From Terriglobia bacterium (GTDB lineage: Bacteria > Acidobacteriota > Terriglobia > Bryobacterales > Bryobacteraceae), in NCBI GenBank assembly GCA_025363475.1, contig JANYDS010000079.1, positions 1-62,365 of the forward strand: 62,365 nt of DNA, given 5' to 3'. The notes under the pieces are model-generated. The model was not told the origin of the DNA and ran no database searches. It worked only from the letters and a program-made list of their open reading frames with translations. The translations under genes were made by a program, and so were the position numbers. This document shows positions 1 through 62,365 of the stretch, piece by piece. Positions within the stretch are counted from its first letter, which is position 1. Each line of letters begins with the position of its first letter.

Positions 1-298
1 CGCCCCGTAACTCAACTTTCTTCCTGATCCATTCGGCACACTCGCGGGCCAGCCAGCGAAGCTGGAGGCGGTTTCGAAACGGGCGGTCGTGTTCGGAACC
101 CGCCAGGCCGATGTCGCCGCCGGTTGTCGGCGGGAGAACAACCCGGCAAGCGTCAAGCTTCTCCAGCAGATCACGCAATTCTGCGTAAGCATACAAGGAG
201 AACGCGGGAGTCGCCAATGCAAGTGACGAGGGCGGAACCAACGCCTGGCGCAGCTCATCGATAACCCGTTCGCCGCCTGTATTTTTGATGAGCTTCAT
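1..298 (-). CDS. SNF2-type helicase with PLD-like N-terminal domain, N-terminal fragment (runs off window)
   Basis: Only the first 99 codons are present; the gene continues beyond base 1. The product begins MKLIKNTGGERVIDELRQAL and continues with a stretch containing TPAFSLYAYAEL and RNRLQLRWLARECAEWI. From memory, this kind of start (a short strand, a helix, then a PLD-like fold) is typical of large SNF2 DEAD/DEAH helicases that carry an N-terminal phospholipase-D-like nuclease domain and occur in genomic islands and defence loci. The helicase motifs themselves lie outside the window, so the family call is inference. The ATG lies 17 bp after the stop of the ribbon-helix-helix gene, which suggests an operon. 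Confidence 0.55.
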   Translation of the reverse strand, partial: MKLIKNTGGERVIDELRQALVPPSSLALATPAFSLYAYAELRDLLEKLDACRVVLPPTTGGDIGLAGSEHDRPFRNRLQLRWLARECAEWIRKKVELRG

Positions 299-315
299 CT
301 GTTGGTCCGAGAAAC

Positions 316-534
316 CTACCTCAAGCCGATTCCGGAATTCTTCCTTCGTTCCCGCGTCTTGCTTCGACTCGTCACGTATTTTTCCGCCGCGTCGCGGACA
401 ACCCAGGCAAGCGATACTTTTTTCTCCGCCGCCGACTCTTCCAGCGCCCTGTAGAGCTCGGGCGGAAAGCTGATTGACGCACGCACTAACGCTGGGCTTT
501 GCCCCTTGACGCCGCTTGCATTCTTTTGTTTCAT
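316..534 (-). CDS. Ribbon-helix-helix (CopG/Arc-like) DNA-binding protein
   Basis: Small basic protein of about 72 residues. The core ALVRASISFPPELYRALEES followed by AAEKKVSLAWVVRDAAEKYV has the strand-helix-helix pattern of a ribbon-helix-helix domain, a dimeric DNA-binding fold used by CopG-like repressors and antitoxins. The start at the ATG at 534 is preferred; a TTG at 555 in the same frame would add seven residues. It directly precedes the helicase-like gene on the same strand with 17 bp between them, so it is probably its autoregulator or partner. The tail is lysine/arginine rich. No toxin-like gene is visible beside it. Confidence 0.7.
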   Translation of the reverse strand: MKQKNASGVKGQSPALVRASISFPPELYRALEESAAEKKVSLAWVVRDAAEKYVTSRSKTRERRKNSGIGLR

Positions 535-681
535 TTGGTCGCGACTTTTTTGCAAACTTCACCACTTTACACCACGGCGGTGAGCCGGGTTCAATGGCTG
601 GAGGCAGCGGGAACCCGCGTGGAATCGAAGACCCGTAGTCAAATCGGGAAACGCCAGTTGTTCATTGCGCGGAAACACTCT

Positions 682-946
682 TGTCCAAATTAGCTTTTCT
701 GAAAACTGCCTGGACAGCATATTCCCCTCCCAGTGCCCCCCAAGTCGGAACCACGAGGCCGTGGGAAGCCCGTAGAATCGCCCTCTTGGTGCCACCTCAG
801 CCGGTTGGTCGCCCCCCGGCCAGTTCCGGTCGCAATTTGGACAGCATCCGTGCGACGGGGAACCTGCTTCTGGGATGCGCACTTCGCGCTAATGGAATCA
901 GTGGCTTACGCTCTACAAAATCCACAGGGCGCGGCTAATTTGGACA
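682..946. mobile_element. Short element with 13-bp terminal inverted repeats (MITE-like or IS remnant)
   Basis: TGTCCAAATTAGC at 682-694 is exactly inverted as GCTAATTTGGACA at 934-946. Related internal copies lie at about 833-844 (CAATTTGGACAG) and 710-717 (TGGACAGC). Multiple terminal-type repeats near both ends resemble the ends of IS21-like elements, but this family assignment is a guess. The 265-bp interior has no credible coding frame. No target-site duplication is visible in the flanking bases. It lies in the roughly 500-bp stretch (535-1055) that otherwise holds no gene. Confidence 0.5.
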
Positions 947-984
947 GTAGTGGCGCGGAAACTACCACAACCCGGATTTACCTA

Positions 985-1006
985 CCGTACTGTACGTATA
1001 GTACGG
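985..1006. repeat. Inverted repeat with 7-bp arms and 8-bp spacer beside the recombinase remnant
   Basis: CCGTACT at 985-991 and AGTACGG at 1000-1006 flank an 8-bp spacer. This arm-spacer-arm geometry is what tyrosine recombinase core sites look like, and it sits about 50 bp upstream of the recombinase stub. A functional role is inference only; a chance palindrome cannot be excluded. Confidence 0.35.
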
Positions 1007-1055
1007 CGGCTTTCGGCATCGACCCGCTGATGCAGCTAAACGCGCGCCATTCCGC

Positions 1056-1433
1056 ATGTACGCGGGCTCTGCGGGGGATGTTTCAGACTTCTTCTGGTCT
1101 GGTTCCTCGGACAAAGACGGCGCGGCGCGAAACTACATGCGCTACCTGGCCACCCTGTTCCGCTTGGCGGGTGTAAAGGGCGGACATGCACACCGGTTCC
1201 GCGACACTTTCGCGGTGGAATTGCTGCTGGCCGATGTTCCTCTTGAGCGGGTTTCGATGCTGCTGGGTCACAGCTCGGTCAAGATCACCGAAAAGCACTA
1301 TGCTCCCTGGGTACTTGCCCGCCAGGAGCAACTTGAGGCCGACGTAATGAAGACGTGGGGACGCGATTCCCTGGTTCTCGCTTCAACGAAGGGGACGCCA
1401 GAGGTACACGAGAAAAGAGAGGCGGTCAACTAA
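1056..1433 (+). pseudogene. Tyrosine recombinase/phage integrase, C-terminal remnant
   Basis: The frame contains the C-terminal catalytic signature of the tyrosine recombinase family: HAHRFRDTFAVELL (the H-x-x-R box), LLGHSSVKITEKHYAPWV (a conserved LGH box and the catalytic tyrosine in KHY). The N-terminal SAM-like domain and the first catalytic arginine are missing: upstream of the ATG the frame gives no recognisable homology. It is therefore a stub of a gene that is normally 300-400 residues. It ends 21 bp before the CCA end of tRNA-Ser, a classic integration position, so it probably marks the boundary of a decayed island to its left. Confidence 0.8.
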
Positions 1434-1454
1434 TGGAAAAAAAAGACGATACTA

Positions 1455-1544
1455 TGGCGGTGAGGGTGAGATTCGAACTCACGGAACCCGTGAAGGTTCA
1501 ACGGTTTTCGAGACCGCCGCATTCGACCACTCTGCCACCTCACC
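1455..1544 (-). tRNA. tRNA-Ser(CGA)
   Basis: The reverse strand folds as a class II tRNA: 7-bp acceptor stem GGTGAGG/CCTCACC, anticodon loop CTCGAAA (anticodon CGA, decoding UCG), a long variable arm, T-loop TTCGAAT, and an encoded CCA at the 3' end. The 90-nt length fits serine tRNA. The recombinase stub lies beside its 3' end, so this gene is the likely integration target. Confidence 0.95.
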
Positions 1545-1595
1545 GCGCTTCTACTAGGGTATCGTGAAGCCCCGTCTTTTCGCAATCTTTCGCAA

Positions 1596-3845
1596 TCAGT
1601 TCCGGACGAGGTGGAAACTAACGATGAGGGGATGGCCGCGGCGGTCGGAGAGAATCCGGTCCACTGCGCGGACGTAGCCTGCTTTGGTGATGGCGGCGTC
1701 GAAGCGTGCGTTATTGCCTGCGATGTATTCCTGACCCGCCACATGCGTGAGGAATTGGGTCCGGTCGAGGTCCGGGAGATCGGAAGTGACCAAGCCACTA
1801 AAAGTGCGGTCTTCAATCGGCACCTGGCCACGAGTCAGGAACGTACCGATGTTATGAATTCCCCAGTCCAGGGTCACGATTTTTCTTCCCGGTGCCAGAA
1901 CCTGCGGAAGTGAAAAAGTAGCGTCAGACCACATGGGGCTGGGGCCGAACTCCCGTGTGCGCTGGGCATAGAAACCCACCATCACGATGTTTGCCAGAAC
2001 CAGGGCCGCAGCAAGTCCGAGAAAAATCCGTTTCCGGAAGGCTGCTCCCAGGACGCAAATCAGGAAAAGATGCGGCCACGGCCAGACCAGCAATGTGTGG
2101 TGCAGCGAACCGCCGGCACCCTTCACAAACAGCATCGTCAGCCAGGTGAGCAGGCCGGTAGAGAACGCAAATAAGGCCTTCCTGCGCATTTCTGCGACGC
2201 GACTGGTGAACAACAGAACCAGCGCGACGGCCAGAGCCACGGGCACAAGCGAATACCAGTTGGGCGTGTCGCCGAGCATCATCCAGCGAAAGGCCCCGCG
2301 CCCGTTCAATGCGGCGTACATCTGCTGAACCTTGGCGCCGACCTCATCGGTGGAAAAGGCTGTGTTGTCGCCAAAAGTGGCCCAGTGGTGAGTAATGTTG
2401 AAAATCAGGAACGGAAGCGCACCGACGACGAAGCCGCCGACGGCAACAGATAGATTGCGCACGGTGAGATACGGCCTCAGTCTGGCGGGGAGAAAAACCA
2501 GCGCTGAAATGGCCATGGCTCCCAGAGTCCAGGTTGCCGTGCCTTTGTCCCAAAGCACCGCTCCAATGGCGAGGAAACCAGCAAAAATCAGCGGTTTTGG
2601 ACGGGCGAAACAGGCCAGGGCAACTACAAAGAGCAAGTGCTGGATGGCAACCGGGCCCCAGTCGAATGTGGTGGTCAGAAGGAATAGCGGATCGGTTGCG
2701 ATGAGGCAGGCAAGCGCCGCCGCGACATATTCGTTTGTGAAACGGCGAACGCCCGTGAACAACACCCAGATGGTGAGTGCGCCGATGAAAACCATGGGCA
2801 GCCGCAGGCTCCACGCGGAAGGGCGGACCCTATTCAGGATGGGCGAATAGAGGTAAGTCTTGTCAGCCCCGACATAACTCATGAGCATGAGGGGAAAGCG
2901 TGCGCCCATGATTTTGACGGAACTATCGGCCGACGCCGGGTGGTAGATGGCCGGCACAAAAAGCACTTCGTCTTCTTCAATCCCGATTTTGGGAACGAAA
3001 AAACTCGCCGAACCGGCAAAAAAGAGCATGGCCAGAATCACGGCACGGGTGGCGGCGGAACTGGATCCTTTGCCCTTCGAGCCTTTTTCGCCCGGGTAGT
3101 GCGGGTTACCGGCCAGCTTCGGAATCGTCGTGAACGAAGACTGCGGACTGACAAAAAGGTTGAACCAGAAGATGTACCACAGGGCGGCAAAGCCGTCTTT
3201 CAGGCCAATTTTCTTGCCCTGCTCATAGGTGCGCCCGTGGTAGGAAATGGGCACCTCATAAATCGCACCTTTCAGCTTGGCGACTTTGGCGGTCACTTCG
3301 ATTTCAAAACCGAAGCCTGAGCTGGTAATCACCATGTTACGAATGATCTCGCCGCGAAACGCCTTGTAGCAGGTTTCGACGTCAGTCATATTCAGATTCG
3401 TCAACAGATTACTGAGAAACGTGAGGCCCTTGTTGGCAACGTAGTGATAGAAATAGAGGACTCGGGAAGCTTTGCGCACGAGGAAGCGCGAACCGTAAAC
3501 CACGTCGGCATGGCCTTCGATAATGGGCGCGATGACTTCGCAGATTTCCGCGGGATCGTATTCCAGATCTGCATCCTGAACGATGACGATCTCACCTGAT
3601 GTGAGAGCGAAACCTGTCTTGAGTGCCTCGGTCTTGCCCTTGTTGGCCGGATGGTGGGCGACAGTAATTTGCGGATGGAGGAGGGCAAGTTCATCGGCGA
3701 TTTCGCCCGTGCGGTCCGTCGAACAATCGTTTACGATGACGATCTGGCAGACTTCGGGAAGCACCAGCAGGCGCGCCACAATTTCGGACAGCGTGGTTTC
3801 TTCGTTGAAAGCAGGGACAACGATGGAGAGCGGAGCTTTGCCCAT
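1596..3845 (-). CDS. GT2 glycosyltransferase fused to a GT-C-like multi-span membrane domain
   Basis: Residues 1-230 form a family 2 glycosyltransferase of the dolichyl-phosphate-mannose-synthase type: SIVVPAFNEE start, VIVNDCSTD, and the metal-binding VIVQDADLEYD. Residues from about 265 on form a multi-pass membrane region with an early acidic loop (IGIEEDEVLFVPAIYHP), as seen in PMT/ArnT-like GT-C enzymes that take sugars from polyprenyl phosphate. The fusion suggests one protein that both charges the lipid carrier and transfers the sugar; substrate unknown. The start is the ATG at 3845 that overlaps the stop of the upstream FAD oxidoreductase by one base (TGATG), so the two are translationally coupled. 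Confidence 0.8.
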   Translation of the reverse strand: MGKAPLSIVVPAFNEETTLSEIVARLLVLPEVCQIVIVNDCSTDRTGEIADELALLHPQITVAHHPANKGKTEALKTGFALTSGEIVIVQDADLEYDPAEICEVIAPIIEGHADVVYGSRFLVRKASRVLYFYHYVANKGLTFLSNLLTNLNMTDVETCYKAFRGEIIRNMVITSSGFGFEIEVTAKVAKLKGAIYEVPISYHGRTYEQGKKIGLKDGFAALWYIFWFNLFVSPQSSFTTIPKLAGNPHYPGEKGSKGKGSSSAATRAVILAMLFFAGSASFFVPKIGIEEDEVLFVPAIYHPASADSSVKIMGARFPLMLMSYVGADKTYLYSPILNRVRPSAWSLRLPMVFIGALTIWVLFTGVRRFTNEYVAAALACLIATDPLFLLTTTFDWGPVAIQHLLFVVALACFARPKPLIFAGFLAIGAVLWDKGTATWTLGAMAISALVFLPARLRPYLTVRNLSVAVGGFVVGALPFLIFNITHHWATFGDNTAFSTDEVGAKVQQMYAALNGRGAFRWMMLGDTPNWYSLVPVALAVALVLLFTSRVAEMRRKALFAFSTGLLTWLTMLFVKGAGGSLHHTLLVWPWPHLFLICVLGAAFRKRIFLGLAAALVLANIVMVGFYAQRTREFGPSPMWSDATFSLPQVLAPGRKIVTLDWGIHNIGTFLTRGQVPIEDRTFSGLVTSDLPDLDRTQFLTHVAGQEYIAGNNARFDAAITKAGYVRAVDRILSDRRGHPLIVSFHLVRN

Positions 3846-5461
3846 CAACTCTGTTTTCCCTCGTTACTCTCGTGATAATCCATCTCAGTATTCAGGGCCC
3901 AGATGTTCGCTTTGTCGGTACGGCCTTCAACGATGTTATCGACAGCGGTCATGGCGGTGAGCATGGAGTGGTCCTGATTATTGTACTTGTGCATGCCATT
4001 GCGTCCGATGAGAAACAGGTTCTCAAACTGGTTGATGTACTCCTTGACCTCTTCAAAGCGCTCATAGGCACCGAAATAGGCGGGGTAAGTTTTGGGGACA
4101 CGGATGACGCAGGCATCGAGCACATCATCAGAATCGATGATTCCGATTTTTGCCACTTCCTCTTTGGCCAGGCTGACCATGTCGGCATCTGAAAGCTGCC
4201 AGATGGGGTCGGTTTCGTAGCAAAAATATTCGAGACCGAGCCAGACGTTGGCCGGATCTGCCACCAGCCAGGGGCTCCAGTTGTTGAAAATTTGTATGCG
4301 GCCCAGCATCACGTCCGGTTCCTGAATGTAGATCCAGTTGTCGGAGAGAAGCCTCGAGCCGCGCGGGGAGTCCTCTTTAATTTTGAGGCCCCTGAGCAAC
4401 AGGCCGACAGTGATGAAGTCACGGTAGATCAGGCCTTCGCTGACTTCCCTGACATTAGCCGGCACATCGGTTTGCAGCGCCCGTATCAGTTCCTTTACGG
4501 GCATGGTGCTAAAAAAATAGTCGGCAGTGAAGGTGCGAAGTTCACCGGTTCCGGAATGAAGAGCTTCAGCGGCGGTAATACGCCAGCCTGCGGTAAACAG
4601 CTTTTGCACCGCCCAGCCAGTTTCTACAACGCCTCCGGCGGTCTGGACATCTGCTGCGACATATTCCCAGAGCTGGCCGGGCCCCAGCTTGGGGTACATG
4701 AATTTTTCAATGAGGGACGTTTCGACATTCTTTTGCCCGATCCCTGCCGCGTTACCCCGGGTAACCAGCTTGCGCACTATGTGAGCGACAGCCCTGGTAA
4801 CCGAGAGGCCCTTGATGCGCTGGGCGCCCCACTCGGCGCTGACTTTATCGCAGGGTTCGCCCCAAACCTTTTCTGTATAGGACTTGAAAAAAGTCAGGTA
4901 GAGTTCACGGCCGAACCTGTTGACGAAGAACTGCTCCAGCGTCTTTTCCGGCTTAATCTGGTTTACCAGACTGATAGCGTAACTAAAGCCGATGCGGAAG
5001 GTACGGGTGAGGCCGAGCTTGCGCAGTGTATCGGCACTGAGTGTGATGGGATAGTCAAAAAACTGACGCAGGAAGTAGATGCGCGATTTGCGTTTGCGGA
5101 TCAGCATCACGCGGTCTTCCACCGTGGCATCGGGACCCGTGGAACCGGCGGCAATCTCGCGCTGCTCGCGCTGATAAGTAATGGTTTGAGTGGCGGAACC
5201 GCCCTCGGGCCGGCCTTCGACCGGCATGACAGCCATCCACCAGTTCATGACGCGGTCGGACTTGGAAAAAAAACGATGTCCGCCGATATCCATGCGGTTG
5301 CCCTTATAGCGGACGGTACGCGAGATACCACCGATGTCAGGACTCTTTTCGAGGACCACGGGCTTGATGGCGCTGCGTTTCAGGAGTTCAAAGGCAGCTG
5401 TGAGGCCAGCTGGCCCCGCGCCTATGATGAGGGCTTGCCTTTCGTGTTCCGGCAGCTTCAT
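3845..5461 (-). CDS. FAD-dependent oxidoreductase (UDP-galactopyranose mutase/protoporphyrinogen-oxidase-like)
   Basis: 538 residues. The N-terminus has an FAD Rossmann motif, [18 protein letters not shown], followed by [15 protein letters not shown] and [12 protein letters not shown], the pattern of NAD(P)-binding amine-oxidase/UDP-galactopyranose-mutase-like proteins. Near the C-terminus [18 protein letters not shown] resembles the conserved flavin-contacting end of this family. Its translational coupling to the GT2 fusion downstream points to surface-sugar or lipid-linked sugar chemistry rather than heme synthesis. The exact substrate cannot be read from the sequence. Confidence 0.8.
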
Positions 5462-5512
5462 GGAATCGATACCCTCAACGTCTCGGTTGATACCTGACGG
5501 AGGCCATGGAGA

Positions 5513-5540
5513 CAGGATAGCGGACTCAGGATAGCGGTCT
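5513..5540. repeat. 14-bp tandem duplication between genes
   Basis: CAGGATAGCGGACT is followed directly by CAGGATAGCGGTCT, differing at one base. It lies in the 78-bp gap between the amidase stop and the FAD oxidoreductase start. Similar short tandem repeats occur at other gene junctions in this window. Confidence 0.85.
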
Positions 5541-6964
5541 CAGAATGACAGGGGGGGACGGCGCAGGTGCCAGTCTGTACGCGCTTGGAATTCGCGTCCG
5601 AAGGCCAGCAGGGAATTCTCAGAAAATGCGGGGCCGACGAACTGAAGGGCGAGGGGGAGACCGCCGCCAAATCCGCAGGGGACCGACAGAGCGGGCAGGC
5701 CGGCCAGGTTGCCGGCGGGAATCAGCGAAGTCATGCCTGGACCCTTTGCTTTGCCGGAGGGAAAAGGGTCGGGGCCATCGAGCGGTTCACTCACTTTGGG
5801 TGCCACGTTGTAGCGGGAGGGTGCGACCAGAACGTCGACTGTCGTAAAGAGTTCGCGGAATTTTTGTTTCACCAGACTTCTGATGCGCATGGCCCGGAGG
5901 TAGTCCTTTGCCAGGACGCCCAGGTTGGCTTTCAACCCGGCGGCCTGACTGGGATCGGCCAGTTCATCCACCTTGCCGCTGGCGATTAAAGATTCAAATG
6001 CGGCTCCGCCTTCGGTGCCGATGATGATGTCAGTCAGGCTTCCCCAGGGGAATTCGGGGAGCGAGACTTCGAGGACTTTTGCGCCCAGATCGCGGGCGGT
6101 GCGCAGCGCCGCTTCCAGCGCCGGGCGGGATTCGGCATCAGCCCAGTCAGGATCGTCCGGCGAAAAGCCGAGGGTCATGTCACTGAGTTTTCGCGCGTAC
6201 TGTGGCGTGTAATAAAAGCTCTTGCCGGCGGAACCGGGGTCTTTGGAATCTGAGCCTGCGATGGCCTGCAGGACGATCCCGCAATCTTCCACGTTGCGGC
6301 ACAGGGTGCCGATCTTGTCCATGGTCCACGAGAGCGGCATGGCCCCGTGGCGGCTGACCAGGCCATAGGTGGGGCGAAGGCCGGTGACGCCGCAGCAGGC
6401 TGAAGGACTGATGATGGAGCCGGACGTTTCCGAACCCAGCGCGAACGGAACCAGCCCAGCGGCGACAGCGCTGGCGGGGCCGCTGGATGAACCTCCGGAC
6501 CATCGCTCCGGGTTCCACGGATTCAGACCGGGACCAAACAGTGAAGCACCGGCCAGGCGATATCCGCCTCCGCCAGCCAGTTCAACCATGGAAAGTTTGG
6601 CGAGAAGTACGGACCCGGCCTTGTCCAGCTTTTGCAGCACGGTTGCCGTTTCGTCAAATACCTGACTGGCAAATGGCCGGGCACCCCAGGTGGTAGGGTG
6701 GCCGGCGAATGAAAGCATGTCCTTCGCGCCAAAAGAGATGCCCTGGAGCGGACCGTGGAAGCGATCATGCTTCAGATCGTCATCCACTTCTTTTGCGCGG
6801 CGAAGCGCGATTTCGGTGAGCGGCAGCGCTACGGCGTTGAAGCGGGGTCCATATTTGCCCAGCCTTTCGGCGAAAGCGCGCGTGAGTTCCACTGCGCTGA
6901 ATTCGCGCTTCCTGAGCCGTTCATTCAGCCCGGTTAACGGCGAGTAGAAAATTTCATCGGTCAT
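5540..6964 (-). CDS. Amidase (amidase-signature family)
   Basis: 474 residues with the full amidase-signature core. The catalytic lysine is in SFGAKDMLSFAG, and the glycine/serine-rich signature RWSGGSSSGPASAVAAGL is followed by LGSETSGSIISPSACCG, giving the Ser-cisSer-Lys triad. Enzymes of this family hydrolyse amides or transfer ammonia (GatA, 6-aminohexanoate hydrolases, aryl amidases). The absence of gatC nearby and the distance from gatB (over 45 kb) argue for a catabolic amidase rather than GatA. It follows a small Tat-signal gene and shares with it a repeated sequence just before the start codon (GTTCAAGAAATGAC). Confidence 0.85.
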   Translation of the reverse strand: MTDEIFYSPLTGLNERLRKREFSAVELTRAFAERLGKYGPRFNAVALPLTEIALRRAKEVDDDLKHDRFHGPLQGISFGAKDMLSFAGHPTTWGARPFASQVFDETATVLQKLDKAGSVLLAKLSMVELAGGGGYRLAGASLFGPGLNPWNPERWSGGSSSGPASAVAAGLVPFALGSETSGSIISPSACCGVTGLRPTYGLVSRHGAMPLSWTMDKIGTLCRNVEDCGIVLQAIAGSDSKDPGSAGKSFYYTPQYARKLSDMTLGFSPDDPDWADAESRPALEAALRTARDLGAKVLEVSLPEFPWGSLTDIIIGTEGGAAFESLIASGKVDELADPSQAAGLKANLGVLAKDYLRAMRIRSLVKQKFRELFTTVDVLVAPSRYNVAPKVSEPLDGPDPFPSGKAKGPGMTSLIPAGNLAGLPALSVPCGFGGGLPLALQFVGPAFSENSLLAFGREFQARTDWHLRRPPLSF

Positions 6965-6982
6965 TTCTTGAACTCAAATTCG

Positions 6983-7204
6983 TCATGCCTTGAATTGAAA
7001 TGCCGGTTCAGTCGCGGTATCGAGGGGAAATGCAGCGAGTTCAGCAGCCGCTGCGCGTTTGGAATCGCGGGCGGCCTGCAAGTAGTCGGGCGCAACCAGA
7101 GGGGTTTGCGCTGATGCTTTGGTGGTCAGAGCCAGGAGCCCGGTGGTGGCCGACCCTGCGGCTAGAACGGCGAGTTGTCTGCGTGTCATTTCTTGAACTG
7201 ACAT
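6983..7204 (-). CDS. Small Tat-signal protein of unknown function
   Basis: 73 residues. The N-terminus MTRRQLAVLAAGSATTGLLA has a twin-arginine-like RRQL motif and a hydrophobic stretch followed by an Ala-x-Ala-like site (KASAQTP), as in exported Tat substrates. The remainder (DYLQAARDSKRAAAAELAAF then TATEPAFQFKA) has no motif I recognise. It lies between aroDE and the amidase on the same strand with short gaps on both sides, so it may be a small exported subunit or partner of the amidase; this is inference from position. Start could be the first ATG or the ATG five codons later. Confidence 0.6.
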   Translation of the reverse strand: MSVQEMTRRQLAVLAAGSATTGLLALTTKASAQTPLVAPDYLQAARDSKRAAAAELAAFPLDTATEPAFQFKA

Positions 7205-7220
7205 GTCTTGAACTGAAATG
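7191..7220. repeat. 15-bp tandem repeat at the aroDE / small-gene junction
   Basis: TCTTGAACTGACATG at 7191-7205 and TCTTGAACTGAAATG at 7206-7220 differ at one base. More diverged copies at 6966-6978 and 6988-7002 lie just before the amidase start. The repeat includes the start region of the small Tat gene, so its duplication has reshaped translation-initiation regions. Confidence 0.8.
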
Positions 7221-7224
7221 GAAA

Positions 7225-8757
7225 CTATGCCTTCTGCCCAGAATACTTGGTTTCGAGGGCCTCGAGAGCGGCTGTTTCCATGGCGGCTCGCGGGGCAGTG
7301 GTTCCGGTCCAGATTTCAAACTGGCGGACTGCCTGGTCGATGAACATTTTGATGCCGGGAATCACCTGTTTGCCTTGTTCCCGGGCGCGGCGGATCAGCA
7401 TGGTTTCGAGGGGATTGTAGACCAGGTCGAAGACAATCTCACCGGGAATTTGATCTTTGAAATAGCAGTCATCCACGTTGGGCCACATGCCCACGGGCGT
7501 CGCGTTTACAACCACATCGTAATGCTTCGCGAGGGCCTGTTCATGTAACACGGGCTCGCCGCCGGTGAGCCGGGCCAGAGCTCGCACGCGGTCTGGATTA
7601 CGGCCGGTTAACGCCACTTTAACTCCCGCATCACTGAGGGCGCAGGCAGCGCCGCGAGCCGCACCACCGTTGCCCAGAATCAGGGCCGTTGCGCCGGAAA
7701 GTTTGATGAGTTTTGAGAGCGGACCCGCTACGGCAGCGGCATCGGTGTTTGTGCCGCGCCACTTGTTGCCGTCACGCCAGACGGTGTTCACTGCCCCAAT
7801 ACGGCGGGCCAGCGGATCGATCTCATCGAGATAGCGCATGACCCGCCGCTTGTGGGGGATGGTCACACTGAAACCGCTGAGGGGCAGATCGCGGGCGAAT
7901 TGAAAAAAATCGCGCAACTGGGTGGCGCTGACCAGGAGGGGGACGTAGACTGCGTCCAGCCGACGGGCCTGAAACGCCCGATTGTGCACCTGGGGTGAGA
8001 CGGAGTGGCGAACCGGATCGGCAATGACGGCGTAGATTTTCGCGTCTTTGGTGAACTTGTCGATACGGTAGAGCGAACGCAACTGGCGCGCGTTGACCTG
8101 GCCAGGGGCAGTTCCCTGAACGTGTGCGGGGGCGGCGTACGTAAAAACCGCACCGAGGGCAGTTGATACGACGCGGGAGGGGAAACCGACTTCCCCCATG
8201 GACAAGGTTACCAGGGGGATTTTGGGACTTAGACGGCTGGCTGCCAGCATGCGCCCCATGTCGCTTGGTTTGCGAGCGGTACCCACCAGTTTGTAGACAT
8301 CCGCCGGGACTTTCTGCATCCGGCGCAGAACAGCATCGAGGGGCGGTGTGGCTTCGAAATGGTGCCAGGAAACGATCAACTGAGCGGTGGTGCGCAGAGC
8401 CGCACAGCGATCCGGCACCAGTTCAGCGGTTTCAATTTCGATGTCGATGGCGCGCGCGCCGTATTGAATGGCGAGCTGCAAAATGCGGAGTTCTTCTTCG
8501 ATGCTGCCGTTGAAGCGGCCATGGTTCTGGTGGCGGCGGCAGGTGGCGAGGACGGTGCAGTTGGGATAGTCCTCAAGGAACCTGGCGATGGCGCGGGCGG
8601 CTGCTGCGGGGTCCGGGGTGTAGTCGAGACGGAATTCGAGAAAGCTCTCGCCTGCCTCCGCCTCGCGCCGCGCTTGTTCCAGCAAACGGGGGATATCGGG
8701 GAGTCCGAGTGCAATGCAGATCTTCGGTAGCACGCGGCGGGGCGGCATTTGGTTCAT
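7225..8757 (-). CDS. aroDE: Bifunctional 3-dehydroquinate dehydratase (type I) / shikimate dehydrogenase
   Basis: 510 residues in two parts. Residues 10-240 are a type I dehydroquinase barrel: FLEFRLDY, the histidine in SWHHFEATPP and the Schiff-base lysine in ADVYKLVGTA. Residues 240-510 are shikimate dehydrogenase: YAVIADPVRHSVSPQVHNRA (shikimate-binding SxS), FSVTIPHKRRVMRYLD (catalytic lysine), GAVNTVWR, a GNGGAARGAA nucleotide loop and NATPVGMWPN. It performs two consecutive steps of the shikimate pathway (dehydroquinate to dehydroshikimate to shikimate). It is divergent from lexA across 129 bp. Fusions in this order are known from plants and some bacteria. Confidence 0.95.
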   Translation of the reverse strand: MNQMPPRRVLPKICIALGLPDIPRLLEQARREAEAGESFLEFRLDYTPDPAAAARAIARFLEDYPNCTVLATCRRHQNHGRFNGSIEEELRILQLAIQYGARAIDIEIETAELVPDRCAALRTTAQLIVSWHHFEATPPLDAVLRRMQKVPADVYKLVGTARKPSDMGRMLAASRLSPKIPLVTLSMGEVGFPSRVVSTALGAVFTYAAPAHVQGTAPGQVNARQLRSLYRIDKFTKDAKIYAVIADPVRHSVSPQVHNRAFQARRLDAVYVPLLVSATQLRDFFQFARDLPLSGFSVTIPHKRRVMRYLDEIDPLARRIGAVNTVWRDGNKWRGTNTDAAAVAGPLSKLIKLSGATALILGNGGAARGAACALSDAGVKVALTGRNPDRVRALARLTGGEPVLHEQALAKHYDVVVNATPVGMWPNVDDCYFKDQIPGEIVFDLVYNPLETMLIRRAREQGKQVIPGIKMFIDQAVRQFEIWTGTTAPRAAMETAALEALETKYSGQKA

Positions 8758-8771
8758 AAGAATAGCAGGTG

Positions 8772-8816
8772 GACGTTACTAAAACGTCATCCGGAGCATT
8801 AGAAATTTTAAATTTC
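8772..8816. promoter_or_regulatory. Two palindromes in the divergent aroDE-lexA region, candidate operators
   Basis: GACGTT-ACTAA-AACGTC spans 8772-8788, and GAAATTT-T-AAATTTC spans 8802-8816; both have perfect arms. They lie between the start of aroDE (8757) and lexA (8887). LexA normally represses its own gene, so either could be its operator, but neither matches the classical CTGT-N8-ACAG or GAAC-N4-GTTC boxes. Assignment is inference. Confidence 0.4.
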
Positions 8817-8886
8817 GCACGGGCGGAGCGGCTTCGCTACGATTCCGCTTGCTATTTCACCTTTTCTTCGCCTACGATAACTTCAA

Positions 8887-9510
8887 ATGGCGCTCACCCG
8901 CAGACAGAAGGAAGTCCTCGATTTCATTGCAGGCTATCAGGTGGAACACGGGTATAGTCCGAGCTACGACGAGATTGCACGGGGGCTGAACCTGGCGTCG
9001 ATTGCGACGGTGCATAAACACATTTCCGCGCTGCAAACCAAGAACTACCTGCACCGCGGCCATAATCAGAGCCGGTCGGTCGAGGTGGCACCGCGCTATC
9101 TGCAGGAGCAGCGGCGCAACCGGATGGAAGCATCTCTGGAGGTCCCGATTCTTGGATCAATCGCCGCCGGGGTTCCTGTTGAGACTTACGACGACAAGGC
9201 AACTCTGAGTTTCAGCGATTTTGTGGGCCACAAAGACACGTATGCGCTCCGTGTTCGCGGCAATTCCATGGTGGATGATCACATCTGCGAGGGCGATATG
9301 ATTCTGGTGGAGAATACCGTGGAAGCGCATGACGGCGATATCGTGGTGGTGCTGGTTGGGGGCAAAGAAACTACCCTGAAGCGGATCTACCGGGAACCGG
9401 GCAATCAGATTCGGCTGCAGCCCGCCAATGCGGCGATGAGCCCGATCCGTCTGCCAGCCCATGATGTCCAGATTCAGGGCCGTCTGCTGGCCGTTTTGCG
9501 GAAATATTAA
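8887..9510 (+). CDS. lexA: LexA repressor, SOS regulator
   Basis: 207 residues. N-terminal winged helix: LTRRQKEVLDFIAGYQVEHG and YSPSYDEIARGL with a recognition helix around ASIATVHKHISALQ. The self-cleavage site is A94-G95 (SIAAGVPVE), the catalytic serine is S127 in RGNSMVDDHI and the catalytic lysine K165 in TTLKRIY. The usual GDSM box reads GNSM here. LexA represses DNA-damage genes until RecA filaments trigger its autoproteolysis. It is transcribed divergently from aroDE and ends flush against the stop codon of the convergent DUF2934 gene. Confidence 0.96.
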   Translation: MALTRRQKEVLDFIAGYQVEHGYSPSYDEIARGLNLASIATVHKHISALQTKNYLHRGHNQSRSVEVAPRYLQEQRRNRMEASLEVPILGSIAAGVPVETYDDKATLSFSDFVGHKDTYALRVRGNSMVDDHICEGDMILVENTVEAHDGDIVVVLVGGKETTLKRIYREPGNQIRLQPANAAMSPIRLPAHDVQIQGRLLAVLRKY

Positions 9511-9750
9511 TCAGGCGCGGTGGCGAAGTTCTGCTTCTGCGCGGAACCAGTCGTCAACCGGGTTGCCGCCTTTGCCGCCACGAGACTCCCAGTATCCGTA
9601 GGCAATTTGCGCGATTACTTCCTGACTTTCAGGCTGCGGGGTAGCGGGCGCGGACTCTGTTCTGTGCTTCGCGGAACGCACCCGAGGGGCTGCTTTTTTG
9701 GCCGGTGGAGTTATTTCTGTTACGACGGTTGCAATTTGTTTTTTGGCCAT
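9511..9750 (-). CDS. DUF2934 domain small protein
   Basis: 79 residues. The C-terminal half EVIAQIAYGYWESRGGKGG followed by NPVDDWFRAEAELRHR is the DUF2934 signature, a short domain of unknown function. The N-terminal half is lysine/proline rich and probably disordered. The start at 9750 is chosen because TAGGGGGATAACCACC supplies a strong ribosome-binding site, whereas upstream extension reads into the promoter region. It is divergent from the membrane gene at 9801 and converges on lexA with no gap. Confidence 0.8.
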   Translation of the reverse strand: MAKKQIATVVTEITPPAKKAAPRVRSAKHRTESAPATPQPESQEVIAQIAYGYWESRGGKGGNPVDDWFRAEAELRHRA

Positions 9751-9800
9751 GGTGGTTATCCCCCTATTGTAAAATATAGTTGTTACAGTTTTACGAAGAA

Positions 9801-10301
9801 ATGTTTTATTCGGCCCATCAACAGTTTTTGACGGCAATTGCGGACCCGAACCGGGCGCTGGTACTGATCGCCTCCGGTGTACCGCTGATTTGCCTTGAAT
9901 TTGTGCGGCCTGGCTCTGTGATTCCGGGAGTTTGTGGCGCTGTTCTGCTGATTCTGGGTCTGCATTCGCTCGCCTTGTTGCCGTTGAGTGCCGCAGGAAT
10001 TGTTTTGACCGGTGGCGGTCTGTGCCTTCTTGCTCTTGAAGGGAAATTCCCCAAAAGGCTGATTTGTGCCGGCACAGGTGCGGTTGTGCTGTTTACCGGC
10101 CTGTTAAACCTGTTGGCCGGGGGCGGGCCCGGTGTGAGTGCGGGTAGTGCGCTCGTGGTGACTCTGGTCTTGGCGCTGGTTAGCGGTTTTCTGCTGCCCG
10201 TTGCATACCTCGCCAGGCAAAAGAAACGTGCGGTGGACGCGGTGGAAGCGGTGAATGACAAACAGCCTCAATCGGGCTACGCTATGGCAGGGATTCAATG
10301 A
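9801..10301 (+). CDS. NfeD-like membrane protein
   Basis: About 166 residues with four or five hydrophobic segments. The segment LIASGVPLICLEFVRPGSVIPGVCGAVLLI matches, in short pieces, the NfeD membrane pattern (an acidic residue followed by P-G and repeated glycines within adjacent helices). The soluble OB-fold domain typical of NfeD is missing, so this is a membrane-only variant. The ATG at 9801 is preferred over an in-frame TTG at 9780. Its stop overlaps the start of the SPOR-domain gene by 4 bp (ATGA), so the two are probably cotranslated. Function unknown; NfeD proteins are linked to membrane protein quality control. Confidence 0.6.
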   Translation: MFYSAHQQFLTAIADPNRALVLIASGVPLICLEFVRPGSVIPGVCGAVLLILGLHSLALLPLSAAGIVLTGGGLCLLALEGKFPKRLICAGTGAVVLFTGLLNLLAGGGPGVSAGSALVVTLVLALVSGFLLPVAYLARQKKRAVDAVEAVNDKQPQSGYAMAGIQ

Positions 10302-10951
10302 CGCAGACTGACGGTGAAAAAGAGCTGGTATTGGGCAACAAGCAACTTGTGAGTTTCTTCTTCGTGGTGCTCGCCTTGTGCGGAGTGTTTTTCGCTCTCG
10401 GCTATATGATTGGGCGTAACTCTTCCAAGACCACAGTGATTGGTTCTGACGGCATTTCTACTGGCGGCACAGCAGCCACGGTGTCGCCGATTCCAAAAAG
10501 CCCGGATCCGGAGCCGCCGCGCGAGACGGTGGAAACGCCGCGCCCGGTGGATTCGACCCCCGGACCGATCTCAGGAACACAGCCAGCGGTGCAGACCGAA
10601 GTTGCCCGGGAGGTGCCTTTACGCGAAGTACCGCATGAAGCGCCACGTGAAACACCCCATGAGCCATCCCATGAAACACCCGGGCGTGAAGCCGCCGCGC
10701 CGGAGCCGGGTGCTATGTATCTGCAGGTCACGGCGCTCAGGAGAGGTGATGCGGCAAACCTGGTTAAGACCCTGCGAGAACAGAGTCTCCCGGCGTTGCT
10801 GAATGCCAGCTCAAAGCCGGAGTTATTCCGGGTGATGGTGGGACCTTATCATCAGACCGCTCAGGTAGCCGATGCAAAGGCTCATCTGAAGACGCTTGGT
10901 TTTGGTGATGCGATCGTGAAGAAAGTCAGCCCTTCAGGCGTTCTTCCCTAA
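10298..10951 (+). CDS. SPOR-domain inner-membrane protein
   Basis: 217 residues. A short cytoplasmic N-terminus, one transmembrane helix (LVSFFFVVLALCGVFFALGY, about residues 17-36), a long proline/glutamate-rich linker with repeats such as VPLREVPHEAPRETPHEPSH, and a C-terminal SPOR fold (YLQVTALRRGDAANLVKTL then FRVMVGPYHQTAQV). SPOR domains bind glycan strands stripped of stem peptides at division sites, so a role at the septum is likely by family. The last 28 codons recur as a broken copy at 14468-14550, beyond the neighbouring TonB receptor. Confidence 0.85.
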   Translation: MTQTDGEKELVLGNKQLVSFFFVVLALCGVFFALGYMIGRNSSKTTVIGSDGISTGGTAATVSPIPKSPDPEPPRETVETPRPVDSTPGPISGTQPAVQTEVAREVPLREVPHEAPRETPHEPSHETPGREAAAPEPGAMYLQVTALRRGDAANLVKTLREQSLPALLNASSKPELFRVMVGPYHQTAQVADAKAHLKTLGFGDAIVKKVSPSGVLP

Positions 10952-11050
10952 ATTGGGGTGGCCAGCGGGTGTTCCCCTAAAAGCGCGGCGAAATGCTTTC
11001 GCGCGATCTCAGGATGAGCCGCCCCTCCTCGGGAAAGAACACTCAGTTCG

Positions 11051-14000
11051 TTAGAACTTGAACTGAGTGGACAAGCGAAACATCCGCGGATTGGTGATCA
11101 CCGTCGGGGTTCCACCAATACCGCAGTTTGTTGGATTGCCCGCGCTGGAGCACTGTGCGCTATCCATGAACAAGTGAACGTTGTTGGTTCCGAGCGATTG
11201 GGATTCGGCGATGGCAACGGACTGATTCATGGCGTTGAACATGCTGACCTCAGCGGAGAGTTTATACTTCTCGCGGAACATGAAGTTGCGGCGCAGGGTA
11301 AGGTCAAACTGACTGATGCGGGGGGTAAGACGGGAACCGGGCGCAACCAGCTGAATGATTTCGGTGCCCTGCTTCAGGTTGGCATCGACGATGGCACCAA
11401 GAGCCGAGTTGGCTGCATCGCGAGGGCACTGCGAGCAGTTCGTGGGGTAGCGCGTGGTGGGTCCGACGCTCCAGTTCACAGTATAGAAGCCCTGAACGGC
11501 GCCGGTAAAGACGCTCGCCGAGCGTACCTGGCCCAGGAAATTGCCGAGCTGGTTGGTGTAATTGGTGCTGGAAACAGGCGCATTGTAGAGCGAAATCGCC
11601 GCTTCGAAGCCATACTTGATCGGAATGTTGCCAGACAACTTGAGTTCATTCCGGTAAGGAACGCCGTCAAGTTTTCCCAGGCTGGCGACGCTGATTCCGT
11701 TAACTGTGAGGTTGGAGCCGGACTGGTCACAGAAACGAAGAGTATTGGGGTCGTTCAGGTTGGAGTTGGTGGCCGGCATGTCGCAGGTGCGGTCCCACAT
11801 CTTGTCGGCTGACCAGCCGCCGAAGAGGCTGATTTTGCGCGGCAAACGGGCGTTTACCGAGACTTCATAGCCGTTGTAAACGTTGTTGCGCGTGCTGTGC
11901 GGTGCATTGGTCTGATGCAGCGCGGGCTTCAGCCCGGCAAAGGTAGCGGCCAGGTTGAATACCGTTATCGGCGTACCATCCAGCGGATTGAGAATGTTCT
12001 GGGGCGTCCAGGCAGAACCGGGAACGGCGAGATTATTCACGGTGATCTGCTGATAGTCGAGCCGGTGATTCCAGTTCGCATTCAGCGTGACACCGCGGTA
12101 CAGTTCGCGCTGCAGGCCGGCGCTGAACTGCCAGTTGTATTCGCGATGGTAGGTGGGGTCGATGTCGTGATCGGAAGGCAGGTTGCCGAAAGCGAGGTTG
12201 GTATTTGGCCCGATATTGCCCTGACCAAAGGTGGCACCCACGGGGTAGCAGCCGGGGTTGCCTGTAGTCATGGTGGAAAGCGTTTGACCCGGGGTCACCT
12301 GGCAGGCGGTGGTGGGCGCACCGGTCCAGATCACGGTCTGCGTGGCCAGGAACATCGGGTTGAACGCATTCAGGTTGCCACTGACCAGCGGGCTGTTGTA
12401 TTTGCCCACAGCTGCCTTGAGGGCGGTTTTGTGATCCCCGAAAAGGTCATAGACGATTCCCAGGCGGGGAGACCAGTCTTTAAAGCAGCTGATGCCTGGA
12501 TTCGTCTGGCAGTTGATCTCAGCGAAGCTGCGGGCCGGAACGAAACGACCGGCAGGTGCGCTGGTTGCTTCAATGTGATTTCTGAGGTATTCCCAGCGCA
12601 GGCCGGCGGTCACCGAGAGGCGTTTGTAGCTCCACGTATCCATCGCGTAAATGCCGAGATCGTGATCGAGACGCGGGTGGGAATAGGTTGGCGTGTCATA
12701 GGCAGTGATGTTGTTGGGAACGCCGTTCTGGAAGTTATAGATGGCATCACCGTTCAGGAGAGTGTGAGCATAGGCGGGGCCGAAGCTGTCCTGCAGGCCG
12801 AATTTGATCTGGTGGCTGCCGGTTACATACTGCCCGGTCGCGTTGTATGCATAACGGTCAAACTTGTAGAAATTATTGAGACCGCCCGCAATACTGCGCG
12901 AACCTTTGGCTGTGTCGAGTTGCGTGCCGGCGGCGTACCATTCCGGGGTAAACGGCGTCTTCAGAACGCCCGGCTGGTTGGTGACGTAGTAGTCGTTGTA
13001 TTCAATGCCGAAACCGGCCTGGAGGATCAGCCGGGAGGTCAGGGTACCGGTCCAGCGAGCTTGGGCGATGTAGTACATGACCGGGTCGCGCTTGTTGGAT
13101 GAGATGTCCGGATTTGAATCATTGAAGCCGCCCGCACCAGAGACGATGTCATCTGTGATCGTCTTCCACATGCGGTGGTCCATGATGGAAATCTTGTTCT
13201 TCGAATTGAGCTGCCAGGTCAGGCGGAGATGACCGGTGTAGATGAAGTCTTTTTCGATACCCGGATCGCCGTTCGCATAGAATGATCCGGGCGATTGAAG
13301 GTTCGAGAGCTGCTTGCGGCCCGTGAGGACAAACCATAGTTTGTTTTTGAGGATCGGGCCACCAAACGAGCCGTCGAAGTCCTGAATTTGATTCACTTTC
13401 GACTGACCCGTGACTCCGCGGGTAACTTCGAGCGGTGTCACATTGCTGCCGACAAAGCGGGAAGGAACCCACCCCAGAAAGATGTCGCTGTTGAACCTGT
13501 TCCCGCCTTCTCTGGGTACCATGTTGACGAGCACACCGCCCGCCGAACTGTCAGCACCGATGGCGCTGGTCTGGTAGGTGGTTTCCTGAATGATGGCGTT
13601 ATCGACATAGGCCTGAATCTGCCCGTCGTTCTGGGTAACGTTGATCAGAATTCCATCGAGATTCCAGATGGTATGCCAGGTGTCATTGCCGTGGGATGTC
13701 AGATAGGTCTGCTGCACCTGCATGGAACCGCCGACGTCCGGCGTATTCAAATGGACACCGGGAACGAGGGCCCCGAGAGACTGTACGTTGCGCGCGCTGG
13801 GAATGGCGTCCATTTCATCCCGCGAGAGCACGGCGGGATGAGCCGCATTCTGGACGTCGACTGTTGCGACTGAGGCATCCACATTGACTGTTTCGCCGAC
13901 CGAACCAGGTTTCAGCGAGGCATCAACAGTTACGGTTGTATTTGATGGGACTTCAACCTGCTGTTTGACGGTAGCGAAGCCGGGCACTGTAAAAGTCATG

Positions 14001-14248
14001 GTGTAAACGCCCGGGCGAACGTCAACCACCGCATAACGGCCTTCGCCGTCCGTGGTTACTGTGCGCTGGCCTTCAATCAGGGCGGGGCTCGCGGCTTCCA
14101 CTGAGACTCCCACCATAACCGCGCCGGTGACGTCTTTGGCGGTCCCTGAAATTGAGCTTTGCGCGATGGCGTTTGCAGGCATGAATGCGCAGGCTGCGAA
14201 GCCCATGAAGCAAATATTCTGGAGTGCTCTTCCTGCTCTTCTAATCAT
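11051..14248 (-). CDS. TonB-dependent receptor, Oar-like, with carboxypeptidase-regulatory N-domain
   Basis: About 1065 residues from the ATG at 14248, which gives a clean signal peptide (MIRRAGRALQNICFMGFAAC to ANAIAQ); a longer in-frame start at 14296 would disrupt it. Next comes a carboxypeptidase-regulatory beta-sandwich (ISGTAKDVTGAVMVGVSVEA, DGEGRYAVVDVRPGVYTMTF), then a plug domain (VLSRDEMDAIPSARNVQSLG) and a long outer-membrane barrel ending in FRLSTQFKF with a terminal phenylalanine. Such receptors are abundant in Acidobacteriota and import large ligands, often glycans or peptides. It lies between the intact SPOR gene and a fragment of that gene, which suggests later insertion. Confidence 0.93.
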   Translation of the reverse strand: MIRRAGRALQNICFMGFAACAFMPANAIAQSSISGTAKDVTGAVMVGVSVEAASPALIEGQRTVTTDGEGRYAVVDVRPGVYTMTFTVPGFATVKQQVEVPSNTTVTVDASLKPGSVGETVNVDASVATVDVQNAAHPAVLSRDEMDAIPSARNVQSLGALVPGVHLNTPDVGGSMQVQQTYLTSHGNDTWHTIWNLDGILINVTQNDGQIQAYVDNAIIQETTYQTSAIGADSSAGGVLVNMVPREGGNRFNSDIFLGWVPSRFVGSNVTPLEVTRGVTGQSKVNQIQDFDGSFGGPILKNKLWFVLTGRKQLSNLQSPGSFYANGDPGIEKDFIYTGHLRLTWQLNSKNKISIMDHRMWKTITDDIVSGAGGFNDSNPDISSNKRDPVMYYIAQARWTGTLTSRLILQAGFGIEYNDYYVTNQPGVLKTPFTPEWYAAGTQLDTAKGSRSIAGGLNNFYKFDRYAYNATGQYVTGSHQIKFGLQDSFGPAYAHTLLNGDAIYNFQNGVPNNITAYDTPTYSHPRLDHDLGIYAMDTWSYKRLSVTAGLRWEYLRNHIEATSAPAGRFVPARSFAEINCQTNPGISCFKDWSPRLGIVYDLFGDHKTALKAAVGKYNSPLVSGNLNAFNPMFLATQTVIWTGAPTTACQVTPGQTLSTMTTGNPGCYPVGATFGQGNIGPNTNLAFGNLPSDHDIDPTYHREYNWQFSAGLQRELYRGVTLNANWNHRLDYQQITVNNLAVPGSAWTPQNILNPLDGTPITVFNLAATFAGLKPALHQTNAPHSTRNNVYNGYEVSVNARLPRKISLFGGWSADKMWDRTCDMPATNSNLNDPNTLRFCDQSGSNLTVNGISVASLGKLDGVPYRNELKLSGNIPIKYGFEAAISLYNAPVSSTNYTNQLGNFLGQVRSASVFTGAVQGFYTVNWSVGPTTRYPTNCSQCPRDAANSALGAIVDANLKQGTEIIQLVAPGSRLTPRISQFDLTLRRNFMFREKYKLSAEVSMFNAMNQSVAIAESQSLGTNNVHLFMDSAQCSSAGNPTNCGIGGTPTVITNPRMFRLSTQFKF

Positions 14249-14467
14249 CTGGTCACAATCCCCTGTGAGTTTTCCGGCAATTCCGGCGTTGATCAACCTG
14301 CGCTGGCCTAAAAAACAACTTCCGTTTGCAACCTGTAAATATTTTGGTGAACCGAAGGCCCGGATCGATTAGTAGGTATATATCTTTCGCCTGCCGGTGT
14401 CAATGCGGAAGTTCGAGCTCGAGCGAGTGGCGGGACTTCGAGTGGCGAGATCGCCGTGCGGGATGGT

Positions 14468-14550
14468 GCCGATGCAAAGGCTCATCTGAGACGCCTGGTT
14501 TTGGGGATGTGATTGTGAAGAAAGACGGCGTTTCCGGATTTCTTCCTTAG
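14468..14550 (+). pseudogene. Broken duplicate of the SPOR gene 3' end
   Basis: GCCGATGCAAAGGCTCATCTGA is shared exactly with the intact gene near 10868, and the following bases align down to the stop codon (GATGTGATTGTGAAGAAAG versus GATGCGATCGTGAAGAAAG). A one-base deletion after CATCTGA shifts the frame: the first part reads ADAKAHL and the second part reads GFGDVIVKK...FLP. Upstream, GGGATGGTG may match GGTGATGGTG of the intact gene across a roughly 30-bp deletion. It ends 8 bp from the anti-sigma factor stop. It is a non-functional vestige. The rest of the 310-bp gap (14249-14558) shows no gene. Confidence 0.85.
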
Positions 14551-14558
14551 AGAGTGAC

Positions 14559-15191
14559 TTAGCTACGGACGCGGAAGCCGTATTCGTGAACCAGTGCGCC
14601 TTCAGAATTGTATAGACGCACAAAATAGTCGCCCTGTGACAGCGTCTTGCGGATATCGAGCTGAGCACCCCCTGCTGTGGCCAAAATACTACCGGCCCAC
14701 TGTGATTTGCCGGTGGAATCAACCACTTCCACACGGAATGGTCCGCCCGTTTGGGGCGCGTCGATTAGAGTCAGGTGAATTTCTTTGGCAGGCAGCGAAT
14801 AGGGCATGGTGCCGCGCATCGCTGTCAGCTGCAGCGATGCCGTTGGGGCGATATTGGTGTTTCCGGTTACGGAAAGGCCAACCGCGAGTACGACAGCCGC
14901 GCCAGCGAGAACCAGAGCGAAACCCGGTTTCCCGAGCCATTCGGGCAGCCCGAAACGCGACCACCATGAGAGAGTATTCCGCTGAACGGTATTCTCCCTG
15001 GCTGGAGCCACACCATCGGCAATCAGGGCCTCTCGCATCCCAACAGAAAAATCCTGCATCTGGTCAAGGCGTTCAAGACAAACCGCGCACACCAGTAAAT
15101 GCTCCTCAAGCACTGTCATATCGGACTCGGCTAACCGGCCCAGAGCGTACTGCTCCAGCTGGTCCTCCGTTCCGTGGAAATTTAGGTCCAC
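14559..15191 (-). CDS. Transmembrane zinc-finger anti-sigma factor
   Basis: 210 residues. The N-terminal 45 residues carry a zf-HC2/ZAS-type motif H31-x3-C35-x2-C38 (EEHLLVCAVC), which in this family grips the ECF sigma factor. One transmembrane helix spans about residues 90-108 (PGFALVLAGAAVVLAVGLSV). The C-terminal 100 residues would be periplasmic and look like a beta-rich sensor (LPAKEIHLTLIDAPQTGGPF, GDYFVRLYNSEGALVHEYGF). It follows the ECF sigma gene by 83 bp on the same strand, as expected for a sigma/anti-sigma pair, and shares its operon with a TPR-CHAT gene. Confidence 0.88.
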   Translation of the reverse strand: MDLNFHGTEDQLEQYALGRLAESDMTVLEEHLLVCAVCLERLDQMQDFSVGMREALIADGVAPARENTVQRNTLSWWSRFGLPEWLGKPGFALVLAGAAVVLAVGLSVTGNTNIAPTASLQLTAMRGTMPYSLPAKEIHLTLIDAPQTGGPFRVEVVDSTGKSQWAGSILATAGGAQLDIRKTLSQGDYFVRLYNSEGALVHEYGFRVRS

Positions 15192-15274
15192 ACTTAGCTC
15201 CTTATAGGAAAGGTGCGGAGGAACAAAATTCTTCTCAATGTTTTTTGCTTTTTTCTCAAATTATTTTCGTGCGC

Positions 15275-15970
15275 TCAGGCCGGCTTGCGCAAATTGACTC
15301 CGACGCCTGCGGCCAGACGTTTGCCGATCTCGCCAAAACGCGCTTTTGCGCGGGATTTGAGCAGCCGGAACTGGTTATAGCTCAGACCCATGTCGGCACA
15401 GATCTGCTCCTGAGTTTGTTCCTGAACGTAGAACCGGTTCAGAATTTCCCGGTCCCGGCGTGAGACGCTGCTCAATACCTTCCGCGCGATATCGGCTCGC
15501 TGCCGCGCCATCACGGTTCGTTCCGGATCTTCACGCCAGTCAGAAACGGTGAGCAGGGTGTCGTCAAATTCGGCCCGGGTGCGGCGTTGCTGCACGGCAC
15601 TGTCGATGGAGCCTGCGATCTGTCGTTTTACGACAGTCCTGACGTAGCCCATCAGACGGTCAGGTTCACGCAGTTCACCGTTGCGAATGGCCTGGGTCAC
15701 AATCAGGAAGCAATCGTGGACTTTATCATCCAGCTCTTCCGGCCCCAGATTGCGCAGCAGAAAATAACGGATACCCTTGGCGAAGATAGCGTAGAGTTCC
15801 TCCATGGCCGCCGGTTCACCGGCATGGATACGCTGAACGAGTTTCGCCCAGTCAGTCACCTGGAGGACTTCCGGCCTTGGTGCTTCGGATTCGGGAACCG
15901 CGTCGGACGCCATCGTGTCTATTGTTGCCTGTGATGTTACCAAGCCTCTGACTGTTGCCGCTGATGTCAC
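15275..15970 (-). CDS. ECF-type RNA polymerase sigma factor
   Basis: 231 residues from a GTG at 15970. This start is chosen because the GTG overlaps the upstream CHAT stop by 4 bp (GTGA) and has a strong ribosome-binding site (GGGGAGGG) just upstream; an ATG at 15913 is the alternative. Region sigma-2 covers AAMEELYAIFAKGIRYFLLR to PDRLMGYVRTVVKRQI, and sigma-4 covers VLSSVSRRDREILNRFYVQE to YNQFRLLKSRAKARFGEI with the helix-turn-helix EQICADMGLSYNQFRLLK. No sigma-3 region, as in ECF factors. It is sandwiched between the TPR-CHAT gene and the anti-sigma gene, so the three likely form one control unit. Confidence 0.92.
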   Translation of the reverse strand: MTSAATVRGLVTSQATIDTMASDAVPESEAPRPEVLQVTDWAKLVQRIHAGEPAAMEELYAIFAKGIRYFLLRNLGPEELDDKVHDCFLIVTQAIRNGELREPDRLMGYVRTVVKRQIAGSIDSAVQQRRTRAEFDDTLLTVSDWREDPERTVMARQRADIARKVLSSVSRRDREILNRFYVQEQTQEQICADMGLSYNQFRLLKSRAKARFGEIGKRLAAGVGVNLRKPA

Positions 15971-18369
15971 AGTGCCCTCCCCAGTAAAAAATATGCACCC
16001 AGCAGATTCAGGCTGCCGGGTTTGTTCCTGTGTTTCAACAGTGCGAGTTGCGCCTGCTGCAATGCCCATGCGGGGCCTTTATCGCGATGGGCGCGCAGCT
16101 CACTATAAAAGTCGCTCATAAACGTCTGACTGGCATCGTCCGCGATGTCCCAGCGGGTTGCGAGGACGGCACCGGCGCCCGCTCCGATCCATGCGCGGGT
16201 GAGGCCCATCAGCCCGGCACCCGGTATGGTTTGGCCCTGGGCGGAGTGGCAGCCGTTGAGAACAACCAGTTCTGCGGTGACCGGGCGGGCCAGGATATCT
16301 TTCGGACCCAGGAGGCCGAGGGCACCGGTGCGATCAAGGCTTAGGGCGATCAGACCGGAGGAAAAGTCGCCCGGTCCGGTCACCACATGAGTGGCGAAAT
16401 GAATAATGGACGGGTTCGCTCGCAGAGCCTCAGCCACCTGTGCGAGTCCGGCATCTGCACCAGCCAGAATACGGGTTCCGCTCTGCCCCCATGCCAGTGC
16501 GCACGCACTTATTTCCCGTGCCGTTGCGGGCAGGCGTGGCAGCGAAACAGTCCGGGAGGTAGTGGGACCGCCACGGTAGCGGGTGTCGGCCGAGTTATAG
16601 ATGGCGTCGCCGATGGCGAGCATTCCCCCGTTTCCCGGCTCCCTGTGGCGCTCGATCATCATGGCGCTGGGAATCACCTGTAACGTCGCGCGTTCCACCA
16701 GATAGACCGGACCCTCTGCGGCATCCGCCACAGGCAGGGCGGCGAACGGAAGATCGAACAGCGGGGCGTCGAGTTCCAGGAGCCAGCGCTTTCGCGCAAG
16801 GTATGAAGCCTTGACACTGCCGAAGAGGCTGCGATAGAGGCGCAGGCCGAGGGCGTCCGCCTGCGGTGAGTCGGACTGCACAGCTCGGGTAAATGCCGCT
16901 ACGGCTGCCTGAATTTCTGAAAGAGGAGGCAGGGGCCACACGTCGACGTGCTGACGGTCAGCCGCCCAGAGCCAGGTGCCCCGTTCGGACAAATGGAAAC
17001 TCAGGAAGACGGTGTTTGAATCCAGACCTTCCTGGAGGGTGGTGAGGGGTGACCGCTGCGCTCCGTTCGACTGCGCAACCTGATCGCCGGCCGCTGCTTC
17101 GATTTCCTGCAGTTCACGGCGCAGGGCGGAGGCTTCCCGCCCAGCCGGCGCAGCGGGGTTTGCGAGGAGGGTGAGTTGCAGCTTTTGGTACTGCGCGAGG
17201 CGGTCCCAATAGAGTTCCGGCAGGCGGGTGCGCCAGTCATTCGGGGCGGGCAGAAGGGTTCGCAGGCTCCAGAGACGGTCGTTTTCAGCTGCGTCGAAGG
17301 TTTCTTCGAGAAGTTCCCTGGAAGAAATCTGACGCGCCAGCCGGTTTCCTGCCTCGACCAGACCCTCGTCGATCCGGCTGAGTCCGCTGTCAGCAACAAT
17401 CCGGTTCTGATCTGCGGGGACCATGTCGAGACGCATGAGGGCCGCGAGGCGGCGGGCTTTGCGGAAATCTGTCAGTGCGCCCGACAGGTCGCCGCGGTCG
17501 ATTCGGAACTCGCCACGGTCCGCATAGAGGAACCAGCGGGCGCTTGACCCTTGCGGAGATTCGATAGCACGGTCAAACAAGGCAGCTGCGGAGCGAAAGT
17601 CGCCCTGGGTTTGTTTCAGCCTGGCGAGCACCCGGAGGACGTTCGGAGCGCTGGCGAAGCTATGAGTGCGCACCAGCCGGAGAGCTTCGGTAAGGGCTGC
17701 TTCGGCCTCGTCCGGACGCTGGGCTGCGAGTGCGCGAATACCAAGGGTGGTCAAGGCTTTCGCGACGGCTTCGATGTCGCCTTCGTCTTCAATTGCGCTG
17801 ATGGAACGCCGGTAAATCGGCAGTGCTTCGTTAAATCGCCCCGTGGCGGCAAGGGCACTGGCCAGCTGGTATTCCAGCCTGGGTTTCAGCGTTTTGGCGG
17901 AACTTCCCATCGGCTGGGCGAGGGCTGTGGTGGCAACCTGGATAGCCAGATCATTGTTGCCCATCAGAAAGTAGAGACTTGCCAAATTGTTGGATATGTT
18001 TGCGAGAACCGGGTACAACCGAGCAGAATCGGCAATTTGGCGTGCGCGGGCGAAATCCATGAGCGCATCACGGTAATTGAGCCGGGCAAGCGCCGCGCTG
18101 CCCGCGTTACTCAGGCTTTTTGCGGCAAGTTCGGTCGCGCCGGTTTTTTCAGCGTGCGTGGCCGCTGCTCTGAAAGCATTGCCGGCAGCAAGAAACTGAC
18201 CCGACGCATAAAGTGATTTCGCGCGCGCGACTTCCGCTGCCACGGCGGCGACGGACGAGGGGTTTGATTGTAGGGAGAAGTTCGCTGGAAGCTGCGTCGA
18301 GCCAGTCAGCGAGAGTGCGGCCAAAGTAGAACCAGTGACCGCGACTATAAATCCGAGGTTTTTTCGCAC
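15967..18369 (-). CDS. TPR-CHAT caspase-like protease, probably exported
   Basis: 800 residues. The N-terminus (KNLGFIVAVTGSTLAALSLTG) reads as a signal peptide or membrane anchor. Residues 35-330 are tetratricopeptide-like helical repeats (for example LASALAATGRFNEALPIYRR, TLGIRALAAQRPDEAEAALT). The C-terminal domain is CHAT, a clan CD caspase-like fold, with the catalytic histidine in IIHFATHVV (H661) and catalytic cysteine in VVLNGCHSAQG (C707), both intact. It is the first gene of an operon with an ECF sigma factor (4-bp overlap) and a membrane anti-sigma factor. TPR-CHAT proteases act in craspase, where a cut releases a sigma factor, so a proteolytic switch is an attractive inference. 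Confidence 0.92.
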   Translation of the reverse strand: MRKNLGFIVAVTGSTLAALSLTGSTQLPANFSLQSNPSSVAAVAAEVARAKSLYASGQFLAAGNAFRAAATHAEKTGATELAAKSLSNAGSAALARLNYRDALMDFARARQIADSARLYPVLANISNNLASLYFLMGNNDLAIQVATTALAQPMGSSAKTLKPRLEYQLASALAATGRFNEALPIYRRSISAIEDEGDIEAVAKALTTLGIRALAAQRPDEAEAALTEALRLVRTHSFASAPNVLRVLARLKQTQGDFRSAAALFDRAIESPQGSSARWFLYADRGEFRIDRGDLSGALTDFRKARRLAALMRLDMVPADQNRIVADSGLSRIDEGLVEAGNRLARQISSRELLEETFDAAENDRLWSLRTLLPAPNDWRTRLPELYWDRLAQYQKLQLTLLANPAAPAGREASALRRELQEIEAAAGDQVAQSNGAQRSPLTTLQEGLDSNTVFLSFHLSERGTWLWAADRQHVDVWPLPPLSEIQAAVAAFTRAVQSDSPQADALGLRLYRSLFGSVKASYLARKRWLLELDAPLFDLPFAALPVADAAEGPVYLVERATLQVIPSAMMIERHREPGNGGMLAIGDAIYNSADTRYRGGPTTSRTVSLPRLPATAREISACALAWGQSGTRILAGADAGLAQVAEALRANPSIIHFATHVVTGPGDFSSGLIALSLDRTGALGLLGPKDILARPVTAELVVLNGCHSAQGQTIPGAGLMGLTRAWIGAGAGAVLATRWDIADDASQTFMSDFYSELRAHRDKGPAWALQQAQLALLKHRNKPGSLNLLGAYFLLGRAL

Positions 18370-18461
18370 CAGCTTGTCTCTGGCTGGACCCGGTGGTAGC
18401 CCACATTATTCATGTACGGCTGCCACCGAGTCTAGCAGAGTTTATTCGCGGTTGGCGAATT

Positions 18462-18616
18462 CCGGATAGTCCGGTTGGTTTGGTTAGGTAGATGCGCTCT
18501 GTCGGCGCATAGTACAACAAACAGCTACAGACCGAGGAACTGAATGATGATGATCGGATCGGTATCCATCGGGTGTGCTTTCTGTCCCCGGAATTTCTTC
18601 CGGGAGACAAGCACAC
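18462..18616. promoter_or_regulatory. Structured upstream region of the CHAT operon: three hairpins
   Basis: This gap of 369 bp (18370-18738) holds no credible gene. It contains CCGGA-TAG-TCCGG (18462-18474), ATGCGC-loop-GCGCAT (18492-18510) and a long imperfect hairpin at 18573-18616. The last pairs GTGTGCTT with AAGCACAC, GTC with GAC and CCCGGAA with TTCCGGG around a TTTC loop, about 18 pairs in all. It could be the leader RNA of the CHAT operon, an independent small RNA, or part of the promoter. No T-tract follows the long hairpin on either strand, so it is not a standard terminator. Confidence 0.5.
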
Positions 18617-18738
18617 AGTACACGGCGCGCTATGAAATCAGGCGAATGAAAATCCCAGGTAGTTGATAACAAAGTAAATATAAACTTTCATCGCGCGTGA
18701 ACGAAATTATTTACACATGTAAGAAATAGCCTGGTGTC

Positions 18739-19131
18739 ATGCTATTGGTTGTGGCTGCCCCTTCCCTCAAAATCCTTGGCGTGATGTCCGATTTGTTCTT
18801 TTCCGTAAAAATCCTGGACGAGGCCAGGCGGCTGGGAATGAGCGCCGAGTTCGTTAAAGATCAGGCGCTGGCGCTGGAGAAAATCAAGAATCAGCCTCCG
18901 CTGGTCATTTTCGATTTGAATTGTGCCGGAGCCGGGGCGGTGGAAATTCTGCGTGCGATGAAGGCTGATCCATTGACGCGGGCCGTTCCCACGTTGGGAT
19001 TCGTGGCCCATGTGCAGGTTGAATTGAAGCAGGAAGCGCTGGCGGCAGGCTGCGATGTGGTGGTGGCGCGGTCGGTTTTCGCGCAGAGTTTGCCGGAGCT
19101 ATTGCGCGGTCAGCTCACGCAGGCGGTCTAG
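18739..19131 (+). CDS. Receiver-like protein (degenerate response regulator)
   Basis: 130 residues with no output domain. The pattern of a receiver fold is visible: LKILGVMSDLFFSVKILDEA, then PPLVIFDLNCAGAGAVEILR with an aspartate at the end of strand 3 in the usual phosphorylation position, and a later DVVVARSVFAQ. The N-terminal acidic pair that normally binds magnesium is not obvious, so it may be a pseudo-receiver. The start at 18739 is the longest; an ATG at 18784 (MSDLFFSVKI) is possible. It converges on trpD with a 33-bp overlap of the 3' ends and is divergent from the CHAT operon. Confidence 0.6.
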   Translation: MLLVVAAPSLKILGVMSDLFFSVKILDEARRLGMSAEFVKDQALALEKIKNQPPLVIFDLNCAGAGAVEILRAMKADPLTRAVPTLGFVAHVQVELKQEALAAGCDVVVARSVFAQSLPELLRGQLTQAV

Positions 19132-20115
19132 TTTCGCGGCGGCGGCGCCGGAATCTATTGACGCTGCTGCGCGATCGACCGCCGACCGCCAGTCTGTAGA
19201 ATCCTGAGCAAGGGCCAAAGCCAAGGCGGAATTCATCAGGACAATATCGCGCGCGGCACCGTGTTGCCCCTGCAAGACAGCCTGGACAATCGTGCGGTTC
19301 CGTTCGGCATCACCGCCCTGAATGGCCCCGGGATGGTGAACAGGCAAGCCGAAATCTTCAGGGGAAACGATCTGGCGGGCGACTCCGCCGTTACGGACAG
19401 CAAAGACGGTTGAAGGACCGGTGATGGTGAGTTCACCCAGACCATCTGAACCGTGAACCACATATCCACGCTGAAGGCCGAGGCGGGCCAGAGCACCGGC
19501 TATTTTTTCCGCTGCGTCGTCAGACCACGTTCCCGCGACCTGCATCTCTGCCCCAGCAGGATTGGTGAGGGGGCCGAGGAAGTTGAAGGCGGTTCGCATC
19601 TTTAATTCGAGGCGCACGGGCTGTACATGACGGGTGGAGCCGTGAAACGTGGGCGCGAAAAGGAAGCCAATACCGGCTTCGCAGATGGTTCTGGCCACCA
19701 GGGAGGGCTCGATGCGGGTGTGCACGCCAAGAGCTTCGAGAACATCGGCACTGCCGCACTGGCTGGAAATGGAACGGTTGCCATGTTTGGCAACACGGAC
19801 ACCGGCTCCGGCAACCACAAAGGCTGCGGTTGTAGAGATATTAAATGTTGAAGTGCCTGTGCCACCGGTGCCGCAGGTGTCAAGGAGGGGGCGAAAATCT
19901 GGTCCGATTGCGAGGGGCACAGCGGCGGCCCGCATGGCCCGGGCAAAACCGGTGAGTTCCGCTACTGTTTCCCCTTTGATCCGCAGGGCGGTGAGAAAAG
20001 CGGCAGTGAGGGTGGGGGTGGATTCGCCTGCCAGCAGGGTTGTCATGGCGCTTTCCGCCTCAGCTTCTGTCAGCGAACGGCCTTCCACCACGGCATGGAG
20101 CAGTTTCAGGGTCAT
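19099..20115 (-). CDS. trpD: Anthranilate phosphoribosyltransferase
   Basis: 338 residues from the ATG at 20115 ([10 protein letters not shown]), the normal length. Diagnostic elements: [17 protein letters not shown], the PRPP-binding glycine loop; [20 protein letters not shown], the anthranilate region; [18 protein letters not shown] and [10 protein letters not shown]. It transfers the phosphoribosyl group from PRPP to anthranilate in tryptophan synthesis. No other trp gene is nearby. It is divergent from sucC across 81 bp and overlaps the convergent receiver-like gene. Confidence 0.97.
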
Positions 20116-20196
20116 GTTAAAGTTGGAACGTTTGCGATTGCGCGGTCGGGTGATGAGGCCGGGCAAATTCCAAGCATAGTCTCTCGAAACTCCCAA

Positions 20197-21363
20197 ATGA
20201 AAATTCACGAGTATCAGGCCAAGTCAATTCTGGCCAAATTCAATGTCCCCGTGCCACGCGGGGAAGTCGCTTTCACAGTGGCGGAAGCGGAAGCAGCGGC
20301 GAAGAAACTGGGCGGCAGTGTTGTTGTCAAAGCCCAGATTCATGCGGGCGGACGCGGCAAGGGCGGTGGCGTTAAAGTCGCTAAAGATGCCGCTGAAGCG
20401 GTGTTGCTGGCGGAGAAGATTCTGGGCATGACGCTGGTTACGCATCAAACCGGTCCGGAAGGGCGGCTGGTGCAGCGCCTGCTGATTGAAGAGACGCTGC
20501 CCATTGATAAGGAACTTTATCTGGGCATCGTGCTGGACCGGGCAGCCGGCAAGATCGTTTTCATGGCATCCGCTGCGGGTGGCATGGATATTGAAGAAGT
20601 AGCTGCTCATACGCCCGAGGCAATTCTCAAGGAATTCATCGACCCGGGCATTGGTTTGATGCCTTATCAGGCGCGCAATCTGGCGTTTGGAATTGGCATT
20701 CCGGCTCCGGCGATTAATGCGGCAGTAGCAGCGATGATGGCTCTTTCCAAAGCGTGCCTTGAGATGGATGCCTCGCTGGCCGAAATCAATCCGTTCATGC
20801 TGACGAAGGACAACCGGGTTTACGCGCTCGACGCCAAGATCACTTTCGACGATAACGCGATGTTCCGGCATAAGGAACTGCTGGACCTGCGGGATCTGAA
20901 TGAAGAAGATCCGCTGGAAGTGGAAGCGTCGAAATTTGGTTTGAACTACATCAAACTCGATGGTGATATTGCCTGTATGGTGAATGGCGCGGGCCTGGCG
21001 ATGGGCACGATGGACATCATCAAGTACTCGGGCGGCAGTCCGGCGAATTTCCTTGATGTGGGCGGCGGGGCGAACGCGGAACAGGTGAAGAACGCTTTCC
21101 GTATTCTGCTTTCCGATAAGGCCGTCAAGGCTGTGCTGATTAACATTTTCGGCGGTATTTTGCGGTGCGACACGCTGGCAGAGGGTGTGGTGGCGGCGGC
21201 GCGCGATCTGGGCATCAGCCTGCCGATTGTGATTCGCATGGAAGGAACGAACGTGGAACTGGGACGCAAAGTACTGGCGGATTCCGGCTTTAACTTTACC
21301 GTTGCAGACGGCATGAAAGATGCCGCCGAAAAAGTTGTGGCGCTGGCAAGGAGCAAGGCATGA
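20197..21363 (+). CDS. sucC: Succinyl-CoA synthetase, beta subunit
   Basis: 388 residues beginning [20 protein letters not shown], the canonical start of the family (an upstream in-frame extension to 20095 would cross into the trpD promoter). The ATP-grasp region shows [18 protein letters not shown], and the C-terminal CoA-ligase part includes [16 protein letters not shown]. It forms the heterodimer with SucD in the TCA cycle, converting succinyl-CoA and NDP to succinate and NTP. Its stop overlaps the sucD start by 4 bp, and ndk follows likewise. Confidence 0.97.
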
Positions 21364-22235
21364 GCGTACTGGCAGATCAGAATACGCGGTTGCTCGTGCA
21401 GGGCTTCACGGGTAGAGAAGGCACGTTCCACGCTCAGCAGGCGATTGCCTACGGGACGAATGTGGTGGGCGGGATTACGCCAGGTAAGGGCGGCAGTTCT
21501 CATCTGGAACGGCCTGTATTCAATACCGTGGCGCAGGCGGCGCAGGAGACGGGCGCGAACGCGACGGTGATTTTTGTTCCTCCTCCCTATGCAGCGGACG
21601 CGATTATGGAAGCGGCTGACGCGGGGATTGGTCTGATTGTCTGTATTACTGAAGGCATTCCGGTTGTTGATATGGTGCGCGCGTGGCGGTTCCTGCAAAC
21701 GACGACTTCACGGCTGGTGGGGCCGAATTGTCCTGGTGTAATATCGCCGGGCAAGTGCAAGATCGGCATCATGCCCGGGCATATTCATTTGCAGGGCCAT
21801 GTGGGTGTAGTTTCGCGGTCCGGAACGCTGACTTATGAAGCGGTGGGCCAGTTGACGAAGCTGGGGATTGGCCAGTCTACATGTATCGGCATCGGCGGCG
21901 ATCCGATTATCGGGACGACGTTCCTTGATGCCATTCAGATGCTGGATTCGGACCCTGATACGCACGCGATCGTGATGATCGGTGAGATCGGCGGCAATGC
22001 GGAAGAGACGGCGGCGGCTTATATTGGCGCGAACGTGAAGAAACCGGTGGTGGGCTTTATTGCCGGGCAGACGGCGCCTCCGGGACGACGGATGGGTCAC
22101 GCGGGTGCGATTATTTCCGGCGGGTCTGGCGCGGCACCGGACAAGATCCGCGCCATGGAAGCGGCGGGTATTACTGTCTGCGCTTCACCGGCACAGATTG
22201 GCGAAAACATTCAGATGAGATTGAGCAAATTATGA
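21360..22235 (+). CDS. sucD: Succinyl-CoA synthetase, alpha subunit
   Basis: 291 residues. [18 protein letters not shown] is the CoA-binding Rossmann start, [20 protein letters not shown] is conserved in the family, and the phosphohistidine sits in [13 protein letters not shown]. It overlaps sucC and ndk by 4 bp at each end, so the three genes form a tight operon. The NDK product would regenerate the nucleotide triphosphate pool used by SucCD. Confidence 0.97.
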
Positions 22236-22660
22236 GCGAATTACAGAAGACATTTTCTATTATCAAGCCGGATGCGGTTTCGACCGGTAAGGCGGGCAAG
22301 ATCATTTCCCTGCTGGAAGACAGCGGTTTCCGCATTGTTGGCCTGAGAATGACGAAGCTGAGCCAGTCTCAGGCGGAAGGCTTCTATGCCGTCCATAGTG
22401 AGCGGCCTTTCTATCGCAGCCTGGTAACTTTCATGACGGAAGGGCCGGTGATTGTTATGGCTCTGGAACGCGAAGACGCGGTAAAGAAACTGCGCGAAGT
22501 GATGGGCGCAACCAATCCGGCAAACGCTGCGGAGGGCACGGTTCGGAAGCTGTATGCGGAAAGCATTGAACGCAATGCGATACATGGTTCGGACGCTCCG
22601 GAGACGGCTGCGGACGAGCTGCAGTATTTCTTCACTGCGATTGAACTGAACCAGCTTTAA
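22232..22660 (+). CDS. ndk: Nucleoside diphosphate kinase
   Basis: 142 residues, the normal size. [18 protein letters not shown] is the N-terminal strand and the catalytic histidine lies in [16 protein letters not shown]. It transfers the gamma phosphate between nucleotides through a phosphohistidine. It overlaps sucD by 4 bp (ATGA) and its end overlaps the convergent glycosyltransferase gene by 4 bp. Confidence 0.97.
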
Positions 22661-23472
22661 GCGGCTTTAGGCGGAAGTGTAATTCCCGCCGCGCAGCGTA
22701 AGTGGCGCAGCGGATTGTATTTGTATTTGAGCCGTTCGCGGCGTTCTTCATCGGGCGACAGCAGCTGATATCCAGCGGCTGTCGCCTTTTGTTTGAGGCG
22801 TGCGATTTCGAGCTTTTCCAGTTCTGCCTGTCGGCCTGAACCGGTGAGGGATGCGCTATGGATGCGGAAATCGCCCAGGATGGTGTTGGTATAGCCGATG
22901 CGGGCTCCGGCGAGCGCCATATCGAGGACTAGTTCGCCGTCCCAACAGGCCTGGTTTTGGGGGTTGAAGCCGCCTGCGCGTTCAAACACCTGCCGTCGGA
23001 AAAATGTGGCCTGTTGCCAGGCGAAACAGGCTCCGGCTACGAATCTGGGGATATTCAGGTGGTCTGGTGCGCGTCCCCGCAGGGCGGGTATTCCTTTGCT
23101 GTCAATCATACGGATGGCCCCCAGAAGAAGATCGATTTCCGAGTGGTTTGCGAAGTATTGGGCCACGAAATCGAGGGCTCCGGGGGTGAAGCGGTCGTCT
23201 GAATTGAGATAACCCAGGATGTCGATGTCGGCATCGCAGGCAGCAAAGCCTTTGCTGAGGCCGTCGGCGGGGCCATAGTCGGGTTCGAGGATCAGCTTAG
23301 AGAACCTGGAGCGGTTATGTTCGAGGATTTCCCTGGAGCCGTCGGTACTGCCAGGGTCTACGGCGACGTAGTTCACGGCCGTGCCGGATGAAACGACTAC
23401 AGTGTCGATAGCTTCCTGCAGGAAGGCTGCCTGGTTGAACGAGATGGTGACGATGCCGAGTTTGGTGTCCGT
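22657..23472 (-). pseudogene. Family 2 glycosyltransferase lacking a standard start codon
   Basis: The frame encodes a GT2 enzyme: [65 protein letters not shown] and a C-terminal helical tail. The conserved first strand begins right after ACG GAC ACC AAA CTC at 23472, and an in-frame TGA lies seven bases upstream of that. No ATG, GTG or TTG occurs before GTG at 23376, which would delete the first 32 residues and half the nucleotide-binding fold. An ATG-to-ACG change at 23470-23472 would explain this. It may still start at ACG or CTG. The two genes beside it are frameshifted. Confidence 0.7.
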
Positions 23473-23532
23473 AAGTATTCAAATTGTGTCCGGGCGAGAG
23501 AATTGTCTCAGGAATCGTCACCAGACAGGAGT

Positions 23533-24563
23533 ATGAAGCGCGCACTGATTACGGGGATCACTGGCCAGGACGGGTCTTATCTTGCGGAGTTTCTGCTCGC
23601 GAAGGGTTATGAGGTCCATGGCGTGATGCGGCGGGCGTCGAATTTCAGCACGCAGCGACTGGAGGCGATCTACCGCGATCTCCATAAATCGGGTGCCCGG
23701 CTGCACCTGCATTTCGGCGACGTGACTGACGGGACCGGCTTGCGCCGCGTTCTTGAGAAAGTTGCACCGGACGAGATCTACAATCTGGCTGCGCAGTCGC
23801 ATGTGAGAGTCAGCTTCGACCAGCCGGAGTATACGGCGGATAGCGTTGCCACTGGAACATTGCGACTGCTGGAGGCGATCCGTGATTATTGCAGCGTTTC
23901 GGGAAAGAACATCCGGACGTACCAGGCGGGATCGTCGGAGATGTTCGGCGGAGCAGCGGCGCCGCGGAGCGAAGTCACTCCGTTTTATCCCCGGAGCCCG
24001 TATGCGGCCAGTAAGGTGGCCGCGCACTGGTATGCCGTAAACTATCGCGAGGCTTTCGGTATGTTTATCTGCAACGGGATTCTGTTCAATCATGAATCGC
24101 CACGGAGGGGGGAGACATTCGTCACGCGGAAAATTACGCGCAGTCTGGCGCGAATCAAACTGGGCCTTCAGGACAAACTCTTTCTGGGCAATATGGATGC
24201 GCACCGCGACTGGGCCATGCCGCGGACTATGTTGAAGCCATGTGGATGATGCTTCAGCAGGAGGCTCCCGATGACTATGTGGTGGCGACTGGCGAAGCGC
24301 ATTCGGTGCTGGAGTTTCTGGATGCGGCAGCCGTGTGTTGCGGAGTCGACTGGACCAAACATGTGGAGATTGACGCCCGCTATTTCCGCCCCGCCGAGGC
24401 GCACTATCTGCTGGGCGATGCACGGAAAGCGCAGGCGCAGCCGGGATGGTTCCCGAAAGTTGGTTTCGAGGAGCTGGTGGGTGTGATGATGGAAAACGAT
24501 TTGGAACTTGCCCGGCAGGAAGACACTTTGATCAAGGCGGGCCATTCTCTGGCGGTTCGATGA
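23533..24563 (+). pseudogene. gmd: GDP-mannose 4,6-dehydratase, frameshifted
   Basis: The first 227 codons read as Gmd: [51 protein letters not shown], the catalytic YAASK, and [16 protein letters not shown]. At 24212-24214 the run GGG lacks one G compared with the expected [16 protein letters not shown], and the frame is lost; the remaining third ([20 protein letters not shown] onward) continues in another frame to 24563. Intact, the enzyme converts GDP-mannose to GDP-4-keto-6-deoxymannose, the first step to GDP-fucose. The lesion sits in a short homopolymer, so a base-calling error must be considered. A TTG at 23503 is an alternative start. Confidence 0.85.
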
Positions 24564-25503
24564 ACTTCGACAGCCGGATATTTGTCGCGGGTCATCAGGG
24601 TCTGGTGGGGTCGGCAATTTGCAGACGTCTCACTGGGGATGGCTTTTCGAATCTGCTGCTCCGCACGCGGGATGAACTCGATCTGCGCAACCAGCAGGCG
24701 GTTGATGGTTTTTTCGCGGTGGAAAAACCCGAGTATGTATTTCTGGCAGCGGCGAAAGTAGGCGGGATTCTCGCGAACAGCACCTATCCGGCGGAGTTCA
24801 TCCGTGACAAAATCTCGCTCTGCAGACCAATATCATTCATTCAGCCTGGAAGCATGGTGCGCAAAAGCTTCTGTTCCTGGGATCTTCATGCGTTTATCCC
24901 CGACTGGCACCGCAGCCGATCCGGGAAGAGTCTCTGCTCACTGGCGCGCTGGAACCCACCAACGAATGGTATGCGGTGGCCAAGATCGCGGGGCTAAAAA
25001 TGGCGCAGGCCTACCGCAAGCAATACGGGTTTAATGCGATCAGCGTGATGCCGACGAATCTCTATGGCCCCGGCGACAATTTTGATGCGCAGAATTCCCA
25101 TGTCCTGCCCGCGCTGCTGAGGAAATTCTCTGAAGCGCATGCAGCCGGGTCTCCTGAGGTGAGGGTCTGGGGGACTGGCGCGCCACTGCGTGAGTTTCTG
25201 CATGTGGATGATCTGGCGGCGGCGGTGGTTTTTCTGATGCGGCAGTACGACGGCGAGGAAATCGTGAATGTGGGCACCGGCACCGACGTTACGATTCGTG
25301 ACCTGGTGGAGATTGTGCAGCGCGTTACCGGTTATTCGGGTTCGGTCGTGTTTGATGCGACGAAACCGGATGGGACGCCGCGAAAATTGCTCGACGTGAG
25401 CCGTCTGACTGCACTCGGGTGGACGGCGTCCATTCCTCTCGAAGAGGGCATTGCTGCAACGTGGGAATGGTATCTGCGCTCGAAACGAACTTACCGCGAG
25501 TAG
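24560..25503 (+). pseudogene. fcl: GDP-L-fucose synthase, frameshifted
   Basis: Starts by a 4-bp overlap with gmd. IFVAGHQGLVGSAICRRL and FLAAAKVGGILANSTYPAEF are typical of the C3/C5 epimerase-reductase. At 24809-24812 AAAA stands where AA would give the expected RDNLALQTN; this +2 shift breaks the frame. Downstream the correct frame resumes as LFLGSSCVYPRLAPQP, EWYAVAKIAGLKMAQAYRKQ (catalytic Tyr-x3-Lys) and TNLYGPGDNF to the end. Intact, it makes GDP-L-fucose from the Gmd product. As with gmd, the change lies in a homopolymer. Confidence 0.85.
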
Positions 25504-25533
25504 CGGGCGTATGGAACTGAAGAGGGCATTCCC

Positions 25534-25728
25534 ATGGTCAAATTTCTGCTTTGGTGCATCTTGTTCGTGCTTTGCTGGCCGCTGGCTCTTGGTGCGCTGG
25601 TAATTTATCCGATTCTGTGGGTCTTATTGCTGCCGCTGCGGATCGTGGGGATTGCAGTCGGGTCTGTGCTGGCGCTGGTTTGGGCAGTGGTCATTCTGCC
25701 TGCCAGGGTTGCCCGCGCTATCGTTTAA
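25534..25728 (+). CDS. Small hydrophobic membrane protein
   Basis: 64 residues, almost entirely hydrophobic, with two or three possible membrane segments (FLLWCILFVLCWPLALGALV, IVGIAVGSVLALVWAVVILP) and positive residues at the C-terminus. Hydrophobic proteins like this are seen in acidobacterial genomes, but no function is known to me. It follows the fcl remnant by 30 bp and precedes tRNA-Ile2. GAAGAGGG about 11 bp upstream of the ATG is a plausible ribosome-binding site. Confidence 0.65.
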   Translation: MVKFLLWCILFVLCWPLALGALVIYPILWVLLLPLRIVGIAVGSVLALVWAVVILPARVARAIV

Positions 25729-25775
25729 TTTCGTGTCGCCGGGGCTCTTCCGTTAAACTGGTGGTTCGTTGTAAC

Positions 25776-25852
<77 letters not shown>

Positions 25853-25885
25853 GACTTTTGCCGCAGCGGTGATGATGAGATTTAG

Positions 25886-28558
25886 CTAATGTTCGTCGGC
25901 CTGGATCAGACGCCAGCGGGAGGCCAGACCTGCCGGCGTGACTTGGCCGTTCCGGATATACAGCTCCATAACTCTGCCCTCGAACGGATGCGAATAATCC
26001 TCAGAATTACCCACCGTCAAGGGAACGCGGCTGTTAATCAGACCACCCGGAACCTCAAATTGTGCGACGTTCGCTCCGTTCAAACAAATCACCACAACCT
26101 GAGCCCGCAGATCTATCGCCAGGTAACTGGTCCGGCTGGCCGGCAGGTTGATATCCGGTCCCCTGATGACATCAAGGCCATTGCCAATTTCCAGATTATA
26201 AACGCCTTCCTTTTCGGGGTTCCCGCGGAAAGCAAACCCTTCAAATGGCCGCAAACCGGATTGCGTACTGAATACAACAGCCCCGGCGGGCGCAAGCCCT
26301 TCCGGTTTGATCACTGCCTCAATGACCATAGTTGCAAGGCCGGCAACAGGTGGGGCGATTGAGCGTTGAAAGCCTGCGTAATTTCCCTGCCCGTCAACCA
26401 GAAATCCGGATCTGCCGGTGCGGACGTGCAGAACGCCTGGTTCGCCAGCGACTTCCGGCAAGCGCCATCGCATTGAATCGCGGGGTTCAGACGCAGGAAC
26501 CTTTTCGAAAAGAGCCAGGTTCCCACCGGTATCGAGGTTCTGACTGGTCTCGCGCCACTCCCGGATCAGAAGCTGAACGACGGCGTCCGGGAAATGTCCG
26601 TCGGATACCTCTTTGGCGTCGTAAAATATCGGCGTGTCGCGCAGATTCGTAATCTGGCGAAGCAGGGCGTTCTCCTGACTGCGCCACAGAAGTTCAGTCA
26701 GTCCCGGCCCGTCAAACAGGCTCGCTGAGCGGCTTTCCATGTAATAGACACCGGCCCGGTTTGAGATGATCCCGACACTCGCGCCCGGGCGAGAGTGAGC
26801 AGCGATGAACTGCACATCGTTTTTAAGCCAGCTGAGGCGGCGTGGTGCGGAGGGAGCGGCAGCCGCAGTGGCCGTCGCGACAGGCAGCGCCTGCCGAAAA
26901 GTGGCCGTGGCCCAGGGCTTTCTGTCTAACCCGAAGGCCGCCAGCAACACAACAGGAAAGCACAGCACGAACAGCGCGGCGTAAACGGGAACTGCCTGAA
27001 TCAGGCTCTGGAAAGAACGCCTGCCTGCCCGGAGTGAACCCAGCGCACCGTCAACAAACAGACCGAGCAGGATCAACGCCGGATAGATTACGTACGGCAG
27101 ATTGGCATCATGGCTCCGGCCCTGATAATACGCAAATAATCCGATGCCCAGAACCGTGACCGCGAGGATCAGCTGAGCTCTCTCAAGGTCGTGACGGCGA
27201 ATGAGGCAGCAAATTGCCCACGTCAAGCCCACGACATAGACCGTGATCACGAGAATCCAGGGATGACTCGGCGGTAAGGGCAGCATCATCAAGCCGTACC
27301 AGTAGAAGACTTCCGAGTTGGGGGAAAACAGTGTGAAGTCTGGCCAGGAATGGTAGCGCACGCGCATATAGACGCTGAAAATCAGTGCGGTTACGCAGAC
27401 GGTAAACAGGCCTCTGCCGAGATGCGTTATGGTCTTTGCCGCCGCGACGCGGAGCGTGTTAGTGGCGAATTCCTTATAAGCAAGTAAAACCAGCCAGGTG
27501 CCAAATACGACCACGCCGGTGTCGGGATTCCATAGAATCCCCACCACTGCTACGCCGCACGCCAGCCAATAAGTCAGGCACGACTGTCTCCTGATGTGTT
27601 GCCCGAAAAGGAAAAGGCCAAGACAGGGAAACAGCAGACGGATCGGGTGGTATTGGAAATACGGTTCATTTGGCTTGAAGAACCGGGAGCTGAAATAGCC
27701 GTAGTACACGACAGCGACCAATGTGATTACGGTCAGCAGGGTACTGCGAATGCTGCCGCGCAGGAACAGAACAAGCGAACCGTAGCTCAGGCAGATGAGC
27801 AGCCAGAAGAACAGAGTCAGTGAGCCGATGTTCAGTCCCGCGACACGGAACAGAGGTTCGATGATCTGGGGGTAAAGACCATACTGGCTGTCCAGATTTA
27901 TGAGCATAGCTTTGCCGTACATCACCTGGGCGATTGAATAGACGGTTGCGTCAAAGTGCGCGCCGCCAACGAAGTCAGTTGGGGAAGCTGCGCCCGACCA
28001 GGTAAGGGGAAAGAGTGCTGCGCACAGCGCCAGGAACATTGCCCAAAGCACTGCCGCGTTGATAGCCGGATGGCCCCGAAACCGGTGGAGACGGCCGACC
28101 GAGTTCAGTACTATCCACGCCAGGAGGAATCCGGCAGCCAACCGCAGGGCGGGGTGGGCAGTGGCGGGCAGGACTTCAGCGAAGAAACGGCTCTTTGGGG
28201 GGAACCGCAGACAGAGAATCGTAGCTGCGGCGGTCATGAGCCCAAGACCTGAATAAGAAACGGCCCGGAGTGTGTTGTCCGGTAATCGGAGCACCAGCTT
28301 CTCAGTCAGGAAAAGAATGCCGAACAATACCAGAGGGATCAGGGCGGTGGAAAGGAGGAAAGTGGTTCGTTCGAGGGGTTCGGGCCTGAAGACGGTTACC
28401 TCATGCACAAACGTCCGGCGGATGAAATCCGGATCCGGGAGAGCGGTGTGGATAACGGTTCCGAGTGCACCATGCAGTGCAGCAATGAAAGCCAGCCCGG
28501 CTGCCGCTCCGGCCATGCACTGAATCTGATCGATTGCCTTCTGCCGGTCAAACGGCAT
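25886..28558 (-). CDS. Multi-span membrane protein with C-terminal LamG-like domain
   Basis: 890 residues. Residues 1-570 contain about twelve hydrophobic segments and an extracytoplasmic loop SGAASPTDFVGGAHFDATVY; the arrangement resembles GT-C glycosyltransferases or O-antigen-polymerase-like proteins, but no signature is certain. A soluble region follows (SWLKNDVQFIAAHSRPGASV, resembling the globular tail of GT-C enzymes). The last 190 residues look like a concanavalin-A/LamG beta-sandwich: ATMVIEAVIKPEGLAPAGAV, VVFSTQSGLRPFEGFAFRGN, VPLTVGNSEDYSHPFEGRVM. That architecture suggests a surface-facing enzyme with a carbohydrate-binding tail. It is followed 21 bp downstream of the NCS1 gene, same strand. 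Confidence 0.6.
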   Translation of the reverse strand: MPFDRQKAIDQIQCMAGAAAGLAFIAALHGALGTVIHTALPDPDFIRRTFVHEVTVFRPEPLERTTFLLSTALIPLVLFGILFLTEKLVLRLPDNTLRAVSYSGLGLMTAAATILCLRFPPKSRFFAEVLPATAHPALRLAAGFLLAWIVLNSVGRLHRFRGHPAINAAVLWAMFLALCAALFPLTWSGAASPTDFVGGAHFDATVYSIAQVMYGKAMLINLDSQYGLYPQIIEPLFRVAGLNIGSLTLFFWLLICLSYGSLVLFLRGSIRSTLLTVITLVAVVYYGYFSSRFFKPNEPYFQYHPIRLLFPCLGLFLFGQHIRRQSCLTYWLACGVAVVGILWNPDTGVVVFGTWLVLLAYKEFATNTLRVAAAKTITHLGRGLFTVCVTALIFSVYMRVRYHSWPDFTLFSPNSEVFYWYGLMMLPLPPSHPWILVITVYVVGLTWAICCLIRRHDLERAQLILAVTVLGIGLFAYYQGRSHDANLPYVIYPALILLGLFVDGALGSLRAGRRSFQSLIQAVPVYAALFVLCFPVVLLAAFGLDRKPWATATFRQALPVATATAAAAPSAPRRLSWLKNDVQFIAAHSRPGASVGIISNRAGVYYMESRSASLFDGPGLTELLWRSQENALLRQITNLRDTPIFYDAKEVSDGHFPDAVVQLLIREWRETSQNLDTGGNLALFEKVPASEPRDSMRWRLPEVAGEPGVLHVRTGRSGFLVDGQGNYAGFQRSIAPPVAGLATMVIEAVIKPEGLAPAGAVVFSTQSGLRPFEGFAFRGNPEKEGVYNLEIGNGLDVIRGPDINLPASRTSYLAIDLRAQVVVICLNGANVAQFEVPGGLINSRVPLTVGNSEDYSHPFEGRVMELYIRNGQVTPAGLASRWRLIQADEH

Positions 28559-28579
28559 TTGCCAGCATCTGCAATTGAC

Positions 28580-29917
28580 TCATTGCCGGTTGCCCATCAT
28601 CAGGGCTGCGTAGATCCCTCCAGCAGCGACGAAGCCCACAAACCAGGCATAGTCATACAGCCAGCGCAGGGAGGGCACGGCGAGGCCTATCAGGGCGACC
28701 ACTACTCCGACAACCAGCGCCACAATCGCGCGGTAGTTGAAGCCTCCGCTGTATTCATACTCGCCATTGCGGCGGTACAGGTCATCCACATTCAAATTCT
28801 TCGAGCGGACGATGAAATAGTCCGCAATCATGACGCCTGCGATTGGCCCGAGCAGGCCGGAATAACCTACCAGCCAGCCGAAAATATAGGCGCTGAAATC
28901 GCCCATCAGTTTCCATGGCATCATCATGATGCCCAGAACACCGGTGATCATGCCGCCCGTGCGGAATGAAATCAGTCCTGGATTGAGATTGGAAAAATCG
29001 TTGGAGGGCGAAACTACGTTGGCCGCCACATTGGTGTTGAGCGTCGCGATCAGCAGCGCCACCAGCGCGAACGAAGCAACTACGGGTTGATTGAATCGGC
29101 CCAGCAGCGCGACGGGATCCCAGATCGGCTCTCCGAAAAGAACCACAGACGCCGAAGTAACGGCAACACCGATGAACGAGTAAATCGTCATCGCGGCAGG
29201 CAGGCCCAGCGCCTGGCCCATCGCCTGGGCACGCTGCGATTTTGCGTAGCGCGTGAAGTCCGGAATATTGAGCGCAACGGTGGCCCAGAACCCCACCATC
29301 CCGGTCAATGACGGTACGAAGAACTTCATGAAAGCCGCTGTCGTATGAAACTTGCTGGGGGCGCTCAGCACGGGCCCGAGTCCGCCCGCCTTGCCGGTGA
29401 TCCACCAGAGCAGCAGCAACCCTACGCACAGCATGAACGGCGCACTGATGCCCTCAAGAAAACGGATGGTTTCAATACCGCGCCAAATTACTGCCATGTT
29501 GATCAGCCAGAAAACGAAGAAGCAAATCCAGCCGCCGGATTCTGACCCGGCCAGTGAGGGCCACAGTATCTTCAGCATGGAAAATATCGCCTGCCCGCCG
29601 ATCCAGGTCTGAATGCCAAACCATCCGCACGCAACCAGCGCCCGGAGTACCGCCGGAACATTCGCGCCGATCACACCGAACGATGCCCGCACCAGCACCG
29701 GAAAAGGAATTCCGTATTTCGTACCGGCGTGGGCATTGAGCAACATCGGCACCAGAACAATGAGGTTGCCCAGAAGGATAGTGCCAATCGCCTGCCACCA
29801 GCTCATGCCGCCTGCGATCAGGCCGGACGCGAGCATGTAGGTCGGAATGCAAACGCTCATCGCCACCCAAAGCGCGGCGTAGTTATACATGCCCCACGTG
29901 CGCTTTTCCGGCGGCAC
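28580..29917 (-). CDS. NCS1 family nucleobase:cation symporter
   Basis: 445 residues or slightly more, with about twelve membrane segments. The family signature RTWGMYNYAALWVAMSVCIP and the early YGIPFPVLVRASFGVIGANVP are characteristic of NCS1 transporters for uracil, allantoin, hydantoins and related compounds. The first possible standard start is GTG at 29917, but the conserved preceding residues LRDPQLYNEDLAPVPPEKRT are encoded upstream in the same frame, with no ATG, GTG or TTG. A CTG at 29966-29968, just behind GAGGTGGAG and overlapping the hydA end, may be the real start. Last gene of the pyrimidine-degradation operon, so it probably imports uracil, thymine or a hydantoin. Confidence 0.9.
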   Translation of the reverse strand: MPPEKRTWGMYNYAALWVAMSVCIPTYMLASGLIAGGMSWWQAIGTILLGNLIVLVPMLLNAHAGTKYGIPFPVLVRASFGVIGANVPAVLRALVACGWFGIQTWIGGQAIFSMLKILWPSLAGSESGGWICFFVFWLINMAVIWRGIETIRFLEGISAPFMLCVGLLLLWWITGKAGGLGPVLSAPSKFHTTAAFMKFFVPSLTGMVGFWATVALNIPDFTRYAKSQRAQAMGQALGLPAAMTIYSFIGVAVTSASVVLFGEPIWDPVALLGRFNQPVVASFALVALLIATLNTNVAANVVSPSNDFSNLNPGLISFRTGGMITGVLGIMMMPWKLMGDFSAYIFGWLVGYSGLLGPIAGVMIADYFIVRSKNLNVDDLYRRNGEYEYSGGFNYRAIVALVVGVVVALIGLAVPSLRWLYDYAWFVGFVAAGGIYAALMMGNRQ

Positions 29918-29958
29918 GGGAGCAAGGTCTTCGTTATACAGTTGCGGGTCGCGGAGCG

Positions 29959-31353
29959 CTAGTTCCAGGCTCCACCTCGCGCTGCTCTCTTGAGGAACTG
30001 GCCGCGACCCACGCGACCCTGGAATTTGTTGTTTTCGACAACAACTTCTCCGCGGGAGATAACCTGGCGTACATTTCCGCGAACTTTGAAACCTTCAAAC
30101 ATCGAATAATCAACGCGCATGTGATGCGTTTCGACGCTGATGGTGTGCTCTGCGTTCGGGTCCCAGATCACGATATCGGCATCACTGCCCGCCTGCAAAG
30201 CTCCCTTGCGCGGATACATGCCGAAGAGTTTCGCGGGCGTGGTTGAGACCAGTTCAACAAAACGGTTGGCCGAAATTTTGCCCGCGTTCACGCCATAGTG
30301 CCAGATGAGCTGCAGTCGGTTTTCAACACCCGGGCCACCATTGGGGATTTTAGTGAAATCGTCTTTACCCAGCTGTTTCTGGTCTGCGAAACAGAACGGG
30401 CAATGGTCAGTGGAAACCACCTGCAGGTGATCGTGACGCAGCCCGTCCCAAAGCTTGGACAGATGATGGCGCTCCCGCAAGGGCGGCGTGAAAACATACT
30501 TCGCGCCTTCAAAATTGGGTCGCTCCAGCTCTTCAATCGACAGCAGCAGATATTGCGGACAGGTCTCGGCGAATGCGGGGATGCCGCGGTCGCGCGCTTC
30601 ACGCACCTGGTTCAAAGCGTCTTCTGACGAAAGGTGCACGATGTAAATCGGCGTGCCAGCCATCTCTGCCAAGGCAATCGCGCGGTTGACCGCCTCAGCT
30701 TCAGCGCGGACTGGCCTGGTAAGCGCGTGCTGGATGGGCGCAGTCTTGCCTTCCGCCAGAGCCTTCTGGACGAGAACGTCAATGACCCCGCCGTTTTCCG
30801 CGTGCATGCAGATGAGAGCGCCGTTCTTCGCGGTCTGGCCAAGCGCGCGGAAAATCGTCGCATCATCAACCATGAGCACGTTCGGATAGGCCATGAACAG
30901 CTTGAAACTGGCGACGCCCTCGCGCACCAGGTCATCCATATCTTCGAGGCCGGAGGTCCCCAGATCGGTCACGATCATGTGCAGGCCGTAGTCGATGCAG
31001 ACTTTGCCTTCAGCCTTTTGCCACCACGTATCGAGGGCGTCGCGCATCTTTGTGCCCTTAGGCTGGATGGCGAAATCGACGATGGTGGTGGTGCCCCCGT
31101 AAGCTGCGGCACGGGTGCCGGTTTCAAAATCATCGGCGGAGGTAGTGCCACCGAACGGCATATCCATATGCGTGTGGACATCCACACCGCCGGGCATAAC
31201 GAGCATGCCGTCGGCATCAATCACGCGGTCTGCTGCGGTGAGGGGGAATGACGGGGCGATCTCACGGATGCGATCATTCTCGATCAGGATATCGGCCTTG
31301 TAAGTGAGCCGGTCAGTAAGCAGAGTGCCGTTACGAATCAGAAGGGTACTCAT
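29959..31353 (-). CDS. hydA: Dihydropyrimidinase (D-hydantoinase)
   Basis: 464 residues from the ATG at 31353, which overlaps the preA stop by 4 bp (ATGA). Binuclear metal site of the amidohydrolase fold: GGVDVHTHMDMPFGG (two histidines), the carboxylated lysine in ASFKLFMAYPN, histidines in CMHAENG and IVHLSSEDAL, and the aspartate in STDHCPF. It opens the ring of dihydrouracil or dihydrothymine to N-carbamoyl-beta-amino acids. It is the second step of reductive pyrimidine degradation, here placed directly after the PreTA dehydrogenase genes and before a nucleobase transporter. Confidence 0.95.
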   Translation of the reverse strand: MSTLLIRNGTLLTDRLTYKADILIENDRIREIAPSFPLTAADRVIDADGMLVMPGGVDVHTHMDMPFGGTTSADDFETGTRAAAYGGTTTIVDFAIQPKGTKMRDALDTWWQKAEGKVCIDYGLHMIVTDLGTSGLEDMDDLVREGVASFKLFMAYPNVLMVDDATIFRALGQTAKNGALICMHAENGGVIDVLVQKALAEGKTAPIQHALTRPVRAEAEAVNRAIALAEMAGTPIYIVHLSSEDALNQVREARDRGIPAFAETCPQYLLLSIEELERPNFEGAKYVFTPPLRERHHLSKLWDGLRHDHLQVVSTDHCPFCFADQKQLGKDDFTKIPNGGPGVENRLQLIWHYGVNAGKISANRFVELVSTTPAKLFGMYPRKGALQAGSDADIVIWDPNAEHTISVETHHMRVDYSMFEGFKVRGNVRQVISRGEVVVENNKFQGRVGRGQFLKRAARGGAWN

Positions 31354-32669
31354 ATATTTCTCTGTTCCCAGCTTTGGAAGGCCAACCCGTTTTCCACCCG
31401 GTCCATGGTGATGCAATTTTCCACCGGGCATACGAGCGCGCAGAGGTTGCAGCCCACACACTCCGCTTCGTCCACTCGCGGGATGCGATGAAGCGGCGTC
31501 ACGCGGTTGTCAGCCATCGGCCCATCGAGCTTCGGAATGGGCGTGGTTGTGATGCGTGACGCATCCGGCCGCTTTCCACGATCAAGATGAATGCACTGGT
31601 GGGCACCATCCCGGCAGGCGGTATAGCAAAGATCGCAGCCAATGCATTTGTCTTCATGAATGCGAGCGACCACTTTGAAGTTCAGGTCGAGATTCTTCCA
31701 CTCGACGACCTTTGGCAGACTTAAGCCGCGAAAGTCTTCGAGGGTAGCGAAACCCTTTTCGCGCATCCAGTTGTCCAGGCCGTCGGCGAGATCTTCGACA
31801 ATCCGGAAGCCGTAATGCATTGCCGCAGTGCAGACCTGGACGGTGCCGCAGCCGAGCAAAATGAACTCTGCAGCATCGCGCCAGGATGAGACGCCGCCAA
31901 TTCCCGAAACAGGCTGGCGGGCGTCGGCATCCGCGCCGATCTGCTGCACCATATTGAGTGCAATGGGCTTCACGGCAGGGCCGCAGTAACCGCCGTGAGA
32001 AGACAAGCCGCCGACATCAGGCCGGGGCCGCAGTGTATCCAGATCAATGCCTGTAATGGAGTTGATCGTATTGATGGCGGAGACTCCGTGCGCACCACCG
32101 CGGCGGGCCGCACGTGCCGCAACCCTGATATCCGAAATGTTCGGCGTGAGCTTCACAAGCACGGGCGTGCGGGCAATTTCGCGCACCCATTCGGTAATCA
32201 TCTGCGTGTATTCCGGAACCTGCCCGACGGCGCTGCCCATGCCGCGTTCGCTCATGCCATGGGGGCAGCCGAAGTTCAGTTCAAGCCCGTCCGCACCGGC
32301 GTCCTCACTTTGCTTTACGATTTCCTGCCAGCTTTCGCGCTTCGATTCCACCATCAGGGAAGCAATTACGGCGTGTTTGGGATAGCGGCGTTTCACCTCT
32401 GCAATTTCGCGCAGGTTTACAGCAAGCGGACGGTCAGAAATCAGCTCGATATTATTTAGGCCCATCATGCGCTGGCCGTTCAGATCCACTGAGGAGTAGC
32501 GCGAACAAACGTTGATAATCGGCTCGCCCAGCGTTTTCCAGACCGCCCCGCCCCAACCTGCGTCAAAGGCGCGCATTACCTGTTCACCGCAGTTCGCAGG
32601 GGGGCCGGATGCCAGCCAGAATGGATTCGGTGATTTGATACCGGCGAAATTGACAGAGAGATCAGGCAT
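31350..32669 (-). CDS. preA: NAD-dependent dihydropyrimidine dehydrogenase, subunit PreA
   Basis: 439 residues from the ATG at 32669, which lies inside the end of preT (8-bp overlap). FMN barrel of the DHODH type with the catalytic-loop motif LELNFGCPHGMSERGMG, where the cysteine-proline-histidine is expected in this enzyme class. The C-terminal part holds two 4Fe-4S motifs: CIGCDLCYTACRDG and CVGCNLCALVCPVENC. With PreT it reduces uracil and thymine with NADH to the dihydro forms. Confidence 0.95.
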   Translation of the reverse strand: MPDLSVNFAGIKSPNPFWLASGPPANCGEQVMRAFDAGWGGAVWKTLGEPIINVCSRYSSVDLNGQRMMGLNNIELISDRPLAVNLREIAEVKRRYPKHAVIASLMVESKRESWQEIVKQSEDAGADGLELNFGCPHGMSERGMGSAVGQVPEYTQMITEWVREIARTPVLVKLTPNISDIRVAARAARRGGAHGVSAINTINSITGIDLDTLRPRPDVGGLSSHGGYCGPAVKPIALNMVQQIGADADARQPVSGIGGVSSWRDAAEFILLGCGTVQVCTAAMHYGFRIVEDLADGLDNWMREKGFATLEDFRGLSLPKVVEWKNLDLNFKVVARIHEDKCIGCDLCYTACRDGAHQCIHLDRGKRPDASRITTTPIPKLDGPMADNRVTPLHRIPRVDEAECVGCNLCALVCPVENCITMDRVENGLAFQSWEQRNI

Positions 32670-33900
32670 GAGTTTCTCCGAACTGCGCGTGGATCGCGAG
32701 CGCGGCACGTTTGCCATCGGCCACCGCATCCACTACTTCTCTGCCGCCGTTGGTGAGGTCACCACCAGCAAAAATTTTAAGACTCCCCTGAGCGCTTTCG
32801 AGCAGGGCCCTGCCGCGCGACTGGCCAATAGCCGGGATCACCATTTCACAGGGAATGGTGAATTCATCACCGGTATCGACGCGCACACATTCGAGGCCTG
32901 TCACACGGCCGGCCTGACCTGCGATGCGGAGAGGTTTGGCGAGCCAGCGGAATTCAACACCTTCATGTTTTGCGTGCTCATATTCAAACTCGAATGCGGA
33001 CATTTCAGCCACCGTTCGGCGATAGAGCATAGACACGTCATTCGCTCCGAGACGCCGTGCAGCGCTGGCTGCATCAACCGCCGTATTGCCCGCTCCCACA
33101 ACAACGACCCGGCCCGGGGCGGAGAGCCTTTCGCCGGTTTTGTATTCGGCAATGAACCGGAGCGCATCCACCACGCCGTGGAGGTCTTCACCGGGTATGC
33201 CGAGCTGTTCCATTTTGCCCAGCCCGAGACCCAAAAACACTGCGTCGTATTCTGCCGCGAATTGCGTGAAACGCGCACTGTCGATTTCTTCATTGCAGCG
33301 AATCTCAACTCCGAGCGATTGAATAAACTCAACTTCCCGCAGAGCAGCTTCAGCGTTGAGTTTGTATTCAGCCACGCCGTAAGTATTAAGGCCACCTGCC
33401 AGTGGACGGGCTTCAAAAACAGTAACCTTGTGACCACGCCGCGCCAGCTCACCGGCGCAAGAAAGCGAAGCAGGGCCAGAACCGACACAGGCCACCCGCA
33501 ACTGACGCGCACCAGACGGAAGTGAAGGCAGTTCGGTATCACCGCTCGCATGAAACACATCCAGGGCAAATCGCTGCAAACGCCCGATTTCAATGGGCGC
33601 GCGATTATATCGGTGCATCACACAGGCACCTTCGCAAAGCACCTCCACCGGGCAGACACGCGAACAACTGGCACCGAGCAAATTGGCATCAAGAATGGTC
33701 AGCGCCGAGCCCCGGAAATTCTCTGAGGCAAGCTTCCTGATGAACCGGGGAACATCAATATGGGTGGGACACGCAACCGTGCATGGTGCATCGAAGCAAT
33801 ACAGGCAGCGATTGGCTTCCACCGCCGCTTCCTGATGTGCGAAAGCGGGGTGCAGGTCAGGAAACCGTCGCGCAATCTCAGGATTCGCGAGGTCGGCCAT
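32662..33900 (-). CDS. preT: NAD-dependent dihydropyrimidine dehydrogenase, subunit PreT
   Basis: 412 residues. N-terminal cysteine clusters of the glutamate-synthase small-subunit type (CLYCFDAPCTVACP, CSRVCPVEVLCEGAC) bind 4Fe-4S centres; two Rossmann folds follow, for FAD (RVACVGSGPASLSCAGELAR) and NAD(P)H (GRVVVVGAGNTAVDAASAAR). A terminal GGDLTNGGREVVDAVADGK completes the flavoprotein signature. It feeds electrons from NADH to PreA. It begins 2 bp after the end of the class III aminotransferase gene. Confidence 0.95.
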   Translation of the reverse strand: MADLANPEIARRFPDLHPAFAHQEAAVEANRCLYCFDAPCTVACPTHIDVPRFIRKLASENFRGSALTILDANLLGASCSRVCPVEVLCEGACVMHRYNRAPIEIGRLQRFALDVFHASGDTELPSLPSGARQLRVACVGSGPASLSCAGELARRGHKVTVFEARPLAGGLNTYGVAEYKLNAEAALREVEFIQSLGVEIRCNEEIDSARFTQFAAEYDAVFLGLGLGKMEQLGIPGEDLHGVVDALRFIAEYKTGERLSAPGRVVVVGAGNTAVDAASAARRLGANDVSMLYRRTVAEMSAFEFEYEHAKHEGVEFRWLAKPLRIAGQAGRVTGLECVRVDTGDEFTIPCEMVIPAIGQSRGRALLESAQGSLKIFAGGDLTNGGREVVDAVADGKRAALAIHAQFGETHA

Positions 33901-33902
33901 GG

Positions 33903-35198
33903 CTATCGGGCAGCCTCAACAGTCGTAAAGCTGGCGTCGAGTCGCGTGATGAATTCATCCACATCGGCGCGGCTGATATTCATGGGTGGCGAGAGCCGGA
34001 TGCAGTTGCCGTAAAGGCCACCTTTGCCGATCATGATGCGGTTCTCCCGCGCGGCTTCCAGCATTTGTGCGGTGGCGGCGGCGGCCGGTACTTTCGTAAC
34101 ACGATCTTCCACCAGTTCCATGGCCAGCAGCAAACCCATGCCACGAACATCACCGATCAGCCGGTGTTTGTCTTTCATTTCGAGCAGCCGGTTCTTGAGA
34201 TAACCACCCACCTCTTCCGTGTTCTTGAGCAGGTTCTGTTCTTCGATGTAATCGAGCACGGCTTTGGCAGCCGTAGTGACCACAGGATTGCCACCGAAGG
34301 TCGAAATCGTGACGCCCTTCATGGCATCAGCAACCTCAGGGCGCGCGATGGTGAGGCCAATCGGCAAGCCGTTTCCCAGACCCTTGGCGCTGGTGATGAT
34401 ATCAGGCTGCACACCCCAGTGTTCAATGCCAAACCATTTTCCACCGGTGCGTCCCCAGGCGGTCTGCACTTCATCGGCGATGAAAATGCCACCGTAGTTG
34501 CGCACGATATCGGTAACGATTTTGAAGTATTCCTTAGGCGGGGTGATAAAACCGCCCACGCCCTGGATCGGCTCCGCAATCAGGCCTGCGATGCGCCCTG
34601 ACGTTGACGTGCGAATCACCTGTTCCATGTCCTGCGCGCATTTCACCTCGCAGGATGGATACTCCAGACCAAACGGGCAGCGGTAACAATAGGCGTTTAC
34701 CGCATGAACTACGCCAGCCTGCGGCGGTCCCAGCTTCCACGATGCCTGCCCGGTGAGCGCCATAGTGCCTGATGAACGCCCATGATACGAGTGCCGCAAC
34801 GCAATGATTTCGGTGGATCCGGTATAGCACCGCGCAGCCAGGATCGCCGTCTCATTCGCCTCAGTCCCGCTGTTGGTGAAGAATGACTTGCGCAACGCTC
34901 CGTTGGGAGTCAGCGTCGCCAGTTTTTGCGCCAGCGCGACCTGCGGCTCATTGGCAAATACGGTTGATACGTGTTCCAGTTTGTCGATCTGCGCATGAAC
35001 CTTCTTATTCACCTGATCGTTGCAGTGGCCGACGCTGACGGTGACGATGCCGCCGAAAAAATCGAGGTACTGGTTGCCATCCACATCCCACACGTATTGG
35101 TCTTTGGCGTGCGAAACCACCAGCGGTTCTTTGAAATAGTGAAAAACCGCAGGGAATAGAAATTCCTTCTGCGCGAGCAACAGTTCCTGTTTATTCAT
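33903..35198 (-). CDS. Class III PLP aminotransferase, probably beta-alanine or beta-aminoisobutyrate aminotransferase
   Basis: 431 residues of the omega-transaminase family. FFTNSGTEANETAILAAR, the cofactor aspartate in IFIADEVQTAWGRTG, and the Schiff-base lysine in ITSAKGLGNGLPIG are all present. Similarity in layout to AGXT2-like alanine-glyoxylate aminotransferases and to plant PYD4 is from memory. As the first gene of the pyrimidine operon it most plausibly removes the amino group of beta-alanine or beta-aminoisobutyrate, the end products of the pathway. The distinct CYRCPFGLEYPSCEVKC insert has four cysteines. Confidence 0.85.
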   Translation of the reverse strand: MNKQELLLAQKEFLFPAVFHYFKEPLVVSHAKDQYVWDVDGNQYLDFFGGIVTVSVGHCNDQVNKKVHAQIDKLEHVSTVFANEPQVALAQKLATLTPNGALRKSFFTNSGTEANETAILAARCYTGSTEIIALRHSYHGRSSGTMALTGQASWKLGPPQAGVVHAVNAYCYRCPFGLEYPSCEVKCAQDMEQVIRTSTSGRIAGLIAEPIQGVGGFITPPKEYFKIVTDIVRNYGGIFIADEVQTAWGRTGGKWFGIEHWGVQPDIITSAKGLGNGLPIGLTIARPEVADAMKGVTISTFGGNPVVTTAAKAVLDYIEEQNLLKNTEEVGGYLKNRLLEMKDKHRLIGDVRGMGLLLAMELVEDRVTKVPAAAATAQMLEAARENRIMIGKGGLYGNCIRLSPPMNISRADVDEFITRLDASFTTVEAAR

Positions 35199-35311
35199 AG
35201 ACTCCCTGCATGTTCACAGACGTGACTGGAATGCACTGATTATGAACAATGCCAGGCAGTCAGCGCAAATCAGGCCGAAATCAGACCGTTGGCACTGTAC
35301 CGTTGGATCAG

Positions 35312-36073
35312 ATGGAAAAGTCTGCGCAGCCACCGGTCTGGCTGTGGCCCAATGTCCTGGCTTTGGATGCGCCGCTGATTGCGCTGGTGTGGCAGGATTT
35401 CCTCGCCAGGTGCTATCCCGGCGCGCTCGATGTTTCCGAACGCGCGGTTTTGGGACTCACCGTATGGTGCATTTACCTGGCTGACCGGCTGCTCGACCTG
35501 CGAAATCCACGCGCGGTGGCGGAAACTCCGCGACATTTGTTTTCGCGGCAGCACCAAACTTTGAATCGTTCGCTTCTCGCCGTCGCTTTGTTCGCGGATC
35601 TGGTGATTGCATCATTCTTTCTTCAAGCGGCCGTCGTTCGGTATGGGCTGTTTATGGCCGGCGGCGTTTGCGTTTATCTGGCGAAATTTTCTTTGACAGG
35701 CGTGGCTGCAATGGTTTGGAAAAAGGCAACTGCCGCATGCTTTTTCACAGCCGGAATCTTTCTGGTTTCGTGGACCACCCACGCCGACCCCGTCAGAATT
35801 CTCGGCCTTCCGGCTGTGGCTTTATGGGCGGTGCTGATGACAAACCTGCTGTCTGTTGAAATCTGGGATATGGACAAAACATTCGCGCAAGGCTGGTTGC
35901 CCATGGCAGGCATGGTGGCGGCTGGCTTGGCCTTGCACCAGTCACACTGGTTGCGCGCGGTGACGTTGAGTGCGGCCTGCCTGGGAGCACTCAATTTGTC
36001 AGGCAGACGAATCCCCGCCGCCGGACGCTGCTTGCTTGCGGACGCGGCGCTCCTGAGCCCTCTTTTGTTTTAG
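35312..36073 (+). CDS. Multi-span membrane protein of unknown function
   Basis: About 253 residues from the ATG at 35312; a longer in-frame start at 35249 exists. Six to eight hydrophobic segments (for example [52 protein letters not shown]). An acidic pair in [17 protein letters not shown] and a later [15 protein letters not shown] recall, loosely, the aspartate motifs of UbiA-type prenyltransferases, but the spacing is not convincing. It is divergent from the aminotransferase gene and precedes tdh on the same strand. No firm function. Confidence 0.6.
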
Positions 36074-36101
36074 CCTGCCAGAAAGCCTGTTTGCCGATAC
36101 G

Positions 36102-37154
36102 ATGGAAACAGACATGCCTCTCATGAAAGCTCTGGTAAAAAGCAAAGCCGAACCTGGCCTGTGGCTGGAAGACGTGCCGGTCCCGGAAATTGGCATCAGC
36201 GATGTTCTGATCCGTGTAAAGAAAGCGGCTATCTGCGGCACCGACGTCCATATTTTCAAGTGGGACGACTGGGCTTCCCGCACCATCCCGGTACCCATGG
36301 TGGTGGGGCACGAATTTACTGGTGAGATCGTCGCCGTCGGCTCGAACGTCACCGATTTCTTCCCCGGTCAGCTGGTGAGCGGCGAAGGCCATGTCGTCTG
36401 CGGTCGCTGCCGTAACTGCCTGGCGGGCAGACGTCATCTGTGTGCCCACACCAGTGGAGTTGGCGTCAACCGGCCTGGTGCATTCGCCGAATACATTTCG
36501 CTGCCCATGACGAATGTCTGGGTGCATAAACACGCAGTGGATACAGATATCGCCTGTATCTTCGACCCCTTTGGCAACGCAGTCCACACAGCTCTGGCGT
36601 TTCCGGTGCTGGGCGAAGATGTTCTGGTGACGGGTGCCGGCCCCATCGGCATCATGGCTGCCGCCGTGGCAAAGCACGCAGGCGCGCGTCATGTCGTCAT
36701 TACGGACCTTAACCCTTACCGGCTGGAACTCGCACGCAAGGCTGGCGTCACAAGGGCTATTGATCCCCGGACTACGTCGCTCAAAGACGTACAGAAAGAC
36801 CTCGACATGACCGAAGGGTTTGACGTCGGCCTTGAAATGTCCGGCAGCGCTGCCGCCTTCCGCGACATGCTCGCGAGTATGGCCCACGGAGGTAAAATCG
36901 CCATGCTGGGCATCCCTCCGGGTGAAATCGCCATCGACTGGAATCTGGTGATCTTCAACATGCTCACCATCCAGGGAATCTACGGCCGTGAAATGTATGA
37001 GACCTGGTACAAGATGACAGTGATGCTGGAATCAGGGCTCGATATCGCGAGTGTGATTACGCACCGCTTCCCTTACACACAATTTCAGGAAGCATTCGAG
37101 CTGATGCAGTCGGGCAATTCCGGCAAAATTATTCTGGACTGGGAAACGGTCTGA
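36102..37154 (+). CDS. tdh: L-threonine 3-dehydrogenase
   Basis: 350 residues; the E. coli enzyme aligns from [20 protein letters not shown], so the ATG at 36123 or 36114 may be the true start. Zinc-dependent medium-chain dehydrogenase: [18 protein letters not shown] (catalytic cysteine), [15 protein letters not shown], structural-zinc cysteines in [15 protein letters not shown], the NAD fold [20 protein letters not shown] and [12 protein letters not shown]. It oxidises threonine to 2-amino-3-ketobutyrate. The partner kbl gene is not in the window. It converges on ychF with 7 bp between. Confidence 0.95.
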
Positions 37155-37161
37155 AACCGCT

Positions 37162-38274
37162 TTAAAGGAAGGTCTTGAAGTCCATGATGTCGCCATCCTG
37201 GACGATGTATTCCTTGCCTTCAGTCCGCATTTTCCCGAGTTCCCGGCAGCGAGCGAAGCTGCCGCAGGCAATCAGGTCGGCGTAGGCCGTGGTCTCTGCC
37301 GAGATGAAACTTTTTTCAAAGTCAGAGTGGATGACGCCCGCCGCGACGGGAGCTTTGTCGCCGGCATGGATGGTCCACGCGCGGGTTTCTTTCTCCCCTG
37401 TCGTCAGATAGGAACGCAGACCCAGCAGCGTGTAAGCTTCCTTGATCAGAGTGCCCGCACCAGTCTCGGCACCATTTTCCACACCCAAACCAGCCAGATA
37501 CTCGGCCCGTTCTTCCGGCGGCAGTGAGATCAGTTCTGATTCAATCTCAGCCGACACCACAACTACGCGCGTACCCATGTGGACCGCCGCGTAATCGCGA
37601 ACCTTTTGCACCCACGGATTGTTTTCCGGATGCGCCAGATCTTCTTCCGAAACGTTGCAGGCAAAAAGCGTGGGCTTGGCCGTTAACAAGAACAAGCTCT
37701 TTAAAATAACAACCTCTTCCGGAGTCATCTCCAGCGTGAAGGCATGTTTGCCTTCGTTCAGATAAGGCTCCAGTTTGTCGAAGAGCGCCAGTTCCGCCTG
37801 CGCCTTTTTATCGCCGCTTTTCGCCAGTTTCTGCTGCCGTACACGGCGCTTCTGGATGCTCTCGATGTCAGCCAGAATCAGCTCAGTGCTCACGACGTCG
37901 ATGTCACGGATCGGATCCACCGTATCCATGACATGTTCGATATCGGAATTCTCAAAGCAGCGGACCACCTGCACAATCGCATCCACTTCGCGGATGTGAC
38001 CCAGGAACTGGTTGCCCAGACCCTCCCCCTGGCTGGCGCCTTTCACCAGCCCCGCGATGTCGACAAATTCGAACACCGAAGGAATAATCTTCTGCGTCTT
38101 GCTGATTTTAGCCAGCACATCAAGCCGCTCATCCGGGACCGTGACCACCCCCTGATTCGGCTCAATGGTGCAGAACCGGTAATTCGCCGCCATGGCCTTG
38201 CGGCTTTGGGTGAGGGCGTTGAAGAGCGTGCTTTTGCCCACATTGGGCAGACCTACAATTCCGGCGCAGAGCAT
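37162..38274 (-). CDS. ychF: Redox-regulated ATPase/GTPase YchF
   Basis: 370 residues, a normal length for this universally conserved Obg-like protein. MLCAGIVGLPNVGKSTLFNA carries the P-loop; FEFVDIAGLVKGASQGEGLG is the switch region; the C-terminal TGS-like domain ends KEYIVQDGDIMDFKTFL. Members bind ATP and associate with ribosomes. The start at 38274 gives the conserved short N-terminus. Confidence 0.96.
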   Translation of the reverse strand: MLCAGIVGLPNVGKSTLFNALTQSRKAMAANYRFCTIEPNQGVVTVPDERLDVLAKISKTQKIIPSVFEFVDIAGLVKGASQGEGLGNQFLGHIREVDAIVQVVRCFENSDIEHVMDTVDPIRDIDVVSTELILADIESIQKRRVRQQKLAKSGDKKAQAELALFDKLEPYLNEGKHAFTLEMTPEEVVILKSLFLLTAKPTLFACNVSEEDLAHPENNPWVQKVRDYAAVHMGTRVVVVSAEIESELISLPPEERAEYLAGLGVENGAETGAGTLIKEAYTLLGLRSYLTTGEKETRAWTIHAGDKAPVAAGVIHSDFEKSFISAETTAYADLIACGSFARCRELGKMRTEGKEYIVQDGDIMDFKTFL

Positions 38275-38417
38275 GTTGGGTGAAGATTACCTTTGAAGAG
38301 GAAGAGCGTACTGATTTCATTTTAACCGGAAGGCTTGGCCCGGACGATAAGCAAGCCCACCCGCCATTGTGGATTTGTGACAAATGCGTTACAGTTCAAA
38401 TACGATTGGGTTAAGCT

Positions 38418-39245
38418 ATGCGAATTCTTCGGTATGCCCTGGTTTTCAGTGCCGCGCTTCTGATCCCCGGTTTTCTCGCCGCTGAGCCTGTGCCGATCTC
38501 GGTACACGGTTCCCTGGCAACAGTCGAGGTTCGCCTCAACGGCAAAGGTCCGTTCCGCATGCTGATCGATACCGGCGCAACGGCCTGCTCATTCTCAGCA
38601 GAGGTGGCGCAGGCAATCGGCGCGACACCCGAATTCAGGGTAGTGGACCTGACTCCGGGTGGCAGCAGAATCGCAGCGGCTACCAAATCCGTGCAGGTGG
38701 CACTTGGCAGCCATATCGCCTCTGGTGTCCATTTCTCCTGGCGGGAATCACTGCCAGGCCGGGAGACGGGGATGCGAACCGATGGAGTGTTGGGGCAGAG
38801 TTTCCTTTCGCGCTTCGACTACCTGCTGGACTTTCGCGCCAAACAAATGCTGCTGGATGAAGATAATTCTATGCAGGGGAAACAAAGTGTTCGGGTCGCT
38901 TTCGAACGCGCGGAAGGACGCATGATTCTGAAAGCTGCCAATCGGGAGGATGGAGCCATTCGTCTGGTTCTTGATTCCGGAGCTTCTAATCTTTCTCTCT
39001 GGCACAGCAACACTCCTGTATCTCCGAATTCACTGGCACAGGCACTCACCTATGCCGGGCGCAAGTCTGTTTCGCTGGCCCGAATGTCATATCTGGCAAT
39101 CGGAGACCATGTGATTCACGGCGTCGATGTGCTGATCCCTGAAGACGTTGTAGCAGGGGCGGGCGAAGACGGCCTGCTGCCTGCCTCGCTGTTTCGTTCT
39201 GTCTACGTCAGCAATTCAAAATCCTACGTGCAACTGACCCGGTAG
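38418..39245 (+). CDS. Exported retropepsin-like aspartyl protease with two active-site motifs
   Basis: 275 residues. Signal peptide MRILRYALVFSAALLIPGFL ending near LAAEP. The first half contains MLIDTGATACSFSAEVAQAI, the D-T-G of retropepsin-like proteases; GRTDGVLGQ-like VLGQSFLSRFDYLLDFRAKQ follows. The second half has a further LVLDSGASNLSLW. Two half-sites in one chain resemble the bilobed pepsin arrangement, although these PF13650/PF13975-type domains usually act as dimers. No neighbour suggests a substrate. It precedes glpP by 92 bp. Confidence 0.8.
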   Translation: MRILRYALVFSAALLIPGFLAAEPVPISVHGSLATVEVRLNGKGPFRMLIDTGATACSFSAEVAQAIGATPEFRVVDLTPGGSRIAAATKSVQVALGSHIASGVHFSWRESLPGRETGMRTDGVLGQSFLSRFDYLLDFRAKQMLLDEDNSMQGKQSVRVAFERAEGRMILKAANREDGAIRLVLDSGASNLSLWHSNTPVSPNSLAQALTYAGRKSVSLARMSYLAIGDHVIHGVDVLIPEDVVAGAGEDGLLPASLFRSVYVSNSKSYVQLTR

Positions 39246-39272
39246 AACTGTTCCCAAACACCCAGTCTGTTA

Positions 39273-39301
39273 TTGACCTAAGCCAGCCTTTGGCATAAGA
39301 T
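39273..39301 (+). promoter_or_regulatory. Sigma-70-like promoter of glpP
   Basis: TTGACC at 39273-39278 and TAAGAT at 39296-39301 are separated by 17 bp, close to consensus. They lie 37 bp upstream of the glpP start. Seen in sequence; not tested. Confidence 0.5.
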
Positions 39302-39337
39302 TCTTTTAGCCACAGCGCTTGTGCCAGGCTCCACAAA

Positions 39338-39982
39338 ATGTCCTTTCGATCAGCCCCGTTTGCGCCTGAAGCCACTGAGACTGCGTCTGCCGGAACACGC
39401 AGAATCGAACAGTTGAATCCGCAATGGAGTGACGTCCTCGACCACGGACACATCATCGCTGCGGTTCGCAACATGGAGGGCCTTGCGGCAGTGGTGAAGG
39501 CACCTACGCGCGCCGTGTACCTGCTGTTTGGAAATCCTCTGAATATCGCGGACCTCATCAAGACCCTGCGCGATTCCGGCAAGCTTCCCATTGTCAACCT
39601 GGACCTGCTCCATGGTTTCTCGCGGGATTCCATTAATGCCGAATACCTGGCTTCTTGCGGAGCTGGCGGAATTATTTCAACTCATGGCGAAGTACTGCGA
39701 GCTGCCCGCAAGCAGGGGTTGGTCACTGTGCAGCGAACCTTTGCGCTGGATTCAGCGGCAATTGAAGCGGGCATCCGCACAACCAATCAGTTCCTGCCTG
39801 ACGCCATTGAGATCCTGCCCGCAGTTGCCGCCCCGCGCGTTGCGGCCCGATTTCGGCGGGTTCACCCCAATCTGCGCATCGTAGCCGGGGGGCTGATTTC
39901 AGATCTGAAAGAAGTAGAGTCGCTGCTCGCAACAGGTATTGACGCGGTTTCCGTTAGCGATACACGATTCTGGATCCGCTAA
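39338..39982 (+). CDS. glpP: Glycerol-3-phosphate-responsive antiterminator GlpP
   Basis: 214 residues. HGHIIAAVRNMEGLAAVVKA, VYLLFGNPLNIADLIKTLRD, NLDLLHGFSRDSINAEYLAS, IISTHGEVLRAARKQGL and RIVAGGLISDLKEVESLLA follow the GlpP family closely. In Bacillus, GlpP bound to glycerol-3-phosphate acts on the glpD leader to prevent termination. Here it lies tail-to-tail with glpD (11 bp apart), and a terminator-like hairpin sits in front of glpD, so the same circuit is likely. Confidence 0.9.
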   Translation: MSFRSAPFAPEATETASAGTRRIEQLNPQWSDVLDHGHIIAAVRNMEGLAAVVKAPTRAVYLLFGNPLNIADLIKTLRDSGKLPIVNLDLLHGFSRDSINAEYLASCGAGGIISTHGEVLRAARKQGLVTVQRTFALDSAAIEAGIRTTNQFLPDAIEILPAVAAPRVAARFRRVHPNLRIVAGGLISDLKEVESLLATGIDAVSVSDTRFWIR

Positions 39983-39992
39983 CCCGGAGGAC

Positions 39993-41657
39993 TTATTGCC
40001 GCGCTTCTACCCTTGCCGGAGCCGCACCCATTTCCGCCTCCAGGCGACAGATGCGCTGCGTATAGCGGCTGGCCTCTTCGTTCGTGCGCGCTGTTGACCA
40101 GCCCAGTTCCGAAGCAAGAATCTCCGCAACCTCCGGCGCGGCCTTCATCGCCAGACACATATCGAAAGACTGAAGCCCCAGCCGGCGGCTCAGAACATCC
40201 TCGACGCAAACCGCCATCTCTTCGCGGATACAGTAGACCACTTCGGCGCGTATCTGCGGAGCGCCTGCCACCAGCGGGCTGAGTAGTGTGGAGCTTTCGC
40301 GGGCGAGGTCGAAAACGTCCTGGGCATGCGAACCGAATTTGCGGATGAGATGCTGCGCCGTCGCAACGGATATTTGTTCGCTGTCGATGAGTTCTTTGAG
40401 CAAGTGCCCGGGCTGGTCTTCAGATCCGTACAAAAGATGACATCGGGTGCGACACTCGCGAGTCTTGCCGGTAACAGCAAGCTCAACGGCATTAATGGCG
40501 TCCTCGGCCATCGCCCGGTATACAGTCCACTTACCGCCCAGCACACTGATCAGTCCGCTTTGCGGCAGGACTTCTATTTCGTAGTCGCGGATCATCCTCT
40601 TGGTATCCCGCGAATCTCCGGCCCGGATCAGAGGGCGCAGGCCGGCAATCGCGTTGACAATATCTGCCAGTTCAAATGGTCTGGCAAGGTAGTGATTGAG
40701 ATGGCGCAACAAATACTCTGATTCGGCTCTGGTCACAATCATTTCCGTCTCGAGAGTCGCCTCGGTTTCGGTCGTGCCCACCAGTAACCGGCCTTGCCAG
40801 GGAATAGCGAAAATCACCCGGCCATCTTCCGTGCGGGGAATCAGCAGCGCTTCTTCTCCGAAGTCTGCAGGCAAGGGCAGCAGGATATGAACTCCCTTGC
40901 TGACACTCAGACGTTCCGCCGCGCCGGGATTTGCCAGACGGCGGATGCCATCGGAAAATGGCCCGGTCGCATTCACGAACACTTCAGCCGTGATACGAAA
41001 AGTCTCTCCGGATTCCCGGTCTTCTACCTGAGCGGCAACCAGCTTGCCATGCTGATCCTTCTCGAAACTCAGGACTCGGGCGTAGTTCAAGACCTCGCCA
41101 CCCAGGGCCGAGCAACTCTGCACCAGCGCCAGGTTGTAGCGAGCGTCGTCGAATTGCCCGTCTGCATAGATTACGGTTCCGAACAAGCCGCGCGGCTGCA
41201 GCCAGGGCATTCGGGCCAGAGTCCCTTTCCGGTTCAAAAAATGGCTGCGGGACAGGCTCGCCTCACCCGAAAGCCAATCGTAAAACTTCAATCCGATGTC
41301 ATAGTATGCAGCTCCGGCAAATGTAAAACAGGGCACTGCGAACTGGCGAATTCCTGTCAGGTGAGGGGCGTTTCGCATCATCAAACGCCGCTCGCGCAGA
41401 GCCCGCCAGAGTACCGGAAACTGGCCCGCGTCGAATTCCATGATTGCCTGCTCCAGATATCGCAGGCCGCCGTGGATCAGCTTCGTCGAGGCGGTTGAAG
41501 TGAAACAGCCAAAGTCACCCGCATCGAGCAGCAGCGTCTTCAGGCCACGTAATTGCCCGTCGAGGGCACAGCCCGCGCCGGACGCCCCGCCGCCAATTAC
41601 ACACACGTCATACGAAGTTCCGGCCGCCCGCCCGAGTACTTCGGACCTTTGCCGCAT
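39993..41657 (-). CDS. glpD: Aerobic-type glycerol-3-phosphate dehydrogenase
   Basis: 554 residues from the ATG at 41657; an in-frame extension to 41720 would read through the leader hairpin. FAD-binding CVIGGGASGAGCALDGQLRG, the family signature ASTKLIHGGLRYLEQA, WQGRLLVGTTETEA, and the second conserved stretch LISVLGGKWTVYRAMAEDA are present. It oxidises glycerol-3-phosphate to dihydroxyacetone phosphate, passing electrons to quinone at the membrane. The antiterminator gene glpP is its convergent neighbour. Confidence 0.95.
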   Translation of the reverse strand: MRQRSEVLGRAAGTSYDVCVIGGGASGAGCALDGQLRGLKTLLLDAGDFGCFTSTASTKLIHGGLRYLEQAIMEFDAGQFPVLWRALRERRLMMRNAPHLTGIRQFAVPCFTFAGAAYYDIGLKFYDWLSGEASLSRSHFLNRKGTLARMPWLQPRGLFGTVIYADGQFDDARYNLALVQSCSALGGEVLNYARVLSFEKDQHGKLVAAQVEDRESGETFRITAEVFVNATGPFSDGIRRLANPGAAERLSVSKGVHILLPLPADFGEEALLIPRTEDGRVIFAIPWQGRLLVGTTETEATLETEMIVTRAESEYLLRHLNHYLARPFELADIVNAIAGLRPLIRAGDSRDTKRMIRDYEIEVLPQSGLISVLGGKWTVYRAMAEDAINAVELAVTGKTRECRTRCHLLYGSEDQPGHLLKELIDSEQISVATAQHLIRKFGSHAQDVFDLARESSTLLSPLVAGAPQIRAEVVYCIREEMAVCVEDVLSRRLGLQSFDMCLAMKAAPEVAEILASELGWSTARTNEEASRYTQRICRLEAEMGAAPARVEARQ

Positions 41658-41674
41658 AAAGGTTCTCTCGGTCG

Positions 41675-41725
41675 CACAAAACCAGCAGAAGCCCGCGCCG
41701 GTTTCCCGGTGGGGCTTCAACTGGT
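41675..41725 (-). terminator. Intrinsic-terminator-like hairpin between the TonB receptor and glpD
   Basis: On the minus strand, ACCAG-TT-GAAGCCC-CA-CCGG is followed by the loop GAAA and then CCGG-CGC-GGGCTTC-TG-CTGGT, closing with TTTTGTG. It may end transcripts of the upstream TonB receptor (stop at 41745), and it also lies 24 bp ahead of the glpD ATG, where GlpP-controlled antitermination would act. Which role is real cannot be decided from sequence. Confidence 0.6.
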
Positions 41726-41744
41726 GTTAGTCCCTCGAGTGCGT

Positions 41745-44700
41745 CTAGAACTTGAAACGCATTGAAAGTTGCATCTGCCGGGCATTCCAGGCACCCAGCG
41801 CCTGACCGAACGTTGGGTTCACCTGCGCTCCTGTTGCCGGGTTGAACCTTGCGATGGTGTCAATCGAGTTGAACTGCGTGTGGTTGAAGACGTTGTATAC
41901 TTCCCACCGGAACGTCATCATGCGCTGGTCACTGCCCAGCCTGAAATTACGGAAGAGGGTCATGTCGAAGTTGCTTCTTCCGGGGCCGCGCACAGCGTCC
42001 TTGGGAGCATTTCCAATGTCACCTATACCCGCGAACGAGACACAGGAGGTATTGAAGAATGCGTTAACCGTCTTGTCGTAGTGCCCAACGTTCGGATTAC
42101 AAGTCAGGTTGACCCTTTGGGCGTCCGCACCACCGCCGCCGCCCAGCAGGTCCGTTCCCGTTGTTGTTGTCTGAGTGATCGCCAGCGGAGTGCCGCTGGA
42201 AAATGAACCAATTCCCGAGAGTTGCCAGTCTTTCGTCAATGCCGCAAGGCTTCTATTCGCCTTCAGCGACGGAATATCGTACTGCCAGTTGGTAACAAAA
42301 ATATGGGTTTGATCGAATGTCGCTTTTCCATAGACCCGGTTGGCGGACAGCAGAGCCGGAGTAGATGCCACGCGTTCATCTGACCCGTAATCCATTGCCT
42401 TCGAAAAGGTGTATGCCGCACCGAACTCAAATCCCTTCGCGAACCGCCGGTTGAGCGTCGCCTGCAGGGAATGGTAATTCGAGCTGAGGTTCTTCTCTGC
42501 CATGGTGATGTTGCCGTAACCCGGATACGGTCTGAGCAGGTTGTCTACGAACGGTGTATTGGCCACGGAAGCAGTGGTGTCAATGTTTTGCGGCTGGAAC
42601 CGGGTGGCAAAAGGTATGGTGTTGATGTTGCGCCGCCCGCCCAGATGTCGACTCAGGGAACCGACATACTTCACATCGAGAATCGTCTTGTAACCGACGT
42701 CCCGCTGAACACCCATCGAGAAGTTGTAGGTCAGAGGCCGGGTTGAACTTCTGTCGAGTCCAATAACATTGGCCGGGAAGATACTGCCCAGACCAATTCC
42801 CAGTTGCGAAATATTCGCATTGAATGCGTTGGCGGTCAGGATATATGGAGGATTCGTGACCATCGCCTGGCCAACAAAGAAGCCGTCGTCTTCCGTCTGA
42901 TAGAAAACTCCCGCGCCGCCGCGGATCGCGGTTTTCCCGTCACCAAACGGATCATAGGCGAAGCCGAAGCGCGGCATAATGAGCAACTTTTTCGACTCCA
43001 GGAAACCGCGTGGAACATTGGCGTCAGTCTGCTTCACAATCCCGTTGGCGATGTTGCCGGTTCCCGGAACAAAAGCCGAAATCAGGGCAGCCGAAACAGT
43101 CTGTCCCGTTACCGTGTCACGCCCGACCCTCACACCATTAACAATCGCCGGAACATACTGGCGCGGCGCGTTGGCGCGGACGTACTGAGTGGGATCAAAG
43201 ATTGAACCCTTATCATCAGTCTGATCAAAGGGACTTGTGTGAGAGAACCGCAGGCCGTAATCGAGGGTGAGTTTTCGATTCACCTTCCAGGTATCCTGCG
43301 CAAACCCCTCGTACATGCTGCGGAGGAGAAGTACAGGTTCACGTGTATTCACTTCCAGGTAATTGCGGAAGTTGCCGAGCAACTGATTGGCGAACGCGTT
43401 GCCGGAATCAAGGGGATTGGTCCGGTCCACACCAAAGTCAAACTGGCCGTTGGCCAGGCCAAAACGGCCTTCAATGTCACGCCCGCGGTTCCAGTACAAA
43501 CCAACTTTCAGGGTGTGGCTGTTGAGGACGAATGTCGTTGAGTGCGTAACCGTAAAACCGGTATCACCGCCGGGGTTTCCGAAACGCGTGCCAAAGCCCA
43601 CGGTCGTTGGATTCAAGATGCCGGTGTAGACCACGTTGGGAATCAGGTCGCGTGGATTGTCATGCGGTGCAGGGAACAGATAGCCCAAAGAAAGACCCAG
43701 GCCACCGCGCGAACCCTTTGCTTGCAGGGCCGCGAAATCGTCTTTCGTCTCGCCTTCCGTGCTGTGACGTGCGCCCGCTGTAAATTCGGAAATGATTTTC
43801 GGGCTCCAGACGTGGGTATAGTTCACCGCCAGGGAGTCGTCCGTGTACTCATAGTGAGATTCCAGAAATGGCCAGATAGGCGTGGTTCCATAGAGCACCG
43901 TACCGCCGGCACCGTAAGTGTCTTTGTGCCAGATGGCGCCGCGAACGTAGAGGGTGTCGTTGGCTGAGATATGTTCGTCAATACGGAACACATGCTGAAA
44001 ATTCGGGATCTTCAGAAGACGAAGCGTCTCATAATTCCACGATCCGTTGTTGGGCACGTTGGGCAGCGGATAGACATTCAGAAGGGTCTGCCCGTCATGA
44101 TTGATTCTGTCCAGCGGAATCACGTTGTTTAGAAATACCTTGCCTGTGGAAGGGTCGATAGGCTTGGTTGCGGATTGCGAAAAATCACCGAGCCGTTCGA
44201 GCGCTGTCGGCTGGTTGTAGCGCGTTATGCTCGGCTGGCCGACGCCGAGTCCGCCGCCCGCGTCCGGAATCCGGCTGAGCGTGCTGTCGAAGGAATAAAA
44301 GAAGAACATTTTTTCGCGGCCAGGGTTAATTTTGCGAATCGGCACCGGACCACCGAGGGTCGCGCCCATAGTGTGGAATCGGTAGAGTGCCGGCTTGGAG
44401 TTAAAGCTGGAAATCGCTGAGCGGTTCCGAAAAAAGTCATTGGAGTTGAACACGTCATTGCGGTTGTAGTAATAGGCACCACCATGAAAATCTTTGGTGC
44501 CGGAGCGTGTGGTCATCGAGATTTGGGCTCCGGGATTGCGCCCGTATTCGGCCTGGTAGTTACTCAACAGCACTCTTACTTCCTGTACGGCATCCATGTT
44601 GACCTGACCGCTGAGCCCTGCCGGAGCGCCCAGATCGTTAGCCGCTATGCCATCCACCGTAAGATTCTGCTGGGCACTGCGCGTACCCTGAACAGCGCCA

Positions 44701-45293
44701 ATGGTCGCGCCGAAACCGGTGGCCCCGCCAAAGGTCTCCTGGTCGCCAGTCATTTGAACACCCGGCATCAATCGCAGCAGGTTCGTCAGATCGCGGCCCT
44801 TGGTGGGAATCATGCTGAACTGTTCCCGCGTCAGAAGTGCGGAGTTTTCCGCACTCGAAGTGGCCACCTGCACAGACTGTGCTTCCACTTCCACGGTCTC
44901 GGCCACCGATCCGACACTGAGCCGCAGGTCTCCAACCGCAAGTCTGGAATTCGGGGTCAGAATATTGCCTCTGCTTACAAATGCCTGGAAGCCCGGGGCT
45001 TCAACACGGATTGTGTAAGTGGCGGGCAGCAGTGAAGGAAAACTAAAGTCGCCAGTCGCGGAAGTATTCGCGGTCCGGGCTTCCCCGGCTGTTTCGTTGG
45101 TCACTGAAACTCTTGCCGCTGCGACAACCCGGCCGGAAGGGTCTGTCACGCTGCCGGAAATGGTACCCGTGGTGGTTTGTCCCCACACGGATGACACAAG
45201 CGTCATGGCCACGGCGACACACAACAGCAGAATTTTTCTGACAGTTCGCAATCTGCCTGAATCAGGTCGTTCTCTTTGCACGGTATCTTGCAT
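41745..45293 (-). CDS. TonB-dependent receptor, Oar-like, with carboxypeptidase-regulatory N-domain
   Basis: 1182 residues. A signal peptide (ILLLCVAVAMTLVSSVWGQ) is followed by a carboxypeptidase-regulatory domain (GTISGSVTDPSGRVVAAARV, TGDFSFPSLLPATYTIRVEA), plug (LLTREQFSMIPTKGRDLTNL, RLMPGVQMTG) and a large barrel that ends MQLSMRFKF. It differs in sequence from the receptor at 11051-14248, so the two are paralogues, not a recent copy. Ligand unknown. A 10-bp-stem hairpin lies in the leader. Oddly, the following gene on the strand is glpD, separated by a terminator-like hairpin. Confidence 0.93.
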   Translation of the reverse strand: MQDTVQRERPDSGRLRTVRKILLLCVAVAMTLVSSVWGQTTTGTISGSVTDPSGRVVAAARVSVTNETAGEARTANTSATGDFSFPSLLPATYTIRVEAPGFQAFVSRGNILTPNSRLAVGDLRLSVGSVAETVEVEAQSVQVATSSAENSALLTREQFSMIPTKGRDLTNLLRLMPGVQMTGDQETFGGATGFGATIGAVQGTRSAQQNLTVDGIAANDLGAPAGLSGQVNMDAVQEVRVLLSNYQAEYGRNPGAQISMTTRSGTKDFHGGAYYYNRNDVFNSNDFFRNRSAISSFNSKPALYRFHTMGATLGGPVPIRKINPGREKMFFFYSFDSTLSRIPDAGGGLGVGQPSITRYNQPTALERLGDFSQSATKPIDPSTGKVFLNNVIPLDRINHDGQTLLNVYPLPNVPNNGSWNYETLRLLKIPNFQHVFRIDEHISANDTLYVRGAIWHKDTYGAGGTVLYGTTPIWPFLESHYEYTDDSLAVNYTHVWSPKIISEFTAGARHSTEGETKDDFAALQAKGSRGGLGLSLGYLFPAPHDNPRDLIPNVVYTGILNPTTVGFGTRFGNPGGDTGFTVTHSTTFVLNSHTLKVGLYWNRGRDIEGRFGLANGQFDFGVDRTNPLDSGNAFANQLLGNFRNYLEVNTREPVLLLRSMYEGFAQDTWKVNRKLTLDYGLRFSHTSPFDQTDDKGSIFDPTQYVRANAPRQYVPAIVNGVRVGRDTVTGQTVSAALISAFVPGTGNIANGIVKQTDANVPRGFLESKKLLIMPRFGFAYDPFGDGKTAIRGGAGVFYQTEDDGFFVGQAMVTNPPYILTANAFNANISQLGIGLGSIFPANVIGLDRSSTRPLTYNFSMGVQRDVGYKTILDVKYVGSLSRHLGGRRNINTIPFATRFQPQNIDTTASVANTPFVDNLLRPYPGYGNITMAEKNLSSNYHSLQATLNRRFAKGFEFGAAYTFSKAMDYGSDERVASTPALLSANRVYGKATFDQTHIFVTNWQYDIPSLKANRSLAALTKDWQLSGIGSFSSGTPLAITQTTTTGTDLLGGGGGADAQRVNLTCNPNVGHYDKTVNAFFNTSCVSFAGIGDIGNAPKDAVRGPGRSNFDMTLFRNFRLGSDQRMMTFRWEVYNVFNHTQFNSIDTIARFNPATGAQVNPTFGQALGAWNARQMQLSMRFKF

Positions 45294-45320
45294 GGCGTGT
45301 TTCTCCTGTTGGCAAAAGAA

Positions 45321-45368
45321 AGAGCCGCCCCGTCCGGGCGCACTTGGGCCACTGGAAAGGGCGGCTCT
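45321..45368. promoter_or_regulatory. Hairpin in the leader of the second TonB receptor
   Basis: AGAGCCGCCC at 45321-45330 pairs exactly with GGGCGGCTCT at 45359-45368. On the minus strand (TonB mRNA) it is followed by TTCTTTTGCC and then the ribosome-binding site AGGAG 25 bp later. On the plus strand it is followed by CTTTTTCT. It could be an attenuator for the TonB gene or a plus-strand terminator; no known riboswitch fold is recognised. No gene is seen in the rest of 45294-45518. Confidence 0.5.
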
Positions 45369-45518
45369 CTTTTTCTCTGCCGCTAAACTCTGTCAAAATC
45401 TATCATCGCGGAGCGTCGATGTCAAATAGAATTGTTTAGGGTTTTGTTTTGGGAAATTTTCCTCCGCCTTCTATCGTGGAGCAACCGGTAGAATGTCGTC
45501 AGGTCTCGCGAATCGAAT

Positions 45519-45947
45519 ATGGACAGCGTAATTTCGGAATATCAGAAGTGGAAACAGCAGGGTCAATCGCTGCGGGTTCAGGCGAAACAGGCCATGGAAC
45601 AAAGGTTCCGCGATCTGCTGCTGGAATCAGCCCGGATCGCTCAGGAGTACCACAGGGATTTTGGTGCGACTCTCAAACCACCACCAACGATTACTGCGTT
45701 TCGGTATAAAGCGGTTCCCGGCATCAAGCCAAAGGCTGTTGCGAAGACAGCGGCTTTACCGAAACACCAAACGACCCAGGCGAAACCAAAAGCACCGAAT
45801 CCAAAAATTGCCGGTCTGACCAAACAACGGGCCGCTATGCATAAGAAGATCGAAGCCGCCAAAGCCGCAGGCAAAGCCACCAAGAATCTGGATGACCGCC
45901 TCTACGAAATCGAAGACGAATTGCGCCTCGCTTCGGAATCTGAATAA
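45519..45947 (+). CDS. Hypothetical lysine/alanine-rich coiled-coil protein
   Basis: 142 residues. The N-terminal 50 residues are helical (ISEYQKWKQQGQSLRVQAKQ, MEQRFRDLLLESARIAQEYH); a proline/lysine-rich linker follows (KAVAKTAALPKHQTTQAKPK), then a second helical part (LTKQRAAMHKKIEAAKAAGK, LDDRLYEIEDELR). The basic, low-complexity middle suggests nucleic-acid binding, but no family is recognised. First of three small plus-strand genes leading to gcvT. Confidence 0.6.
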   Translation: MDSVISEYQKWKQQGQSLRVQAKQAMEQRFRDLLLESARIAQEYHRDFGATLKPPPTITAFRYKAVPGIKPKAVAKTAALPKHQTTQAKPKAPNPKIAGLTKQRAAMHKKIEAAKAAGKATKNLDDRLYEIEDELRLASESE

Positions 45948-45964
45948 CGGGTCCGCACCATTCG

Positions 45965-46288
45965 ATGAACGAGTCGCCCTACGCCCAGGCTTGGGCCGAT
46001 TACAGAAAGCGTCGCAAAATCACCTGGCTGGTACCTGCGGCGTTACTGCTTGTCAGCCTCGAAGCGGACAAGCTTTCTCCCCAGGCACCGCTCGTATTGT
46101 TTGTCAGTTCTTTTGTGCTGTATTTCCCCCTGAACCGCTGGTATGAAGCCTGGCGCTGTCCGCAATGCGGCAGGAGATTCGTCGAAACCCGCAACGCTGC
46201 CGGGGGGTCAGAATGCGCAGGCTGCGGCCTGGCGAAGTGGGCCGCTGACCACACTCCGGAGCGCGCGCAACCCGGCGCTACAATATAG
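45965..46288 (+). CDS. Hypothetical membrane protein with zinc ribbon
   Basis: 107 residues. Two hydrophobic segments (ITWLVPAALLLVSLEA, APLVLFVSSFVLYFPL) precede a zinc-ribbon pattern CPQCGRRFVETR and CAGCGLAKWA (two C-x2-C pairs about 18 residues apart). No function is recognised. It starts 17 bp after the preceding gene and ends 5 bp before the next, so it belongs to the same small cluster. Confidence 0.6.
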   Translation: MNESPYAQAWADYRKRRKITWLVPAALLLVSLEADKLSPQAPLVLFVSSFVLYFPLNRWYEAWRCPQCGRRFVETRNAAGGSECAGCGLAKWAADHTPERAQPGATI

Positions 46289-46293
46289 CTTCG

Positions 46294-46611
46294 ATGAAGG
46301 GGTATGCATCTCTGCTTCTCAGTGCTGGTCTCTTGATCGCTGCCAAAGGCATGATTGCCGGGTCATCGTCCGAAAACTCTTCGGTCTTGTACATCGGAAC
46401 TGTTCATGACCGGGCAGACGACCAGAAATCATCCGCGACTCAGTGTCCGGTGATCAAGGGTCCCCGATATATCCTCCAGACTGAAACTGCGGCCTGGGCA
46501 CTCCACGACGAGCGCAAAGTGGCAAAGTTTTCCGGTAAGCGGGTTTCCATCCGCGGCAAAATCATTGACGGCAACCAGCTCACAATCACGGAAATCGCTC
46601 CAGTTAAATAG
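46294..46611 (+). CDS. Exported DUF5818-like protein
   Basis: 105 residues. Signal-peptide-like N-terminus ([21 protein letters not shown]), then a short beta domain: [20 protein letters not shown] and [20 protein letters not shown], a pattern I associate with DUF5818 (a small OB-like exported domain common in Acidobacteriota). Function unknown. The 3' end takes part in an 11-bp tandem repeat that also creates the start region of gcvT. Confidence 0.6.
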
Positions 46612-46626
46612 ATGCTAAATAAATGC
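46605..46626. repeat. 11-bp tandem repeat spanning the gcvT start codon
   Basis: TAAATAGATGC at 46605-46615 and TAAATAAATGC at 46616-46626 differ by one base. The first copy contains the stop codon of the preceding gene, and the second contains the gcvT ATG. Confidence 0.8.
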
Positions 46627-47723
46627 AAGCTTCAACTCTAAAACGCACGCCCCTGAACGACGTCCACCGCGCGGCAGGCGCAAAGATGGTGGATTTCGGC
46701 GGCTGGGAGATGCCGGTGCAATACTCCGGCCTGGTCGATGAACACCACGCAGTTCGTACCGCCGTCGGACTCTTTGATGTCAGCCACATGGGTGAAATCG
46801 AAGTCCGCGGACCTGAAGCTCTGAAACTGATCGACTACGTTTCCACCAACGCCGCCACACGTCTGAAAACGGGTCAGGCGCAATACTCCGGTCTGCTCTA
46901 CGAACACGGTGGATTTGTGGACGATATTCTGGTCCACAAGGTCGCTGACGATTCGTTCTTCATCTGCGTCAACGCCTCCAATCAGGAGAAGGATTTCGAA
47001 CACATCCGCGATAACAACAAATTCGATTGTGAAGTGGAATTCGCCAGTCCCAAATACGCGCAGATCGCGATTCAGGGTCCGAAAGCTCTCGAAGTGGCGC
47101 AGACCCTGACCAGCACCGTCCTGGCTGCCATCAAATACTACTGGTTTGCAGACGGCACTTTCGCCGGCGTTCCCGCACGAATCGCGCGTACCGGGTACAC
47201 CGGTGAAGACGGCTTTGAAATTTACGTTGCGCCCGAACTGGCGGCGGCGACCTGGAACGCGATCATGGAAGCGGGCAAGCCCGTCGGTATTAAACCAGCT
47301 GGCCTGGGCGCGCGCAATACCCTGCGCCTCGAAAGCAGGATGGCACTTTACGGCCACGAAATTGGTGCGTCCATCACTCCGTTTGAAGCCGATCTTGCCT
47401 GGATTGTAAAACTCGACAAGGACGATTTCATTGGCAGCGCGGCCCTGCGCAAACAGTTTGAAACTGGTATTACACGGAAGCTCACCGGCTTTGAAATGCG
47501 CGGCCGCGGCATTGGCCGCGATGGCTACGAAGTGCTTGTCAATGGCAAGTCTGCGGGATGGGTCACCAGCGGCTCCCCGTCACCTGCGCTGAACAAGAAC
47601 ATCGGACTTTGCTACCTGCCCGTTGAGCACGCAAATCCCGGCGTGAAAATCGAGATTGTCATTCGCAACCAGCCGGTTGAAGCCGAAACCGTCCTCACAC
47701 CTTTCTACAAGAGAGTGAAATAG
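46623..47723 (+). CDS. gcvT: Glycine cleavage system T protein (aminomethyltransferase)
   Basis: 366 residues. [59 protein letters not shown] and [19 protein letters not shown] are standard GcvT elements. It transfers the methylene unit from the aminomethyl-lipoyl H protein to tetrahydrofolate, releasing ammonia. gcvH follows 9 bp downstream; gcvP is not in the window. The ATG lies in the second copy of the 11-bp repeat; no obvious Shine-Dalgarno site precedes it. Confidence 0.96.
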
Positions 47724-47732
47724 AGCAAGACT

Positions 47733-48119
47733 ATGACTTACCCAGAAAGCTACCGCTACACCAGGGAACACGAGTGGGTCCATTTGGAAGGCGATACCGC
47801 AACAGTCGGCATCACGTTTCATGCCCAGGAAGAGTTGGGAGACATCGTGTATGTCGACCTGCCTAAAGTAGGCACGAAGCTCGAAAAAGGCAAGAGCTTT
47901 GGCTCGGTTGAATCCGTCAAGGCAGTGTCAGATGTTTACGTACCCATCGGCGGTGAAGTGACTGCCATCAATGAGGACCTGATCGCCTCGCCCCAAAAGC
48001 TGAATGAAGATCCGCACGGCAGCGCATGGCTGATCAAGCTTAAAATTGCGGACGGGGGCGAGATGGAGAGTCTTCTCACACCGGCGCAATATCAGTCATA
48101 CGCCGGGGCAGAACATTAG
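47733..48119 (+). CDS. gcvH: Glycine cleavage system H protein (lipoyl carrier)
   Basis: 128 residues. YRYTREHEWVHLEGDTATVG, DIVYVDLPKVGTKLEKGKSF and the lipoylated lysine in GSVESVKAVSDVYVPI identify it. It shuttles the aminomethyl group between GcvP and GcvT. It is cotranscribed with gcvT. Converges on the ATP-grasp-like gene with 66 bp between. Confidence 0.96.
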   Translation: MTYPESYRYTREHEWVHLEGDTATVGITFHAQEELGDIVYVDLPKVGTKLEKGKSFGSVESVKAVSDVYVPIGGEVTAINEDLIASPQKLNEDPHGSAWLIKLKIADGGEMESLLTPAQYQSYAGAEH

Positions 48120-48163
48120 TCGTTGGAATACTGCAAATACGAACCTGGGTTGTCAGGTCTCAG

Positions 48164-48182
48164 TTGACGTGCCTGACGTCAA
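48164..48182. terminator. Possible bidirectional terminator after gcvH
   Basis: TTGACGT-GCCTG-ACGTCAA forms a 7-bp stem in the 66-bp gap between two convergent genes. No long T-tract follows, so the call rests mainly on position. Confidence 0.3.
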
Positions 48183-48185
48183 AGT

Positions 48186-49535
48186 CTATTTGGTATCGAT
48201 GATAAAGGTCGGCGTGATGCCGGAGGCAATCGAATAACTGCCCGCACCGGATGACGACACATAGCTGGAGCAGCTGGCTACCTTGCCCAGGAACGCCTGC
48301 GGTTGAACATCCACCTGCATTTCCTTGAATTCCAGGTGTCCGAAATTCATCAGCGGAAACACCGTACGGAAAGGCTTCACGCGCTCCTGCACCACATAAG
48401 GCGCACGCTGGGCTTCCCGAATCGCACGACTCCATGAGCCCTCATCATGCTCGTAGCCGATGTAGCTGTTCAGGTCGCCGTATTCGTCATTCGGACGCAG
48501 CACCAGAGTTTCGCGATTCTGCCGAATGTATTCGATCAGATCGTCAATCGGTTCTTCGCGCCCCATCGTCTTGCCGGCCTTGACGACACGGGTCCACGGC
48601 ACATGCTCACGAATTGCCTTGCGTTCGTTGATAGGGAACTTTGCTGTCAGCGTCTCATCGGTAAGCAGCGCGAACATTGCTTTCTTGTGAGAAAGTTCTG
48701 ACCGGAAACTGTTCACCATGCAGACTGCATGATCCCTGTACGCCTGCACCAGCGGGTGGTTCAGCGTAAAGCGAAGCAAAAATTCCTGAGCACTAATGCG
48801 CCGGTACATCAAATTGATTTCAAAATTACCGGCCCGCAACACACCATTGCGGTACTCCAGCTGGTCAGGCGAAACCAGTTCCGTCTGATAGCCTTCCGCG
48901 CGGAAATAATCCCGATAGATTTCATATTCGCTGCGACCCGTAGGCTCGCGGAATTCAAGGATTGCAATGTTCGGTTTCTTGCCTGGCGCAAACATCTTAT
49001 ACGCCTTGAGCAGGGCACTCAAAAATGGCTTCTTACCGCCGATACGAGTCAGATTGTAACGCCTGCGGAATTCTTTCACCGGAGGGCAATCATAGAAAAT
49101 ATCGGACAGCCCTTCAGCCCACGCCGCGCCTGATAATGCGTCGGCGTTATACTGCGTCACATGCAGGGAGCCGTTCTGAATCTGCAGATCAAGCTGCGCG
49201 GAAACCTCGGACATTTTGTATCCGGGATCTACTGCGGCCAGCATCTTTTCTGCCGGATACAGCTGCATTCTGGAAAGCAGCGCCGGTGAAGCAAGCGCTG
49301 TCTGCAGCATGCGGTCTACCGCTGAAATTAAGGCTTCGCCCGTCTTGACCAGATTGTCGTATTGCTTCTGGGTAACGAAATTCGGCCGCAGGAAGGGACA
49401 GAGCAACCGTCCGCCTGCAGAAAGTTGCTGAGCTTCCATCTGATCCTGCAAAGTCTTAACCCACCGAAGGTCCCGGTAGGGTTCAGACTCAAGAATCCGG
49501 TGGTACCGGGATATTGCTTCGTCCAACTGCGTCAT
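48186..49535 (-). CDS. Circularly permuted ATP-grasp-like protein
   Basis: 449 residues from the ATG at 49535 (GAG ribosome-binding site five bases upstream; an in-frame start at 49574 adds 13 residues). The C-terminal half resembles circularly permuted ATP-grasp/glutathionylspermidine-synthase-like enzymes: VLRPNDEYGDLNSYIGYEHD, APYVVQERVKPFRT and FLGKVASCSSYVSSSGAGSY, as remembered from this group. The N-terminal half has no recognised domain. No partner gene (for example an alpha-E protein) is adjacent, so the substrate is unknown. Confidence 0.55.
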   Translation of the reverse strand: MTQLDEAISRYHRILESEPYRDLRWVKTLQDQMEAQQLSAGGRLLCPFLRPNFVTQKQYDNLVKTGEALISAVDRMLQTALASPALLSRMQLYPAEKMLAAVDPGYKMSEVSAQLDLQIQNGSLHVTQYNADALSGAAWAEGLSDIFYDCPPVKEFRRRYNLTRIGGKKPFLSALLKAYKMFAPGKKPNIAILEFREPTGRSEYEIYRDYFRAEGYQTELVSPDQLEYRNGVLRAGNFEINLMYRRISAQEFLLRFTLNHPLVQAYRDHAVCMVNSFRSELSHKKAMFALLTDETLTAKFPINERKAIREHVPWTRVVKAGKTMGREEPIDDLIEYIRQNRETLVLRPNDEYGDLNSYIGYEHDEGSWSRAIREAQRAPYVVQERVKPFRTVFPLMNFGHLEFKEMQVDVQPQAFLGKVASCSSYVSSSGAGSYSIASGITPTFIIDTK

Positions 49536-49803
49536 TTTTTCTCGAATTCCGTCTGTTACACAGCAGTATGACATAGGAAACTACCACCTGTACGGTTACA
49601 GAGTGATCATTTCCCTGTAAAACTTTGAAAATAAATCAAATCGAAATTTTTCCGGAAGCGAAAACTGTAGCAAATTAGCCACACTTCCGGATTGCGTCCT
49701 GTTTAAGGGATGCGCGGCGAGACCGAATGGTTGCACTTCCCGCAGTGTGTGTTCCGCTGTCAGCGAGTGCTGTTGGATAGAATTGAAGCTCCAGGGTCCC
49801 AAC

Positions 49804-50307
49804 ATGGCGCAGAATCACGACAGCGTGGTCGCGATCTATCCCGGATCGTTTGACCCCATCACCAGCGGCCACCTCGACTTGATCGAGCGGGGTTCCCGTC
49901 TCTTTGGCCGCCTCATCGTGGCAATTCTGCAAAACGAAGCCAAAAGCGCCCTCTTCACGGTAAGCGAACGAATGGAAATGCTAAACGAAGCCATTGCTCC
50001 CTACCCGAACGTGGAAGTTGACCACTTCGCCGGTTTGCTCGCCGACTATGCTGTTAAGAAGGGTGCGCGGGGAATTCTCCGCGGCATCCGCGCCATTTCC
50101 GACTACGAATACGAACTGCAAATGGCCCTGATGAACCACCGGCTGCAACCCCGGATCGAAACCATCTTCCTCCCCGCAGGCGAACAATATTCATTCGTAA
50201 GCTCGCGTTTGGTCAAAGAAGTTTTCACTTTGGGAGGCGACATTAGCGGCCTGGTTCCGGCTGGCGTCGAACGCCGTATGCGTGCGAAACTCGCCACCCG
50301 GCTTTAG
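49804..50307 (+). CDS. coaD: Pantetheine-phosphate adenylyltransferase
   Basis: 167 residues from the ATG at 49804, the normal length. Nucleotidyltransferase elements: AIYPGSFDPITSGHLDLIER (HxGH-type site), RGIRAISDYEYELQMALMN, and EQYSFVSSRLVKEVFTLGGD. It adenylates 4'-phosphopantetheine in coenzyme A synthesis. A longer in-frame start (49747) would add unconserved residues. It precedes the aspartate-type aminotransferase by 22 bp. Confidence 0.96.
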   Translation: MAQNHDSVVAIYPGSFDPITSGHLDLIERGSRLFGRLIVAILQNEAKSALFTVSERMEMLNEAIAPYPNVEVDHFAGLLADYAVKKGARGILRGIRAISDYEYELQMALMNHRLQPRIETIFLPAGEQYSFVSSRLVKEVFTLGGDISGLVPAGVERRMRAKLATRL

Positions 50308-50329
50308 TCAGGACAGCACAGAAAAAGAT

Positions 50330-51520
50330 ATGACACCACACAAACACGTAACCGCCGACCGCATTTCGCTCATCAGCGTCTCTTCCACCATGAAAGTCAT
50401 GGCCGATGCTGACAAACTCCGCCGTGAAGGAGTCGATGTTGTCGACTTCAGCGCGGGCGAACCGGATTTTTTCACACCCGACAACATTAAAGAGGCAGGC
50501 ATCCGCGCCATCCGCGAGAATTTCACCAAATACACGCCCGCCGGCGGTACCGCTGAAATCAAACAGGCCGTCATCGCCCGCCACAAAGCCGAGTTTGGAA
50601 CGGATTACAAACCATCGGAATGCATCATCACCGTTGGCGGCAAACACGTGCTGTTCAACTACACCCAGGCGCTGGTGAACCCAGGCGACGAAGTCATCAT
50701 CCCCGTGCCCTACTGGGTCACCTACAAGGACATCGTCAACTACGCCGGCGGCAAATGCGTCTTCGTCGAAACCGATGAAAAAGAAGGTTTTCGCCTCACC
50801 GCCGACATGGTGGAAAAGCACATCACGCCGAAAACCAAAATCGTCATCATCAACTCGCCCAGCAACCCCTCCGGTGCCGTGCTTGCCGATGAAGAATTTG
50901 AAAAGCTCTATCACATCACCGCCAAACTAGGCATTTATCTGCTGACCGATGAGTGCTACTCGCACTTCCTGTATGACAGCAAGCCCTACTCGGTTGCTTC
51001 CATCATCGGATCCAAGCCCACCGTTTTGGTCGCAGGCACCGCATCCAAGACCTATGCCATGACTGGCTGGCGCATTGGCTACGGACTTGCGCCGGAAGCA
51101 ATCATCAACGCCATGGGCAAGCTGCAAAGCCACTCGACATCCAACCCCACTTCGATCGCGCAAAAAGCGGCAATCGAAGCACTGAGCGGACCGCAGGATT
51201 CGGTCCCCCAGATGCTGGAAGAGTACCGCCACCGCCGCGACTTCGTGATTCCGCGTCTGCGCCAGATTCCAGGAGTCACATGTTCCATGCCCGCTGGCGC
51301 TTTTTATGCCTACCCCAACGTCCGCAAGGCTTTTGAACGCGGAGGCATGAAGACTCCACTCGAATTCGCCGACCGCCTGCTCAAGGAAGCTGCCGTCGCC
51401 GTGGTTCCCGGTGAAGCTTTCGGGACCGACGATCATGTCCGGATCTCCTATGCCACATCCATGCACGAACTGGAACGTGGTCTCGACCGCATTCAGGCCT
51501 TCATCGGGAAACTAGGGTGA
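50330..51520 (+). CDS. Class I PLP aminotransferase (aspartate/prephenate type)
   Basis: 396 residues from the ATG at 50330. VVDFSAGEPDFFTPDNIKEA, YTPAGGTAEIKQAVIARHKA, NSPSNPSGAVL, the cofactor lysine in GTASKTYAMTGWRIGYGLAP and VAVVPGEAFGTDDHVRISYA fit the group I-gamma aspartate aminotransferases (AspC/AspB type). It probably interconverts aspartate and oxaloacetate; prephenate or other activities cannot be excluded. The stop overlaps the GTG start of manA by 4 bp. Confidence 0.92.
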   Translation: MTPHKHVTADRISLISVSSTMKVMADADKLRREGVDVVDFSAGEPDFFTPDNIKEAGIRAIRENFTKYTPAGGTAEIKQAVIARHKAEFGTDYKPSECIITVGGKHVLFNYTQALVNPGDEVIIPVPYWVTYKDIVNYAGGKCVFVETDEKEGFRLTADMVEKHITPKTKIVIINSPSNPSGAVLADEEFEKLYHITAKLGIYLLTDECYSHFLYDSKPYSVASIIGSKPTVLVAGTASKTYAMTGWRIGYGLAPEAIINAMGKLQSHSTSNPTSIAQKAAIEALSGPQDSVPQMLEEYRHRRDFVIPRLRQIPGVTCSMPAGAFYAYPNVRKAFERGGMKTPLEFADRLLKEAAVAVVPGEAFGTDDHVRISYATSMHELERGLDRIQAFIGKLG

Positions 51521-52338
51521 TCAAACCGGTGCGGCTGGCCTCAGAAGCATTGGAAAAGGTCTGGGGCTCGCCGCATACGGAGCCGTGGTTTCAGAATTCA
51601 AGCAAGCAGAACATAGGGGAAATCTGGTTTCAGGCATCAGACAGACTGCCTCTCCTGGTAAAACTCCTGTTTACCGAAGATAACCTTTCTGTCCAGGACC
51701 ACCCCGATGACACGTATGCCCGCGCCCATCATCAGTTGCGCGGGAAGACGGAAATGTGGCATGTTCTGCGTGCTGAGCCGGGAGCCGGTGTCTGGCTGGG
51801 CCTGAAGGATCCGATGATTTCCCGTGTTGAGCTAAACACTGCCTGCATCAGCGGCGAAGTGGTGGATCTACTGAACTGGTATCCCGCAAACGCAGGCGAT
51901 ACTTTCTTTGTCCCCGCCGGAACCATCCATGCGATTGGCACCGGTCTAGTGATCTGCGAAATCCAGCAACTCTCTGACGTCACATACCGGCTTTACGACT
52001 GGGGACGACAGCCCGTCCGCGAACTTCATCTCGAAGATGGCCTTCACGTCGCGCGTTTTGAATCACATCCAGGATCCATCGCACGGCGGGATCTGGGCAA
52101 TTCGCGTCAGTTGCTTGCAGAATGTCCTTATTTCAGGACGGAGCGATTGGAAGTAAGAGGCACAGTATCCTGCCCCTCTCCTGCGGGAAATATAATCTAC
52201 ATCGCTGTCGAAGGCGGAGGATCAATCGCTGGTGCGCCCTTCCGTCAGGGCGAAGCCTGGGAAATTGGCGCGGGCGCGGAGCCGTTTGAAATCTGCAGCC
52301 CCGCCGCCGTGTTTCTGACGACTACCGAATCTGTTTAG
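51517..52338 (+). CDS. manA: Mannose-6-phosphate isomerase, class I
   Basis: 273 residues from a GTG that overlaps the upstream stop (GTGA). Zinc ligands are present in LSVQDHPDDTYARAH, GKTEMWHVLRA and FFVPAGTIHAIGTGLVICEI, the last being the family signature. It interconverts mannose-6-phosphate and fructose-6-phosphate. Mannose-6-phosphate leads to GDP-mannose, the substrate of the broken gmd gene in this window. It is shorter than E. coli ManA, as in Firmicutes-type enzymes. Confidence 0.93.
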   Translation: MIKPVRLASEALEKVWGSPHTEPWFQNSSKQNIGEIWFQASDRLPLLVKLLFTEDNLSVQDHPDDTYARAHHQLRGKTEMWHVLRAEPGAGVWLGLKDPMISRVELNTACISGEVVDLLNWYPANAGDTFFVPAGTIHAIGTGLVICEIQQLSDVTYRLYDWGRQPVRELHLEDGLHVARFESHPGSIARRDLGNSRQLLAECPYFRTERLEVRGTVSCPSPAGNIIYIAVEGGGSIAGAPFRQGEAWEIGAGAEPFEICSPAAVFLTTTESV

Positions 52339-52771
52339 CCCGTGCGCTGACAGCCGGCCGGCACTGACCACCGGCGGGGAAAATGTCGCGTTCGTAGTCC
52401 TGCGTAAGCCGTACATCTTTTTTCCCGTTCACATTGGGCAGCCAGATGTACTTGTCATCGTATTTCAAACTCACCGAATCCCCGTCGGCCTTCCAGTTGG
52501 TCCAGCTCTTACGGTATTTCGTGAAGTAGTTCTGGTTGCGGTCCTGCATATTCATCGTCGGCACTTTCTGGTGTCCGATCAGAATACGGTTGTCCGCCTT
52601 GAAGCAGTAGTAGTAATCACTGGTCCCGAAGAAGCAGTTGTTACAGAGATATTCGCCATGTTCCAGCAGTTGAGCGTTGACCTTCGGCAACTCCGGCGCT
52701 GCCGCAAAAGTGACTGGCAGAACCAGGGCAAGCGTCAGGAAAGCGCAACTTCGAATGAATGATGGTCTCAT
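52322..52771 (-). CDS. Hypothetical exported protein
   Basis: 149 residues. Signal peptide SFIRSCAFLTLALVLPVTFA ending at AAAPE. Mature part has a cysteine group (EYLCNNCFFGTSDYYYCFKA) and basic, aromatic-rich tail (DKYIWLPNVNGKKDVRL). No family recognised. The 3' end overlaps manA by 17 bp in convergent orientation. It starts 27 bp after the end of bcp on the same strand. Confidence 0.6.
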   Translation of the reverse strand: MRPSFIRSCAFLTLALVLPVTFAAAPELPKVNAQLLEHGEYLCNNCFFGTSDYYYCFKADNRILIGHQKVPTMNMQDRNQNYFTKYRKSWTNWKADGDSVSLKYDDKYIWLPNVNGKKDVRLTQDYERDIFPAGGQCRPAVSARAKQIR

Positions 52772-52798
52772 GCTGATTATTCTACTCCGCTGACCCGC

Positions 52799-53245
52799 CT
52801 AAAAGCTGCCCAACACGGCTTCCGCATGGCCTTCCGGCTTCACATTTGTGAAGATTTTGACAATCTTTCCGCCCTCGATCACGAACGTCGTCCGGGCCAC
52901 ACCCATCACCTTCTTGCCATACATATTCTTTTCTTTCATCACGCCATAGAGATTTGCAATGGTCTTGTCCGCATCGGCCAGCAGCGTGAAGTTGAGATCA
53001 AACTTCTCTTTGAATTTCGCCTGCGCTTTCGTAGTATCCGGCGAAACGCCAATCACGGTAACGCCCTTCTTCGTGAACTTCGAAACCGAATCGCGGAATT
53101 CACAGGATTCCAGCGTGCATCCCGGGGTATCGGCACGCGGATAGAAATACAAAATAATCTTTTCCGGATGAGCAGCAAGGTCAAACTCCTCGTCAGAATC
53201 GGTCTGCACCTTAAACAACGGTGCGGCATCGCCTTCTATAAGCAT
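52799..53245 (-). CDS. bcp: Peroxiredoxin, BCP/PrxQ type
   Basis: 148 residues. FYPRADTPGCTLESCEFRD carries the peroxidatic cysteine and, five residues later, the resolving cysteine typical of BCP/PrxQ. VIGVSPDTTKAQAKFKEKF and a C-terminal ARTTFVIEGGKIVKIF complete the fold. It reduces hydroperoxides with thioredoxin-type donors. Its start overlaps the end of gatB by 10 bp. Confidence 0.94.
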   Translation of the reverse strand: MLIEGDAAPLFKVQTDSDEEFDLAAHPEKIILYFYPRADTPGCTLESCEFRDSVSKFTKKGVTVIGVSPDTTKAQAKFKEKFDLNFTLLADADKTIANLYGVMKEKNMYGKKVMGVARTTFVIEGGKIVKIFTNVKPEGHAEAVLGSF

Positions 53246-54720
53246 GTGAGATCTCCCTGTGACAGCTTTGACTTCAACAATTCGTTCACCGATTCAGGAT
53301 CGGCCTGGCCGCGTGACGCCTTCATCACCTGACCCACCAGATAGCCAATCACTGTCGTCTTACCCGCGCGATACTGCTCCACCTGCTTCGGACTGGCCGC
53401 GATCACATCATCGACAATTTTCCCCAGCGCCCCGGAATCGCTGATGGTCTTCAAACCTTCACGCTCCACAATCACCGACGCTGCCTCGCCCGATTCAAAC
53501 ATCTTCGGCAGCACATCCTTCGCCAGCTTCCCGGTCAGGTAACCTTTTTGCACCATCCAGACCAGCTCACCCAGATGTTTGGCCGAAACTGGAGCATCGG
53601 AATAATCGGTATTCGTTCCTCTCAGCAATCCTGACAAATCGCCTATCATCCAGTTCGCTGTTGCCTTCGGATCCTGAGATACTGCAACCGCTGCTTCAAA
53701 ATACTCCGAGCTTGTCCGGGTAGAAGTTACGATTTCCGCATCATATGGTCGTAGTGAGTATTGGGTAACAAAGCGAACACGCTTCACCGCAGGTAACTCC
53801 GGCATCGCGCTGCGTACGTCATTCAACCATTCTTCGCTGATCCGCAACGGCGCCAGATCAGGCTCCGGAAAATACCGGTAGTCGTGAGCGTCTTCTTTAC
53901 TACGCATCCCTACCGTTACACCCGTTTCGGAATTGAAGAGCCGCGTCTCCTGGTGAATGGTCCCGCCGCTTTCCAGAATCGCTACCTGCCGAGCCACTTC
54001 ATAATCAATCGCCTGCTTCAGGAACCGGAACGAATTCAAGTTCTTGACTTCAGCCCGCGTACCCAATTTTTCCGCACCGATCAGCCGAACCGAAACATTC
54101 GCATCACAGCGCAGATGACCTTTTTCCATATCGCAGGTTGAGGCTTCTACAAACTGCAGCGTCTGCTTCACCTGCGTCATGTATTCGAAAGCTTCATCGG
54201 ATGACCGCATATCCGGCTCACTGACGATTTCGATCAAAGGCGACCCGCAGCGGTTCAGGTCAACATAGGTAAAGCGTTCAGAATCGCGAAACCCGTCATG
54301 CTGACTCTTGCCCGCGTCGTCTTCCATATGGATGCGCGTAATACCAATGCGCTTGCCCTGACCCTCCACCGCGATATCCACCCAGCCATGCTCCGCCAGC
54401 GGTTCATCATACTGCGAAATCTGATAACCCTTGGGTGAATCCGGATAGAAATAATTCTTCCGCGCAAACCGCGAGACCGGGTTGATGGTGCAGTTCAGTG
54501 AAATCGAACCCTTGAGCGCAAGCTCAACCGCTTCCCGGCTCAGCACTGGCAGCGCACCAGGCAGCCCCAGACAAACCGGACACACATGGGAATTCGGGAC
54601 TGCGCCAAAGCTGGTGGCGCAGCCGCAAAATATCTTGGTCCGCGTACCAAGCTGGCAGTGAACCTCCAAACCAATTACCGTTTCATACTTCGCGATGAGT
54701 TCAGGCGGGGCAAGATCCAT
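53236..54720 (-). CDS. gatB: Aspartyl/glutamyl-tRNA amidotransferase subunit B
   Basis: 494 residues from the ATG at 54720 (an in-frame ATG at 54765 adds 15 residues). ETVIGLEVHCQLGTRTKIFC, the zinc cysteines in CGCATSFGAVPNSHVCPVC, LPVLSREAVELALKGSISLN, and the C-terminal YqeY-like tail (VEQYRAGKTTVIGYLVGQVM) are diagnostic. With GatA and GatC it converts misacylated Glu-tRNA(Gln) or Asp-tRNA(Asn). gatA and gatC are not adjacent. Confidence 0.96.
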   Translation of the reverse strand: MDLAPPELIAKYETVIGLEVHCQLGTRTKIFCGCATSFGAVPNSHVCPVCLGLPGALPVLSREAVELALKGSISLNCTINPVSRFARKNYFYPDSPKGYQISQYDEPLAEHGWVDIAVEGQGKRIGITRIHMEDDAGKSQHDGFRDSERFTYVDLNRCGSPLIEIVSEPDMRSSDEAFEYMTQVKQTLQFVEASTCDMEKGHLRCDANVSVRLIGAEKLGTRAEVKNLNSFRFLKQAIDYEVARQVAILESGGTIHQETRLFNSETGVTVGMRSKEDAHDYRYFPEPDLAPLRISEEWLNDVRSAMPELPAVKRVRFVTQYSLRPYDAEIVTSTRTSSEYFEAAVAVSQDPKATANWMIGDLSGLLRGTNTDYSDAPVSAKHLGELVWMVQKGYLTGKLAKDVLPKMFESGEAASVIVEREGLKTISDSGALGKIVDDVIAASPKQVEQYRAGKTTVIGYLVGQVMKASRGQADPESVNELLKSKLSQGDLTCL

Positions 54721-54819
54721 GTTCAGGTGTTCTTGTCTTTTAGGATATCCATACCCGTGAACCATACAGGAATTTCACAACGTGTTTACAGCAAAGAGCT
54801 TTACTATGGGTGATACGCA

Positions 54820-55764
54820 ATGCTGAAAGGGATCTGGTTAGCTCTCATTCCACTGGCGCTGATGGCTCAAACAGCCCCGCCCGCAGGAACCAACACCGCC
54901 AATAAATACGTGGGCAGCGAAGTCTGCAAAACCTGCCACGCTGACGTCTGGCTGAATTTTTACAAGAACCCGCACTATAAGTCCATCGCCTCCGGTAAAG
55001 AGACTCCGGAGAGGACGGGCTGTGAAGGCTGCCACGGTCCGGCCGGCAATCACGTCGCGGCGCGCGGCGGCAAAGCCACTATCGGGGCCTTCTCAAACTT
55101 CACGCCGGACGAGACGCTGACTACCTGCCTCTCCTGCCACTCGAAGGATGTCTCCCGAGCCAGCATCCGGAACTCTGCCCACACCAAAGCGGACGTGGTC
55201 TGCTCCAGTTGCCACTCCATTCACAAGCCAGCTACTCCGAAATTCCTGCTCGCCAAACAGCAAACTGAGCTTTGCTATACCTGCCATGCTTCACAGCGTG
55301 CCCAGTTTGAAATGCCGTCAAAGCACCGCGTAAACGAAGGCGCAGTGCAATGCAGTGATTGCCATAACCCACACGGCTCGGCACTCTCCGCAGGGTCAAC
55401 CACCCAGCATATGGGCGGAAGCTCGGCGGCTCTGCAACCGGCTTTCAACAATGAGCAACCCTGCCTGAAATGCCACGTGGATAAACGTGGACCCTTCGTC
55501 TTCGAACATGCCGCAGTTAAGGTGGAAGGCTGCGAAGGCTGTCACGTGCCCCACGGTTCGACGAACGCGAAACTGCTGACCCGACCTGTCGTTTTCACCC
55601 TGTGCCTTGAATGTCATAACGGCGCGGGTACTTTCGGACGATCAAACTTCAGCGTCTTCCGCACTTCTCCCGCACACAACCTGCAGGACCCTAAATACCA
55701 GCGCTGCACGCTTTGTCACATCAAGGTTCACGGCTCCAACAGCGATCAGTTCTTCCTGAGATGA
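54820..55764 (+). CDS. Periplasmic decaheme c-type cytochrome (MtrA/DmsE-like)
   Basis: 314 residues. A short signal peptide (GIWLALIPLALMAQ) is followed by ten C-x2-C-H heme sites: CKTCH, CEGCH, CLSCH, CSSCH, CYTCH, CSDCH, CLKCH, CEGCH, CLECH and CTLCH. Ten hemes at about this length match the MtrA/DmsE/PioA group, rods that carry electrons through an outer-membrane barrel. The barrel gene follows with a 4-bp overlap (ATGA), as expected for the conduit. Direction of electron flow and terminal partner are unknown; no MtrC/OmcA-type surface cytochrome lies in the window. Confidence 0.9.
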   Translation: MLKGIWLALIPLALMAQTAPPAGTNTANKYVGSEVCKTCHADVWLNFYKNPHYKSIASGKETPERTGCEGCHGPAGNHVAARGGKATIGAFSNFTPDETLTTCLSCHSKDVSRASIRNSAHTKADVVCSSCHSIHKPATPKFLLAKQQTELCYTCHASQRAQFEMPSKHRVNEGAVQCSDCHNPHGSALSAGSTTQHMGGSSAALQPAFNNEQPCLKCHVDKRGPFVFEHAAVKVEGCEGCHVPHGSTNAKLLTRPVVFTLCLECHNGAGTFGRSNFSVFRTSPAHNLQDPKYQRCTLCHIKVHGSNSDQFFLR

Positions 55765-57812
55765 GAATGATGCCCACCATGAAAACATTCTTCCCCCTCA
55801 TTCTTATCGGCGCTTTCCTGCCCGCCTTTGCCCATGCCCAGCAGACCGTAGCGCCCACGACGGGCGAAGCAACCGGTTCGGTGCGCGGCGACAATGTGGG
55901 CACTTACAACATCGTCCAGCAGTGGGAACTCGGCTACCGTTTCGCCAGTGTCGGCGGCGACAGTGGCAGCTACCGCAGCGACGTCAATTATCACAACGGC
56001 ATCCGCCTGCTGAACAGCTCCCTGACCATCAACTCCCGCGACGGCCACGGCAAATGGTTTGATGAAATCACCCTCAGCACCCAGGGTCTGGGCCATGACC
56101 CGTACGAATCCGCCACCTTCCGCATCCAGAAGAATCAGTGGTATCGCTACGACTTGCTGTGGCGCTCCAATGACTACTTCAACCCCGGTCTTACGGTAGC
56201 GAACGGCGAGCACCTCATCGATACGAATCACCGCTGGCAGGATCATGAACTTACCCTGCTGCCCCAGAACTGGTATCGCCTGCGCGTGGGCTATGGCCGC
56301 ACAGCGCAGGACGGGCCGGCGCTCAACACGGCCACGCCTTTCGATTCGCAGGGTGCCGTCTTCCCCGTCTTCCACAACGTGCGCCAGCAGTTTAACGAAT
56401 ACCGCGTGGGTGGCGATGCCACGCTGCATGGCTTCCGCTTTTCCATTCTGCGCCGCTGGGAATTTTTTAAGGAAGACTCGGCCGACACCCAAACCACAAC
56501 GCTGACCGGCGCAGCGCTGCCGTTTAGCAGCAGCACAGACCCCTCAGTTCTGACCTCATTCAACCGTTCGCAGCCCTACCGCGGCGATACCCGCGGCTGG
56601 CTGGCGAATCTCTCGGGTGAACGAAAATTTGTCGCCGTCAACGCTCGCTTCAGCTATTCCGGGGGACGCGGCGATTTCGTGCAGAACGAACGCGCCCTCG
56701 GCATCGACCGTTTCTCCAACGGGCAAAACCGCCAGATCGCAGTCACAGGCAATGGTACGCGGCCTGTGACAACAGGCGATTTGAACCTGACCTTATTTCC
56801 AGCGTCAAAACTTTCGGTCATTAATACAACGTCGATCTCAAACACCAGAATCTCTGGCAACAACCATTTCGTTCAGTTCGACAACGCCACGCTTTCGAAC
56901 GATAATCTCAATTTCCAGTTCCTCGGTATCCGCCTCATCACCAACGCGACTGACGTCAAATACCGGTTCACCAAACGCCTCGACGCCTTTGCCGGTTACC
57001 GGTACTCAAACCGCGAAATCCGTTCCATCGAAGACAGCGCGGACCCCGGCCAGGCGTTTCAGGGGCTCACTGGCCAACAGACCAACGTCCTGCAAGCAGG
57101 CGTCGCAGGCGTGAACTGGATTCTGCTCAAAGACCTGCGCTTGCATGTCGAAGGCGAAATTGGCCGCGACGACCATCCTTTCGCACCCAACAGCCTCGCC
57201 AATTACCACGCCATCCGGGCTCGCGTGCGATATGCAAAGCGCAAATATTCGGTGTCGGGCGGCTACCAGCAGAACTACAACAACAACTCCATCCAGATCA
57301 CGGCTTACAGTTCACACTCACGCAACTACAACGGGGACGCCACGTGGAATGCGAAGTCGTGGCTCGCCCTCGATGCCTCTTATTCCAACCTGCACCTCGA
57401 TACCATCGGCGGCCTGCAGTTCTTCGCCGGTTCTCCCCGTGCCAGCCTGGTGGCGGACCAGAGTTCTTATTACATCAGCAATATCCACGCCGCCAACCTC
57501 GGCCTGCGCATCCCGATCCGCAAACGCGCCGACCTTTATGCCGGCTACAGTCTGACGAGAGACGCAGGTGACAGCCGGGCTGCATACATCCTGCCCCGGT
57601 TAGCGCCAGGGCTCGCGGACCTGTACCACGCAGAAACCTTTCCGCTCACCTATCAAACCCCGCTGCTGCGGCTCTCGGTGCAGATCACTCCCAAGCTCCG
57701 CTACAACCTCGGCTATCAGTATTACGGCTATCACGAAGACTTCGGCCTGCTCGCACAGAACCAGAACTACCGCGCACACACAGGCTATACCAGCCTGCTC
57801 TGGTCTTTCTAA
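55761..57812 (+). CDS. Outer-membrane beta-barrel of the MtrB/PioB type
   Basis: About 683 residues from the ATG at 55761, which overlaps the cytochrome stop; later ATGs at 55767-55779 are possible. Signal peptide TFFPLILIGAFLPAFAHAQ. The rest is made of alternating amphipathic strands rich in tyrosine, arginine and asparagine (FRIQKNQWYRYDLLWRSNDY, KRLDAFAGYRYSNREI, LRYNLGYQYYGYHEDF) and ends TSLLWSF with a terminal phenylalanine. The N-terminal C-x-x-C of some MtrB proteins is absent. Position behind a decaheme gene is the main support for an MtrB-like sheath role. Confidence 0.82.
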   Translation: MRMMPTMKTFFPLILIGAFLPAFAHAQQTVAPTTGEATGSVRGDNVGTYNIVQQWELGYRFASVGGDSGSYRSDVNYHNGIRLLNSSLTINSRDGHGKWFDEITLSTQGLGHDPYESATFRIQKNQWYRYDLLWRSNDYFNPGLTVANGEHLIDTNHRWQDHELTLLPQNWYRLRVGYGRTAQDGPALNTATPFDSQGAVFPVFHNVRQQFNEYRVGGDATLHGFRFSILRRWEFFKEDSADTQTTTLTGAALPFSSSTDPSVLTSFNRSQPYRGDTRGWLANLSGERKFVAVNARFSYSGGRGDFVQNERALGIDRFSNGQNRQIAVTGNGTRPVTTGDLNLTLFPASKLSVINTTSISNTRISGNNHFVQFDNATLSNDNLNFQFLGIRLITNATDVKYRFTKRLDAFAGYRYSNREIRSIEDSADPGQAFQGLTGQQTNVLQAGVAGVNWILLKDLRLHVEGEIGRDDHPFAPNSLANYHAIRARVRYAKRKYSVSGGYQQNYNNNSIQITAYSSHSRNYNGDATWNAKSWLALDASYSNLHLDTIGGLQFFAGSPRASLVADQSSYYISNIHAANLGLRIPIRKRADLYAGYSLTRDAGDSRAAYILPRLAPGLADLYHAETFPLTYQTPLLRLSVQITPKLRYNLGYQYYGYHEDFGLLAQNQNYRAHTGYTSLLWSF

Positions 57813-57819
57813 CCAGCAG

Positions 57820-57846
57820 TATAATGGTATTCTCTATAGAGAATAC
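57820..57846 (+). promoter_or_regulatory. Promoter with 20-bp perfect palindrome (candidate repressor operator)
   Basis: TATAAT at 57820-57825 is a perfect minus-10 box, and GTATTCTCTA-TAGAGAATAC at 57827-57846 is an exact inverted repeat that would cover the transcription start. The minus-35 region is weak. GGAG follows at 57847 as the ribosome-binding site. The arrangement is that of a promoter blocked by a dimeric regulator; identity of the regulator (for example an Rrf2-type protein) is inference. Confidence 0.7.
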
Positions 57847-57856
57847 GGAGATTGAA

Positions 57857-59635
57857 ATGAACGACCAGGCAACACCCTTCCAGCAGGAGCACGACCACGT
57901 CGTGCGGACGGAAATCGAGGAATTTCGCACTAAGGCCAATGACTTCCTCGCGGGCCTGATCTCAGACGACGATTTCCGCCCCTATCGCCTCCGCTTCGGT
58001 TGCTACGGTCAGCGCCAGCCCGGCGTGCAGATGATGCGTACCAAAGTTCCCGGCGGCATGCTCACAGCCGACCAGATGGACCGCCTGGCAGACGTCTCCG
58101 ATTTCTGCGCCGAAGGCAAAGGCCACCTCACCACGCGCCAGAACATGCAGTTCCACTTCGTGCCGCTCACCAGCTTTGCCGATGCCATGCACATGCTACA
58201 TGACGTGGGTATGACCAGCCGCGAAGCCTGCTTCAATACCGTCCGCAACGTCACGGCCTGCCCTTATGCCGGCCTCACGCGTCACGAAGTTTTCGACGTG
58301 CGTCCCTATTCTCGTCAAGTCGCTTACGCGTTCCTGCGCAAGAGCCTGACGGACGCCATGCCGCGCAAGTTCAAGATCGCTTTCGATGGCTGCACTAATG
58401 ACGATTGCTGCATTGCTTCCATCCATGACGTCGGTGCCAAAGCCGTCATCCGTGATGGTCAGCGCGGTTTCCGCATCGTAGTCGGTGGTGGACTGGGTCC
58501 GCTGCCCGTGGAAGCCCGTGTCCTCGACGAATTTCTCCCCGTAGAACGCATCGTCAACCGTGTGGAAGCCGTGCTCCGCGTTTTCAATCAATACGGGAAC
58601 CGCAAGAACCGCAACATGGCGCGCCTCAAGTTCGTCATGCGCGAACGCGGGTTCGACTGGCTCAAGGAAGCCATCGATAAGGAATACGAAGACATCCTGC
58701 AGAATGGCGGCATTCCCACGCCAGGCGAAGTCCCTGAAGGTTTCGGTGCATACACCAGCAAGCCGCTCCCGCTGGGTACCGGCGCGTTGCTGCCTGTTGT
58801 GGGCAACGCACTGTCAGCCGACCGCGACTATAACCACTGGCTGGAATCGAACGTTCAGGAACAGAAGCAGACTGGCTACGCCATGATCATCGTCCGCATC
58901 GATCAGGGCAACCTGGTTAGTTCGCAGATGCGTGAGCTGGGGAAGATTGCACGGGAAGCGGGCGATGGCTGCCTCCGCGTCACTGTCGAGCAGAACCTGG
59001 TTCTGGGCTTCGTTCAGCTGGCGTTCCTGCCCCGCGTTTACGCCGCTCTCAATGCCATCGGCCTCGGAACAGCCGGTGCCAAAGAGCTTCAGGATGTGGT
59101 GACTTGCCCTGGTGCATATTCCTGCAATCTTGCTCTGACCAAGTCCATGAACATGGGCTATGCAATGCACGATCTGGGCCTGACCTACGCCCATGACCCG
59201 GTGCTCAACAAGCTCCAGATCAACATCAGCGGTTGCCCGAATGCCTGCGGCCAGCACTGGACCGCTGAAATCGGCTTCTACGGCAACGCCCGCAAAATTG
59301 AAGTGAATGGCGTGAAGAAGGAAGTTCCTTACTACCAGATGCTGCTCGGCGGCGGTTACGACGAAACCGGCGTAATGCGCTTCGGCCTTCAGGTCCAGAG
59401 CATGCCGGCGAAGCTGACCACCGAAGCCGTTCACCGCGTGCTGGCCCACTTCAAAGCCAATCGCACCGAAGACGAAACGTTCCGCAATTACGTTATGCGG
59501 CACAAGATCGATTTCTTCCGTTCATTCCTTGCCGATCTCTCCAAACCCAACGACGCCGACCCCGACGTCTACAAGGATTGGGGCGATACCGACGACTTCT
59601 CGCTCCAGCTCGGCCGCGGCGAGTGCGCCGCATAA
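57857..59635 (+). CDS. Ferredoxin-type nitrite/sulfite reductase (siroheme, 4Fe-4S)
   Basis: 592 residues from the ATG at 57857, with GGAG nine bases upstream. Two ferrite-like repeats: GCYGQRQPGVQMMRTKVPGG in the first, and the siroheme/4Fe-4S cysteines in the second, CPGAYSCNLA (C-x5-C) and ISGCPNACGQHW (C-x3-C). HLTTRQNMQFHFVPL is the family's substrate/anion-binding region. Such enzymes reduce sulfite to sulfide or nitrite to ammonia by six electrons; sequence alone does not decide which. It is separated from the cytochrome/barrel pair by a promoter with a palindrome, so it may be regulated alone. Confidence 0.92.
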   Translation: MNDQATPFQQEHDHVVRTEIEEFRTKANDFLAGLISDDDFRPYRLRFGCYGQRQPGVQMMRTKVPGGMLTADQMDRLADVSDFCAEGKGHLTTRQNMQFHFVPLTSFADAMHMLHDVGMTSREACFNTVRNVTACPYAGLTRHEVFDVRPYSRQVAYAFLRKSLTDAMPRKFKIAFDGCTNDDCCIASIHDVGAKAVIRDGQRGFRIVVGGGLGPLPVEARVLDEFLPVERIVNRVEAVLRVFNQYGNRKNRNMARLKFVMRERGFDWLKEAIDKEYEDILQNGGIPTPGEVPEGFGAYTSKPLPLGTGALLPVVGNALSADRDYNHWLESNVQEQKQTGYAMIIVRIDQGNLVSSQMRELGKIAREAGDGCLRVTVEQNLVLGFVQLAFLPRVYAALNAIGLGTAGAKELQDVVTCPGAYSCNLALTKSMNMGYAMHDLGLTYAHDPVLNKLQINISGCPNACGQHWTAEIGFYGNARKIEVNGVKKEVPYYQMLLGGGYDETGVMRFGLQVQSMPAKLTTEAVHRVLAHFKANRTEDETFRNYVMRHKIDFFRSFLADLSKPNDADPDVYKDWGDTDDFSLQLGRGECAA

Positions 59636-59648
59636 TCTGGCCCTCGTT

Positions 59649-59678
59649 CGCTTGATATTCCGGCGCTTGATATTCTGG
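59649..59678. repeat. 15-bp tandem repeat before purH
   Basis: CGCTTGATATTCCGG at 59649-59663 is followed directly by CGCTTGATATTCTGG at 59664-59678, with one mismatch. It fills half of the 57-bp gap between the reductase gene and purH. Confidence 0.85.
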
Positions 59679-59692
59679 TGAGTTCCACCCCC

Positions 59693-61213
59693 ATGCGTGT
59701 ACTCATCAGTGTCACCGATAAAACCGGTGTGTCCGAATTCGCCCGCGGCCTTGTGTCGCTGGGCGCAGAGCTCATTTCCACCGGCGGTACAGCCCGTCTT
59801 CTTCGTGAGAAAGGCATCCCGGTCCGCGACGTCAGCGAAGTCACCAACTTCCCCGAAATGCTCGACGGGCGCGTGAAAACGATGCACCCGAAGATAACCG
59901 GTGCCATCCTGGCCGTTCGCTCTAATCCGGAGCACGTGGCTTCGCTTGCCGAACACGAAATAGAGCCGATCGATATGGTGGTGGTCAACCTCTATCAGTT
60001 CGAAAAGATCGCCGCCCGCACTGACGCTTCGCTCGAAGATCTCATCGAAAATATCGACATCGGCGGACCTACCATGATCCGCTCCGCCGCCAAGAACTGG
60101 CAGGATGTCGCAATCGTGACCGCCGCCGACGATTACCCGGCGCTGCTCGATGAACTGAAGACCTCCGGTGGCTCCCTGTCCCGCGAAACGAAATGGCGTC
60201 TCGCCGTTCAGGCTTTCGAAACCACCGCAGCCTACGACCGCGCTATCAGTGCGAAGCTCGCCACGATAGGCAAGGCACCCGAAGCCCTGCCGCAAACTCT
60301 CGACATCCGCGTTCCCCGCAAACTCGCTCTGCGCTACGGCGAGAATCCCCACCAGCAGGCAGCCCTCTACTCCAACGGAACCGCCGGAATCGCAGGAGCC
60401 GAACAACTCCACGGCAAAGAACTTTCTTACAACAACCTGGTCGATCTCGACGCCTGCTGGCAACTGGTTTGCGAATTCTCACGCCCCGCCGTCGCCATCA
60501 TCAAACACACAAATCCCGCCGGCTGCGCAGAACAGGCAACGCAGGTGGAAGCCTACCTGAAAGCCCTTGCATGCGACCCCGTCTCGGCGTTCGGGGGCGT
60601 CATCGGATTCAACCGTGAAGTAGACGAAGCCACAGCAGCAGAAGTGGCAAAACTGTTTGTGGAAGCTATCGCGGCTCCAGCTTATTCACCCGCCGCTCTC
60701 ACGATTCTTACCGCCAAAAAGAACATCCGCCTGGTGCGCGTTACCAGTGTTAATGAACCACTGGTAGTCAAAAGTATCTCTGGCGGTTTCCTCGCCCAGA
60801 CTGCCGACAACGCCACCTTCGACCGCGCTCAATGCGTCGTCAAAACCCGCCGTGAGCCCACCGCCGAGGAGTGGACTGCGCTCGAATTCGCCTGGAAAGT
60901 GGTCAAACACGTGAAGTCGAACGCAATCGTCTATGCCAACCCCGGTCAAACAGCCGCAGTAGGCGCAGGTCAGATGAGTCGGGTCGATTCCGTCAATATC
61001 GGTGCCTCCAAAGCGCACCTCCCGACAGCGGGAACCGTGGTCGCGTCCGACGCTTTCTTCCCGTTCCCCGATGGCCTTGAGCAGGCCGCAAAGCACGGTG
61101 CAACCGCCTTCATCCAACCCGGCGGCTCAGTGAAAGACGCCGACGTGATTGCCGCCGCGGATGCCCTCTGTGTGGCCATGGTCTTCACCGGCGTCCGGCA
61201 TTTCCGGCACTAA
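59693..61213 (+). CDS. purH: Bifunctional AICAR formyltransferase / IMP cyclohydrolase
   Basis: 506 residues from the ATG at 59693; a GTG at 59678 is an alternative. N-terminal MGS-like cyclohydrolase: VLISVTDKTGVSEFARGLVS, ELISTGGTARLLREKGIPV, MLDGRVKTMHPKI. C-terminal AICAR transformylase: LRYGENPHQQAALYSNG, VAIIKHTNPAGCAEQATQ, and DAFFPFPDGLEQAAKHGATA. It performs the last two steps of IMP synthesis. It converges on the next gene with a 4-bp overlap of stops. Confidence 0.96.
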   Translation: MRVLISVTDKTGVSEFARGLVSLGAELISTGGTARLLREKGIPVRDVSEVTNFPEMLDGRVKTMHPKITGAILAVRSNPEHVASLAEHEIEPIDMVVVNLYQFEKIAARTDASLEDLIENIDIGGPTMIRSAAKNWQDVAIVTAADDYPALLDELKTSGGSLSRETKWRLAVQAFETTAAYDRAISAKLATIGKAPEALPQTLDIRVPRKLALRYGENPHQQAALYSNGTAGIAGAEQLHGKELSYNNLVDLDACWQLVCEFSRPAVAIIKHTNPAGCAEQATQVEAYLKALACDPVSAFGGVIGFNREVDEATAAEVAKLFVEAIAAPAYSPAALTILTAKKNIRLVRVTSVNEPLVVKSISGGFLAQTADNATFDRAQCVVKTRREPTAEEWTALEFAWKVVKHVKSNAIVYANPGQTAAVGAGQMSRVDSVNIGASKAHLPTAGTVVASDAFFPFPDGLEQAAKHGATAFIQPGGSVKDADVIAAADALCVAMVFTGVRHFRH

Positions 61214-61902
61214 ACTAAGAGTGTTTCCTGGGGTTTCCCGACCTGTAGACAAAACGGCTCGGCCGGGAAGAAGCTGCGGGTATTGTCAAGGTCGGGCTGA
61301 ATGTTCCAGCGTTTCTTCCAGCCGGGCTTTTCGACGCGGTATCGAAACAAAACGGTATTGTCCAGGTTGAGATCGCCGCTCCAGATCAACTTTGCGCCGG
61401 CAAAATCCCTGCCTTCGTAGTTGCCGTCCGGGCGCACCCGCTCCGGGGAATATTCCGTCGCGTTCGCCCACGCGGAATCATCAAAATCCGCTGCAAACCA
61501 TCTGGGTGGCATCGGTTCGTAGTGAACCCGTGGATTTCGTATGTCCTTGTCGAGGGGCCAGGTAAAGAGAACCTTCGTCCTCCATTGGGCACCGGACACT
61601 GTGCCATCGGCGAATTTCAAGATCAGGCCGGCGTCGCCGGTGTGCGTTCCGTATTCCAGGCCGGTCTTTGGATCGGCATTGTCTTTGGCAAGTATCGCGA
61701 TGGTCATGGGATACTCCGGCAGGATGTCGATGTTCACCCCGTTGTGCGGCAGGAAGTCGATAGGGTCCACCGCCACAAGCTTGCAGTTGATGTACATCAT
61801 GAACCAGTTATCGGCGTAGACACTGCCCCGGATCGTATCTTTCATGCCCGGCTTCGTGATTCCCTGGAATTGCGCGGAGGCAATCCAGAGTCGATATTTC
61901 AT
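61210..61902 (-). CDS. Unknown protein with jelly-roll-like features
   Basis: 230 residues from the ATG at 61902. No signal peptide. Many aromatic and beta-forming residues: YRLWIASAQFQGITKPGMKD, SVYADNWFMMYINCKLVAVD, MTIAILAKDNADPKTGLEYG, PPRWFAADFDDSAWANATEY. The last resembles the galactose-binding jelly-roll seen in some glycosidases (a W-F-x-x-x-F-D-D-S-x-W pattern), but this is a loose resemblance. It starts 22 bp after the potassium-channel-like gene on the same strand. Function unknown. Confidence 0.6.
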   Translation of the reverse strand: MKYRLWIASAQFQGITKPGMKDTIRGSVYADNWFMMYINCKLVAVDPIDFLPHNGVNIDILPEYPMTIAILAKDNADPKTGLEYGTHTGDAGLILKFADGTVSGAQWRTKVLFTWPLDKDIRNPRVHYEPMPPRWFAADFDDSAWANATEYSPERVRPDGNYEGRDFAGAKLIWSGDLNLDNTVLFRYRVEKPGWKKRWNIQPDLDNTRSFFPAEPFCLQVGKPQETLLV

Positions 61903-61924
61903 GAATTTCTTTCTCTCGCGAGCG

Positions 61925-62365
61925 CTAACTGAGAAGTTGTTCGAGACTGCGCAGGCTGTTTTCATCGCCCATGGCGATCACCAGGTCATTGCCAGTAAGT
62001 TCCGTTTGCCGCTGGGGGTTGAAGAACATCCGTCCGTCAGCCTTGTTGATCGCCAGCACCATCACTCCAGGCGGGCAATGCGGCAACAGACTGGCCAGCG
62101 TCCCAAAGGCAAAGCGGGAGGCTGGGGCCACCCGCAGTTGTTCCATGATCACTTCCAGCCCAAACGACTGAGCGGCCTTGTCCACTAATTGCGCTGTCTG
62201 AGGACGGATGAGCGCTTGTGCCAGCCTGTGACCCGCGATGTTGTAGGGCGAATACACCGTATCTGCCCCGGCGCGGCGCAGCTTTTCCTCAGCGTCCTCT
62301 TCTGACGCCCGCGTAACGATGGTCAGAGCCGGGTTGAGCGTCCTGGCCGACAGCACGACAAAAAC
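61925..62365 (-). CDS. TrkA/RCK-domain potassium-channel protein, C-terminal part (runs off window)
   Basis: The gene begins outside the window. Visible residues: end of a TrkA-N Rossmann domain (VVLSARTLNPALTIVTRASE, KLRRAGADTVYSPYNIAGHR) followed by a TrkA-C domain (FGLEVIMEQLRVAPASRFAF, VMVLAINKADGRMFFNPQRQ, ELTGNDLVIAMGDENSLRSL). This order is typical of RCK regulatory units on Kch/MthK-type channels. Whether membrane segments precede it cannot be seen. Confidence 0.8.
   Translation of the reverse strand, partial: VFVVLSARTLNPALTIVTRASEEDAEEKLRRAGADTVYSPYNIAGHRLAQALIRPQTAQLVDKAAQSFGLEVIMEQLRVAPASRFAFGTLASLLPHCPPGVMVLAINKADGRMFFNPQRQTELTGNDLVIAMGDENSLRSLEQLLS

Follow-up and report, generated by a model that had tools for sequence, protein, structure and literature searches.

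A TPR-CHAT, ECF sigma and anti-sigma gene set conserved in a family of soil bacteria that may form a CRISPR-free protease switch

The DdvS/DdvA pair is reportedly the subject of work by Bernal-Bernal in 2018 and 2024. DdvA of Myxococcus xanthus is represented by PDB entries 8rot and 8rw5, whose titles present it as a transmembrane anti-sigma factor, and DdvS is described as controlling a CBASS-CRISPR island (PMC12288465). In type III-E CRISPR systems, the TPR-CHAT protease Csx29 is found with the sigma inhibitor Csx30 and the ECF-like CASP-sigma (PMC10028731). Proteolytic regulation has also been proposed for ECF54, near which genes coding for CHAT proteins, subtilases, and carboxypeptidases are described (Casas-Pastor 2021, cited in PMC8999054). 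The genes analyzed here, conserved across one family of soil bacteria, possibly form a protease switch that activates transcription without CRISPR. In the open-access literature, we found no published report of this trio or of the micropeptide that accompanies it.

The window is the whole stretch of 62,365 nucleotides of contig JANYDS010000079.1 from a Terriglobia bacterium. Its minus strand encodes, in operon order, a TPR-CHAT protein (15967..18369, 800 aa, GTG start), an ECF sigma factor (15275..15970, 231 aa, GTG start), and a zinc-finger transmembrane anti-sigma factor (14559..15191, 210 aa). Gene calls and domain matches confirm this arrangement, which the initial annotation had proposed from the sequence. 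The overlap of the sigma start with the CHAT stop (GTGA) and the ribosome-binding site noted there were also found, with GGGGAGGG before the start. The gap between sigma and anti-sigma is 83 nt, and AAGGAG precedes the anti-sigma start. The operon was further said to lack a CRISPR array and gRAMP, and this stands: there are no families of direct repeats of 23 or more nt within 120 nt in the whole window, no CRISPR array accompanies the locus, and a fused gRAMP effector is absent from it. The genome has just two RAMP-family matches, both of them individual ORFs outside the window (284 and 368 aa, contig C51) and not a III-E fusion; a type III CRISPR-like locus may therefore exist elsewhere in the genome. 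PADLOC returned a TPR match only, and a scan of the window for promoters and terminators remained at chance level.

In the TPR-CHAT protein, Pfam identifies TPR repeats at residues about 37–310 and a CHAT domain at residues 508–782 (E 3.1e-45). The catalytic dyad, claimed earlier to be intact, was located by script at His661 (16387–16389) and Cys707 (16249–16251). It is invariant in the 83 aligned rows that reach it and is retained in all 44 paralogue rows that have no gap at either position, a set in which some genes were fetched twice. The structure model of the protein (pLDDT 90) matches Csx29 (8eey_B, E 4.4e-14), separase, and DdvA in Foldseek. When the CHAT profile is compared with PDB sequences, the best match is to residues 832–978 of DdvA (E 5.4e-7), His and Cys included, and no Csx29 chain is found among the matches up to E 10. 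The analogy with craspase drawn in the initial annotation holds at the level of the fold; by sequence profile, DdvA is the nearest solved relative. The export or anchor segment suggested for the N-terminus corresponds to a hydrophobic helix at residues 3–24, and a hydrophobic segment is present in 74 of the 76 CHAT rows whose N-terminus could be read; lipobox-like ends were recognized by eye in 6 of 11 type-2 paralogues. Most CHAT N-termini show no clear signal-peptidase site, so that export and the choice between an anchored and a released form are both predictions.

The sigma factor matches the sigma70-ECF family TIGR02937 above cut-off (E 6.5e-13, scored on a version two codons longer), and its profile finds no relatives in PDB at 1e-5. 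In the anti-sigma factor, the zf-HC2 match is below the Pfam cut-off (E 0.0025). Its HxxxCxxC motif (residues 31–38, 15078–15101) is kept in 67 of 71 aligned rows, and profile searches relate this putative sigma inhibitor to zinc-finger anti-sigmas, namely ChrR and DdvA, the latter over N-terminal residues 7–91 (E 1.9e-4). A single hydrophobic segment at residues about 90–108 (14868–14924) is followed by a C-terminal domain of approximately 100 residues (about 14562–14858), which is modelled as a β-sandwich of seven strands with pLDDT mostly >90. This agrees with the domain of that size anticipated beyond the membrane segment, its outer position following from the predicted topology. The PDB matches of this outer domain are weak, with CopC (5icu) on top, followed by PAD and Ig-like folds.

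Within this acidobacterial family, the sigma factor was found in 219 of 237 genomes, and the complete trio lies on the same strand at 64 of 85 CHAT loci. Among the other 21 loci, 11 are at contig ends and 8 have their partners unlinked in the genome; the remaining two are a second, lower-scoring CHAT (L089) and a locus of another family with a different gene order (L090). A separate scan, of named genomes, found all three genes in 63/80 loci. Co-conservation in both surveys rules out that CHAT is a chance neighbour. Its absence in relatives had been set in advance as the result that would count against the idea, which thus survived, backed by this co-conservation, the invariant dyad, the hydrophobic N-termini, and the co-loss described below. 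A paralogous TPR-CHAT clade also adjoins sigma and anti-sigma genes in a different order, and the extra gene of the type-2 operons has nothing credible in Pfam.

The distribution of the CHAT gene closely follows that of one domain of the anti-sigma factor. Among 114 genomes, CHAT and the outer domain are both present in 93 and both absent in 20; one genome (G076, genus g59) lacks a CHAT orthologue and still has the outer domain, and none has CHAT without the outer domain. In the CHAT-bearing genera g47, g35, g25, g38, and g54, members without CHAT have lost the domain or the whole anti-sigma factor and kept the sigma factor. An anti-sigma missing beside the sigma gene was rejected as a sign of loss, since all 12 CHAT-bearing genomes of this kind carry a full-length copy elsewhere with its outer domain retained. 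Profile searches of the 21 CHAT-less genomes (with scoring limited in some of them to the first 50 or 92 candidates) also rejected a CHAT gene hidden elsewhere, as the candidates group with paralogues in the CHAT-domain tree; the best candidate of G076 (L223) is outside this tree and matches paralogues best. The sigma tree is weakly resolved and implies 12 changes; starred branches force only 4 of them, for which the pair test falls short of significance (median p 0.125). Functional coupling of CHAT with the anti-sigma factor is strongly supported.

A split switch of the DdvS/DdvA type, in which CHAT cleaves the anti-sigma factor outside the membrane and so frees the sigma factor, has in our judgement about an even chance of being correct. 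As expected from its family, the zinc-finger part would hold the ECF sigma at the inner membrane face. The outer β-sandwich would be both docking and substrate site for an exported or membrane-anchored TPR-CHAT protein, a putative contact between two partners whose coupling is supported by the co-loss. The TPR part would meet the trigger, the His-Cys protease would then cut the anti-sigma factor, and an M50-family site-2 protease would complete the cleavage and release the sigma factor. The genome combines an anti-sigma factor of predicted single-pass topology and outer domain with an M50 protease, which is weak support because such proteases are also present in 14/14 control genomes. G076 is a counterpoint to the split switch. 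Arg126, invariant in the anti-sigma factor, was considered as the cleavage site and dropped; since its invariance may equally be structural, we propose no site. Docking and cleavage explain the co-loss equally well, and DdvA joins a transmembrane anti-sigma to TPR-CHAT within a single chain, so that signalling by the CHAT part may require no cut. The TPR-CHAT protein could be a sensor subunit on the outer side, docked on the outer domain, whose conformation it would alter or which it would guard, with the dyad serving another role; outer-membrane transducers that shield an anti-sigma factor from proteolysis have been reported (PMC11637429). A mere scaffold would have no need of the invariant dyad, also kept in paralogues, and we regard this nonproteolytic role as possible but somewhat doubtful.

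Two further explanations dispense with regulation of sigma by CHAT. CHAT proteases serve as effectors in other systems, and here the gene shares an operon with the sigma factor, so that sigma could control CHAT as its output, whether as a protease for export or as a death effector. Such an output would not require the outer domain to disappear alongside CHAT, and the unlinked anti-sigmas, 12/12 with that domain where CHAT is present, also make it improbable. Common descent and operon inheritance, with no functional coupling, would suit a sample in which all members come from one family, the tree forces so few changes, and G076 breaks the pattern. Against it stand the losses of CHAT within genera (g59 excepted), the persistence of the pairing when the partners are unlinked, and the paralogous clade that neighbours sigma and anti-sigma genes in a different arrangement, and we consider it highly improbable.

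Upstream of the CHAT start by 155 nt lies the stop of a micro-ORF, MDTDPIIIIQFLGL (18525..18569, minus strand), member of a family of hydrophobic micropeptides with the motif M..[DE]P followed by an Ile/Val run. In 2.09 Mb of fetched DNA, all 51 strict matches to this motif are upstream of a CHAT gene. The 50 distinct micropeptides have 9–23 aa, too short for ordinary gene callers, and 38 of them are without Lys or Arg. An imperfect inverted repeat with 19-nt arms (about 18383..18436, minus strand) separates the micro-ORF from CHAT, and similar repeats occur in relatives; neither feature figured in the initial annotation. Upstream of the micro-ORF, sigma-70 promoters were found in 3/48 cases versus 1.7 in shuffles, and the three Rfam matches in 18350–18760 are all far below the gathering score. 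An Ile-rich peptide followed by inverted repeats recalls an attenuation leader without function of its own. Across relatives, however, Ile is replaced by Val, Leu, Phe, Trp, or Pro, and 35/50 peptides end in Phe, Leu, or Trp. Moreover, part of the relatives have TATGAT (15 exact occurrences, 85–103 nt behind the micro-ORF stop), accompanied in 9 occurrences by TTGCCA (53–74 nt behind it); as these lie between micro-ORF and CHAT, read-through into CHAT is not required. A leader is therefore an unlikely account of the micro-ORF. More speculatively, the DPIIII micropeptide might trigger or inhibit the TPR-CHAT protein, or serve as its model substrate. Also unlikely is the full proposal of a peptide-gated, CRISPR-free switch, in which the TPR part would sense the micropeptide and the exported CHAT would then cut the anti-sigma, craspase, DdvA, and this operon being three arrangements of one older TPR-CHAT/anti-sigma/ECF-sigma module.

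The co-loss of CHAT with the outer domain and the CHAT-associated micro-ORF family go beyond the initial annotation. Genomes that have lost both a protease and a single domain of the protein it presumably targets offer a natural experiment pointing to the interaction surface, and the micropeptide family provides a concrete signal candidate. If the switch exists, the site-1 protease of an envelope sigma pathway would, in a large soil family with few cultured members, be caspase-like and built in, and it would offer a CRISPR-free relative for asking how craspase-sigma logic originated.

Among known systems, RRNPP/SHP-Rgg resembles this locus in that a TPR protein adjoins a tiny Ile-rich peptide gene, the active form of SHP3 being given as DIIIIVGG (PMC3150281). 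The criteria given for this group include a propeptide with a basic N-terminus or Sec signal and a receptor of 250–500 aa (PMC10075063), whereas the micropeptides lack a propeptide leader, and in place of a cytosolic regulator there is a TPR protease of 800 aa that appears to be exported; the likeness may be convergent or due to chance. ECF54 shares a CHAT gene near the sigma factor and is, in the citing text, described without the anti-sigma present here. As in RseA/DegS/RseP-type pathways, a membrane anti-sigma bears an outer domain and the genome has an M50 protease; here the operon itself supplies the candidate site-1 protease, which is caspase-like. Type III-E craspase has in common a TPR-CHAT protein with a His-Cys dyad and matching fold, a sigma inhibitor, and an ECF-type sigma, and differs in its gRAMP and CRISPR array and in that the putative inhibitor here is a transmembrane zinc-finger protein. 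Judged by profiles, DdvA, an anti-sigma fused to TPR-CHAT, is the closest known protein. Both systems combine an ECF sigma with a zinc-finger anti-sigma that spans the membrane, and their TPR-CHAT parts are related in fold as well as in sequence. One end of DdvA is matched by the anti-sigma profile and the other by the CHAT profile, which links the two by gene fusion. DdvA is one chain, whereas here the two parts are separate genes (among 3,660 ORFs with at least 150 aa from the fetched loci, none matches both profiles), with a β-sandwich domain on the anti-sigma, the order CHAT-sigma-anti-sigma, and a micropeptide gene. The operon is thus probably a split DdvA, whose apparently exported TPR-CHAT protein would dock on the anti-sigma factor and cleave it; this description fits better than that of a CRISPR-free craspase, because the profile comparison places DdvA, and not Csx29, nearest among the solved relatives.

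The window, which is the whole of contig C22 in a genome of 4.16 Mb, carries on its minus strand the three genes that the initial annotation had placed together, a TPR-CHAT protein, an ECF sigma factor, and an anti-sigma factor, and gene coordinates as well as Pfam and NCBIfam matches bear this out. The CHAT gene (18369–15967, minus strand) codes for 800 residues with a Pfam CHAT match (3.1e-45) and TPR repeats, and the dyad was correctly named as His661 and Cys707. The sigma gene (15970–15275, minus strand; NCBIfam sigma70-ECF, 6.5e-13) is preceded by GGGGAGGG, and its start codon overlaps the CHAT stop in GTGA. The anti-sigma gene (15191–14559, minus strand) has AAGGAG ahead of its start and a weak zf-HC2 match in Pfam (0.0025, below the cut-off). 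Directly 3′ of it, a 1,081-residue protein with a CarboxypepD_reg domain is encoded (11051–14296, minus strand), which presumably resembles an Oar-type TonB-dependent receptor. Elsewhere in this genome, contig C35 (16053–20794) encodes two adjoining CHAT proteins in open frames of 1,049 and 1,033 residues (L001, L002), and contig C51 (158544–160654) has two RAMP-family ORFs, which probably mark a type III CRISPR locus separate from the operon.

With the window CHAT as query (E 1e-30), matches are found in 84 of 151 related genomes, i.e., in 83 of the 91 from the same family and in one of another family; sigma is present in 86 of these 91. Loci of the same kind also occur in named genomes titled, e.g., Bryobacteraceae, Bryobacterales, and Candidatus Solibacter, and the family is accordingly taken as Bryobacteraceae. 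Among 237 genomes of the family, sigma (E 1e-45) is found in 219, covering 72 of 76 genera, although in a handful of these genomes the match is weak (1e-50 to 1e-63) and may be to a paralog. CHAT (E 1e-85) is found in 199, with a best match that is a paralog in the tree for at least four (G268, G269, G219, G199). The co-conservation of CHAT with the sigma/anti-sigma pair is upheld in these relatives: both partners lie downstream on the same strand in 64 of the 85 CHAT loci read, nine loci have sigma only, and 12 have neither. The 21 incomplete loci comprise 11 with less than 800 bases of contig remaining downstream, six with the anti-sigma elsewhere in the genome, two with the pair elsewhere, the second and lower-scoring CHAT of G084 (L089, absent from the tree), and a locus of another family ordered sigma, anti-sigma, CHAT (L090). 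A separate scan of named genomes, a sample overlapping the former and with no requirement for the same strand (L176 and L185 have their anti-sigma on the opposite strand), gives all three genes in 63 of 80 loci, CHAT with sigma in eight, and CHAT only in nine; less than 1,000 bases are left behind CHAT in 14 of these 17. His661 and Cys707 are invariant in the 83 aligned CHAT rows reaching both positions, three truncated rows being outside this count.

The main new evidence is co-loss: genomes of the family that have sigma but lack an orthologous CHAT carry a reduced anti-sigma. Among 21 such genomes, 15 have a readable short zinc-finger protein (63–135 residues) adjoining sigma, always without the outer domain, the beta-sandwich that follows the membrane segment; the short protein of G019, and perhaps that of G278, ends in a hydrophobic segment. 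The anti-sigma adjoining sigma is degraded in G052 and missing in four genomes (G151, G218, G219, G220), and only G076 keeps the outer domain, in a protein of 182 residues with a weak hydrophobic segment (L207). In G247, the anti-sigma profile match continues to position 136 across two stop codons and looks like the remains of a longer gene. The profile was also searched in 32 whole genomes, 12 with CHAT (none having an anti-sigma beside sigma) and 20 without, three of which also lack sigma (G069, G165, G280). All 12 of the former have a full-length anti-sigma elsewhere (E 2e-61 to 3e-38, to the profile end), whereas a single genome of the latter has one of comparable strength (G076, 8.9e-37). 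Five CHAT-less genomes (G220, G272, G275, G278, G069) yield weaker full-length matches, of 64–68 bits, all with a paralogous TPR-CHAT adjoining (L281, L278, L280, L279, L230); at 50–57 bits, a paralogous CHAT adjoins in L283, L225, and L231 and none does in L284. Overall, among 114 genomes 93 have both CHAT and the domain, 20 have neither, one has the domain without CHAT, and none has CHAT without the domain. In this count, the anti-sigma status of G269, G215, G216, and G238 is judged from the sigma locus only, and loci with CHAT or anti-sigma hidden by contig ends (e.g., G217, G283), second copies (L276, L277), and weak sigma paralogs (L257, L267) are left out.

The sigma tree requires 12 changes of CHAT presence, four of them forced by starred branches. 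Four independent pairs can be drawn on these branches, and the domain follows in the same direction in 3.8 on average and never in the opposite one, a test that alone is not significant (sign test, median p 0.125). Because CHAT is present in the majority, we infer that the changes are losses and not gains. Assembly gaps are overall an unlikely cause of CHAT absence, since five genera (g47, g35, g25, g38, g54) have mixed CHAT presence and CHAT is lacking from the near-closed genomes G272 (two contigs) and G278 (three contigs); completeness is only 81–87% in the CHAT-less G151, G218, and G220. At the level of sequence comparison, CHAT is shown to be tied to the outer domain of the anti-sigma, and sigma to stay when both vanish.

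The aligned anti-sigma sequences share one hydrophobic segment, as a rule with about 100 residues beyond it, and HxxxCxxC is present in 67 of the 71 rows. His31, Cys35, Cys38, Arg126, Arg192, and Glu203 are invariant in 57 rows, the last three falling beyond the membrane segment. AlphaFold2 predicts the outer domain as seven strands (pLDDT mostly >90), and its solved relatives are weak matches. Anti-sigma genes lying away from sigma in genomes with CHAT (L286–L292, L294–L297) retain this domain. In CHAT, a hydrophobic 15-mer (mean Kyte–Doolittle ≥1.5) is present in 74 of 76 rows with a readable N-terminus, ending by eye in a lipobox-like motif in two (L107, L080). If the zinc-finger end is taken as cytoplasmic, like sigma itself, CHAT and the conserved outer domain would lie on the same side of the membrane. 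The conserved trio, the invariant dyad, and the tie of CHAT to the outer domain lend partial support to the CRISPR-free protease–sigma release switch initially proposed, docking and cleavage remaining its putative steps. CHAT would dock on the outer domain and cleave the anti-sigma, an M50 protease would finish the release, and the TPR part would sense the trigger. An M50 protease is present in the window's genome, but likewise in 14 of 14 control genomes.

Upstream of CHAT lies a tiny gene with a [DE]P-Ile/Val run, in the window MDTDPIIIIQFLGL (18525–18569), on the minus strand as CHAT and ending 155 nt before it. The pattern M-x(0–6)-[DE]-P-[IV]-[IVLF]-[IVL], defined after inspection and then counted, matches 51 of 13,688 ATG mini-ORFs (9–30 residues, both strands), at 49 loci, in 2.09 Mb of fetched DNA whose loci partly overlap and were all picked around CHAT, sigma, or anti-sigma genes. 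Of these matches, 48 lie either no more than 500 nt ahead of a tabulated CHAT or right at its start, and three are just upstream of a CHAT over-extended in the table (L098) or missing from it (L271 and L228, the latter in a sister-family genome with CHAT cut by the contig end); none lies away from CHAT within the fetched DNA. A looser pattern is found in 50 of 79 CHAT loci, including a spurious GTG frame (L044), diverged forms such as MGDPPIIIIFPGLW and MPPIIIIVD occur at further loci, and the named genomes have the micro-ORF in 41 of 74 loci with room. It was not seen in six relatives from the window's own genus. When CHAT is separated from sigma, in G018 and G071, the micro-ORF stays with CHAT (L094, L058), and it is at none of the 21 CHAT-less sigma loci. 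Synonymous codon changes are seen for Asp (GAT/GAC), Ile (ATC/ATT), Val (three forms), and Pro (four forms), as would be expected of a translated peptide, and 37 of 50 micro-ORFs have a purine-rich stretch ahead of them, a possible ribosome site.

Between the micro-ORF and CHAT, part of the relatives have a TATGAT element (15 exact occurrences, 85–103 nt past the micro-ORF stop) and alongside it TTGCCA (nine occurrences, 53–74 nt past the stop), often directly followed by an inverted repeat. The repeat near the CHAT start is at 18383–18436 (minus strand) in the window and likewise upstream of CHAT in relatives; repeats scoring 11 or more are found in 60 of 79 loci versus one of 79 after single-letter shuffles. 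Such a repeat may be a DNA operator. Among 20 chosen and aligned repeats, both-sided changes are found at 12 of 13 pairs, a count that leans toward structure because the rows were picked as repeats and one is misaligned.

Paralogous TPR-CHAT proteins form a clade of 19 rows (support 100), including some genes fetched twice. In ten loci (L230, L231, L235, L278–L283, L285), the order is sigma, zinc-finger transmembrane anti-sigma, an extra gene, and TPR-CHAT. The extra ORF spans about 270–350 residues stop to stop, always on the same strand, and is related by BLAST among all loci but L285; the four tested have no credible Pfam match. In L225, there is no space for this ORF. All 44 paralog rows with both columns filled retain His and Cys, three paralog and eight ortholog rows ending before the Cys. 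By eye, six of 11 paralogs of this operon type inspected at the N-terminus end that region in a lipobox-like motif, strictly canonical in two (L230, L279); the other five, whose ORFs may be over-extended, have none.

The predicted model of CHAT (pLDDT 90) matches the structures of Csx29 (8eey_B, E 4.4e-14), separase, and DdvA (8rot_A, E 1e-11), the Myxococcus xanthus transmembrane anti-sigma fused to TPR-CHAT, whose query-normalized TM-score (0.49) is the highest among the 50 matches listed, tied with one separase entry. When solved structures are ranked by their match to the CHAT-domain sequence profile, DdvA comes first (E 5.4e-7), with His and Cys both retained, and separase next (2e-4), and no Csx29 chain is among the matches listed up to E 10. 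The likeness to craspase holds for the fold, but the nearest solved relative by profile is DdvA. With the profile of the anti-sigma, ChrR (5e-5) and DdvA (1.9e-4) are matched, the latter at residues 7–91, a stretch that takes in the zinc finger and the membrane segment; DdvA has no match to the outer sandwich. The two profiles match opposite ends of one protein, and the two genes are connected by a gene-fusion link. Among 3,660 ORFs of ≥150 residues in the fetched loci outside the named genomes, no ORF matches both profiles, and hence no such fusion is seen in the family. The micropeptide has an Ile-rich likeness, suggestive only, to the active form of streptococcal SHP3, given as DIIIIVGG in a source that likens the class of its receptor to TPR-type regulators (PMC3150281). 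DdvS, the sigma factor paired with DdvA, is described as acting when an unknown signal inactivates DdvA (PMC4374960) and as controlling a defense island (PMC12288465). The system found here is a split DdvA-like variant plus a micropeptide gene, of which no published report was found in searches of an open-access library, and its sandwich domain would play the role that the covalent link has in DdvA.
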